Virus record (IMG/VR): IMGVR_UViG_3300045241_000079
Location: 1-38,887 of that record
Length of the DNA: 38,887 nucleotides
Strand: one strand, 5' to 3'
From: a virus
Shown here in pieces: positions 1 through 38,887 of this stretch (positions within the stretch are counted from its first letter, which is position 1; each line of letters begins with the position of its first letter). The translations under genes and the position numbers were made by a program. The notes beneath the pieces are model-generated. The model ran no database searches. It saw only the letters and a list, made by a program, of their open reading frames with translations, and was not told the origin of the DNA.

Positions 1-127
1 GCCGCCGCCATGTTATCGGTCCGGCCGATGGTCGCGCCCCAGGCGCCGAGCGACATCGCGATCGCAGCCCCAACCTGCGCAGCGACGCCCTTGTCCTTCC
101 AGAATTGGTCGACCGTCTTGGGCTTCG
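1..127. repeat. Left copy of the 127-bp terminal direct repeat (contig overlap)
   Basis: Bases 1-127 are identical to 38761-38887. The repeat lies inside a coding sequence whose frame runs through it unbroken. It is best read as the overlap left when a circular or circularly permuted genome is assembled; 127 is a commonly used assembly k-mer. A true packaging repeat is less likely. The unique genome length is 38,760 bp. Confidence 0.95.
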
Positions 128-938
128 CGTTCATCAGGTCATCTTGAGCCTGCTGCGAGCGCATGTTCAGCCGCTGAATCTCGTTGTCGATGGCCTGCCG
201 GCGCTGCATTGCAGCCTGCACTTGTTCGGCTTGCTGCTGCTGCAAAGCCGCCTGCTGGTCGAGGTAATCGCCACGGTGCAAGGCCTGGTCCTCGGCCTGG
301 TTGCTCATCCCCTGGTCGAGCTCGTCCTGGCGCCGGGTGATGTCCGCGGCGAGCGCAGGGTCGACCGGGCCGGCCTCGTGGAACTTCCGGGTTTCGCTGA
401 CGAGCCCGAGTTTGCGCGGGCCGCCACCGCCGCCGCCTTGCTGCATGACAGCCGCGACTAGTGGGTCGATTTCACCAGATGCGCCGGGCCGCGCCGGCAC
501 AGCCGCGCCTGTGCTCGCACCGCGACCAACCGGGACCAGCCCTTCGCCTTTCGGCGGAGCGCCGCTGTCACCGGGGATTGGCACATCAAACTTGCTCGTC
601 GTAGGCGCTGTTTCATGTGAAACAGGCACCGGGGTCAGGAGCTGCTGCGCCACCACGCGCGGGTCGGGCGGCGGCTTCAGGTTCGCGTAAATGCCGGCGC
701 CTTCGCGCGTGTCGGTCGGCATCGACGTGGGCCCGCTGGGTGGCCCGCCGCCGGGACCCGCCACCGCTTCGCCCGACCCGATCATGCTGTATGGGTTCGG
801 TGCGCTCGGGAGCTGGAGCCCCGCCGGCTGCAATCCCTGCGCTTGCGCCTGCTGCTCGTCCATCGGCAACACCATCGACTGGCCGTCGTCACGTGTGACT
901 TGGGCCAGTCCGGGTTGCAGCATTTGATACGTGGCCAT
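1..938 (-). CDS. Internal virion protein, N-terminal half (gene wraps the contig ends)
   Basis: This is the 5' part of a 607-residue gene that starts at ATG 938 and leaves the window at base 1. It continues in the same frame from 38760 down to the TAA at 37875. The start overlaps the previous stop as TGATG. The first roughly 190 residues are Pro/Gly-rich and look disordered. A Gln/Ala-rich helical region follows, including 'DQQAALQQQQAEQVQAAMQ', and then a short Ala/Gly-rich apolar stretch near residues 285-305. Its place, second of three large genes after the tail nozzle, matches T7 gp15, an ejected internal core protein. The role is inferred from position and composition; I see no enzymatic motif. 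Confidence 0.8.
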   Translation of the reverse strand, partial: MATYQMLQPGLAQVTRDDGQSMVLPMDEQQAQAQGLQPAGLQLPSAPNPYSMIGSGEAVAGPGGGPPSGPTSMPTDTREGAGIYANLKPPPDPRVVAQQLLTPVPVSHETAPTTSKFDVPIPGDSGAPPKGEGLVPVGRGASTGAAVPARPGASGEIDPLVAAVMQQGGGGGGPRKLGLVSETRKFHEAGPVDPALAADITRRQDELDQGMSNQAEDQALHRGDYLDQQAALQQQQAEQVQAAMQRRQAIDNEIQRLNMRSQQAQDDLMNAKPKTVDQFWKDKGVAAQVGAAIAMSLGAWGATIGRTDNMAA

Positions 939-3499
939 CAGCGCGGGCTCGGGTAGAGGGAGGCTGAATAAGGGGCCGGTGCTTGCTGTCCGCCGCCAAG
1001 TGCTTCGAGGCGTTCGAGCTTCCGCTGCAGCTCCGAGATGGCCGCGGTGTTCACCATCGACAGGCGGCCGGTGTCCACCTGCTTTCCGTTCGGCGTGTCG
1101 TGAACGGTTGCGGCCGCTGCGGTGCGCTCGATGTCCTGCGCCATCGGACCCACCTGGCGGCCAGGAGCGGCGCCGGGCGCGCTCGGGTCCTTGTAGTCAT
1201 AGCTGTAGCCCTGCGCGGGGCGTAGGTCGACCGCGAACGGGTCGGCGTCCCAGCGATGGGGGTAGCTCGACGGGCCGCTCAGCTGGTCACGGTTGCGCCA
1301 ACCAGGGCGAACCTGCGAGGCGTACTCCGAGTTGTCGAGCGCAGCGGTGTCGGGCGATTCGGGCGCGAAGCTCGCGCTGGGCGGGCCCTGGAGCGCAGCC
1401 AGCTGGCTCTCGAGCTGCTTGATGCGCGTCTTGCTATGCACGTCGGACAGGGCCGAAAAGTCCCCGCCCGAGTCACTGTCGTAGCTGCTGCTGTAATTGA
1501 CCGGTAGCCCATTCGTTACCGAGATGTTGTCGCTCGGGTCGGCGCTGATTATCCCGGGCCCGGTCGAGTAGTTGTCGCTCGGGTTGCTGCTGATGACGCC
1601 GTTGTTCTTACCGCGCACAATCGGCTCCACCTTCACGGGGCTGTACGTCGGCTCGCGGGGCGCCACCACCGGGTAGGGGTTCGCTCCGGCCAGGTAGGCC
1701 GCAATGCGCGGGTCGAGCGTGGGCGCGTTGAACACGTCGCCCCAGTTCGACGATGGCGCAGGCGCAGCGGGTGCCGCTGTTGCCGCCGAGCGCGGGTTCG
1801 TGCTTGTGCCGCGCGGGCCCGCGCTGGTCGCGTACTGGCCGAGGCGCGCATCAGGGATTGCCGCATTGGTCACGCTCTGCATGGCCTGCGCCGGACGAGG
1901 AGCACCAAGGTAGGAGAGCAGGGAGGCCTGGCTACCGCTCGCCGGGGCGCCCGCGCCGGGTTTGTGCCAGAGCACGTCGGCTGGCGCTGATTGGCTCGGG
2001 GCGTAGGCTGAATTCAGCGCTCCGACGACTTCGGCGTAGCTCGGCGGCTGCTGCTGATTCTCGCCGTAAACCGGCTTCAGGTTCGTGTCGGGGTCCATCG
2101 ACGAGTTGATGCCGTACGGGCGCAGGACATTCGTCTTGCCGTTCGCTGTGTACGTGTCTTTTCCGGTCGCCGCGGCCTTGTCCGCCGCGTAGTAGGCAGC
2201 CGCGTCCGCCGGGCTGAACTCGGCGTACTTGTCGACGGTCTTTTGGCGCTCGCTCGCGGTGGCACCCGGCTTGGTCGCGCCGCCAGGCGAAAGAGGAACG
2301 ATGTCCTTTTTCAGCCGCTCATCGGAGCTGGCGCTAGGGCCCGCGGTGTTGCTCGCCTTGGTGATGCTGGCGTAGGGCGACGTGGAGCCGCTCGGGTTGT
2401 TGGGGTTCACGGTACCCGATGAGCCGCCACCGCCATCGCCCGCGGCACTGACTGCCGTAGCGACCCCGGTGGCTAGCGCGTTCGCGTTCGCCGCGTCGTG
2501 CAAGTTGTCGTTCTGCTGGTTCGCGAGGTTCGTCGCAGTCGTCGCGCTCAGCCGGCCAGTGTCCGCGTTCAGCTGCGCGCCCATCATCCCGGACGCTTGC
2601 TGCGCGCCGAACTGGTAGGCGTTCTGCCCGAGCTGGTTCGCCTGCATCCCAAGCTGCTGCTGCTGGGAGCCGAGCTGGTTGTAGAGGCCGGTAGTCTGGT
2701 TGTTGATGCCCTGTTGCTGCAAATTGAGGTTCGCGTTCTGCGCTTGGACCCCTTCGTTTCCCGTGCGGATTGTGGTTGCTTGGTTGCCTGCTTGCCCGGA
2801 GAGCGCACCGGCTGCGCCGTACTGCTGCCCTGCTGCGCCAAGCGCACCGGCTTGGAACTGGTTGTAGGCGTTCTGCTCCTGGATGCGCGCCGACGCGGCC
2901 GCCTGGTTCGTCTGCTGGTTCAGTGCGGCGTTGTTGAACATCGCCTGTTGCATCGCGGATTGCCCGCTGCCAAGCGAGCGACCCGAGCGTGCCATACTGA
3001 GCTGCTGCGCCATGCTGCCCGCGAGACCCTGCTGCATCTGCGCAGCCGCGTAGCTATCACCCATCGGGCGCGTGCCGAGCGCGGTGAGCTGCTGCCCGGT
3101 CTGGTTCATGTTCCCGATCGCGGCGTTCGTCCCGCCGAGCGCGGCCAGCTGGTTTCGTTTGTCGGCGAGCGAACTCTGAATCTGCGGGCCCTGACGCATC
3201 TGCGCCTGGTTCGCGATGTCGTAGTTGATGTTGCCCTGGTTGTAGAGCGCGGCCTCGCGGCTGTTCTGCCCTTGCTGCTGGGAGAGCCCAGCCGCGTATT
3301 GCTGCGCGGCGAGCTGGTCAGTCAGCGGGTTGCCGCCGTATTGCGAGGGCGGCGGCGCTGGCGCGGGGTTTCCGTCGCCGCCGAAGAGGCCACCAAGGAA
3401 TCCTACTCCGGCGCCGATCGCCGTACCCCACGGGCCAGCCACCGAACCAGCCGCCGCACCGGTTGCTGTGCTCCCTACCAACCTGCCCGCGTCCACCAT
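938..3499 (-). CDS. Large virion protein with S74-type intramolecular chaperone motifs
   Basis: 853 residues. The N-terminus (1-41) is Gly/Ala-rich and apolar, ending in 'GVGFLGGLFGG', as in membrane-active ejection proteins. Residues 60-340 are rich in Gln, Asn and Ala. 'SDERLKKDI' at 392-400 is the hallmark at the head of peptidase S74 intramolecular chaperone domains. A second related site, 'SDVHSKTRIKQLE', lies at 685-697. Residues 764-835 ('GRQVGPMAQDI', then a Leu-rich helix) resemble the S74 C-terminal part. The gene follows the tail nozzle, like T7 gene 14, so an internal virion or tail-tip protein is inferred. Start 3499 overlaps the previous stop as TGATG. Confidence 0.75.
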   Translation of the reverse strand: MVDAGRLVGSTATGAAAGSVAGPWGTAIGAGVGFLGGLFGGDGNPAPAPPPSQYGGNPLTDQLAAQQYAAGLSQQQGQNSREAALYNQGNINYDIANQAQMRQGPQIQSSLADKRNQLAALGGTNAAIGNMNQTGQQLTALGTRPMGDSYAAAQMQQGLAGSMAQQLSMARSGRSLGSGQSAMQQAMFNNAALNQQTNQAAASARIQEQNAYNQFQAGALGAAGQQYGAAGALSGQAGNQATTIRTGNEGVQAQNANLNLQQQGINNQTTGLYNQLGSQQQQLGMQANQLGQNAYQFGAQQASGMMGAQLNADTGRLSATTATNLANQQNDNLHDAANANALATGVATAVSAAGDGGGGSSGTVNPNNPSGSTSPYASITKASNTAGPSASSDERLKKDIVPLSPGGATKPGATASERQKTVDKYAEFSPADAAAYYAADKAAATGKDTYTANGKTNVLRPYGINSSMDPDTNLKPVYGENQQQPPSYAEVVGALNSAYAPSQSAPADVLWHKPGAGAPASGSQASLLSYLGAPRPAQAMQSVTNAAIPDARLGQYATSAGPRGTSTNPRSAATAAPAAPAPSSNWGDVFNAPTLDPRIAAYLAGANPYPVVAPREPTYSPVKVEPIVRGKNNGVISSNPSDNYSTGPGIISADPSDNISVTNGLPVNYSSSYDSDSGGDFSALSDVHSKTRIKQLESQLAALQGPPSASFAPESPDTAALDNSEYASQVRPGWRNRDQLSGPSSYPHRWDADPFAVDLRPAQGYSYDYKDPSAPGAAPGRQVGPMAQDIERTAAAATVHDTPNGKQVDTGRLSMVNTAAISELQRKLERLEALGGGQQAPAPYSASLYPSPR

Positions 3500-6400
3500 C
3501 AGGTCACCATACTCAGAGGGAAGACACGCTTCAGCCCCTGGCCTTGTTCGTGCTCGAGCGACATCGCGATAAACGCGAGCCCCTCACTGGTTGAAGACTC
3601 TTGGAACGCGACCCGCAGCCGCATGGCATTGCGAAGCTCGCCGTTACCTAGTTCCGCCTCGGTCACCGTGATTTGCCCGATTTGGTAGTCGCCGGCAGCG
3701 AGCGTGAACGCGCGCGTCGCGCTGTTGCTGCCCCATTCCGTCGAGCGGAAGATGTCGAGCGAGCACGCTGAACGCAGCTCAGCAAGCAACTGGAGCTTGG
3801 AGATGACACCCTCCGATGTTACCCCAAAAGGCCTCAGGTCGCCCGTGGCTAGAACGATTGCGATCGGCAATCCGGCGTCGGAGTAGGTCGCGTTCGTGAG
3901 CGCCAACGGCACCGTCGAGCTGAGCGCGCTCTGGAACATGACCACCTCGTTGCCGCTCCACTGACCAGCGCCGCAGGGGGCCGTCCCGTTCACGGTGTCG
4001 ACGCTCCACGCCTTGTGTGCGAGGTCGTACACGATGCGCGCGCCGCCGAGGCTTGCCGTGTCCGAGCAGGTCCAGTGCACGCTTTGCTCGGTCGACTTGG
4101 TAAGCACAGCGGTCCCCGTAATCACGGGGTACAGGGCCAGGGTGTCTTGCACGTTGTCCCCGGCTGGGACCGGTGCGCCGAACCCGCGGGGCAGCAAATA
4201 AATGCCGCGGGCTGTCTGGAAGAAGCATCCGTCGTCGACGACCACCACCGAGCGCGGTTCGATACAGCCAATTTCGTAGGGCATGCGCGTGATGTTGCCG
4301 AAGTCGCCCACACCCGAATCGTCCGGGCCGTCGCCGCTGGTGATGTAGATGCCCTCGGTCGTGAAAATCACGAGCGCGTCCATCCAGGCCAGCCCGGTCA
4401 CGGGCGCCGGGAAGACGATGCGAAAGCCGTCACTGTCGGCAAATGAAGGTGACTGGTCGCCAAACATCAGCTTGCTTGCCTGCACGATGTCCGGTCGAAT
4501 CAGGCCGCCAAGGAAAATGCGCTGGCCGCCGACACACCCGAAGCGCGCGGGCGGCGGGAACGAATTGGCCAGGGTTTGCCCGACCTGGGTGTAAAGAGCG
4601 GGCTGCTGCGCGGCGAGCGAGTCGGATAGCTGGTCAAGAAACGTCACGACGCCAGTCCCGGAATCAATCACGGCCACTAGGTAAAAGGTCTGCGTGTTGC
4701 TCAGGGTGCGATAGACTTCGATCGTCACGTTACTGCGCGCGGTCAGGCCGAGGCTGACGACGCTGACCGTGTTCTGATTCTGGCCGGCCCCCATCGAAAT
4801 CTTGAAAGGGTTCGACGGCGCGGAGACCTCGAAGCGCCCGTTACTGTTCCGCGACTTGTAAATCGCGGTGTAGTAGTAATCCGACAGCGGTACCAGGGAC
4901 CCGGCGCCAGCCGCGGGGGTGATTGCTCCAATGGTCGGAGTGTGGAGAAACCCCTCCTCGATCGGGCCGCGGTCGTCCACTCGGGTGAGCGCGCCCATGG
5001 GCAAAAACGAGCTGGAATCCGCGTAGAGCGGCGATAGCCCGCGCCGGTTCGCGCTGTCCGTGTAGTGCTTCACTTGCATCGTCCGGAAGTCGTGGCCAGT
5101 CGCGACCGCAGAGGGCACGGCGTACAGCGTTGGTACCGGCGCGGCGTAGGCGGCGCTTGTCCCGATGCGCGCGACGGCTGGCAACCCGCGCTGGTCGAAG
5201 ATGCCGGCCACGGCTTGCCCCGTCGAGACCAGGAAGTCTTGCGACGACATCTCGAGCGTGACGAAGGTGCCTACTACGAGTCGAACAAGGGTTGCATAGC
5301 TTGCGCTGGACGCCCCGCCGTACTCGGTCTTGGTCCAGATGTAGGTGGACGAGCCGACGTTGAAAGGCATTGAAATCGGGAACAGGCTCCGCTGCGCAAA
5401 CGACCCGCCGCCGAGTGCCGCCGCTGCAGTGACGTTTCCGATCGAGAAAGCCCCAATGCTCGTGGTGATGTTCTGCCCATACACCACCACCACGCCGCCG
5501 GTTGGCTGGAGAGCTAGTAAAGGGCGAGTGGTGCCGGCAGATACGACCGCGGTGCCGACGGTGCCGGCAAGGTTCGCCGTGAACACGATCACTTTGATGG
5601 CCGGTGTCGCCGCGCAGGCGTAGCCGACGTAAATCTCGCCCGCTGCTACCGTCGACGTGCCAACCACGCTGATTTCGGTGAGCGGATTGCCCGAGGCGTC
5701 AACGATGGCCTGCGTAGGCCCGACCGCGAAGGCCGTGGAGTAGAGAGTGACGCTGGAGCCGGCCGCCGCCGCCACGGAAACGGCGAGCCTCGTCGTGCTG
5801 TAGGTGTTCGCGTCGTAAACGAGCCCCACCAGGGTCAGCAGCGTGGATTCGCCGCTCCAAGTACCGCCGATGCCGGTGATTGTGCGCCCAGCGACGCTCC
5901 GAGTGCCCGCCTTGCCGACCGTGTAGGTCAACATCAGGGTCGAGCCGACCAGGTTCAGCTTTGGGTACGAATTCCCGCCGAATCCTGCCGTTGTCGGCGT
6001 GAAATCGTCGATTCTGATTACCGTCTGGTCATTCGGATCGGTCGCGACGAGCCGCAGCAGGTTATCGCCGGTCGCCGTCGGGTCCGTGTACTGTATTACG
6101 GTCCAAAGATAGCCGAAAGCGTAGCAATTCGAGCACGGGGTCGACGTTTGGAATTGCAGCGAGCGCGCGGGCACCGGGAAAAACGACGTGTCGGGCAGCC
6201 AGCCGCTAGCGGCACCCAATTTCGGGCCGCTCGGCACCACGAATGACGCCGCGGTTTGGTCGTACACGCTGCAGCGGTCATCCGTGAGCGCGAAACACGT
6301 CAGCGCGTTGCCCTTGCCGCCTCCGACGGCGCGATTCAGCCCCGAGCCGGTGCCAAGATTCACCACGCTCAGCGATGTGTGCCCGAAACGCTTGCCCCAG

Positions 6401-6525
6401 CGCGACGACTTGCGGAGCCGCATGTTCGACACCGATAGCATCTGCGGCGGCGGAAGCACCGCGGTCTCAATGCCCTCGTTTTGGCCAGCAACGAGCAGCG
6501 TATCAGCGATGTCGGTCCCAGCCAT
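3499..6525 (-). CDS. Tail nozzle / tail tubular protein B-like beta-propeller protein
   Basis: About 1008 residues, beta-rich, Gly/Ser/Thr-rich and without transmembrane segments. Strand-turn repeats run throughout. A C-terminal third contains 'VIFTTEGIYITSGDG', 'IGCIEPRSVVVVDDGCFF' and 'TARGIYLLPRG', which is typical of podovirus nozzle or stabilisation beta-propellers (T7 gp12 class). In these phages the protein closes the portal channel and contacts the fibres. It lies after the adaptor-like gene and before the internal virion proteins, as in T7. I prefer ATG 6525 (TGATG overlap with the upstream stop) over an in-frame TTG 12 bases earlier. The family assignment rests on layout and pattern, not on a search. 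Confidence 0.75.
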   Translation of the reverse strand: MAGTDIADTLLVAGQNEGIETAVLPPPQMLSVSNMRLRKSSRWGKRFGHTSLSVVNLGTGSGLNRAVGGGKGNALTCFALTDDRCSVYDQTAASFVVPSGPKLGAASGWLPDTSFFPVPARSLQFQTSTPCSNCYAFGYLWTVIQYTDPTATGDNLLRLVATDPNDQTVIRIDDFTPTTAGFGGNSYPKLNLVGSTLMLTYTVGKAGTRSVAGRTITGIGGTWSGESTLLTLVGLVYDANTYSTTRLAVSVAAAAGSSVTLYSTAFAVGPTQAIVDASGNPLTEISVVGTSTVAAGEIYVGYACAATPAIKVIVFTANLAGTVGTAVVSAGTTRPLLALQPTGGVVVVYGQNITTSIGAFSIGNVTAAAALGGGSFAQRSLFPISMPFNVGSSTYIWTKTEYGGASSASYATLVRLVVGTFVTLEMSSQDFLVSTGQAVAGIFDQRGLPAVARIGTSAAYAAPVPTLYAVPSAVATGHDFRTMQVKHYTDSANRRGLSPLYADSSSFLPMGALTRVDDRGPIEEGFLHTPTIGAITPAAGAGSLVPLSDYYYTAIYKSRNSNGRFEVSAPSNPFKISMGAGQNQNTVSVVSLGLTARSNVTIEVYRTLSNTQTFYLVAVIDSGTGVVTFLDQLSDSLAAQQPALYTQVGQTLANSFPPPARFGCVGGQRIFLGGLIRPDIVQASKLMFGDQSPSFADSDGFRIVFPAPVTGLAWMDALVIFTTEGIYITSGDGPDDSGVGDFGNITRMPYEIGCIEPRSVVVVDDGCFFQTARGIYLLPRGFGAPVPAGDNVQDTLALYPVITGTAVLTKSTEQSVHWTCSDTASLGGARIVYDLAHKAWSVDTVNGTAPCGAGQWSGNEVVMFQSALSSTVPLALTNATYSDAGLPIAIVLATGDLRPFGVTSEGVISKLQLLAELRSACSLDIFRSTEWGSNSATRAFTLAAGDYQIGQITVTEAELGNGELRNAMRLRVAFQESSTSEGLAFIAMSLEHEQGQGLKRVFPLSMVT

Positions 6526-6944
6526 CAAGCCCACCAATCCGAGCCGTCGAAGTAAATCCAGAGCACGCCCACCGCCGCGCGCACCAAGCTCGTCGTCGCG
6601 TTCACCCTGCGCGTGACGCGGTTCGCGTTCAGCCCGCTAGGGACGAGCGTCACGTTATTCGCAGCCGTGCGCTTCGTGATTGCCAGCCATCCCGGCTGCT
6701 GCCGCGGCGGAGCTGACAGGACCACGGTCACGTTGCCTGCGCCGGTGTCGCACAGGGCCATCTGCCCAACCAGCAGGGTAGCCGTTACCGCCGCGCCGGT
6801 CGTCAGGAGCTGCTCGAGCGAAGGGATGAACCCCGAACGAATCGAGTCGGTCTCGGACTTGACGTTGCCCTCGAAGTTCGCCAGCTGCGACTGCAGCCGG
6901 TTCGGGTCGTCAGTGTTGAAGTTGTGGATTTCCTGGAGCGCCAT
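6525..6944 (-). CDS. Small virion protein between adaptor and nozzle
   Basis: 139 residues from ATG 6944, one base after the upstream TGA. The N-terminus looks helical ('NRLQSQLANFEGNVKSETD'). The C-terminal half is beta-rich and ends 'WIYFDGSDWWA', an ending often seen in small phage beta-sandwich structural or fibre-attachment proteins. There is no signal peptide or membrane segment. Position in the tail module suggests a minor structural protein; the exact role is unknown. Confidence 0.7.
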   Translation of the reverse strand: MALQEIHNFNTDDPNRLQSQLANFEGNVKSETDSIRSGFIPSLEQLLTTGAAVTATLLVGQMALCDTGAGNVTVVLSAPPRQQPGWLAITKRTAANNVTLVPSGLNANRVTRRVNATTSLVRAAVGVLWIYFDGSDWWA

Positions 6945-6945
6945 C

Positions 6946-7695
6946 TCAAATCCAACGGCGGTCGCCCACCCATTCACCGATGAAGCTGTCCGGGTTCACG
7001 TCGACGATGCGCGGCGGCATGTTGGCTGCGCGCTGGTCAGCGATTCCATAGATGCGCGCGAACTCCTGGTTGTAGCGCTTTTCGATTTGCGCGTAGTCCT
7101 TGTCGGCCGCCATCCGCATGTCGATGGCCGCGCCGAGCGCGACGAGTGTTTCCCAGCCGTTCACGCTGTCGAATGTCGCGGTGTCGTCGGCGAGGGCAAC
7201 AAACGCAGGGACGTAGCGAGCTCGCATCAAGACCGCGACGTTTGGCGTCGGGAAGAGCTCGAGCGTGGATGCGCTTGCCACTTGCGTCCCGCGGAGCCGA
7301 TACGCCTTCGGGCTCCATCGTGACCACGTTTGCAGCCAATTCTGGTAGTTGCTGCGCTCGTAGACCGAGGTGTCCTGGACCGGCTCAATGTTCTGCTGGT
7401 CCCACTCGATGCGCAGGTCGAGCAGCTGATAGAAAGGAGGAGTCAGCGCCGCGAGCGAGTAGGTCGACGTGCCCGGAACCGTCGTGATTGCCGTGTCGCT
7501 GGCGTAGTACTCGTGGCCGCGCGCCGCTACGAGCATGTCGTACAGCGACGCGAGGCGCAGATTGATGATGGTGTCGAGGGAGGTCGCGTTCAGTGTCGCG
7601 TCAGAGTCGACGATGAATGCGTTGGCGCCAGCCGGGCGCTGGTTTGCGTACACCCTCGCGAGCGTGCGCAACTGCGCCCGGTTGACGGTTGCCAA
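6946..7695 (-). CDS. Head-tail adaptor (tail tubular protein A-like)
   Basis: 249 residues. It is mixed alpha/beta with 'SLAALTPPFYQLLDLRIEW' and a helical C-terminal part ('MRMAADKDYAQIEKRYNQEF'), as in podovirus ring adaptors that dock below the portal (T7 gp11 class). It sits between the capsid genes and the nozzle gene, which supports this. The start is TTG 7695, one base after the previous TAA, with GGGAG about nine bases upstream. The assignment is by size, position and pattern. Confidence 0.65.
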   Translation of the reverse strand: MATVNRAQLRTLARVYANQRPAGANAFIVDSDATLNATSLDTIINLRLASLYDMLVAARGHEYYASDTAITTVPGTSTYSLAALTPPFYQLLDLRIEWDQQNIEPVQDTSVYERSNYQNWLQTWSRWSPKAYRLRGTQVASASTLELFPTPNVAVLMRARYVPAFVALADDTATFDSVNGWETLVALGAAIDMRMAADKDYAQIEKRYNQEFARIYGIADQRAANMPPRIVDVNPDSFIGEWVGDRRWI

Positions 7696-7696
7696 T

Positions 7697-7915
7697 TTAG
7701 TATTCTCCCTCGGAGTCCTCTTCTGACATGCAAGACATGGCGATTCGTCGAATCACCGCCTTGAGCGCCGCGCCGTCCCCTTCGGCCATCGCCGACTCCA
7801 GGTCCTTCGCGTCGTCGTCGCCTTCTGACTCGTCCTCGCCCGACTCAACTGGCGATTTGCCCTCTTTGGGTGCGAGAGCGAGCAGAAGAGCAGCTTTGGT
7901 GTCCTTGCCGGCCAT
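7697..7915 (-). CDS. Small acidic protein, unknown
   Basis: 72 residues, highly acidic in the middle ('ESGEDESEGDDDAKDLE') and again at the C-terminus. ATG 7915 lies two bases after the preceding stop. It sits among the head completion genes. It could be a small chaperone, decoration or assembly factor, but I recognise no family. Confidence 0.65.
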   Translation of the reverse strand: MAGKDTKAALLLALAPKEGKSPVESGEDESEGDDDAKDLESAMAEGDGAALKAVIRRIAMSCMSEEDSEGEY

Positions 7916-7917
7916 GG

Positions 7918-8319
7918 TCAGACCGCCGCGATGTCGGAAAAGACCATCTCGAACGAGATCGAGTTGTTCGCGTTTGCGGCGGCAGGGTTCTGCACGGCGC
8001 CAGCGCCATCCAAGACGAGAATCTGGAAGGACACGGGTGTGGACGTGCCGACGTTCGAAATCGACCCGATGCTCGGCGCGCGCTCGTTACCGGGTGCGCC
8101 CGAGAATTGGATTGCGACGTGGCCGAACACGAAGCGCTTGTAGGCGTGTGTCAGCGTGACCGTATAGAGCCCTTGCGAGGTCCACACGATCGACGCGATG
8201 TACAGGTTGTCGGCGGTAACGAACGTCGGCTGATTGCCAGCGTCCGGGAAGAACCGGCCGAGCACGCGGCGCTCGTAGCAGACATTGCTCCGCGTGTCGT
8301 AGGACTGCCAGTCAGCCAC
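7918..8319 (-). CDS. Probable virion protein, unknown
   Basis: 133 residues from GTG 8319, three bases after the previous TGA. The sequence alternates in a beta-rich way ('GLYTVTLTHAYKRFVFGHV', 'TPVSFQILVLDGAG') and has no membrane segment. It lies directly downstream of two capsid-region genes, which suggests a head decoration or completion protein. No family is recognised. Confidence 0.65.
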   Translation of the reverse strand: MADWQSYDTRSNVCYERRVLGRFFPDAGNQPTFVTADNLYIASIVWTSQGLYTVTLTHAYKRFVFGHVAIQFSGAPGNERAPSIGSISNVGTSTPVSFQILVLDGAGAVQNPAAANANNSISFEMVFSDIAAV

Positions 8320-8322
8320 CGC

Positions 8323-8847
8323 TCAGTACTCCCCGCGACGCAGGCGAATGATGTAGCTGGAAATCGGCACGACCACGCCGGCCGCCGTTTTCGCGATGTT
8401 GAACCAGAGGTTCGCGCCGGCAACGAGCGCGATGTTCGCGCCGGTCACCGTGTTGAACGTCTTGGACTGGTTCGAGATGAACGTGCCCGAGTCGGTCAGC
8501 GTCGTGTTCAGCGTCAGGCCGATGGCCGTCGCGCCGCCCGCGCCGTTGTCGGTCTTGATGGTGATGACCGCAAAGTTCGTGTTGTCCGCCGTCAAGCCAG
8601 CGCCGAGCGTAATCATGCGCGCGGACTGCAAGTACAGCGTGAAATCGTAGGGGTTCGTCCATACGTAGGTGTCCGCCGTGACCGTCGAGGCCATGCCGTC
8701 CGCCGCCGTCTTGTCGAAGTCCACCCACAGGTCGAACGCCTGGTTGACCACGGGTTCCAGCACCGAAGTGCCCGGGAGCGGACCGCCGCCTCGGCCTACG
8801 CCGAGAGAGCCATCCACGCCCTTCATGAAATCGCCAATGTTTGACAT
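8323..8847 (-). CDS. Probable head decoration or minor capsid protein
   Basis: 174 residues. Its ATG (8847) overlaps the capsid stop as TAATG, so the two are translationally coupled. After a Gly-rich N-terminus ('GSLGVGRGGGPLPG') it is almost entirely beta strands and turns, rich in Thr, Asn and Ala, as in phage beta-sandwich decoration proteins. The direct coupling to the major capsid gene supports a head role. Function is inferred. Confidence 0.65.
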   Translation of the reverse strand: MSNIGDFMKGVDGSLGVGRGGGPLPGTSVLEPVVNQAFDLWVDFDKTAADGMASTVTADTYVWTNPYDFTLYLQSARMITLGAGLTADNTNFAVITIKTDNGAGGATAIGLTLNTTLTDSGTFISNQSKTFNTVTGANIALVAGANLWFNIAKTAAGVVVPISSYIIRLRRGEY

Positions 8848-10103
8848 TAGAGCGCTCCAATCACCGCGCGCGACGGCTCGGCGTTCTCGAAGTTCATGTA
8901 GCAGCCGTACCGGAATTGGTAGTCATCGCTGCCGGGGTTGCGGAGGAACATCTTGATGCCGTCCACGTCGAGCAGCATCGGCACATCGCCAGCGCTGCGC
9001 ATCGTCCAGGTGCTCGGGTCGAGCGCCCAGGCGAACCCGCGGGGAATCCAGGTCTCGGAGAACACGTTCATGCTGCCGACCGCGGTCTGCAACGTGGCCG
9101 AGCTGTACCCGATTTTGACGCCGGACACGTCGACTTCGATCGTCTTGAAGCTGCTCTGCTCCTTGAACGCATCCGCCATGTCGAGCGGGTTCATGAACAC
9201 CGTCTTGATGCCCGTGAGCCCGTTCTGCTTGGCCTCCGCGCCCATTTGGATGAGCGTCTGCGTCTTGGGCTGGCCGGTGCCGCTCGTGCGCCATCCGGAC
9301 AGGAAGTTCATGTCGCCCGCGGTGAAGCGGTTGACGCCCAGGAACGAGTCGCCCGCGGTCGGGTCTGCGGTCGGGGCCCATGCAGGGATGCCGCTCGGGT
9401 ACGCCGCGTAGTCGCCGGAGCGAAAGAGATAGCTGGAAGTGGTGAGACCCGAGATTTGGTTCCAGTTGCCGGATGCCAGGGTCAGCGACGTGGTGCCGGT
9501 GGCGACGTTCAGGCGCTGCACCTGACCGAGCTGAACCTGGATGCCGGCGCCGAGTACGCCTGCCGTGCCGGAGTAACCGTCATCGACGGACGCCTGCACG
9601 AACATGTTGCGGAAGAAGGCGTTCGCGTCGACGCGCGAGGTGAGCGTGACCGTCGGGGTCGCGAGATTCGAGGTGGTCGCAATCTGCGCGCGAGCGCCGC
9701 CGCCGTTACCCCACGCCGCGCGTGAGAGGGTGACGCCGAAAGCTTCGAGTGCGCGGTCCATCGTGTGCTTCACGATGTCGACGATGGCGCCTTTTTTGTC
9801 GCGGCCGGCGAAGATGGTCTCGCCGTCGATGCTGCCCACTTCGTACAGCTTCTTGCGGGGAAGCTGGAAGCGGACTTCTTGGGTCGAGCCCTGGTTCGCG
9901 ATTGCGGTGGCGATGCTCGCCGAGCCGCCCGAGCCGGGAGCGATGCTGACAACGACGTACTTGGCGCCCTGGCCGTAGAAGGTCGTGTCTTTCTTCATCG
10001 AGCCAAGCAGGTACGATTCGCCGTACAGGGGCTTGGAGATGCCGTCCGGGTAGAGGACTTTGAAGATGTTTGGTGCGCTTGCGATTGATTCTGCGATTGC
10101 CAT
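8847..10103 (-). CDS. Major capsid protein (HK97-fold type expected)
   Basis: 418 residues, about the usual size for a podovirus major capsid protein. The N-terminal region leads into mixed alpha/beta sequence. The C-terminal part 'FAWALDPSTWTMRSAGDVP' and 'DDYQFRYGCYMNFEN' matches the P-domain end of several phage capsid families. It follows the scaffold-like gene and precedes coupled small head genes. A ribosome site (AAAAGG) precedes ATG 10103 in the 36-base gap behind the scaffold. This gap is wider than usual for this genome, which fits a separately and strongly translated gene. Confidence 0.85.
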   Translation of the reverse strand: MAIAESIASAPNIFKVLYPDGISKPLYGESYLLGSMKKDTTFYGQGAKYVVVSIAPGSGGSASIATAIANQGSTQEVRFQLPRKKLYEVGSIDGETIFAGRDKKGAIVDIVKHTMDRALEAFGVTLSRAAWGNGGGARAQIATTSNLATPTVTLTSRVDANAFFRNMFVQASVDDGYSGTAGVLGAGIQVQLGQVQRLNVATGTTSLTLASGNWNQISGLTTSSYLFRSGDYAAYPSGIPAWAPTADPTAGDSFLGVNRFTAGDMNFLSGWRTSGTGQPKTQTLIQMGAEAKQNGLTGIKTVFMNPLDMADAFKEQSSFKTIEVDVSGVKIGYSSATLQTAVGSMNVFSETWIPRGFAWALDPSTWTMRSAGDVPMLLDVDGIKMFLRNPGSDDYQFRYGCYMNFENAEPSRAVIGAL

Positions 10104-10139
10104 TGCGGGGCCTTTTCAGCGCCCGCCGTTGGCTACCCG

Positions 10140-11240
10140 CTACTGAACACCGAAGTTCGCAAAGAGGCCCAACCGGTCGAACGCCTCGATCTGCGCGTCC
10201 CGCTGCTCTTGCTCGCTCAGGCTGCGCTTAGTCGCGCCTGGCTCGGCTGTGAGAGAGGACGGCAAGGTCTGTGGAGTCGATTGCTGCTTTGGCGTACTCG
10301 GCGCCATGGCGGGTTTCGCAAATCGCTCAGGGGTCCCGGCCTGACCTGCCACGGGGGCAGCAGCTCCTCTTTCACCGTTCAATTGCCCGCTGGGCTTGCC
10401 GGTACGCTGGAGCAGCTCGTAGTGAGAACGAATCTCTTCTTCGACCATACCGCAAGCGGCCCGCAAGTCAAGTGGTTGTCCAGTGCGCTGGTAGTGCTGC
10501 TGGCGCAAGTCGCAGATGCGCGCGTCGACCAGCGCCGGTTGCTCGGTCGAGAGCTGGCTAACAAACGGTAGGTCCGTGTAAGTCTTGGCCGTCTCGATTT
10601 GCTGGATGCGAGCGTCGCGGAGCTGAGCGTCGATTTGAGCCTCGGTCTGCTGCTCGATTTCCGCTTGTTTTGCTTGCTTCAGGGCTTCGACTTCGGCTCG
10701 CAGCTCGAGAACCTCAGGCGGGACATCGCGTGTCGGCTTCTTACCAGTCGCCAGGTGGGTAGCGATGCCGCGCCAGTATTCGTTCCCGTCCTTGACTCCC
10801 TTCAGCCTCTCGAGACCCGCCACGAAACGCGCAGGGTCGCCCGACTCCATGTCGGAGGCAATGGAGTTGAGGTATTGGTTTGTCGCGCGCGCGGTGGACT
10901 TTTCGGCCAGCGCCTCTTGCTTGGTGTGCTTCGCTTTCGCCTCGCGGCGCTCAGCCTCGGCGCGCGCATTGTGAGCGGCGGAGCGAATCTTCTGCGCCTC
11001 TTTGACCTGCTCGCGCAGGAGCTGAGCTCGAGCTCGAACCGTGGCGGGGTCCTTCAGCGCCTCATCGCTAAATAGGGACTCATCGAGGGGGTCAACGAAT
11101 CCCGCGGGCGGGGGCTTTGCGGCGGCTGAGGGCGCGCTCGGAGTCTCGGCGGCGGAAGTGGCGTTGCGCTCGATAGCGGCGGCCATGATTTCGTCGGCCA
11201 CGGTGCCCACTGATTGCGGGGCTTCGGCGGTGTCGGTCAT
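10140..11240 (-). CDS. Scaffolding protein
   Basis: 366 residues from ATG 11240 (ATGA overlap with the portal stop). Longer in-frame starts would lie inside the portal gene and are rejected. The middle, about residues 75-220, is strongly helical and charged (long Ala/Glu/Lys/Arg runs such as 'AEAERREAKAKHTKQEAL'), with a Pro/Ala-rich N-terminus and a disordered C-terminal third. Lying between portal and capsid genes, this is the classic place and composition of a phage scaffold that guides procapsid assembly and is then removed. Confidence 0.75.
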   Translation of the reverse strand: MTDTAEAPQSVGTVADEIMAAAIERNATSAAETPSAPSAAAKPPPAGFVDPLDESLFSDEALKDPATVRARAQLLREQVKEAQKIRSAAHNARAEAERREAKAKHTKQEALAEKSTARATNQYLNSIASDMESGDPARFVAGLERLKGVKDGNEYWRGIATHLATGKKPTRDVPPEVLELRAEVEALKQAKQAEIEQQTEAQIDAQLRDARIQQIETAKTYTDLPFVSQLSTEQPALVDARICDLRQQHYQRTGQPLDLRAACGMVEEEIRSHYELLQRTGKPSGQLNGERGAAAPVAGQAGTPERFAKPAMAPSTPKQQSTPQTLPSSLTAEPGATKRSLSEQEQRDAQIEAFDRLGLFANFGVQ

Positions 11241-13225
11241 TGCATTCCTTGGGGTGGCATCATGTTGGGTGGCGGCGGTCCGCCAGGGCCAGGCGGCGGG
11301 ACTGCCGCGGCCGGGGCGAGCGCCTGCACGTTGGCGCCTGCGGGGGCTTGATTCGCCGCAGCCGTGCCCTGCGTAATCGTCTGGTCGACCATCTCGAGCC
11401 ACTGAGTCAGCGCGTTCACGCTCTTCCAGTTGTCGGGCTCGTCGACCTGCAGCTCGTTCAGCCGCTGGATGCCCAGCGTCTTGGCGACCTGCAAATCCAT
11501 GTACGGGTGCGGCTGTTCGAGGTCGGTCACCTCGCCACTCTCGATGATGGTCTGCAGGCAGCGCTGGACGTTCTGCTCCATGGCGGCCCGGTTGCCCATC
11601 AGCGCCTTGATGTCGGGCGCATCGATCGCGTCGAAGTACTTCTCCGGCGGGAACAGGCCCTTCTCCACGAGGTCAGCAATCTGGTCGGCTCGCTGCGCCG
11701 GGTCCTGCTTGAACAAGTTCGTGGGCCAGAGCTTCAAAACAAAGTAGTTCGAGAGGCGGATGTCCTTCCATTTCTCGCGCATGAGCTTCGAGTCCTTTTC
11801 GAAAACGACCTCGTAGTTCGGGTCGTTCTCGGCCAGCTCATCGAAGCACCGGATGATGTTGCGGTAGCTGTCCAGGTGGAACTCCTCCCATGCCTGGAAC
11901 TCGTCCGTGTGGCGCATCGATTCGGTGTCGCCCAAGTAGGCCATGCCCGGTTCGTGGTTGATGCCGGCAGGCTTGCGCGCGGTCATCGCCATCTCGGAAA
12001 CGCCGCGCTGGTCGCGCATCCACTGCATTAGGTTTTGCGTGCGGCTGAGCAGGTCCGGCGGCACATGCGGCGCACTCTCGACGTAGACGGCCGTCTGCGC
12101 GTTGCCCTTCACCTGGTAGATGTTGTCGATGTTGTTGTTCATCGTGGCCGGATTCAGCCCCGACTCTTTCGACAGGAACGTGCGCGGCACCGCATGCTTG
12201 CGGATGATTTGCGAGACGCGCGTGTTCCAGCGGTTCATCTCGATTTGCGGCGCCGCGAGGATTTCCGGTTCGCCTCGTCCCCAGTAGCTGCCAGGGACGT
12301 AGTTGGGCTTGAACCAGGACACGGGGAAGTGGTCATGAGGCCACGGAGCGTCGACCAATTCAATGGCAGCACCGTTCTCGCCGCCGTCGAGCGCGACGAC
12401 GTGGCGCCCGTCGTGATTGGCCCTAACCGTCCGCGTGACACCATCGGCATTCTCCTCGCTCTTGCCCCAGGCTTTCGGGTCATCCAAGTCCACCCTTCCG
12501 CTCGGCAAGTGCCACGCCTTGTAAATGACCACCTGGTCACTCAGCTTCGACGTGTCGCGCATGTCGTCGTTCGTGTCTTTCCAATTCGCCGCCGGCGCGT
12601 CCTTCACTGCACGCTTCACCGCTGCCGAGGCGTTCTTGAGGAAGGCCATCAATACGCCGCGGTCGATGAGCAGCCGCGCGAACTTCTGCCTCGGCTCACC
12701 GTGCTGCGCCTCGCGCTTACTGACGAAGAAGTTCCAGCACCACACCGGGGTCGCGACGATGCGCGAGTTCGCCGTGTCAGCGTACCACTCGATGCCGCCG
12801 CCCTCGAAGATGTAGCCGCAGACCGCAACGCCTCGAAGCTTGCGCCCCTGTAGCCTCTGCTCGTACATCACCCCATCGCACGCGCGCTGCATCGACTCGG
12901 CGCGGCGCTTCGTATCGGTGTCGGCGCCATCGGTCACGAACATCGGACGGACGCGGTTCTTGAGGATGGTGTTCGTCTTGGTGTCGACGATGGCTTGGAT
13001 ACCGTTCTCCACGCCGGCATCACTGAGCACGTCGACGAGCCCGAGCGGGTTCGAATTCGAGCCGCGCAGGTTGTGGCGAGTCGAGCCGAGGTACAGCGCG
13101 AGGGAGTCCTCAGCGAGCGAGATGCGCTCTTCGCCTTGCTTGGCCCAAAGCTCGCGCGCGACGCGCACCACTTCGGCGGCGGGGTCATCTTGGAGATACC
13201 AGAGCGAATCGGTTTCTTGGTTCAT
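11237..13225 (-). CDS. Portal protein
   Basis: 662 residues. It forms the dodecameric vertex through which DNA enters and leaves the head. Visible signs: a long N-terminal region with helical segments, a wing-like section around 'HFPVSWFKPNYVPGSYWGRG' (about 299-318), then 'EMNRWNTRVSQIIRKHAVPR' (about 329-348), a stem-helix pattern common in large podovirus portals, and a Pro/Gln-rich C-terminal tail. It lies downstream of the terminase and immediately upstream of the scaffold. ATG 13225 overlaps the previous stop as ATGA. Confidence 0.88.
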   Translation of the reverse strand: MNQETDSLWYLQDDPAAEVVRVARELWAKQGEERISLAEDSLALYLGSTRHNLRGSNSNPLGLVDVLSDAGVENGIQAIVDTKTNTILKNRVRPMFVTDGADTDTKRRAESMQRACDGVMYEQRLQGRKLRGVAVCGYIFEGGGIEWYADTANSRIVATPVWCWNFFVSKREAQHGEPRQKFARLLIDRGVLMAFLKNASAAVKRAVKDAPAANWKDTNDDMRDTSKLSDQVVIYKAWHLPSGRVDLDDPKAWGKSEENADGVTRTVRANHDGRHVVALDGGENGAAIELVDAPWPHDHFPVSWFKPNYVPGSYWGRGEPEILAAPQIEMNRWNTRVSQIIRKHAVPRTFLSKESGLNPATMNNNIDNIYQVKGNAQTAVYVESAPHVPPDLLSRTQNLMQWMRDQRGVSEMAMTARKPAGINHEPGMAYLGDTESMRHTDEFQAWEEFHLDSYRNIIRCFDELAENDPNYEVVFEKDSKLMREKWKDIRLSNYFVLKLWPTNLFKQDPAQRADQIADLVEKGLFPPEKYFDAIDAPDIKALMGNRAAMEQNVQRCLQTIIESGEVTDLEQPHPYMDLQVAKTLGIQRLNELQVDEPDNWKSVNALTQWLEMVDQTITQGTAAANQAPAGANVQALAPAAAVPPPGPGGPPPPNMMPPQGMQ

Positions 13226-13827
13226 CGGGCTTCGATTCCCAAGGGGTTCTTTGTGAAGTACGGTTCTCTGCCGTGCACGCCAGAGCCAAGGATGCGCAGG
13301 AACTGCCGACGGACATCGGTCGCCACTGGCAGGCTTTCGTGTGGCGTAAGGATTCCAATCTGGTGAACATCCCCTGATTTCATCAACACGGCGTCGTTGT
13401 ACGGGTACAGGTCGGAGACGTGACCAATGTCGCCATCGTCGCTCGTGTCCTCATGAGTCGCATCCCATATCGCGCACGAGTCATCCAGATTGTTAGCCAG
13501 CAAAATCTGCACGTCTCGCTCGAGGGTAACCTGGTGTGTCTTCCCCCACCCGCCGCCGCCCCAGCAATATATCCTGCCGGGGATGCGCCCAGCTTCGGTG
13601 TGTATCGCTCTGCTAGTGGTGGCGCGAGTTCCTCGATGTGGTGTGCCCGCAAGCGCCACTGACTCGTCAATTGTCAGATGCCCGATGTCTCCCTCGCGGA
13701 CGCATGTTCGCTTGATGATATCGGCGTATGGCGCGTACTCGACAGGCACAGAGTCCGGGTCGCCCTGGATGTAAGGCATCATCAGACATCGCAGACCGCT
13801 AAACTCAGGAAATTCAATTTTCATCAT
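13222..13827 (-). CDS. Unknown protein between terminase and portal
   Basis: 201 residues from ATG 13827 (a second ATG follows at 13824; both overlap the preceding TGA). The sequence is beta-rich and His/Asp-rich. 'GDIGH' occurs twice, and 'GRIYCWGGGGWGKTHQ' contains a Gly-rich stretch that is not a proper Walker A. There is no signal peptide or membrane segment. Coupled ATGA with the portal, it may be a head completion, chaperone or packaging accessory. I do not recognise the family. Confidence 0.7.
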   Translation of the reverse strand: MMKIEFPEFSGLRCLMMPYIQGDPDSVPVEYAPYADIIKRTCVREGDIGHLTIDESVALAGTPHRGTRATTSRAIHTEAGRIPGRIYCWGGGGWGKTHQVTLERDVQILLANNLDDSCAIWDATHEDTSDDGDIGHVSDLYPYNDAVLMKSGDVHQIGILTPHESLPVATDVRRQFLRILGSGVHGREPYFTKNPLGIEAR

Positions 13828-14144
13828 CTTGCCCCCGTAACGCCAGCCTCGCCGAGCCCATGCGCCCGACAGTACTGCGCCGCAAACCGCCAACCATTCT
13901 TCTCTCCGCAGCCCGGCGCAACGCAGATGCCCTCGGGCTTGGTTTCGACCTCATCGGGTGAGGTGAATTCGTCGACCAGCGGAGGCGGTGTGGTGTCGAA
14001 TAGCTCGAGCTCGGTGACGGCAACGAGCGCGCCGGTCGGAACGCTAACCACCGGCACATCGTGCACCGATTCGTCCGAGAATCGCATTTTGCGAATGCCG
14101 TTCGCTCGCATGTAGACCAGCAGGTCGTCCACGTAAGCCGTCAC
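13824..14144 (-). CDS. Unknown small protein with C-terminal Cys/His cluster
   Basis: 106 residues from GTG 14144 (GTGA overlap with the terminase stop). A compact alpha/beta N-terminus is followed by an acidic Pro-rich linker. The C-terminal cluster 'CVAPGCGEKNGWRFAAQYC' with a His three residues later could bind zinc. Position between terminase and portal suggests a packaging or head role. Function unknown. Confidence 0.65.
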   Translation of the reverse strand: MTAYVDDLLVYMRANGIRKMRFSDESVHDVPVVSVPTGALVAVTELELFDTTPPPLVDEFTSPDEVETKPEGICVAPGCGEKNGWRFAAQYCRAHGLGEAGVTGAR

Positions 14145-15673
14145 AGCGCGTACCCCGTCAATCTGCTCGCCGCGCGCTCGTCGCCGCCGAAAGCCGCATT
14201 CATCGCCAGCATATCGCAAATCCTTTGCTCATCGTCGCGTTCATCCAGAAGCTCAACCTCGGGCTGCTGCGGCAAGCACTGCGCCGCCAACAACATCGCC
14301 GCCCCGTAGTCGCAATGCCGCCCGTCCTGCGTCTTGATGAGCACGACCTGGCTACCACCCGCTGCCTTCGGGCGCGTGCGAATCGCGATCAAGTCGGTCT
14401 TCAGCTGCGACACGTTCGGCAGCGAGATATTCTGCTCCGCAATCAAGTTCCGCAGATTCATGATGGCGATGTCGTCGTTGCGATTCGCCAGCCGCAGCGT
14501 GAAGCTCACCTTCGTCAGCTCCGCGATGTCCACCAAGTGGTCGTAGCCGGCCTGGTCGGTCACGCACTCCTCGATGCCGAACTGCAGCAGCTCTTCGTCA
14601 ATTTCCGGCAACACGCGGGATGCTCTGAGGGGGGCAGAGCGGCTGCCAATCCACTCGCGGGCAACGCATACCTCGTAGCTACCGCGGGGTGTTGTTCCAA
14701 GTACCACCAAGGTCCAACCGTTGCCGCGTGTTGCCGGATCGATAATCGCCACGTAGCCCTGCCCATCGGTCTTGCCGAGGCGGGTGTCTTGGCGCGTGCA
14801 AGCCGTCACGTTCACGGAGGCTAGCAATGCGGAAATCGGGTCGGCGAACTTCGACATCACGTCGGCCTGGTAGGCGCGGTCGTCGGCTTTTTGAATCTTG
14901 GCGCAGTACTCGGGCGTGTAGAGCTCGGGGCGCAGCATCGGGCCGGTGGCGAGCATCACCACGAGGTCGGCGCCGGGCTTGCCGTGGCGCTCGGTGACGT
15001 AGTTGAACACGGGGCCGCGCGGCGCCCAGAGCGAGCCCACCAGGTCAATCTGCGCACCCTTGCGCATGCGGGCGCGGATGGCGGACAGCGCATCGTCGAG
15101 GTTCACGACGCCTTCGTCTTCACCCACCATGCGGGGCGCTTCGTCGGCGATGAACCCGAGCAGCCAGCGAGACACGAGCGTCTTGCCAGCGCGGGCGCCA
15201 GCTACCACCTTGATTTCGACAGGCCAGCCCGACTTGTTGCGGATGATGACCGAGTCGGACCCGGGTGGCTTCATGAGCAAGCGCGCGAGGGTTGGCGAGG
15301 CTTGGAGCGCACCTACGATTTTGCTGAAGGTCTCTCGGGCCTTATCGAGGTCCACCGACAAGATAGCAACACGAGGTATTTCTCCAGGGGCAAGGCCTGA
15401 GCAGTCACCCAGGTAGGCGTTACGCAGCGCCTTTGCAGCAACGATGGTCGACTTCCCGCAGCGCACAGCAGCGCCGAGTACGAGTACGTCCGGCGCTTCC
15501 GATGGAAGAGCAGCAACCGCGGCAGGTCCGCCAAGCATGGTAACAACGTCGGGGTCATGCGCGAGCTCTCCAATGGGTTCTCCGGTCATCACGCGGCAGA
15601 TCGCACGCTGCACTCGGCTGATTTCGGTCATGCCGAAGCCCGAGGGGCTGGAGATGAGGCCCTCCAGGTTCAT
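14141..15673 (-). CDS. terL: Terminase large subunit
   Basis: 510 residues from ATG 15673. This is the ATP-driven DNA packaging motor with a C-terminal RNase H-like nuclease that cuts the concatemer. Visible motifs: Walker A 'GAAVRCGKST' at about 67-76, Walker B 'LLGFIADEAPRM' at about 171-182, and a coupling region after 'DLVGSLWAP'. Nuclease acidic residues are Asp312 ('IIDPA'), Asp373 ('VTDQAGYD') and Asp455 ('HCDYGAA'). In-frame starts further upstream would overlap the 27-residue ORF and the next gene, so they are rejected. The start overlaps that small ORF's stop as ATGA. Confidence 0.93.
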   Translation of the reverse strand: MNLEGLISSPSGFGMTEISRVQRAICRVMTGEPIGELAHDPDVVTMLGGPAAVAALPSEAPDVLVLGAAVRCGKSTIVAAKALRNAYLGDCSGLAPGEIPRVAILSVDLDKARETFSKIVGALQASPTLARLLMKPPGSDSVIIRNKSGWPVEIKVVAGARAGKTLVSRWLLGFIADEAPRMVGEDEGVVNLDDALSAIRARMRKGAQIDLVGSLWAPRGPVFNYVTERHGKPGADLVVMLATGPMLRPELYTPEYCAKIQKADDRAYQADVMSKFADPISALLASVNVTACTRQDTRLGKTDGQGYVAIIDPATRGNGWTLVVLGTTPRGSYEVCVAREWIGSRSAPLRASRVLPEIDEELLQFGIEECVTDQAGYDHLVDIAELTKVSFTLRLANRNDDIAIMNLRNLIAEQNISLPNVSQLKTDLIAIRTRPKAAGGSQVVLIKTQDGRHCDYGAAMLLAAQCLPQQPEVELLDERDDEQRICDMLAMNAAFGGDERAASRLTGYAL

Positions 15674-15753
15674 CCGTGCTTCACGATCGCCCACACTGTC
15701 AGGGCAAACGCAAATCCTCCACCAACAATTGCGAACGACTGCGGCCAGGTCAA
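15670..15753 (-). CDS. 27-residue single-span membrane peptide
   Basis: The reading frame starts at TTG 15753, overlapping the upstream TGA as TTGA, and ends at TGA 15672-15670, overlapping the terminase ATG as ATGA. The peptide is one hydrophobic segment, 'FAIVGGGFAFALTVWAIV', flanked by a polar N-terminus and a C-terminal Lys-His-Gly. That is the charge pattern of a single-pass inner-membrane peptide. Podoviruses often carry holins or spanins beside the terminase, so a lysis accessory is possible. A simple coupling leader for terL is the alternative. It fills the only gap between two packaging genes exactly. Confidence 0.6.
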   Translation of the reverse strand: MTWPQSFAIVGGGFAFALTVWAIVKHG

Positions 15754-16379
15754 TTGGCCTTCTTCCCGCGCACAATCCCGAGCCGGTCGAGCCGCTCTTC
15801 CTCGAGGTATGCGTCGAGCCGCAGCCGAATCCCGCGCTCAATCATGTTCACGGTGTCTAGCCCGTCAAGCATCGCGTCGAAGGTGTCGCCGCGCATCCGC
15901 TGCTCGTCGTCCAAGTGCAGCTCGATGCTGTACTCCCGGTTGAGCAAGTCGACGCCGCGCAGCAACGCACCCTTGCCTTTTAGCTCAGGGAAGGCGCCAA
16001 CAATGCGGACGCCGATGTCAGCTATGCGCAAGTTCACGGCCTTGGCGAGCTCGCTCAGCTCACGCTCGCGCTTGCGGGCTTCGTCCTTGTCGAGTTCGTG
16101 GCCCTCGAAGAACTTGGAGGCGTAGCCCTCCACGAAATCGACCTGGCCCTCCAGCGTTTCGATTACGTTGTCGACGCCGGGCGTGCGCACGATGCCGGCG
16201 GTCGGGCCAAGCTCGCGCAGTGGCGGGTCTAGCAGTTCAGCCACATCGGACGAGACCACGCCGCCCTTGGTAAAGTCCACGCAGTCGCGCTCGTCACATG
16301 CGGGAGCATGGGCGATCGGGGGTGCATCAGCAAGCGCCGCTTTCAGCGCATCGGGGTGAGTATCGAAGATACTAGCCAC
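15750..16379 (-). CDS. Helical protein upstream of terminase (possible small terminase or packaging accessory)
   Basis: 209 residues from GTG 16379, overlapping the previous stop by eight bases. The N-terminal 60 residues look disordered. The middle has a charged helix ('LDKDEARKRERELSELAKA') and the C-terminus a second one ('MIERGIRLRLDAYLEEERLD'). There is no recognisable helix-turn-helix. Direct placement before terL is where a small terminase usually lies, but the gene at 17237-17593 resembles that family better. A packaging role for one or both is inferred. Confidence 0.6.
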   Translation of the reverse strand: MASIFDTHPDALKAALADAPPIAHAPACDERDCVDFTKGGVVSSDVAELLDPPLRELGPTAGIVRTPGVDNVIETLEGQVDFVEGYASKFFEGHELDKDEARKRERELSELAKAVNLRIADIGVRIVGAFPELKGKGALLRGVDLLNREYSIELHLDDEQRMRGDTFDAMLDGLDTVNMIERGIRLRLDAYLEEERLDRLGIVRGKKAN

Positions 16380-16596
16380 AAGGCACCTCGTCCACCGTCT
16401 CGATATCGCTCGCCAGAATCGCCCCGCGTGGTCCGCCAGGCTGAAGCTCAGCGTGTCCCGCCTCGATGAATTGCGAGCACCCGTCAGCGAATGTCACGAG
16501 TGCGGCGCGCACGGTGCTGTCACCTCGGCGCACGCACCACACGCGGTGGTCAGTCGCGCTCTTGTCGTACCAGATGAAACCTTCGCTGCGTTTCAC
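16372..16596 (-). CDS. Small protein, unknown
   Basis: 74 residues from GTG 16596, which overlaps the upstream stop as GTGA. The longer in-frame start would run deep into the neighbour and is rejected. It looks like a small alpha/beta fold ('GFIWYDKSATDHRVWCVRR', then an acidic C-terminus). No family recognised. Confidence 0.55.
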   Translation of the reverse strand: MKRSEGFIWYDKSATDHRVWCVRRGDSTVRAALVTFADGCSQFIEAGHAELQPGGPRGAILASDIETVDEVPCG

Positions 16597-16745
16597 TGGG
16601 CGACCTCCAGGGAAACTAACCGCCCACACTCGCAGTCGCCGCAGCGAGCACCGATCCAGACCTTGGCGAAGCGGCCGCACTCACATGGTCGCTCTCGGTA
16701 GACGCGACCAGCGAGCGCGAGCAGGTCAAATAGCAACGGCTTCAT
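16593..16745 (-). CDS. Small zinc-ribbon-like protein
   Basis: 50 residues from ATG 16745. A short Leu-rich helix ('MKPLLFDLLALAGRV') is followed by 'CECGRFAKVWIGARCGDCEC', two close Cys pairs that look like a zinc ribbon. The start overlaps the stop of a 29-codon ORF (ATGA). GTG 16799 is an alternative longer start but has no better ribosome site. Function unknown. Confidence 0.55.
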   Translation of the reverse strand: MKPLLFDLLALAGRVYRERPCECGRFAKVWIGARCGDCECGRLVSLEVAQ

Positions 16746-16831
16746 CGCATCGCCATCAGAGCAGCTAAGCAGGGCAAGCTCGTGAAGCAGTGCGGCCACT
16801 CGGCGGAGCCCCAGGCGCGCACGATTCTCAC
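16742..16831 (-). CDS. Possible 29-residue coupled micro-ORF
   Basis: GTG 16831 overlaps the upstream TGA (GTGA), and its TGA overlaps the next ATG (ATGA). The ORF exactly bridges its neighbours with the same overlaps used genome-wide. The peptide is mixed, with two Trp and a Leu/Ala-rich C-terminus, and I recognise nothing in it. It could simply be spacer; the double overlap is the only evidence. Confidence 0.35.
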   Translation of the reverse strand: MRIVRAWGSAEWPHCFTSLPCLAALMAMR

Positions 16832-17064
16832 GACGCCTTCTTTCCCAGCATCTTCTCAGCCGGCGCAACATCGCAGCTCGCTACCATCGACCACGGCAGG
16901 AACAGCGGCTGCTCGCGAGTCGAGTGCAGCGCCAGCACACCGTGTTCGACCGCGGAGCATTCCCAGCCTTGCGACTGCTCGAGCTGCCAAGTCGTGGTCA
17001 GCACATTGCGCCAGACAATCTCGACGCCCTTGTGGCTATTCAGCCGAACGATGGTGAATTTCAC
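16828..17064 (-). CDS. Small protein, unknown
   Basis: 78 residues from GTG 17064 (GTGA overlap). It begins with a strand-rich region ('MKFTIVRLNSHKGVEIVWR') and ends Lys-rich. No motif, signal or membrane segment. It belongs to the run of short coupled genes between the two terminase candidates. Confidence 0.55.
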   Translation of the reverse strand: MKFTIVRLNSHKGVEIVWRNVLTTTWQLEQSQGWECSAVEHGVLALHSTREQPLFLPWSMVASCDVAPAEKMLGKKAS

Positions 17065-17240
17065 GATTGGACCTCACACTTCCAGACAGCGACCAGTTGC
17101 GGGTCTTCACCCGGCTCACGATACAAGATGCGCGCCTCGAGCAGCTCCCAGCCGGTGAACGCACTCTCGGGGCGCGCAGGCGGGTCAATGTCGGACACGC
17201 CGTCACCAATGGTGTGCACGGTGGACTTGTGGAGAATCAC
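17061..17240 (-). CDS. Small protein, unknown
   Basis: 59 residues from GTG 17240, which overlaps the preceding TGA as GTGA. Longer in-frame starts lie inside the upstream gene. The sequence 'WELLEARILYREPGEDPQLV' suggests a small beta-hairpin/helix protein. No family recognised. Confidence 0.55.
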   Translation of the reverse strand: MILHKSTVHTIGDGVSDIDPPARPESAFTGWELLEARILYREPGEDPQLVAVWKCEVQS

Positions 17241-17593
17241 GACGCCTCCACTTTCGCAGGCTGGAACACGCTCGGGTCGAACGCGCCGCCACCCCCGCGC
17301 TTGCCCACTTTCACGCCAAGGATGTCGCTGGCAATCTCGACCACCTTGCACGCGCTGTGCGAGTCCGGGTCGAGCACCACATTCTGGTCCTTGCCGACTG
17401 TGCGCTCACGCCTGATGGCGCGGTCGTAGATGTCGTCGAGTCGAGCCAGCATCTGCCGGCGCAGCTCGTCATCATCGGTGATTGTCGCCAGCTCTCGAAG
17501 CGGCTTGAAGGCCGGGAGCGTGGCGTCTGCAATTACGTCTCGTAGCGGTGTGACGCCTGCCCTCGTGGGGCTGGGCGCCTTTGCGGCTGCCAT
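17237..17593 (-). CDS. Candidate terminase small subunit
   Basis: 118 residues. The centre, 'LARLDDIYDRAIRRERTVGK' followed by 'DPDSHSACKVVEIASDILGV', resembles the helix and 'PD..A..K..E....ILG' pattern of compact phage small-terminase or DNA-packaging proteins that recognise the genome end. The tail is Gly-rich. It starts a coupled gene run leading to terL. A 40-base gap upstream contains a TTGACT that could be a -35 box, but I see no convincing -10. The gene directly before terL is the alternative small terminase. Confidence 0.5.
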   Translation of the reverse strand: MAAAKAPSPTRAGVTPLRDVIADATLPAFKPLRELATITDDDELRRQMLARLDDIYDRAIRRERTVGKDQNVVLDPDSHSACKVVEIASDILGVKVGKRGGGGAFDPSVFQPAKVEAS

Positions 17594-17633
17594 GGTCCAG
17601 CAAGACAGCCACAGTCCGGCCCAAAAGTCAAGC

Positions 17634-18077
17634 TCAGAGGCAGCACCACCAGTAAACGCCCGTCGGCGACTTCATCGCAGGGCAATTGCCATCGGGTGGG
17701 GTCGAGGTCGACGTGACCAGCTTCATACCCACATCGTAGCCAACCTCGCACGTGTCGGCCGCGTCGAGCCCTTGCACGCTGCAGGTCGCCTCCGAGCCGT
17801 AGCGGCGCATCAGCTGAACCTGCGGGTTCCCGCTGAACGGCAGCTGCTGGACCGGGTCCATGTCGCACGCGGTCATACACTCGGGCAGCACCGCGCAGTC
17901 GTCGCCACCTTGTGGCACGTAGACGCCGGTCGGCAGGCCGGTCATGCCCACCGAGCCGAGCAACTCCCAGCGGCAGTAGGGGTCGTCCTCAGCGCAGGCG
18001 GTACCCGCGGTTCCAGCGCAAGCGGTAATGGTCAGTAACATTGGCAGCAGCTTCATGAGTGGGGCATATCGCAACAT
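17634..18077 (-). CDS. Cys-rich exported lipoprotein
   Basis: 147 residues from ATG 18077, with AAGGA six to seven bases upstream; an inner ATG at 18056 lacks a ribosome site. A hydrophobic signal ('LLPMLLTITAC') ends in a lipobox-like Ile-Thr-Ala-Cys at 17-20. The mature part has ten more Cys (28, 35, 61, 67, 71, 99, 110, 132, 145, 146), which suggests a disulfide-bonded periplasmic or surface protein. Virion genes rarely look like this. Superinfection exclusion or alteration of the host envelope is a plausible role but is inferred. Confidence 0.7.
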   Translation of the reverse strand: MLRYAPLMKLLPMLLTITACAGTAGTACAEDDPYCRWELLGSVGMTGLPTGVYVPQGGDDCAVLPECMTACDMDPVQQLPFSGNPQVQLMRRYGSEATCSVQGLDAADTCEVGYDVGMKLVTSTSTPPDGNCPAMKSPTGVYWWCCL

Positions 18078-18103
18078 GTGAATCCTTGCAACACCCTTAC
18101 GGG

Positions 18104-18304
18104 TTACGGTTTGTGTAGGTTTGTTAGCTTAAGAGCCCGACGAGCGGCGTACTCACGTTGTGCTTGCTGTTCTTTCAGACGAGACACGGATGACACAGGC
18201 GGCGGCTGCGGCGTGGATTTGGTTAGCCCGGCGCCTGCGTACAATGTCCCACCTCCGCGGTTCAGGCATTCATCGCAGTCACACTGTAGGCAGCAGTCGG
18301 TCAT
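18104..18304 (-). CDS. Small protein with N-terminal Cys cluster
   Basis: 66 residues from ATG 18304 (ATGA overlap with the regulator stop). The N-terminus carries five Cys in 'CCLQCDCDEC', a possible metal site. It is followed by a Pro/Ser linker and a basic C-terminal helix ('QREYAARRALKLTNLHK') that could bind nucleic acid. Being coupled to the HxlR-like gene suggests a linked regulatory role. Function unknown. Confidence 0.55.
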   Translation of the reverse strand: MTDCCLQCDCDECLNRGGGTLYAGAGLTKSTPQPPPVSSVSRLKEQQAQREYAARRALKLTNLHKP

Positions 18305-18558
18305 TCGCTCACCGGTAACAGGTTAGACCAGGCCTGCGCCTGGCACCCGAGGGGCGTGGCTAGGTACTGGCGGCTATCGATTGCTGCCACGAGACCGGCC
18401 TCAGAAAGCGCCCGCAGGGTCTTGGCCAGCATCCGTGGCGTCACCCCATGGCAGGCCCGTTTAAGCTCGTTGAAGCGCAAGGGAGAGGCAACAAGGGCGG
18501 TGAGCACCGGGAGCGCCCAGCGTTGGCCGAGGAGCGCGTGTAGGTCTGTGCGGGTCAA
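18301..18558 (-). CDS. Minimal HxlR-type winged-helix regulator
   Basis: 85 residues from TTG 18558 (AAGGTG upstream; TTGA overlap with the previous stop). 'GQRWALPVLTAL' (11-22), 'LRFNELKRACHGVTPRMLAK' (27-46) and 'TLRALSEAGLV' (47-57) are the core of HxlR family winged-helix DNA-binding domains. The usual 'VEY.LT..G' wing is shortened to 'QYLATPLG'. It lacks the C-terminal dimer helix of typical 100-120 residue members. It is likely a phage transcriptional regulator; targets are unknown. Confidence 0.75.
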   Translation of the reverse strand: MTRTDLHALLGQRWALPVLTALVASPLRFNELKRACHGVTPRMLAKTLRALSEAGLVAAIDSRQYLATPLGCQAQAWSNLLPVSE

Positions 18559-18689
18559 GTAGGCACCTTCGCCGGTCGCAAAGCCGGATTCGTGCCGACT
18601 TCGACGCTTGAGTACAGGTCCAGCGCTTCGAGCTGCTGCGGCGCGAGCTCGGCTGGCGGCGCGGAGCTGGCAGGGATGGTGCTGGTCAC
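18555..18689 (-). CDS. Small protein, unknown
   Basis: 44 residues from GTG 18689. It overlaps both neighbours (GTGA before, TTGA after). Composition is Ala/Pro/Leu-rich with the helix 'AELAPQQLEALDLYSS'. It exactly fills the space between two genes, which is the main support for reality. Confidence 0.45.
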   Translation of the reverse strand: MTSTIPASSAPPAELAPQQLEALDLYSSVEVGTNPALRPAKVPT

Positions 18690-18820
18690 TTGCTCACCGC
18701 GTTCAGCGCAAGCCTCTCGAGCAGGCGGCGCAGCTCGAGGCGCGGGGTAGTGCCACGGCGTTTTGCGGCCATAGCCAAGTAGGTATTCAGCAGGCGTTCG
18801 GAGCGAGTGGTGTCGGTCAT
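18686..18820 (-). CDS. Small basic helical protein, unknown
   Basis: 44 residues from ATG 18820. It is predicted helical and basic ('LAMAAKRRGTTPRLELRRLL'). Upstream in-frame starts (ATG 18829, TTG 18868) would add a hydrophobic N-terminus but have no better ribosome site. Its stop overlaps the next GTG. It may be a small DNA-binding or regulatory peptide; this is not established. Confidence 0.5.
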   Translation of the reverse strand: MTDTTRSERLLNTYLAMAAKRRGTTPRLELRRLLERLALNAVSK

Positions 18821-18901
18821 AGGTACCATTCTAGCCACCAGTACCACGCCTGCAACCAGAATCGACAATGGCTACGAGATGATCGAACCTGTGGCCTTTG
18901 C

Positions 18902-19090
18902 TTATGGCAACAGCGTGTTGCCGCGTGCCACGATTCTGCGCATTCGTGCTACGCGCGCGGGCGGGAGGGGATGGGGTTCGGGGTCGCACAGCTCTATCCG
19001 CTCCGGCTCCATCAGATTCGTAGCCACCCATTCGATTGGCGCCCCATCCAAGACCTCGCATTTGCACCTGTCACAGAATGCTTTCCTCAT
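18902..19090 (-). CDS. Small zinc-binding protein candidate
   Basis: 62 residues from ATG 19090, with AAAGGTG about six bases upstream, one of the clearer ribosome sites in this part. The N-terminus 'MRKAFCDRCKCEVLDG' resembles half of a zinc ribbon, and a further Cys lies mid-protein. It is the first gene after the AT-richer gap downstream of the helicase, so it may head its own transcript. Confidence 0.6.
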   Translation of the reverse strand: MRKAFCDRCKCEVLDGAPIEWVATNLMEPERIELCDPEPHPLPPARVARMRRIVARGNTLLP

Positions 19091-19233
19091 ATCGCACCTT
19101 TCTTCACATAGTCGCTTTTGGTTAGGATGGTTAGGATGAAGGAGTTCTGTAGCATCCCTCCCACATAAGTACTTCCTATCATCAAATCATGCACCGAGGG
19201 TAATGAACGCCTGCATCGCCTGCATCTCCTGCA
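19091..19233. promoter_or_regulatory. AT-richer gap with tandem repeats and a shared box
   Basis: This gap between the helicase and the next leftward gene holds three things: a 17-base box (19152-19168) nearly identical to one upstream of the ribbon-helix-helix/helicase pair, two tandem copies of GGTTAGGAT (19120-19137), and three 9-bp units next to the helicase stop (19208-19234). I see no confident -35/-10 pair or hairpin. It may be a promoter, operator or replication region. Confidence 0.4.
19152..19168 (-). promoter_or_regulatory. Shared box, copy 1 (TTATGTGGGAGGGATGC)
   Basis: It matches the box at 21041-21056 except for one extra G. Both copies face leftward, upstream of leftward genes. 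It is too long to recur by chance in a 39-kb genome. It is probably a regulator-binding or promoter element. Confidence 0.5.
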
Positions 19234-19234
19234 T
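19208..19234 (-). repeat. Three tandem 9-bp units (ATGCAGGMG) after the helicase stop
   Basis: On the minus strand the units read ATGCAGGAG, ATGCAGGCG, ATGCAGGCG. The first ATG overlaps the helicase TGA as TGATG and opens a 15-codon ORF ending at 19187 that begins Met-Gln-Glu-Met-Gln-Ala-Met-Gln-Ala. It could be an iteron, slippage or a leader peptide. Confidence 0.6.
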
Positions 19235-20814
19235 CACTTGGACGCTACGACATGCCACAGCTTCATGTTTGCTCGACCGTCCGAGTGGATGAGTTTCTTA
19301 CCGCCAACGACCCGGCCGACGAAGTGCGCGAGCCGCTTGCTCATCCTTGCAGCGCTCGGGAGCATGTCGCCTTTTCCTGACAGCATAATAATGGCGTCAC
19401 GCAGTAGCGTTGCGATGTCTCCCTCCACGTCAGTCACGGCGCGAAGGATGTTCTGTGAGCTCACGCCGGTGCCCGTCGAGTCTAGGTGCCGCCAGTGCTG
19501 GATGAGGACCCCGAGCGCGTTGCCCTCGTCGTCGCTCCCTTGCGCCAGCCCCTCTCGGCCGATGGCCGGGTCTACCTCACCGGCCCACACCAGGGCGCTC
19601 CGCACCGTGTCCGACCAACCGTCGAAGCTTCCCCAGCTCTTGAGCTCGCCACGGGGCCGACCAGCGACCGCATGGGCCCTGAGCACGGTCAGTGCGGCGG
19701 CAACCATCCGGGGATGCTGGGAGAGCACATAGGGCTCGAGCGGGTGGTGCTTAAAGCCGGTGCGCTCCTCGGGTTTCTCCTCAGGTGACTCGATGCGAAT
19801 TGGTAGGATTCTGCGCACAGTGTCGCCAAGTATCTGCGGGTTGTTGCCTGTGGCGAACCAAGTGGCGAGGAGCGGGGCGGTCACCATCTCGGAGCGACCG
19901 AGGATGCGGTCCCGCCACTCGGTGCCGGTTAGGGCGGCGTCGAGCGCGGCGCCGCCGAGTGGGTGGTCCACGTTGTCCACCAACACCATGCGGTCGCCGG
20001 CCAATGCGATGCTGAGGATTCGTTTGCGCTCCTCGTCGTCGTCGCCCGCTTGGGTCATGCGGGCCATCCCGCGACCGGTTGCGGCCATGCTGATGGCGTC
20101 CGCGAGCAGGCTGCCGCCGGCGCCGCGCACGTTCTTGGTGATGAGGATGAGTGGGCTAGGACCCTGAAACGCAAATCGCGCTAGAGGGGTGAGAATCCCC
20201 GCTAAAACAGCAGAACGGTGGCACGGTTCAGCGAAAGGGAAATCAGCGAACGGCTCGAGCAGGAACGCAATCGCGAGCTTTGCGTGCTCGACGGTGGGCG
20301 CTGCCTTGATGGCAGGGAATTCCCGTGTAGGCTGATAGAGCACACCGGTTGCCGCGTCGTACCCTGGCATCGAAAGCACCGAGCCGTCTGCACGGAGCAC
20401 CGGGGTCTCGCTGAGCGCCTCGAGCGGGCGAATCCCGTCCCATTGCTTGCGCCCGGAGATTTGCTTGACCAGCCAATCGGGGACATGGCACGGCTTCGGG
20501 CCGTCTTCCGCTGTCATTCGGCAGAGGAACACGCGCTCACTGACCATCTCTCGCAGGCGCGCGCTTGCCACCTCGGAGATGTAGGACACGCCGTCTGGTC
20601 TGCTCACGTTCCCTTTGGCGCGCGCGTCGCGCACTGGCTGGACGAGCATGCCGCCGCGCTGATAGAGGCTCGGGTGCCCAGCGATGGCGGCAAGAGCTCC
20701 CGAGGTCACCTCGTGCTCCTTCGTCGTGACCAGGACCTGAGCTCGCTCGCCCGGCTCCTCAGGTGGAGGCTGGCGAGGCTTCTTGGCGTCACCGATCGGA
20801 GTGACGTTACTCAC
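19234..20814 (-). CDS. AAA+/SF3-like replicative helicase-type ATPase with altered Walker A
   Basis: 526 residues from GTG 20814 (GTGA overlap). The ATPase core is at about 200-345: P-loop position 'ITKNVRGAGGSLLAD' (225-239), Walker B 'MVLVDNVD' (276-283), sensor 'WFATGNN' (319-325) and the arginine pair 'DTVRRIL' (331-337). This is the pattern of helicase/primase-type ATPases in phages, plasmids and integrative elements. The usual P-loop lysine (GAGK) is Gly here, so ATP use may be altered or lost. No primase domain is visible in the N-terminal 190 residues. It is coupled to the upstream ribbon-helix-helix gene. It is the only replication-type protein seen. Confidence 0.7.
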   Translation of the reverse strand: MSNVTPIGDAKKPRQPPPEEPGERAQVLVTTKEHEVTSGALAAIAGHPSLYQRGGMLVQPVRDARAKGNVSRPDGVSYISEVASARLREMVSERVFLCRMTAEDGPKPCHVPDWLVKQISGRKQWDGIRPLEALSETPVLRADGSVLSMPGYDAATGVLYQPTREFPAIKAAPTVEHAKLAIAFLLEPFADFPFAEPCHRSAVLAGILTPLARFAFQGPSPLILITKNVRGAGGSLLADAISMAATGRGMARMTQAGDDDEERKRILSIALAGDRMVLVDNVDHPLGGAALDAALTGTEWRDRILGRSEMVTAPLLATWFATGNNPQILGDTVRRILPIRIESPEEKPEERTGFKHHPLEPYVLSQHPRMVAAALTVLRAHAVAGRPRGELKSWGSFDGWSDTVRSALVWAGEVDPAIGREGLAQGSDDEGNALGVLIQHWRHLDSTGTGVSSQNILRAVTDVEGDIATLLRDAIIMLSGKGDMLPSAARMSKRLAHFVGRVVGGKKLIHSDGRANMKLWHVVASK

Positions 20815-20990
20815 GCAGCCTCAGTGCCGGCCGGCGCCTTCTGCTTGGCCTTCACCCGCCGGAGCTTCTCCGCGACTGCCACCCGAATGGCCTCCGCGTC
20901 GCTCACCCCGAGCAGCATACCCAGCTCCCGAAGGTCTACCCTGTCAGCCTCAGATAGTCGCGCCTCAAACCGCTTATTACGTACACGCAT
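20811..20990 (-). CDS. Ribbon-helix-helix-type DNA-binding protein
   Basis: 59 residues from ATG 20990. 'KRFEARLSEADRVDLRELGM' gives a short beta strand and first helix. 'GVSDAEAIRVAVAEKLRRV' gives the turn and second helix of an Arc/CopG-like fold, with a basic tail. The start has no Shine-Dalgarno sequence. A TTGACA/TGCTAAGCC promoter candidate ends nine bases before the ATG, so the message may be nearly leaderless. Coupled (GTGA) to the helicase, it probably controls this operon or plasmid-like replication. Confidence 0.65.
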   Translation of the reverse strand: MRVRNKRFEARLSEADRVDLRELGMLLGVSDAEAIRVAVAEKLRRVKAKQKAPAGTEAA

Positions 20991-20999
20991 GGGAGTATC

Positions 21000-21028
21000 G
21001 GCTTAGCAGGTCCGTACAACCGTGTCAA
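21000..21028 (-). promoter_or_regulatory. Candidate leftward promoter (TTGACA, 17 bp, TGC-TAAGCC)
   Basis: A perfect -35 TTGACA occupies 21028-21023 on the minus strand. After 17 bases comes an extended -10 (TGC then TAAGCC, 21005-21000). The -10 itself is poor apart from TA. It would start transcription within a few bases of ATG 20990. The shared 16-base box lies 12 bases upstream. Confidence 0.4.
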
Positions 21029-21040
21029 CAATGACGCCAC

Positions 21041-21056
21041 GCATCCTCCCACATAA
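21041..21056 (-). promoter_or_regulatory. Shared box, copy 2 (TTATGTGGGAGGATGC)
   Basis: Nearly identical to 19152-19168. It sits just upstream of the TTGACA promoter candidate, in the position of an activator or phage-specific control site. Confidence 0.5.
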
Positions 21057-21070
21057 CCGCACTAGTAGGC

Positions 21071-21251
21071 ATGTCGCTTGCTCTTCGCCGGGCATGAACA
21101 ACCCCACCATCCGCCATCGCGCCGCCACCCACTGGACGCTATCCGCCGTCCGTCGCCGAAGGAACCAGCGGTGATTCGCGGGTACTGGTCCTGGTGCCGC
21201 AACCTGTCCGCTGAGTTCGAGATGCTGCGGGTGTGGCGCGCGGCTGGGTGA
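21071..21251 (+). other. Possible rightward chain of three coupled micro-ORFs
   Basis: On the plus strand, an 8-codon ORF (ATG 21071) overlaps a 26-residue ORF (ATG 21094) as ATGA. That overlaps another 26-residue ORF (GTG 21171) as GTGA, which ends at 21251, abutting the stop of the leftward gene at 21252. The last has AAGGA at the right distance and a Trp-rich sequence ('MIRGYWSWCRNLSAEFEMLR'). The second is very basic. No other gene occupies this stretch convincingly. This may be coincidence. Confidence 0.3.
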
Positions 21252-21404
21252 CTAGCGTGGCGAAGCGCTACACTCCGGCACGTAGCACTTGCCGCCATGG
21301 TTCCGTCGCAGCTTGCGCGCGCTGGTGAGCTCGCAGGTCTTGCCGTTCCAGCTGCGGATGCGCTTCCAGCGAGGCCACGCGCGCGGCTTGTAGGGGTCGG
21401 CCAT
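21252..21404 (-). CDS. Small basic protein with C-terminal Cys pair
   Basis: 50 residues from ATG 21404, overlapping the upstream stop as TGATG. It is Arg/Lys/Trp-rich ('YKPRAWPRWKRIRSWNGKT'), with three Cys, two of them close together near the end. The basic and aromatic composition suggests nucleic-acid binding, possibly with zinc. Function unknown. Confidence 0.55.
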   Translation of the reverse strand: MADPYKPRAWPRWKRIRSWNGKTCELTSARKLRRNHGGKCYVPECSASPR

Positions 21405-21913
21405 CACACCACCCGCTCATTGTCGAATCGACGCAGCTGCAGCTCCGGCGCGGGCTCGTCGGCGTACTCGAGCTTGCAACAAGGGCAGCGTGGGCCGGCG
21501 ACACGCCAGGGCATCGACCCGCAGTCATCGCACGGCTTCGGCCCCCGGATGTACTCGCGCTCGGCGGCAAGCGGGCGCATGCGGCGAGGGTTCGCCCCGC
21601 ATCCGTTGCGACTCGCGCGGTGACAGCTCCAGCATCGAGAGCGCAGGCCGCCTTCGGGGTGAGTCACGTCGATGCCACGCGGCGGGAAGTGCTCGGGGGT
21701 CGACGGGTACGAAGTCTCACACCCGGTGCAGCGCCTCGTCACGGCCTTCGCGCGGCGCACCTTGTTGATGCACACGCGGCAGTTCGGCTTCCACTCTGAC
21801 GGCCGCGAGCCTTCGCCCTTGTAGCTCTCGAAAAACCCGCGAGTCAGCGGCTTCGATTCGTGGCACTCGGGGCATTCGCGGAACTGAATCGGGTGCTCTA
21901 TTTTGGCGCTCAT
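21404..21913 (-). CDS. Protein with three four-Cys zinc sites
   Basis: 169 residues. The Cys pairs are 14/17 with 45/48, 62/65 with 94/97, and 128/131 with 143/146, giving three treble-clef or ribbon-like zinc sites. The linkers 'GSRPSEWKPNCRVC' and 'EGGLRSRCWSC' resemble zinc modules found beside HNH nucleases, but I see no HNH catalytic histidines in order. It is coupled ATGA to its upstream neighbour. It is probably a nucleic-acid or protein-binding early factor. Confidence 0.65.
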   Translation of the reverse strand: MSAKIEHPIQFRECPECHESKPLTRGFFESYKGEGSRPSEWKPNCRVCINKVRRAKAVTRRCTGCETSYPSTPEHFPPRGIDVTHPEGGLRSRCWSCHRASRNGCGANPRRMRPLAAEREYIRGPKPCDDCGSMPWRVAGPRCPCCKLEYADEPAPELQLRRFDNERVV

Positions 21914-22260
21914 TTTTCCATCACGCTCCTCGCTACACGCATCGCGCTCGCGCGCATTTCGTCCTGAACATCGCCATCACGAAACCTCTTCCCCGCGGCG
22001 ACAACATCGGGGAGCAGCAATAAGCACAAGCCGTAGCTGTAGGCGGCCGCATACGATAGCGACCGGATGAAGACTTCCGTTGCGTCGGCGAGCTTGTCGG
22101 CCTTGTCGCGGTCGTTGTCGGGCATTGGCAGCTCGTCGATGAACGTCGCCATGTCGGTCGCGCAGTGCTTGGTCATGACGTAGGAGACGGCGCGCGCGGT
22201 GCGCTCGGCTAGGTCTGCGGCTGGTGAGACTTGCGCTACCGCTTCGGCTCGCTCGCCCAT
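21910..22260 (-). CDS. Helical early protein, unknown
   Basis: 116 residues from ATG 22260, preceded by AAGGAAGG, a strong ribosome site. The start overlaps the nuclease gene by 25 bases. It is helical throughout, with an apolar stretch 'YAAAYSYGLCLLLLPDVVAA' about 70 residues in that may be a buried helix or a weak membrane segment. Function unknown. Confidence 0.6.
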   Translation of the reverse strand: MGERAEAVAQVSPAADLAERTARAVSYVMTKHCATDMATFIDELPMPDNDRDKADKLADATEVFIRSLSYAAAYSYGLCLLLLPDVVAAGKRFRDGDVQDEMRASAMRVARSVMEK

Positions 22261-22742
22261 TGCGCCGCCTTCCTTTTAGCTCTCTCCGCTTCCTTCGCCG
22301 CCAGCTCGAGCCGCTTGTGCTCGCGCAGTAAGATGCGCTCGACCAGCAGCGCCGCGCCGGACGCATCCTCCGCGAACCAGACCGGGATGTTCCAATCGCT
22401 CGCAATCTTGATGAGCGTGCCGACTACCGACATCGGGTTGATGTTGCTGCGCGCGATGCCCAGCGAAACCTCCGACCAGGTGCCCTCGATCACGAGATGG
22501 CGAACAGGGAAAGGTCGCATGCGCTCCATCTGCTCGATGAACCTTTCGCGGTCGATGCCGCAGCATGCCTGAATTTCGCCGTTGCGTTTGCGTTCGATGG
22601 TGACGCTGTCGCTGGCGCCGCGGATTGAGTAGTCGCCGACCGGGAGCAGCACGCGCTCGCTGGTGACGGCTGGAGAGAACTTGAGCGGGGCCTGCTCGCG
22701 CTGGTCCCAGATGATGCATGGTAGCGGGGGCGGGGGTTTCAC
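22236..22742 (-). CDS. ERCC4-type nuclease
   Basis: 168 residues from GTG 22742 (GTGA overlap). The ERCC4/XPF nuclease core is visible: 'IIWDQREQ' (Asp13, Arg15, Glu16), 'LPVGDYSIRG' (Asp37), and 'VTIERK' with Glu50, Arg51 and Lys52, the metal-binding signature. Then come an Arg-Phe pair in 'DRERFIEQMERM' and a 'LVIEG' strand. The usual helix-hairpin-helix domain is absent; the C-terminus is a basic helix. Such stand-alone forms occur in phages and could process recombination or replication forks, perhaps with the annealing protein on the other strand. Confidence 0.85.
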   Translation of the reverse strand: MKPPPPLPCIIWDQREQAPLKFSPAVTSERVLLPVGDYSIRGASDSVTIERKRNGEIQACCGIDRERFIEQMERMRPFPVRHLVIEGTWSEVSLGIARSNINPMSVVGTLIKIASDWNIPVWFAEDASGAALLVERILLREHKRLELAAKEAERAKRKAAQWASEPKR

Positions 22743-22936
22743 TTGTCCGCTCTCTCCGGCAGCAAGACGAACGCCTTGTGCCACTCCTCAGCAGTCCGCC
22801 AAACTCCGTCACCATCCCTCACCGACCCATCGGGGTTTACCCGGCCTGCTTCGACGATCGCCGATTCTGGCATCGGTTCGATCCCGATGATCCAGCGGTA
22901 CGCCCACCGCGAGCCGGGCACAGGAAGGTCAGGCAT
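22739..22936 (-). CDS. Small protein, unknown
   Basis: 65 residues from ATG 22936, with a GAGGGGAAGG ribosome site and an eight-base overlap with the gene before. It is mostly beta ('GSRWAYRWIIGIEPMPESA'), then an acidic turn and an amphipathic end. No motif recognised. It is coupled to the ERCC4-type nuclease gene. Confidence 0.6.
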   Translation of the reverse strand: MPDLPVPGSRWAYRWIIGIEPMPESAIVEAGRVNPDGSVRDGDGVWRTAEEWHKAFVLLPERADK

Positions 22937-24005
22937 CGGCCTTCCCCTCCGCGCCCTCGGCGACAGCTGGCGGGTCGCTAACGTGCGTGTACTCCGCGCG
23001 CAGACCAGCCTCGTCGATGTAATGTGCGTAGCCTGGGCGCCAGAGCCTGATCGGATTTTCCCTGTCGAAGGTGGACTGAAGATCGGTGACCAGCAGCTCT
23101 TGGGCACGCCCGTCTCGCCACTTACTGCCCACCAAGATGGCCCGCTCCCTCGCTGGCTCGGATTGACGCTGGTCGAGGTTCAATAGCGTTCTCGCGAGCA
23201 GGGCGCGCACGTAGTCCGACCCACGCATATCGTCGTCCTTATCGAACCACTTCAGCGCCTCGCGCGCCGCTACCGCCACCGCCGCATACAGCTGCGCCCC
23301 GGCCAGCAGCTCGAAACGTTGCCGCTCCGACACGCCAAGGTCAGTCGCCAATTGCTCCGCACGTGCAGCGTTTGCCTCAGCCTCATGCTTCGCCGTATTC
23401 AGCAGCTGCGCATAGGTCGGTATCTCGAACGGATTAGCGACGCCGTTGGCAATGATCGAGAAGCACTCGCCGCGATGTTCCTTGTCGGCGTGCGCCCAAT
23501 GCCAGAGGCGTTCGCAGCGCTCAGCGTACCACTGTTCGGTGTGCTCGCGGCGCCTCTTTGACTTAGCCAGCTCGGCCCGCAGCTCCGCCACTTCGCGCTC
23601 GGAGGCGGCAAGTTCGCTGCATTCGCGTTCGGCGCGAGCCCTCCAATCGTCACGATTCTTGACTGTTGCCGCCAGCTCCCCCGTCAGCTGATTGCAGCGG
23701 GCTTCCGAGACGGAGAGCTTGGCGAGGGCTTCGTCGCGCTCGCGTTCGCAACGGTGATACGCCGCCTCCATGATGGCCTCGAGTTCAGCGATGTCCTGTC
23801 GCTTGATTGCGTCGGGGTCGTCAGCGGTCAGCTTTTCGAGGTGGCTGAGATTGTCCTCACTGGGTGGCGCTGGATACGGGTACAGATGCGTCAGGTCGTA
23901 GCCTGGGATAATCGTAGCGCATGCCTCCATCACCCTCGCCAGCTCCTCGCAAACACGTGGGAGGGAGCCGGCTAGGAGCCAGGATTCGAGATTGGGGTGG
24001 GTCAA
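22929..24005 (-). CDS. Long coiled-coil protein, unknown
   Basis: 358 residues from TTG 24005 (TTGA overlap). A short globular N-terminus (about 1-65) is followed by a coiled coil of Glu/Arg/Ala heptads between about 70 and 165 ('ASEREVAELRAELAKSKRRR'). A second helical region and a small C-terminal domain ('ILVGSKWRDGRAQELLVTDL') complete it. It has no signal or membrane span. It is the largest of several coiled-coil proteins in this early block. Structural or scaffold-like function is possible; none is established. Confidence 0.65.
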   Translation of the reverse strand: MTHPNLESWLLAGSLPRVCEELARVMEACATIIPGYDLTHLYPYPAPPSEDNLSHLEKLTADDPDAIKRQDIAELEAIMEAAYHRCERERDEALAKLSVSEARCNQLTGELAATVKNRDDWRARAERECSELAASEREVAELRAELAKSKRRREHTEQWYAERCERLWHWAHADKEHRGECFSIIANGVANPFEIPTYAQLLNTAKHEAEANAARAEQLATDLGVSERQRFELLAGAQLYAAVAVAAREALKWFDKDDDMRGSDYVRALLARTLLNLDQRQSEPARERAILVGSKWRDGRAQELLVTDLQSTFDRENPIRLWRPGYAHYIDEAGLRAEYTHVSDPPAVAEGAEGKADA

Positions 24006-24190
24006 TTGAGGCCTCCGACGTGGCGCTGTTTGGCTGCGGTGTCGCCTGCCTCGCAGCGAAAGCCGCAATCACAAACGATGTATCCCGTTAGATGATTCGG
24101 CTCTTTCGCGCCGTGGCATTCCCCGCCGGAGCCGGGGCAACGCTCAGTACGAAACAGGCCGTCGCAGTACTTGTCTCCGCGCTTACTCAC
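24002..24190 (-). CDS. Small Cys-rich zinc-ribbon-like protein
   Basis: 62 residues from GTG 24190 (GTGA overlap). Cys residues in 'CPGSGGEC' and 'IVCDCGFRC' could form one zinc site. The N-terminus is basic. It belongs to the group of Cys-rich small proteins in this block. Function unknown. Confidence 0.55.
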   Translation of the reverse strand: MSKRGDKYCDGLFRTERCPGSGGECHGAKEPNHLTGYIVCDCGFRCEAGDTAAKQRHVGGLN

Positions 24191-24468
24191 GTCGTCTTCC
24201 CTCCGGCTTGGATAGAGGCGTGCTTGGCTTTCGGTCGCTTAGACCACGGCTGAAACGGTCGCTTGTTCCCGTGTCTCAGTGGCGCAGCTTCATCGGTATC
24301 CGGTGCGACCGGTGCATAAGGAACGATGCGCGTCGTGAGCATCGGGTTTGCTCGCCGGAACTCGGCCAGATACTCGACGGCTTCCTTGCGCGTAGACTCC
24401 GACACCTGCACCACCCAACCACCACGCCTGCCTCGGTACTCCACCACCCAAACCTGGCGCTTGGTCAT
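24187..24468 (-). CDS. Small basic protein, unknown
   Basis: 93 residues from ATG 24468 (ATGA overlap). The N-terminal half looks like a compact beta-alpha fold ('QVWVVEYRGRRGGWVVQVSE', then an Ala/Glu helix). The C-terminal 35 residues are basic and disordered. The N-terminal pattern resembles small host-modulating or DNA-mimic-type phage proteins only superficially. No call is made. Confidence 0.55.
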   Translation of the reverse strand: MTKRQVWVVEYRGRRGGWVVQVSESTRKEAVEYLAEFRRANPMLTTRIVPYAPVAPDTDEAAPLRHGNKRPFQPWSKRPKAKHASIQAGGKTT

Positions 24469-24704
24469 CGTGGTCCCTTTGCTGCTGCGTACTTGTCCTT
24501 CAGCCGGTCGATGGCCTCGCAGTACAAGTCGCCGCCATCCTGGGCGTCGCCGCGCGCAGCCTCGATATGAAGCTCAGCCAGCACCTCCAGCTTCGCGGCT
24601 GCTGTCACGGCTGCGTCGCGGGCTTCGATGGCGGAAATCACAATCCAGCACCCTGAGCGCTCTAGCTCACTCAGGCGTTTGTAAAAACCTTCAGCAGATT
24701 CCAT
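24465..24704 (-). CDS. Small helical protein, unknown
   Basis: 79 residues from ATG 24704, overlapping the preceding stop as TGATG. Longer in-frame starts fall inside the neighbour. It is Ala/Glu-rich and helical ('ARDAAVTAAAKLEVLAELHI'), probably a two-helix bundle. Function unknown. Confidence 0.55.
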   Translation of the reverse strand: MESAEGFYKRLSELERSGCWIVISAIEARDAAVTAAAKLEVLAELHIEAARGDAQDGGDLYCEAIDRLKDKYAAAKGPR

Positions 24705-25069
24705 CACGTCTCCTTTGCTCGGTGTGCTTGCTCGGCAACAAGCCAAGTGTCGATAGCGGCCGCATGCTTTGCCTCGTCGGCTGGCGGTGCGTATGCCCAA
24801 TCAGGCGCGTACGGCGAACACTCATCCCAGAGCAGTCGCGCCGCCTCTTCCAGGTGCTCGTTCCGCTCGCGAAGGGCGGCGTTTTCGGAGCGCAGGCGGG
24901 CGATGGTGGCTTCGGGGCAATCCTCAGCTCGGCACTTGCGTCTGCCACAATCAGGGCATCGCTCCCCTGTCTCAGGTGAATCCGACTCGGCCCCCAACGC
25001 AGTCCTGACCAGCTCAGGATCCACACTTTGGGTCGTTGATGGCTTCAGCGGTACGCGACGAGCTGTCAC
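24704..25069 (-). CDS. Zinc-knuckle plus leucine-zipper-like protein
   Basis: 121 residues from GTG 25069 (GTGA overlap). 'CPDCGRRKCRAEDC' at about 38-51 is a four-Cys zinc-knuckle-like cluster. It is followed immediately by a heptad region ('IARLRSENAALRERNEHLEE') like a short dimerising coiled coil. This layout often belongs to DNA-binding or adaptor proteins. I know of no matching family. Confidence 0.6.
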   Translation of the reverse strand: MTARRVPLKPSTTQSVDPELVRTALGAESDSPETGERCPDCGRRKCRAEDCPEATIARLRSENAALRERNEHLEEAARLLWDECSPYAPDWAYAPPADEAKHAAAIDTWLVAEQAHRAKET

Positions 25070-25485
25070 TTCGCACCTCTAGCCAGCGCTGCTTCAAGAC
25101 TGGTGATGGTCTCCAGCGCCGCTGTGCAATGCATCGGAGAGATAATCCGGTCGCTGCACAGCACGCGCAGCCTTTCGATTAGTGGCGCCAACTGCTCGTC
25201 GGTTACGGAGGCATGGGCCCGCAGTTCGGCAAGTTCGGCGTTGATGGCTCTCATGTTGAGCAGGTCGTTTGCGAATTTGTTGAGCCTGGTCGCCTCCGCC
25301 AATTCGGCACGCACCCGCTCTAGCTCGGCATCACACGAGGCTCGGCCCGCCTCAAATCCAGCCTCGAAAGCGTCGCGGCGCGTCGTGAATCCCGACTTGT
25401 TGAACTCTTCGCTTTCAGCTCGATACTTCGTCCACGCCTGCTCCCTCGTCACCACAGCCCCCGCTCCCGGCTCTTGGTCAGCCAT
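25066..25485 (-). CDS. Coiled-coil early protein, unknown
   Basis: 139 residues from ATG 25485, with AGGAGG upstream, the best ribosome site of the block. 'RRDAFEAGFEAGRASCDAEL' leads into a long helix ('ERVRAELAEATRLNKFANDL'). This form is common among small phage proteins of unknown role. The C-terminus is also helical. Confidence 0.6.
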   Translation of the reverse strand: MADQEPGAGAVVTREQAWTKYRAESEEFNKSGFTTRRDAFEAGFEAGRASCDAELERVRAELAEATRLNKFANDLLNMRAINAELAELRAHASVTDEQLAPLIERLRVLCSDRIISPMHCTAALETITSLEAALARGAK

Positions 25486-25505
25486 AGGCCCTCCTGTTGA
25501 GTGGG

Positions 25506-25784
25506 TCACGGGGCCTCCGGCTTCCAAAGCTGCGCCCAAAAATCTTCGCGCAAGGTCTCCAGAAGCTTCTCTGCTTCGCCATCCGAATAGGTCGACACGA
25601 GCGCCGAGAACGCCGCAAGGCGGCACCGGAAGAATTCGTCGCCGTGCGCTTCGCCGTACGCCCGGCCTTCAGCCTCAGCAGCCACGTCATCGGGATGTAT
25701 CTCCCGCGGCGCGATCCGCTTGTCTTCGAGCGGCGGTAATCCGCGGTCGCGTCGATGTTCTGCCATTCCGTACTTCGCCATCAC
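25506..25784 (-). CDS. Small protein, unknown
   Basis: 92 residues from ATG 25784 (ATGA overlap). It has a basic, disordered N-terminus and a helical C-terminus ('AEKLLETLREDFWAQLWKPE'). It ends 20 bases before the next gene's ATG. No motif recognised. Confidence 0.6.
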   Translation of the reverse strand: MMAKYGMAEHRRDRGLPPLEDKRIAPREIHPDDVAAEAEGRAYGEAHGDEFFRCRLAAFSALVSTYSDGEAEKLLETLREDFWAQLWKPEAP

Positions 25785-26239
25785 TCCCTCCCTGCCGCAG
25801 GTTCGGCTTGGGGAGGGGCGTCGTCGTCATCATCGGCAGTAGCTGCCGCACCAGCGCCAGGTGTCCAGCCTCTCTCACGAGCCTCGTCGAGGAAAAACTC
25901 CAGGTCGCTGAAGTTGATGGTCGTTTCGGGGAGCCAGATTAGCGCGTCGACCAAAAGTCGATGTGTGCGGAGTTCGGCGAGTAACGTGAGGAGCTTCTCT
26001 ATGCTGACGACGTATGTCCCATGCTTAGCAACGTCACGATGCCAGGCTGCATCAGCCTCCAGCTCATCGATATCCACTGCGCTCGCTGGGTCTGGGGTGC
26101 CAGCCTCAACCCATCGCCCCAACTCCTGCGAATACACCCGCGTCGGAGCAGGCGGTGCCGGCACCGTGTGCGCAGGCCCACCCTCGCCAATCGCGTACGC
26201 CGTCAGCGGCTTACCATCAGGTCCAATCGATATCGCCAT
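25781..26239 (-). CDS. First gene of the leftward block, unknown
   Basis: 152 residues from ATG 26239 (GAGG just upstream). An ATG at 26248 would add three residues but lies too close to its AGG. A short beta N-terminus is followed by a Pro-rich linker, a helical middle ('VVSIEKLLTLLAELRTHRLL') and an acidic, Asp-rich tail. As the promoter-proximal leftward gene it is expected to be expressed early. Function unknown. Confidence 0.6.
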   Translation of the reverse strand: MAISIGPDGKPLTAYAIGEGGPAHTVPAPPAPTRVYSQELGRWVEAGTPDPASAVDIDELEADAAWHRDVAKHGTYVVSIEKLLTLLAELRTHRLLVDALIWLPETTINFSDLEFFLDEARERGWTPGAGAAATADDDDDAPPQAEPAAGRE

Positions 26240-26317
26240 GCCTCGCATCCTGACCGGTCACTCGCATGCTTGCAAGAACTATTTGCACGCGGTCATGCAT
26301 CTGCTAGTGTCGACGCC
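26240..26317. promoter_or_regulatory. Divergent control region between the two gene blocks
   Basis: This is the only divergent switch in the genome. On the plus strand, TTGCAC (26283-26288), 16 bases, then an extended -10 TGC-TAGTGT (26302-26310) forms a promoter candidate. It ends seven bases before ATG 26318, leaving no room for a ribosome site. TTGCA occurs twice, 13 bases apart (26270 and 26283), and TTGCACGC recurs after the first rightward gene. It may be the lysis or early-gene switch. The leftward promoter is not clear. Confidence 0.55.
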
Positions 26318-26497
26318 ATGCCAATCGCAATAACGAAACCGAAGCCCACGATCGCGGTGCAGGCTCGCATGCCGGTCGACGAGTACAACGCCCTCACTAG
26401 CGCCGCAGGCCCACGAGGGGTCACGGTGTTCATCCGTGAAGCCGTGGCGGAAAAGGTGGCGTCTGAAAAAAAGAATCGCAAAGGGGTTGCACGCTAG
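26318..26497 (+). CDS. Ribbon-helix-helix-type regulator, first rightward gene
   Basis: 59 residues from ATG 26318, with no Shine-Dalgarno. 'TIAVQARMPVDEYNALTSAA' looks like the strand and helix 1 of an Arc/MetJ-like fold. 'GVTVFIREAVAEKVASEKKN' looks like helix 2 and a basic tail. Its place next to the divergent region, with similar TTGCACGC boxes on both sides, suggests that it regulates itself and its neighbours. A second protein of the same type lies at 20811-20990. Confidence 0.6.
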   Translation: MPIAITKPKPTIAVQARMPVDEYNALTSAAGPRGVTVFIREAVAEKVASEKKNRKGVAR

Positions 26498-26515
26498 CCT
26501 GCATGCGTGCATATT
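26487..26515 (+). promoter_or_regulatory. Second TTGCACGC site with TGCATGCGTGCA
   Basis: TTGCACGC (26487-26494) overlaps the end of the regulator gene. It is followed by TGCATGCGTGCATATT just before the next gene (ATG 26525). It resembles the site before the regulator and may be a second operator or promoter. Confidence 0.4.
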
Positions 26516-26524
26516 GGTTTGACG

Positions 26525-26683
26525 ATGGACAACAAGCGAACCGCTGTCTCTGAGGCTGCGACTAGGCTGGCGAGGATTCTGGACAAGCCCGAACATGGGC
26601 TGGCGAGCTGGCACATGATGGCTGAGCGTGCCTACCAGGACTTGCTAAGGGCTGCCGCTGTCGAGGAAAAGGAGCCGTCTTGA
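26525..26683 (+). CDS. Small helical protein, unknown
   Basis: 52 residues from ATG 26525. It is Ala/Glu/Arg-rich and helical ('AATRLARILDKPEHGLASWH'). Its TGA overlaps the next TTG as TTGA. Function unknown. It heads the coupled rightward series that ends with the annealing protein and one unknown gene. Confidence 0.5.
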   Translation: MDNKRTAVSEAATRLARILDKPEHGLASWHMMAERAYQDLLRAAAVEEKEPS

Positions 26684-26931
26684 ACTACGTCGACGACCGC
26701 ACCATCCCGCTCTGCATCAGCTGCGGCACCGAGCTGACCGAGCGCGAAGACCAAGACCTGAGCGGGCAGGCTTGCAATGCGTGCTTTCGCGAGTCGGAGG
26801 CGAAAGCGTCGGCGGCTCGGCAGGCTGAGGCTGCGGACGAGTTCCGCTGGCAGTCGCGCGAGTGGTTCCGTACGAGCTACCTGGAGCGACTGCCGCTCAT
26901 GACCCGTAACCAATTTGGAGATTTGCGATGA
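26680..26931 (+). CDS. Small zinc-ribbon protein (DksA-like finger)
   Basis: 83 residues from TTG 26680, with AAGGAG upstream. 'IPLCISCGTELTEREDQDLS' followed by 'GQACNACFRE' holds two CxxC pairs (11/14 and about 30/33), like the zinc finger of DksA/TraR proteins. The helical coiled coil of that family is missing. The C-terminal half is helical. It may contact RNA polymerase; this is an inference from the finger alone. Confidence 0.55.
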   Translation: MNYVDDRTIPLCISCGTELTEREDQDLSGQACNACFRESEAKASAARQAEAADEFRWQSREWFRTSYLERLPLMTRNQFGDLR

Positions 26932-27320
26932 CCTACTTCGAAGATGAGCCGCCGTGCATGCACCACCGTTCGCAGTTCGACACGATTCCGGCGCCGCCGC
27001 CTGATGAAGAAGAGGGTGGTGGCGAATTCGGCTACGTGCTGCTGAAGAGCAACGGCTACCGCGCTACGAAGCTCGGCCGTGAGAAGATGGCTAAGCACGG
27101 AATCTCGCTGCCGGCGACCGGAGTGCTGGAGTTTGCTGGCGGCGATGTGCCGCTGCCGAAGCCGACGCGGGCTGACCTGGTGCTGAGCGCTCAGCAGTGG
27201 GCTACCGCGGTTCGCGAAGCTCTGCACGATGAGTCGGTCACTGGCGGCGCATCCATGGATCGGATGAGCGCGCGGCTCGACCGGCTCGATGCCGTCTTGG
27301 CGGAACTGGCGGCGCTGTGA
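26928..27320 (+). CDS. Unknown early protein
   Basis: 130 residues from ATG 26928 (ATGA overlap). It has a disordered acidic N-terminus, a middle with 'YVLLKSNGYRATKLGREKMA', then a helical C-terminus with Arg/Leu heptads ('DRMSARLDRLDAVLAELAAL'). No family recognised. Confidence 0.6.
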   Translation: MTYFEDEPPCMHHRSQFDTIPAPPPDEEEGGGEFGYVLLKSNGYRATKLGREKMAKHGISLPATGVLEFAGGDVPLPKPTRADLVLSAQQWATAVREALHDESVTGGASMDRMSARLDRLDAVLAELAAL

Positions 27321-27559
27321 AGGTCTCAATCGCGACGCATGACATTGTCGGCGCCCCGCTGCGTGAACCGGCATTCCGCGATTACGCGATTCCGGAAGAC
27401 CTGTACACCGACCCGGGGTGGGAGATTGTGGGGTTCGTCCCGATGACCTTTGGCGGTGAGCCGCTGCGCGGTTACGACGGAAATCTGAATGGGTCCAATG
27501 GCGCAATCGGTTCGTCTGTGTGGGGCGTATTCGCTCGACTGAAGAAGGAGCCCAAATGA
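27317..27559 (+). CDS. Small protein, unknown
   Basis: 80 residues from GTG 27317 (GTGA overlap). It is beta-rich with many Pro and Gly, and no Cys cluster or membrane span. Its stop overlaps the next ATG. Function unknown. Confidence 0.55.
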   Translation: MKVSIATHDIVGAPLREPAFRDYAIPEDLYTDPGWEIVGFVPMTFGGEPLRGYDGNLNGSNGAIGSSVWGVFARLKKEPK

Positions 27560-27990
27560 CCGGCCCCATCTACACCGGCCGCGCCGAGCCCGACACAAGT
27601 CACGAGCGCGAACTGGACGACGATTCGACCATGTACACGGTGGTGTCCGGCACTGATTCTCGCCCGGTCTGCCAAGACTTCGCGAGGTTCGCCCCGGCGC
27701 TGCAAGCCTACCGCGACAAACGCGCATTCATGTTGTCCCGCGAGTGCCCGCCCAGCTACGAGCTCGACCTGCTGCCGCCGGCTGGCGTCGCGCTGACCGT
27801 GCCGCAGCTGAATCAGCTATTCGACGACCGCGTGCCGCAAGGCTACCTGCAGTTCACGCCGAGCGGAGTGAAGTCGCGCACATGCGGCCATGGACGAGCA
27901 GCGACTAAGGACGAGAGCGGGCGGCAGGCGCATGTTTGCCTTGTTTGCTCTCATCGGTGGCACAGTTATTCATGGGAGGTGGCGACGTGA
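27556..27990 (+). CDS. Unknown protein with C-terminal Cys/His motif
   Basis: 144 residues from ATG 27556 (AAGGAG upstream; ATGA overlap). An earlier in-frame start at 27520 lies inside the previous gene and is rejected. The C-terminus has 'SRTCGHGRAATKDESG' and 'HVCLVCSHRWHS', which could bind one zinc. Function unknown. Confidence 0.6.
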   Translation: MTGPIYTGRAEPDTSHERELDDDSTMYTVVSGTDSRPVCQDFARFAPALQAYRDKRAFMLSRECPPSYELDLLPPAGVALTVPQLNQLFDDRVPQGYLQFTPSGVKSRTCGHGRAATKDESGRQAHVCLVCSHRWHSYSWEVAT

Positions 27991-28208
27991 TCGATACGTA
28001 TTGTCCGAAGGATTCGCAGGGTTGCCATGATATCTCAAACAGCGTCGATAGTCGTTACTGTCGCAAGTGCGGGCAGTCTTCACATCGCGGGAGCGACCGC
28101 TGCCACGGTGGGCATGACTGGTGCAACGAGCCTGATTGGCGCACCTGTCGCCGATGCGGACAGCGTGAGTCGACGCGCCAAGACGCTCGACCGGGGTTCG
28201 GCCGATGA
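27987..28208 (+). CDS. Small zinc-ribbon protein
   Basis: 73 residues from GTG 27987 (GGGAGGT upstream; GTGA overlap). Two similar motifs, 'YCRKCGQSS' and 'TCRRCGQRES', with further Cys and His between them suggest one zinc site. It may bind nucleic acid. The ORF could start further upstream only inside its neighbour. Confidence 0.55.
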   Translation: MIDTYCPKDSQGCHDISNSVDSRYCRKCGQSSHRGSDRCHGGHDWCNEPDWRTCRRCGQRESTRQDARPGFGR

Positions 28209-28375
28209 CGATTACCATCAAGACCGGGCCGGCATTCGGCGAGCTGCGGACGCTGGAGCAACAGCTGGAGGCGTCGGCATTTTTGCTGAAGCCGTCGGAC
28301 ACGTGGAGCGATTCCGACATGGAACGCGCGCATGTCGAGCTGGAGATGATGTTTTTGGAGCAGGCTGAGAAATGA
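28205..28375 (+). CDS. Small protein, unknown
   Basis: 56 residues from ATG 28205 (ATGA overlap). It is helical and acidic in the second half ('DSDMERAHVELEMMFLEQAE'). Its stop overlaps the next ATG. Function unknown. Confidence 0.5.
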   Translation: MTITIKTGPAFGELRTLEQQLEASAFLLKPSDTWSDSDMERAHVELEMMFLEQAEK

Positions 28376-28494
28376 TTCGCTTTGCAATCGTATGGGAACA
28401 TCCGCTGCATGCGCCTTACGCTGTAAAAGAGCGCTACCACGTAGCTGCTGGCATCGGCCCGTTTCGCCTGTCAATCCACTGGAGCACACGATGA
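28372..28494 (+). CDS. 40-residue protein, unknown
   Basis: It starts at ATG 28372 (ATGA overlap) and ends at the TGA that overlaps the annealing protein's ATG. The peptide is mixed, with several His and aromatic residues ('MIRFAIVWEHPLHAPYAVKE'). It may act mainly to couple translation of the next gene. Confidence 0.45.
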   Translation: MIRFAIVWEHPLHAPYAVKERYHVAAGIGPFRLSIHWSTR

Positions 28495-29384
28495 CCGAAT
28501 CGAACCTAGTCCGCCTGCCGACCGCCGAAATCGAGCAAGGCGCAATCGAGCAAGTCCTCGGTTACGGCGACCTGACTAAGCTAACCCCGACGCAGCGCAC
28601 GGCTTACTACACGCGCGTGTGCGAAAGCCTCGGGCTGAACCCGCTCACCCGCCCGTTCGAGTTCATCAACCTCAGCGGCAAGCTCGTGTTCTACGCGCGC
28701 CGCGATTGCACCGACCAGCTGCGCAAGATTCACGCGGTCAGCATCACCATCGTGTCCCGTGAGCGCGTTGACGACTGCTACGTGGTGACTGCGCGCGCGA
28801 GCTTCCCGGACGGGCGAACAGACGAAAGCATCGGGGCGGTCCCGCTCGGCGCGAACGTCAAGGGCGAGGCGCTAGCGAATGCGCTGATGAAGGCCGAGAC
28901 GAAGGCCAAGCGCAGGGTCACTCTTGCTATTTGTGGCCTCTCCGTGCTCGACGAGACCGAGCTTGACGGCGCGCGCGACCGCGAACGACAGGACACGATT
29001 CCGGTAGAGCGCCAGCTGGGCGCCATCAACCCGCACGACCAGGAGGGCGACAGCGCGAACGGCGAGCCCGAGGTTTACGAGAGGCTGCGGGGGGAATTGG
29101 CAGCGGTCGACATATCACTCGAGGCCTGCGACACGTACCAGAAGCTGCTCACACTGCGCGCGGTTGTCGGCAACAAGGACGGGCGTCAGCCGACGCCTTG
29201 GCAGCAGCAATACAAGGCCGCGCAGGACTCGATGAATGGCGCACAGCGCAAGGAGATTGGCCGGCTGTGGAATCGGTGCGACCGGCAGCTCGCGAAGCTG
29301 GAAGAGAAGTTGAAGCCGGATGCGGCGGAGAGCTTTATCGACCCGCCGGATGATGACCCAGACAACTACGACAGGAACGCATAA
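28491..29384 (+). CDS. RecT/Red-beta-like single-strand annealing protein
   Basis: 297 residues from ATG 28491 (ATGA overlap; upstream in-frame ATG rejected). The N-terminal half follows the annealing-protein pattern: 'LGLNPLTRPFEFINL' (47-61), 'YARRDCTDQLRKI' (68-80), then 'LMKAETKAKRRVTLAICGLS' (132-151), where Red-beta and RecT have a similar helix before a small domain. The C-terminus is acidic with a charged helix. It probably pairs complementary single strands in phage recombination. I know related sequences mostly as unannotated phage and plasmid proteins. The call is by pattern only. Confidence 0.5.
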   Translation: MTESNLVRLPTAEIEQGAIEQVLGYGDLTKLTPTQRTAYYTRVCESLGLNPLTRPFEFINLSGKLVFYARRDCTDQLRKIHAVSITIVSRERVDDCYVVTARASFPDGRTDESIGAVPLGANVKGEALANALMKAETKAKRRVTLAICGLSVLDETELDGARDRERQDTIPVERQLGAINPHDQEGDSANGEPEVYERLRGELAAVDISLEACDTYQKLLTLRAVVGNKDGRQPTPWQQQYKAAQDSMNGAQRKEIGRLWNRCDRQLAKLEEKLKPDAAESFIDPPDDDPDNYDRNA

Positions 29385-29812
29385 TGGAAACAGAAAAAAA
29401 TATTCCTAGAAAACTAGCGGCACTGGTCGCGGCATTCGGCGAGAAGCTCACCGGAGACCAGCTGAAAGAATGCCTGCAGAACGCCGATCGGGGCTATTCA
29501 AGCCCTTCGCTGAGTCATCACCAGGAGATGGTCTGCCGTCATGTTCTGGCAGATGAAGATGTGGCCGCCTGGTACGGTTTCGAGCGAGCCGCCGGTCTGG
29601 AAAACCTGCGCACGCTACGATACAAGTGCAAATCGGCTCTAGAGGCGCTCGTAAAACTTGAGCGCAACGGCTGGTACGACGACCGAGGCATGCGATCGGA
29701 CCTGTCCGAAATAGCGCGCAAAGCAAACGAGGCGGTAAAGAGCTACGACACAATGTCAGAGGAACTGACGAAGGTCATCGCTGAAATAGACGCCACAGAG
29801 GCGGCTACTTAG
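29384..29812 (+). CDS. Helical protein, last rightward gene, unknown
   Basis: 142 residues from ATG 29384 (TAATG overlap). The first 12 codons are AT-rich, including seven A in a row (29394-29400), unlike the rest of the gene. It is mostly helical ('LRYKCKSALEALVKLERNGW'). Its stop lies eight bases inside the converging leftward gene's end. Possibly a partner of the annealing protein. Confidence 0.6.
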   Translation: METEKNIPRKLAALVAAFGEKLTGDQLKECLQNADRGYSSPSLSHHQEMVCRHVLADEDVAAWYGFERAAGLENLRTLRYKCKSALEALVKLERNGWYDDRGMRSDLSEIARKANEAVKSYDTMSEELTKVIAEIDATEAAT

Positions 29813-30152
29813 CAGCGAAGTGGCTCGCGATAGCAGTGGCGGCTGCGGCAACGAGCCCAGTCACCACGATCGCAATCGTCGCCCACCGCGGCAGCCCACG
29901 CACCGTGACGGGCCCAATCTCAATCTCGGGCGAGCTCTCACGCCCCGCGTCGGGCTGCGACGGGTGCACGTGAAAGTGGATGTCCTGCGGCACCGCGTGA
30001 CGAGCCGTGCTCTCTTCGTCGCTGCTCTCGTAATCCGGAAGCTTGCGAGCCTCGTCCACCGCGCGCTCGATTAGCTCAGCGGCCGTGCGTGGTGTTGCCA
30101 CCAACCGGCTGCTCGAGCCTCGACTTCCGGAGCGTCGCGAGCTGTTCGTCAT
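29805..30152 (-). CDS. C-terminally anchored small membrane protein
   Basis: 115 residues if it starts at ATG 30152, which overlaps the upstream gene by 77 bases. TTG 30104 and GTG 30101 are alternative later starts. It is disordered and acidic in the middle. A single membrane segment, 'TIAIVVTGLVAAAATAIA', lies at the C-terminus, followed by a short basic end. Last gene of the lysis region; it may be a spanin- or holin-like accessory. Its end meets the converging rightward gene. Confidence 0.55.
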   Translation of the reverse strand: MTNSSRRSGSRGSSSRLVATPRTAAELIERAVDEARKLPDYESSDEESTARHAVPQDIHFHVHPSQPDAGRESSPEIEIGPVTVRGLPRWATIAIVVTGLVAAAATAIASHFAAK

Positions 30153-30417
30153 GGTTATCCAGCCTACGTTCTAGCAGCTTTATTTTGCTATCGCTCTTGC
30201 GCTCGCCATCCACCATGCGCCGCTCGATGTCCTTGGCGCGCTCCGCCGAGGCGTCCATGCGTTGCACAATTTCCTGGTCGCGCCGGTCGATGTTCTTCAG
30301 CTGGTCGATAACCCCCTCCAGGAGGGTGTTCGTGTGCTGCTGTGTTGCATTCATGACGCGCAGCGCATCGCCGAACATCAGGAACGCTTGCTTCGTGGTG
30401 TGCGATTCTTCCGACAT
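30076..30417 (-). CDS. Coiled-coil protein of the lysis region
   Basis: 113 residues from ATG 30417, one base after the endolysin stop. After a polar N-terminus it is one long charged helix ('AERAKDIERRMVDGERKSDS'), without a membrane segment of its own. It overlaps the next gene, which carries a C-terminal membrane anchor. Together they recall XhlA-like or spanin coiled coil plus anchor arrangements, but the order is unusual. Confidence 0.6.
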   Translation of the reverse strand: MSEESHTTKQAFLMFGDALRVMNATQQHTNTLLEGVIDQLKNIDRRDQEIVQRMDASAERAKDIERRMVDGERKSDSKIKLLERRLDNHDEQLATLRKSRLEQPVGGNTTHGR

Positions 30418-30418
30418 T

Positions 30419-31090
30419 TCAGCTCAATCCCAACGCATGACACGTTGCGCTATCGGGGGCCCCGGTGATCGGAATGCCGAGCACGCGCTGCGCCCACTGC
30501 AAAGCCGCCACACTCTTCGGCCCGATGATGCCGTCCACCGTGAGCAGCGTCGGCGGCGAGTCGCTGAGGTGTCTCATTATGAGCCCGTTGACCGCGTGCT
30601 GGACTTCGGCCGGCTGCGTCCAATGCTTCGGCGGCGCGCCGCTCGGGGACGGCAGCTCGCTGGCCAGCTTCAGGAGAGGCGCAATAGAAAAGAAGGTCAG
30701 CGACGGGGACAGGCTGCGGGTCTTGCGGCGCACGTCGGGCTGGTTGCCGTCGACGGAGTGGACCAGGGCGCCGTCTACCTCGGTCACAACGAAGTGGTGC
30801 TGGAAGGGCTTGTCCTGGTAGCCGATGTCGCCCGGCTCGGGCACCTTGATGCGTGGCAGCGGATGCGGAGGCTGGAGCAGGAACCCACTCCCCACGTGCC
30901 AGACTACATCCTTTGCTAGCCCTGCTTGGTGGAGGCAGTACAGCGCGAATCCGCCACACCAGGCCAGCGAGGCGATGGATTCATAGGTCGTCTCGTGGCC
31001 CAGCGCGGATTCCCAGTAGCGCAACCGCTTCGCATGCGTGTCGGGCCCTAGCTCGGCCACGGCGGCGTTGACGACGGCTTGGCGGGTCAC
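30419..31090 (-). CDS. Endolysin: CHAP-like amidase/peptidase with C-terminal cell-wall binding domain
   Basis: 223 residues from GTG 31090 (GTGA overlap). The N-terminal catalytic domain is a CHAP/NlpC-P60-type cysteine peptidase. The likely nucleophile is Cys45 in 'WCGGFALYCLHQ', the base His98 or His99 ('HHFVVTEV'), and the third residue Asp114 or Asn116 ('SVDGNQ'). Residues 160-223 match a peptidoglycan-binding type-1 helix bundle ('VDGIIGPKSVAALQWAQRVL'). It has no signal peptide, so it would need a holin. It degrades peptidoglycan at lysis. Confidence 0.85.
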   Translation of the reverse strand: MTRQAVVNAAVAELGPDTHAKRLRYWESALGHETTYESIASLAWCGGFALYCLHQAGLAKDVVWHVGSGFLLQPPHPLPRIKVPEPGDIGYQDKPFQHHFVVTEVDGALVHSVDGNQPDVRRKTRSLSPSLTFFSIAPLLKLASELPSPSGAPPKHWTQPAEVQHAVNGLIMRHLSDSPPTLLTVDGIIGPKSVAALQWAQRVLGIPITGAPDSATCHALGLS

Positions 31091-31275
31091 CAGATCCTCA
31101 TGTGGTGCGTACGTCGATTCGACCAGACAGCCTTGCCACGCAGAACGTTCAGCAAACTAGCGGCCTGCATCCCGGCGGCAGCTCTCACCTTGGTGCTTGT
31201 GATGACACAGGCGAGCCAGGCGATGAAGTTCCCGATCATGCAGAACGCCAACTGGTGCCATTGCCACATTGTCAC
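31087..31275 (-). CDS. Small single-span membrane protein (holin or spanin candidate)
   Basis: 62 residues from GTG 31275 (GTGA overlap). One membrane segment lies near the N-terminus ('FCMIGNFIAWLACVIT'), followed by a basic tail. Size and position directly before the endolysin fit a holin, antiholin or inner-membrane spanin. No family could be recognised. Confidence 0.6.
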   Translation of the reverse strand: MTMWQWHQLAFCMIGNFIAWLACVITSTKVRAAAGMQAASLLNVLRGKAVWSNRRTHHMRIW

Positions 31276-31370
31276 TGCGCGGACCCCGCTTCATCCGTCA
31301 GCGACCACGGGGTCGGAGATACCGGCGACGGGGCGTACGGCGGCGGCGGCGGAACGGGTGGGTTCGCCAT
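31272..31370 (-). CDS. 32-residue proline-rich peptide
   Basis: ATG 31370 overlaps the upstream lipoprotein stop as TGATG, and its TGA overlaps the next GTG as GTGA. Its first 21 residues are nearly half proline ('MANPPVPPPPPYAPSPV'). Rz1-type outer-membrane spanins combine a lipobox Cys and a Pro-rich stretch in one chain; here the two lie in adjacent coupled ORFs. It has no signal of its own. Confidence 0.45.
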   Translation of the reverse strand: MANPPVPPPPPYAPSPVSPTPWSLTDEAGSAQ

Positions 31371-31567
31371 CAGTTCTGCGCCCCCGCCTCACCCGTCCCC
31401 AGCGCCTCAATGGCCTTGGCGCGCGCGTCACAGTACAGGTTGACCCGCCTGCGCGCCTCGTCGGCTAGCCTTTGGGCTTCCTGCCCGCCCGCGCCGCCGC
31501 AAGCATCCAGCAGACCAAGAGCGCCTCCTGCCACCATGAGAGCCGCGAGGACATGCCGGAGCCTCAC
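31370..31567 (-). CDS. Small lipoprotein, candidate outer-membrane spanin
   Basis: 65 residues from GTG 31567 (GTGA overlap). A basic N-terminus and hydrophobic stretch ('VLAALMVAGGALGLL') end in Leu-Asp-Ala-Cys at residues 20-23. This is lipobox-like but with Asp at -2, which is unusual. The rest is helical with one more Cys. Its place in the lysis genes fits an o-spanin. A longer in-frame ORF upstream overlaps the holin gene and is rejected. Confidence 0.6.
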   Translation of the reverse strand: MRLRHVLAALMVAGGALGLLDACGGAGGQEAQRLADEARRRVNLYCDARAKAIEALGTGEAGAQN

Positions 31568-31794
31568 TTGGCCTCCCGCTCGATGACCTTCTGAACCACG
31601 GCCTGCTCGGTCCCCAGCGCCGGCACGAAGTGCGCGACACCCGTCAGCACCAGGCTCCCCAGCACACCGTACAAGCCCGGTAAAAGGTGCAGATACTGGT
31701 TGCCCCACGTGAGCAGAGCCCCAACCAGGCTCACCCCCAGGGCTGACATGGCTTGCTTGGTTTTCGGCGAGAGTGTCGGCATTGTAGTCACCAT
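31564..31794 (-). CDS. Holin-like membrane protein
   Basis: 76 residues from ATG 31794; ATG 31782 is also possible, and no strong ribosome site is seen. Two apolar segments, 'ALGVSLVGALLTWG' and 'LYGVLGSLVLTGVAHFV', are separated by a short loop, with a charged N-terminus and a Lys/Glu-rich C-terminus: the pattern of a two-span holin. It is the first gene of the lysis series. It would permeabilise the inner membrane so the signal-less endolysin can exit. Confidence 0.6.
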   Translation of the reverse strand: MVTTMPTLSPKTKQAMSALGVSLVGALLTWGNQYLHLLPGLYGVLGSLVLTGVAHFVPALGTEQAVVQKVIEREAK

Positions 31795-31833
31795 TTTGTC
31801 AGGGCGATGGGCCGGTGTCCAGCTCAAAAGGGG

Positions 31834-33312
31834 TCAGGGCAATGTGAATGCGCCGTCAAAGAGCGCGTACGCGAACGGCGAATGGTGCGTGCCGTCGACC
31901 GTGTACTTCAGCGGCGTGATTCCATCGACCTTCCACTTGCCCGTCGCCCCGAGTTCGGTGATTGCCGAGCAATCCAGGTAGCCATCGTACCCGAGCGCGT
32001 TCGCGCGGACTGCTCCGTTGAATGAAACGCGGACAGCCTCCTGCGCGCGCACCGTTTGGTTGTACGTCGTAACCCATTGGTCGATGCTTGTCGTCTCTGG
32101 GTCGAGCGTCGTCACGATGTAACGCTTGGTCGGGTACAGGGCTCGAATCGTGCCCAGGTTGGTTTGCAGCGCGGCGCTTGTCAGGCCAGAGACGAACACA
32201 TCGTTCACGCCGAGCGCGTTCACCACGTCGGAGCAATACTGAATCAGGTCGTCGCGCAGGGCGTGCGCCGCCAGAAAGGACGTGGTTGTCTTTCCGCTGA
32301 CACCCAGATTGGTGTACCCGTAGGATTGCCCGATTCCGTGCGCGACCGTCCCATAGTTGCCGAGTACCGTGCTGAAGTTGTCGCTCGCGCCGGCCTGCCT
32401 ACTATCGCCGATGATGGCGACCGAGCGCTTTGTCGTGAGCCCGATGATAGAACACGGCACGGCAAGCCCGTTGATGTTTGAGACGACCGTTCCACCCATC
32501 GTCTGGTCGGTCCCGGGGAACGTCTGCGCCTCACCCAGCGCAAAGTTTGGCTTAGCAACGGACGATCCGAGGTAGCTCGCGGTGCCAGTTTGGAAAAATC
32601 GCACCCAAAAAAGCGCGCCATTCGGGATGCCGCCAGCGATCGTAACGGTGTCGCAGTAGATGGTTGTTTTCGTCGGCGCGGTGCCGGTCACGAGCCCGCC
32701 GAATAGGCATTGCGTGAACACGCCGGCCGGGTACTCGACGGAGGCAGTGATGGTCATAATCGAAGCCGGGTCTTGCTCATCGCCGACCCAATTCGCCCAC
32801 GCAATTTTCATCGAAGTGATGTTGTCGCGGGCATACGTAGCGAAGCGCTGCATCAGTGGCGACGCTGTCCCGATGATGGTGTCAGGGATTCCGCACCGAG
32901 TAGCCACCTGTCCCATGTAGGGCACGCTGTAGTTAGAAAAATACTTGTAGATGTCCGCCTGTGTCGGATTGAACGAGTCCTTGCTAAATGACCCGAGCAG
33001 CGACCGCTTCATCGCGATGTACTGCGCTGTGGTTCCCATCGTCGCCCCGGCGGCGCCGTCTGCCGCAAGCTGCGTCCAAAAGCTGATTACGTCGGCATCG
33101 GTCGGATTGCTGAAGTTGCCCGATAGGATTCCGCGAGCAATCTCGTCGGCCAAGAACTGGCGTGACCCAAGCGCTCCGGCGGCAGCGGAGTCGACTAGAA
33201 AGCGCTTGAAAAAGGTCAGAACATCAGCATCGGTCGGGTTCGCCGAGTCGACGGAGAGCGCGCCCCGGAAGAGGTCACGCATCGTGCGGTATTGTGCGGT
33301 GGTGAGGGCCAT
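31834..33312 (-). CDS. Tail spike/fibre-type protein with SGNH hydrolase domain
   Basis: 492 residues from ATG 33312 (AAGGAAAAAG upstream). Residues 3-134 hold three copies of a 40-45-residue helical unit containing 'NPTDADV' or a variant. A beta-rich middle follows, then an SGNH/GDSL esterase domain: block I 'IIGDSRQAG' (Ser304), block II Gly337, block III 'LGVNDVF' (Asn370) and block V 'DGTHHS' (Asp473, His476). It is probably an esterase acting on acetylated surface polysaccharide. It follows a second SGNH protein directly; both likely act in host recognition. Confidence 0.75.
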   Translation of the reverse strand: MALTTAQYRTMRDLFRGALSVDSANPTDADVLTFFKRFLVDSAAAGALGSRQFLADEIARGILSGNFSNPTDADVISFWTQLAADGAAGATMGTTAQYIAMKRSLLGSFSKDSFNPTQADIYKYFSNYSVPYMGQVATRCGIPDTIIGTASPLMQRFATYARDNITSMKIAWANWVGDEQDPASIMTITASVEYPAGVFTQCLFGGLVTGTAPTKTTIYCDTVTIAGGIPNGALFWVRFFQTGTASYLGSSVAKPNFALGEAQTFPGTDQTMGGTVVSNINGLAVPCSIIGLTTKRSVAIIGDSRQAGASDNFSTVLGNYGTVAHGIGQSYGYTNLGVSGKTTTSFLAAHALRDDLIQYCSDVVNALGVNDVFVSGLTSAALQTNLGTIRALYPTKRYIVTTLDPETTSIDQWVTTYNQTVRAQEAVRVSFNGAVRANALGYDGYLDCSAITELGATGKWKVDGITPLKYTVDGTHHSPFAYALFDGAFTLP

Positions 33313-33321
33313 CTTTTTCCT

Positions 33322-34581
33322 TCAGCGGCGAGAACGGTCGCGGCCGCGGTCAACTGCGGGCTGGGTCGACGAGCCGCCGCCACCCGAGAATGTCGCGTAA
33401 AACGAGGTAATACCCGTGTTGATGTTGCCGGCCATGTGCGCGTAGCCAGCCGGCGTCAGGTGCTTCGTGTCGGCGTAGATTGCCGGGTTGCTGAGCTGGT
33501 AGTAAGCGTCGGTCCCGTTGTCGATGGCGCCGTCGCCGAGCGTGAGCGATGTCGTTCGGTACGTCGCGAGCTCAATCAGCGGACCTGCCGCGATGCTGGC
33601 TGGGATGGGCGAGAGCATGATAACGGTCCACCCGTACGCCTGTTGCGTATTGATGACCGACTGCGCCTCGGCGAGCGTTGACGCCGCGGACTGCCCGAGG
33701 TCGATGTCATTCAGCCCGGTGTTGTCGATAGCGATGTTGCACTTCGCCGGGTCCCAGTGGCCAACAAGGTCAGTGGATGCGCGCGTGAGCGTGTCGGACC
33801 ACTGGGCGCCGTCCTGGCCCGCATTCGTCACCGTGTCGGTCGGGCGCAGGCCGGCAAGGGTGAGCGGGTAGCTGCTCGTCGGGAAGCCTGGGAAGCCGTG
33901 GGTGATTGAATCGCCGCTGCACACGAGATTCGCAGCTAGGGTCCCTGGTACCGCTGGCTGCTGGATGCTCGCCGTGGTGGCGATGGCGCCGCCTGCCACG
34001 AACGCCGCCAGCGCGTTGCCGGATTGGTCCGTGAGGTTCGTGTGCACCAGCAACGGCCAGTAGCCGCTCGCGCCCGTGGGCGTCTTAGTGCGCGGGCCGC
34101 CAGCCCAAGGGGCCTGCGAAATCTGCGCGGCTGCTATAATCTGCGGGTCGGTCAGCGCGGTGTTGAAGTAGGTGATGCCCTCGGCTGAGCCGTTGAACAG
34201 GAACGAGCCACCCGCGTTGAAGCTCTTCACGCAGAGCGGCGCACTGAAGCTGGTCACGTTGCCAGCCGCTGCCGCGCTGAAGATGACAGCTACGCCGCCG
34301 CCAGCTCGAGGCGAGCCGATGAATCCGCGCATCACGCCGGCCGCGCTGATGACGACTCCGCCGAAAAACGTCTGCCCGTTTTGGATGGTCGGCGCGACGT
34401 TGGTTGTCGACACGTCGCCGCCGATTTCGACCCCGGTTCCGTTCCAGTACAGATACCAGCGCCCGCCGTTCTCCATGCCGAGGACGACGCCGTTACCCGC
34501 CGTCTGGTTGAAGTAGCCCATCACGGTGATACCGCGTGAAGCGATGGTCACCCCGCTGAGCTGCGCGCCGGTTACAGCCAC
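33322..34581 (-). CDS. LamG-like plus SGNH hydrolase tail protein
   Basis: 419 residues from GTG 34581 (TAGTG overlap). Residues 1-160 look like a concanavalin/LamG jelly-roll ('GRWYLYWNGTGVEIGG', 'FNTALTDPQIIAAAQI'). An SGNH domain then shows 'CSGDSITHG' (Ser225), 'NAGQDGAQW' (Gly255), 'NTGLNDIDLG' (Asn291) and 'DTKHLT' (Asp371, His374). The C-terminus is a flexible Gly/Ser then basic tail. It probably binds and deacetylates surface sugar during adsorption. It could alternatively be a lipase-like virion enzyme. Confidence 0.75.
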   Translation of the reverse strand: MAVTGAQLSGVTIASRGITVMGYFNQTAGNGVVLGMENGGRWYLYWNGTGVEIGGDVSTTNVAPTIQNGQTFFGGVVISAAGVMRGFIGSPRAGGGVAVIFSAAAAGNVTSFSAPLCVKSFNAGGSFLFNGSAEGITYFNTALTDPQIIAAAQISQAPWAGGPRTKTPTGASGYWPLLVHTNLTDQSGNALAAFVAGGAIATTASIQQPAVPGTLAANLVCSGDSITHGFPGFPTSSYPLTLAGLRPTDTVTNAGQDGAQWSDTLTRASTDLVGHWDPAKCNIAIDNTGLNDIDLGQSAASTLAEAQSVINTQQAYGWTVIMLSPIPASIAAGPLIELATYRTTSLTLGDGAIDNGTDAYYQLSNPAIYADTKHLTPAGYAHMAGNINTGITSFYATFSGGGGSSTQPAVDRGRDRSRR

Positions 34582-34973
34582 TAGCGCCCCTCGCCTACGT
34601 TGATTCCCGGGATTCCGCTACCCTTCGTTAGAAAGACGCCCGCGCCGGCCGCGTCGCAAACCCACACGAAATAGACGTTCGGGCCGACATCCGGAATCAC
34701 GACAGTGAGCGTGACGCCGCTGGCGACCGACTCGCCAAGCGTCGCGGCCTGCTGCCCCGTGGCGGTGGGTACGGCAGCAACAACGGCAGCGGCCGGGCTG
34801 CTTGAGAAGTAATACTGAAGGTTCGCGCCGATGGGACGGATGCGAACGAATTGCTTCCGCCACGCGGTTGGCAGCGCGACGTTGCGCGGGGTGGTGTCCG
34901 CCGTGAACGCAATCACGTCAGTGTTGTTGGTGCCGTCGCCGAACGCGGCTTTTACATCTTGGAATTTTTCCAC
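34581..34973 (-). CDS. Small virion protein before the fibre genes
   Basis: 130 residues from GTG 34973, with AGGT seven bases upstream. An ATG at 34997 lacks a ribosome site and would overlap the previous gene by 20 bases. It is beta-rich ('ADTTPRNVALPTAWRKQFV', 'GVTLTVVIPDVGPNVYFVWV') and Ala/Val/Thr-rich. It may be a fibre-attachment or baseplate adaptor. Its TAG overlaps the next GTG. Function unknown. Confidence 0.6.
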   Translation of the reverse strand: MEKFQDVKAAFGDGTNNTDVIAFTADTTPRNVALPTAWRKQFVRIRPIGANLQYYFSSSPAAAVVAAVPTATGQQAATLGESVASGVTLTVVIPDVGPNVYFVWVCDAAGAGVFLTKGSGIPGINVGEGR

Positions 34974-34977
34974 TGTC

Positions 34978-37875
34978 TTACCTGCTCCCTGGCGCATGCG
35001 CGCTTGGTAGTGTCATGTCTTCGCCGGGCTTCATTGTCGGCCCCTTGAGTCGCGGCATGGGCGGACCGCCCTGCGGGCTCGGGTTCTGCTCGAGCGGCTT
35101 ATCCATGCCCTGGATAGCCTCCTGGATGCCAGCGAAGCGCGGCCCCATCGAGCTATCGCCCGGGAAGTCGAACAGCCGCGAAACGTGCACCACGCGCGCG
35201 AACGGCATCTCTTCCTTGTTGGCCGCCGTGTAGCGAATCGTCGCCGAGCGCAGGGCGCCAAAGGTCTCCGGATAGACCTCCTTCAGCGCGCCGATTGCGT
35301 CGTCGTCGAGCTTGCCCTTCGCGATGTCGGCGATGACTGTCTCGGGCGCCATCACTGCGTTCGTCTTGCTGAGGAACTTTTGCATCTCGCGGGGTGGCAC
35401 AGTCGCGGCGCGCGCGAGTGGCGAAATGGGCGAGCCCCCACGAGGCTGCGGCAGCTGGGAGCTCAAGTAGGCCTGAGCTTTCAAAAGGTGAAGATTGAGG
35501 GCGTTGGCGATTTCGGGGTACGCCGTCTGGACTCGGCCCGTTGCGTGCGCGAGCTGCGCCTGCTGGTGCTCGGGGCGCGAGAGCTCCTGGAGGCGGTCGC
35601 GGACTTCGGCGAAGTTCGTCTTGAGCTCGGTTTGCGACTTCGGGTTGTAGGGCGCTGGCCGCTCGGCTTCGATGACCACCTTGACCGGGGCGATGAGCTT
35701 TTCGCCGGTGCCCGAGAGCGCATGGGCCGCACCGTCGACAAGCGAGGTCATACGGGCGGCCCGCCGCGCAATCTGCGCCATGATGGCGTTTCCCTGCTCA
35801 CGCGCCATCTTGTTCCCGATGGCAGCCGCGCCGCCGAGCGCCATGGTCCCGAGTGCGCCCATGTTCCCGCTGCTCATGGCGATGAGCCCGCTACCGATGC
35901 CGAGCATGTGGTCCGTGATGCTGGCGCGGCGGTTTTTCAGCGAGCGCTCAGCCTCCTTCTCGGCCGCGTGTCGCATTGAAATAGCCCCGGCATATTCACT
36001 GTTCAGTTGAGCAAGCGCGGTTGCCTCGGCCGCGCCAGTCTCAGCGAACACCTTGGCGGCGGTCTCTTTGATGTAGTCCTTAGTGACCTCGTTGACGGCC
36101 TCTCGAGCGGCAAGGTTCTTGACCGCGGCGGCGCGCATCGAATCCGGCACGTCTTTGGGGTTGATTTGGCCGTGTAAATCTTGCTGCCACTGGCGAATCT
36201 GGTTGTATCCGAAGCTTGGCGCCACGTCGTTCGCAACAGCGCCGGCAGACACGCTAGGCGACGCCTCGATGGGCAGCATGCGCATCTCCTTCGAGATGGC
36301 GTTTCCGGCCGCGTCGTAAGTCACTACCTCGGCGGCTATCTCCTTCGCTCCGGCCTCCTTTGCGGCAAGCAAGCGATGTCTGCCGTCGTTCAGAATCGGC
36401 GGTTCGCCGGGCTCGATGTGCACTCGGACGGGCTGGAAAGCGCTCCTGGAGTTTTTAGTAGGTGTCTCTCCGCGAGCGATTGCCTTTACCTCTTCTGCGG
36501 TCGCCCCTTCGTATCCACCGCGATGCACGCTCATGTCGCGCATCCCGTCGCGCGCATAGACGAAGTTCTCCACACCGGATTCGAGCGGGTCAGTCACGGC
36601 GCCAGGGCTCATCGCTGCGACTTTGCCTTCAGGCGATTCGATCGCATCCCGAAGCGCGCGAATCTCTGCCCTTACGGCGCGCGCCTGGGCATATGCACCG
36701 GAATTGTGCTGTTTCTGAAACTCCACCGCCTTACTCTCGAGCCTGGCAATCAGCTCCTCGGCGCTCGGAGCCAAATGGGGGTTCGCGTCGATCAGCGCAG
36801 CCGCCTTCTCGTGCAGCGCGCCCACTTCCGCCCCGATGTCATCAGCCATCTGACCGATATTTACCGCGATGTCCGTCGGCTTAGTGCTAGCTTCGAAGAC
36901 AGTCTTTCCAGCGTTCGGCCCGCCCACAAGCTTCCGCTCGAGCAACTGCTTAGCGCTGGCGTCCTTCCAGCCCTCGGCGACTTCACGCGATTGCCCCTTG
37001 CCGACGTTCTCGAAGTCGCGCCCGAGCTGCTTTCGCGCGAACCCGACCGCGCTTGTCTCGAGCTTCTCTTTCGACGGTAGCAGCTTGCCAAGCGCTGCCG
37101 GCGCCAGCTCACCCGCCGCGCCCAGCCCTGCACCAAGCACGCCACCGAACAGCGCGCCCTGCCCCATGCCGGCCAGCACAGCCTCAGTCGTGAGCGGGTC
37201 GCCCTTCAGCGTCGAATCGCTCAGCGTCTGGCCCGCGCCGAACACCGCGCCCTCGACTGCGCCAGCCACACCCATGCTTACGGCTTTCGACGCCGCGCGC
37301 CCGAGTAGCGACTCTGCCGCAATCCCGCCAGAGATGCCGCGCTCTACCGCGCCACCAATCTTCCCGATCGCGTTCATCGGGGCGCCAATTACGCGGGCAA
37401 CGGACCCGGCACCTCTCGCGAGCGCTGACCCTTCGGCAGCGGCCGCCGTTGTCCCGCCGCTCAGCAGCGCGGTAGCAGCGGTAGCCGCCAGACCTGCGCC
37501 GACGTAGGTTTTCGGGTTCTCCTGCTTTCGCTCTAGCGCGCCCTTTCTGTAGTCATCGCCAAGCGCTCCGACCAGCGCCGCCGTAGAAATGCCGTTCGTC
37601 GGCATGTCCAGGCCACCCTCGACAGCCGTGATGGCCTGCTGCCCGAGCGTGCCGCGCTCGCGGTGGATGCGCTCGGCGTCAATCTCGGCGTCCGTGAGAG
37701 GCTGATAATCGGGGTTGCCGAGTTCAGACGGGTCGATTCTGCCCAGCTGACCGGTAACCCTATCGCGGACCGCGATCGGAGCGCCCGGCTTGGCGAACGC
37801 GGCACCCTTGGCGATGGCCTCGGGAATGGCCTCGTCCGGGATTGCGCTGCCGTCCTGGTAGAATAGCTGCGGCAT
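34978..37875 (-). CDS. Large internal/ejection protein with ParB-like segment
   Basis: 965 residues from ATG 37875 (TAATG overlap). Several Gly/Ala-rich apolar stretches (about 125-145, 195-260 and 655-695) resemble membrane-active ejection proteins. Residues 480-525 include 'VHIEPGEPPILNDGRHRLLA', the 'DGRHR' core of ParB/sulfiredoxin-like domains, a sequence also used by some nucleases and kinases. The rest is charged helix. Third of the three large genes after the nozzle, like T7 gp16, though it is smaller and I see no transglycosylase motif. A channel-forming or enzyme role is inferred. Confidence 0.7.
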   Translation of the reverse strand: MPQLFYQDGSAIPDEAIPEAIAKGAAFAKPGAPIAVRDRVTGQLGRIDPSELGNPDYQPLTDAEIDAERIHRERGTLGQQAITAVEGGLDMPTNGISTAALVGALGDDYRKGALERKQENPKTYVGAGLAATAATALLSGGTTAAAAEGSALARGAGSVARVIGAPMNAIGKIGGAVERGISGGIAAESLLGRAASKAVSMGVAGAVEGAVFGAGQTLSDSTLKGDPLTTEAVLAGMGQGALFGGVLGAGLGAAGELAPAALGKLLPSKEKLETSAVGFARKQLGRDFENVGKGQSREVAEGWKDASAKQLLERKLVGGPNAGKTVFEASTKPTDIAVNIGQMADDIGAEVGALHEKAAALIDANPHLAPSAEELIARLESKAVEFQKQHNSGAYAQARAVRAEIRALRDAIESPEGKVAAMSPGAVTDPLESGVENFVYARDGMRDMSVHRGGYEGATAEEVKAIARGETPTKNSRSAFQPVRVHIEPGEPPILNDGRHRLLAAKEAGAKEIAAEVVTYDAAGNAISKEMRMLPIEASPSVSAGAVANDVAPSFGYNQIRQWQQDLHGQINPKDVPDSMRAAAVKNLAAREAVNEVTKDYIKETAAKVFAETGAAEATALAQLNSEYAGAISMRHAAEKEAERSLKNRRASITDHMLGIGSGLIAMSSGNMGALGTMALGGAAAIGNKMAREQGNAIMAQIARRAARMTSLVDGAAHALSGTGEKLIAPVKVVIEAERPAPYNPKSQTELKTNFAEVRDRLQELSRPEHQQAQLAHATGRVQTAYPEIANALNLHLLKAQAYLSSQLPQPRGGSPISPLARAATVPPREMQKFLSKTNAVMAPETVIADIAKGKLDDDAIGALKEVYPETFGALRSATIRYTAANKEEMPFARVVHVSRLFDFPGDSSMGPRFAGIQEAIQGMDKPLEQNPSPQGGPPMPRLKGPTMKPGEDMTLPSAHAPGSR

Positions 37876-38887
37876 TACAGGCCCGGCTTGAAGGTGGTGG
37901 ACTTGGGCGCGGCGTAGGGCTGCGTCGCATCGGGGTCAGCGTAGGTATTGTCCCGCACGACTTGCTGCATGTTGCCCTTGACCGCCCCGAGCGTAGCGCG
38001 CAAGCCGGCGCCGCCGTCCGAAAAAATCGCGTTCTTGTCGGCGAGCGTCTGCTGCGCGCGTTCCGCGTCCGCCTTCGTGACGACGCCCTGGAACTCCTGA
38101 GCTGAAATGGCGGTGAGCGCGCGGTCCTGAAGCGAGTCGATTTCCTTGCGCGTGTTCAGGTCGACGACTCCACCGGTGCCGACCTTTTGGAGAATCTGCT
38201 CCATGAGGCCAACCGCGTTCTCACCGGCGGTGAGCGACTTTTGCAGCTCGGTAGCCTTCGGTGCGCTGTTAGTCCAGACCACTTGGCCATTGCCGAGCCG
38301 AATCTGGCGTTCGCGCGCGTCCTTCGCCGCTTGCGGGTTGGTGTCCTTACCGGTGATGGTGTTGAGCGCCTCTTTCGCCGCCGCGCCGCGCTTGAGTCGC
38401 GCCAGCAGGTCATTCCCGCCGCCCCCGCCACCCTGCATCGTGAGCTTGGCTTCCACGTCCGCGCCCGCCTGCGCCTGCGCCTGCGCCTGCAGTTGCTTGC
38501 GCTGGAGTTGGGACGCCTGCAGTTCGAGCTGCGCCGCCGCGAGCGCGTCCTGCGTGCCGACCTGCTCAGCGTGGGTCTTGATGAGCGAGTCCTTCGCCGC
38601 GAGCGCTTGCAGCTGCAAATTGGCCTGAGCTAGCTCGGGGGACCCGTAGATGTCGATGGCATCCTTGTAGGCGTTGTTCGAGATAGACGCCTTGTCCTTG
38701 GCCACGTTGTACTGCTGGATTTGGTCGTTCATCCAGCGGTCAATCGTCTTGTCGAGCACTGCCGCCGCCATGTTATCGGTCCGGCCGATGGTCGCGCCCC
38801 AGGCGCCGAGCGACATCGCGATCGCAGCCCCAACCTGCGCAGCGACGCCCTTGTCCTTCCAGAATTGGTCGACCGTCTTGGGCTTCG
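37875..38887 (-). CDS. Internal virion protein, C-terminal part (continues from 938-1)
   Basis: This is the 3' part of the 607-residue gene described at 1-938, ending at TAA 37877-37875. The apparent ATG at 38816 is an internal Met, since the frame is open through the join. The segment is strongly helical and rich in Gln and Ala ('QAQAQAGADVEAKLTMQGG', Gly-rich hinge, then basic helices), with no membrane span. Long helices and a Gly hinge fit a T7 gp15-like core or ejection protein. The TAA overlaps the ATG of the next large gene. Confidence 0.8.
   Translation of the reverse strand, partial: KPKTVDQFWKDKGVAAQVGAAIAMSLGAWGATIGRTDNMAAAVLDKTIDRWMNDQIQQYNVAKDKASISNNAYKDAIDIYGSPELAQANLQLQALAAKDSLIKTHAEQVGTQDALAAAQLELQASQLQRKQLQAQAQAQAGADVEAKLTMQGGGGGGNDLLARLKRGAAAKEALNTITGKDTNPQAAKDARERQIRLGNGQVVWTNSAPKATELQKSLTAGENAVGLMEQILQKVGTGGVVDLNTRKEIDSLQDRALTAISAQEFQGVVTKADAERAQQTLADKNAIFSDGGAGLRATLGAVKGNMQQVVRDNTYADPDATQPYAAPKSTTFKPGL
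38761..38887. repeat. Right copy of the 127-bp terminal direct repeat
   Basis: Identical to 1-127. See that entry for the reading as a circular-assembly overlap. Confidence 0.95.

Follow-up and report, generated by a model that had tools for sequence, protein, structure and literature searches.

A D5/SF3-like phage helicase in which the Walker A lysine appears to have moved seven residues upstream

The putative replication helicase of a 38,887-base virus contig (the window, meaning the whole stretch of DNA that was analyzed) has Gly at the position of the Walker A lysine, residue 234 (codon GGC), and the final residue of strand β-1, seven positions upstream, is a lysine (Lys227). Across 256 distinct homologous cores, Lys227 and residue 234 covary perfectly. 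We put the probability at about 85% that this exchange is a functional compensation, with the P-loop lysine relocated in a working replicative helicase; we infer the detailed contact between Lys227 and phosphate with less certainty. The key lysine appears to have been moved, not lost, several times independently. A preliminary description of this DNA had the open reading frame, the strand and the glycine right. Its statement that the lysine is missing holds for the canonical site and fails just before the loop, where Lys227 had been overlooked. It had named a lysine lying elsewhere as the finding that would overturn it, and since Lys227 covaries with residue 234, that is essentially what was found.

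The assignment as a helicase-type ATPase, already made in the preliminary description, was borne out by profile, model and fold. Residues 36–522 (the ATPase domain and its flanks) matched the PHROG 29234 profile at E=1.5e-71, with further profile matches to PHROG 10537 and PHROG 19930. Profile searches against Pfam and NCBIfam returned no family, and a PDB sequence search returned nothing relevant. PHROG 29234 and 10537 are listed as unknown function and PHROG 19930 as DNA polymerase/primase; they correspond to the ATPase domain found at the C-terminus of TOPRIM- or AEP-type phage primase-helicases, with members in phiCbK-like jumbo phages and Pas55 of phiAsp2. An AlphaFold2 model built on a 65-sequence alignment had a pLDDT of 93.7 and a pTM of 0.87. 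Using Foldseek, the nearest solved folds were the SaPI helicase PriRep1 (7pds, E=2.6e-8), the SaPI5 Rep primase-helicase (7ola), the C-terminal helicase region of NrS-1 (6k9e) and D5-type SF3 helicases such as those of large DNA viruses, all at a probability of 1.00. Whole-length TM-scores against these folds were modest (0.30–0.44), and sequence identity was about 10%, with no match in the PDB at the sequence level. The nearest predicted viral folds, in BFVD, were phage primase-helicases, for example Pas55. The SaPI, NrS-1 and large-DNA-virus D5 helicases use the canonical loop lysine. The window protein is a D5/SF3-like AAA+ primase-helicase ATPase, and a variant rather than a standard member, since it does not match the canonical Walker A signature GxxxxGK[ST].

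Homology to the three PHROG families extends over nearly the whole protein, and Walker B, motif C and the arginines are shared. Both lysine arrangements are found within these families, and the window protein is strongly homologous to canonical-lysine members across the whole domain. Most relatives in PHROG 29234 are fused to a primase (zinc-ribbon plus TOPRIM, or AEP), whereas the window protein stands alone: its reading frame begins just before the helicase part, so the chain has no N-terminal primase. Fusion is usual but not universal in the family, as two other homologues (L001 and L005) are also standalone. The primase-helicases of Caulobacter jumbo phages (L016 275-3979 and related entries) carry the deposited name 'PE-PGRS family protein', which looks like a misannotation. 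A distant homologue with 26% identity and a canonical loop lysine (ITATTMGSGKS) is encoded at 621-2237 of the Streptomyces plasmid pWTY27, which by position corresponds to repA. Deletion of repA abolishes replication of this plasmid, and RepA binds an iteron at the origin (PMC3583192). From the fold, the primase fusion partners and this RepA relative, we infer that the window protein is the putative replication initiator-helicase of the phage, which would hydrolyze ATP, form hexamers, unwind DNA and initiate replication.

The active-site residues and neighboring elements are listed in Table 1. Gly234 sits in LITKNVRGAGGSLLAD. The Walker B motif, sensor Asn and arginine pair, described earlier as intact, are indeed present as Asp280-Asn281, Asn324 and Arg334-Arg335, and are conserved throughout the family. 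Walker B ends in D-N instead of D-E or D-D, as it does in more than 90% of the family. The Ser/Thr that follows the Walker A lysine normally coordinates Mg2+; at this position, residue 235, 28% of the canonical cores and 9% of the swapped ones have Gly. Five swapped planctomycete proteins (L201, L202, L215, L224 and L246, with GAGAGLL or SAGAGLL) have neither the loop Lys nor the Ser/Thr.

Table 1. Positions of the helicase gene, its predicted active-site elements and other genes in the window.
Feature	Position	Strand	Basis or conservation
D5/SF3-like AAA+ helicase gene, 526 aa	19234..20814	-	GTG start at 20814; PHROG 29234, AlphaFold2, PDB/BFVD fold matches
Strand β-1, residues 222-227	20134..20151	-	DSSP on AlphaFold2 model
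Lys227 (AAG), position -7 from canonical Walker A lysine	20134..20136	-	Lys in 75/75 swapped, 0/181 canonical cores
P-loop, residues 228-235 (NVRGAGGS)	20110..20133	-	Helix starts at 234 in AlphaFold2 model
Gly234 (GGC), Walker A lysine position	20113..20115	-	Ala/Gly in 75/75 swapped; Lys in 181/181 canonical
Glu261	20032..20034	-	Conserved 97-100% in both classes
Lys264	20023..20025	-	Conserved 98-100% in both classes
Walker B, residues 276-281, ending Asp280-Asn281	19972..19989	-	Conserved family-wide
Arg303	19906..19908	-	Conserved 99-100%
Motif C / sensor 1, residues 318-325 (TWFATGNN; Asn324)	19840..19863	-	Conserved family-wide
Arg334-Arg335, candidate arginine finger pair (putative role)	19810..19815	-	Conserved family-wide
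Large terminase subunit	14141-15841	-	PHROG 2, E=1.1e-9
Endonuclease-VII-like protein	21404-21913	-	Near helicase
ERCC4-type nuclease	22236-22784	-	Near helicase
Two adjacent proteins, weak GDSL-lipase-like domains	31834-33312, 33322-34581	-	Below Pfam cut-off

The homologous cores fall into two classes. In 181 of 256 the lysine is in the P-loop and position -7 is Ala, Gly, Ser or Cys; in the other 75, the window included, the lysine is at -7 and the loop position is Ala (92%) or Gly (8%). Not one of the 256 cores has both lysines or neither, and -7 and the loop lysine position are the only columns that separate the two classes. The same exclusivity was seen when the comparison was reduced to distinct 21-residue motif segments (n=198; 32 swapped vs. 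166 canonical). The closest homologues, at 37–45% identity, are canonical and have a small residue at -7 (DANVRGAGKG and DGNVRGVGKG); the matching stretch of the window protein is TKNVRGAGGS. Homologues without the loop lysine also carry Lys at -7, for example LIDKNVRGAGAG, LIEKPTPGTGAT, LLTKPAPGTGAS and FVSKPTPGTGGT. Overall, 71% of the cores have Lys at position 234, 27% have Ala and 2% have Gly, so Gly234 is neither the family norm, a possibility raised in the preliminary description, nor unique. The glycine is unusual in that the nearest relatives have Lys, and it has company in that 74 other cores have Ala or Gly.

One of the scans used a pattern containing the swapped lysine, which inflates the number of swapped cores. 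Such a bias cannot create the missing combinations of both lysines or neither, and the other scans and the genome searches were not selected on the motif. A whole-domain profile, which does not select for the motif, found a further 80 planctomycete regions; these yielded 66 canonical and two swapped segments and no exceptions. The helicase family was present in 121 of the 398 genomes searched (planctomycetes, the class of G001), sometimes in multiple copies. In a hold-out set of 12 plasmids, 11 were canonical and one was an exception, an archaeal protein from the Methanothrix soehngenii plasmid pGP6 (L317 3689-5671) that has neither lysine (LLMRQSAAGTGTTLL). The lysine-exchange rule therefore has at least one exception. 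In the pGP6 protein the loop position is occupied by Thr and -7 by Gln, and an Arg is found at -8; the other catalytic residues are intact, and this Arg may represent a third solution. A partial, near-identical second copy on pGP6 (15876-16544) has the same motif, and a scan for relatives of this exception found none.

Trees of 96 and 126 proteins were built with the motif columns left out, and long-branch rows (L025, L026, L006, L012 and others) were dropped from the second. About six changes of class, whether gains or reversals, are needed in both trees, at least four of them forced by supported branches. Both positions change together in all four supported independent pairs, a number too small for a formal sign test, and distinct clades all agree on the paired change. 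Within one planctomycete subclade the best tree requires five changes (4–5 over bootstraps, two of them forced). Here, swapped L202 (LFLIDKNVRGAGAGLL) and canonical L204 (LFLIDGNVRGVGKGLL) share 80% identity over the domain, and swapped L246 is likewise 80% identical to L204.

What might the upstream lysine do? In the proposed mechanism, Lys227, as the last residue of β-1, would reach over the P-loop to the β- and γ-phosphates of ATP and take over from the canonical Walker A lysine, whose site would be left vacant by Gly234 (Ala in most swapped relatives). Canonical relatives show the mirror image, with Lys in the P-loop and a tiny side chain at -7. The location of Lys227 at the end of β-1, directly ahead of the loop, together with the strict rule that -7 is tiny wherever the loop has its lysine, suggests competition between the two side chains for a single site near the phosphates. 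The window protein would then be a working ATPase, a D5/SF3-like AAA+ initiator or replicative helicase. A further reading, which we consider unlikely, is that K-x6-[AG]-[STG] represents another way for a P-loop helicase family to bind phosphate, one that has evolved repeatedly and can revert, in which the lysine has a mechanistically different job, such as switching with Walker B or with the subunit interface, and in which the swap is driven by selection, for instance to evade an inhibitor directed at the canonical ATP site.

ATPases of this kind normally stop hydrolyzing ATP when the Walker A lysine is lost, a point in favor of the swapped proteins being degenerate or regulatory ATPases, that is, origin-binding or structural subunits that do not hydrolyze ATP. 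The window protein also lacks the primase domain that most of its relatives carry. Several observations make such degeneration improbable. The lysine is found at one specific upstream site in every swapped core, and all swapped members retain Asp280, Asn324, Arg303, Arg335, Lys264 and Glu261 (100% conservation). Pairwise dN/dS between swapped proteins is 0.04–0.29, which indicates purifying selection. The helicase gene is single-copy in the window genome and was found in one place per phage record, so a phage-encoded canonical partner subunit is unlikely; on the same ground we rejected the idea that the protein is the inactive partner of a canonical paralogue, since neither the window genome nor the phages with a single copy contain one. 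From these sequence comparisons, the swapped helicase is probably active.

Alternatively, Lys227 might be an extra trans-acting or regulatory lysine, with Lys264 or another residue doing the Walker A job. Signature lysines near the start of the loop do act in other ATPases, and Lys264 is conserved. Proteins with a signature lysine mostly retain the loop lysine as well, whereas here the two never coexist. Lys264 was rejected as a compensator, since canonical members conserve it just as well and it is thus no swap-specific substitute. We give this explanation little credence, and relocation of the P-loop lysine to position 227 remains our preferred reading. Although the record is derived from a metagenome, a sequencing or assembly error or a loop misalignment is so improbable that it can be set aside; the preliminary description had already called a single read error unlikely. 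GGC differs from both AAA and AAG at three positions, not at the two that it had counted, making an error even less likely, and 74 other distinct cores, many of them from isolate phages, share Ala or Gly with Lys at -7 and align through the loop without gaps.

Upstream lysines have been described in other P-loop families. The closest precedent for a relocated P-loop lysine is the terminase of phage lambda, whose large subunit gpA has an upstream lysine and no classical one (PMC9410871). As we read its motif (KSARVGYSK), Lys76 is at the start of the loop. The lambda protein is a packaging motor of another family and, in our alignment, its lysine is at -6, compared with -7 in the window helicase. 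A terminase of the gpA type was ruled out for the window protein by its PHROG and fold matches to primase-helicases and by the presence of a separate terminase gene. In HK97 TerL the classical K60 is accompanied by an upstream K57 that is essential and proposed to contact the γ-phosphate (PMC9410871); this terminase retains both lysines, whereas the window helicase has only the upstream one. In the deviant Walker A motif of ParA/MinD proteins (KGGxxK[ST]), the signature lysine is additional, and most members keep the loop lysine (PMC9178275). What they share with the window helicase is a lysine close to where the loop starts; membership of the ParA/MinD group was rejected, the loop lysine being absent and the upstream lysine in a different position. 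A looser analogy, in the protein-kinase fold, is provided by the WNK ('with no lysine') kinases, which keep their activity with the catalytic lysine on a neighboring strand. In the literature searched, mostly non-subscription, we found no report of a reciprocal lysine swap in helicases, or of a swap within a family with sister pairs. An upstream lysine that matters is thus already known from other P-loop families, and a repeated, reciprocal and exclusive swap within a helicase family is apparently new.

The window carries an exact 127-bp direct terminal repeat (1-127 = 38761-38887), and is therefore probably a complete genome of 38,760 bp, either circular or terminally redundant. No relatives of the known fused primases were found elsewhere in this apparently complete genome. 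The statement that the helicase is the only recognizable replication protein is thus close to true, with the qualification that other DNA-metabolism genes, the ERCC4-type nuclease and the endonuclease-VII-like protein, are present. A 330-residue open reading frame (28392-29384, + strand) without a Pfam match may encode a protein akin to the single-strand-annealing recombination proteins of phages. The two GDSL-lipase-like proteins may be enzymes of the tail or enzymes that bind receptors.

The Walker A lysine is regarded as nearly invariant and is the residue mutated for 'ATPase-dead' controls. Here, a family of replication helicases of phages and mobile elements appears to shift it seven residues upstream, and to have done so several times. 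If the swapped enzymes are active, motif scanners would overlook them or score them as dead, and sister pairs at about 80% identity would allow a direct test of how the position of the lysine affects ATP binding, hydrolysis and coupling.
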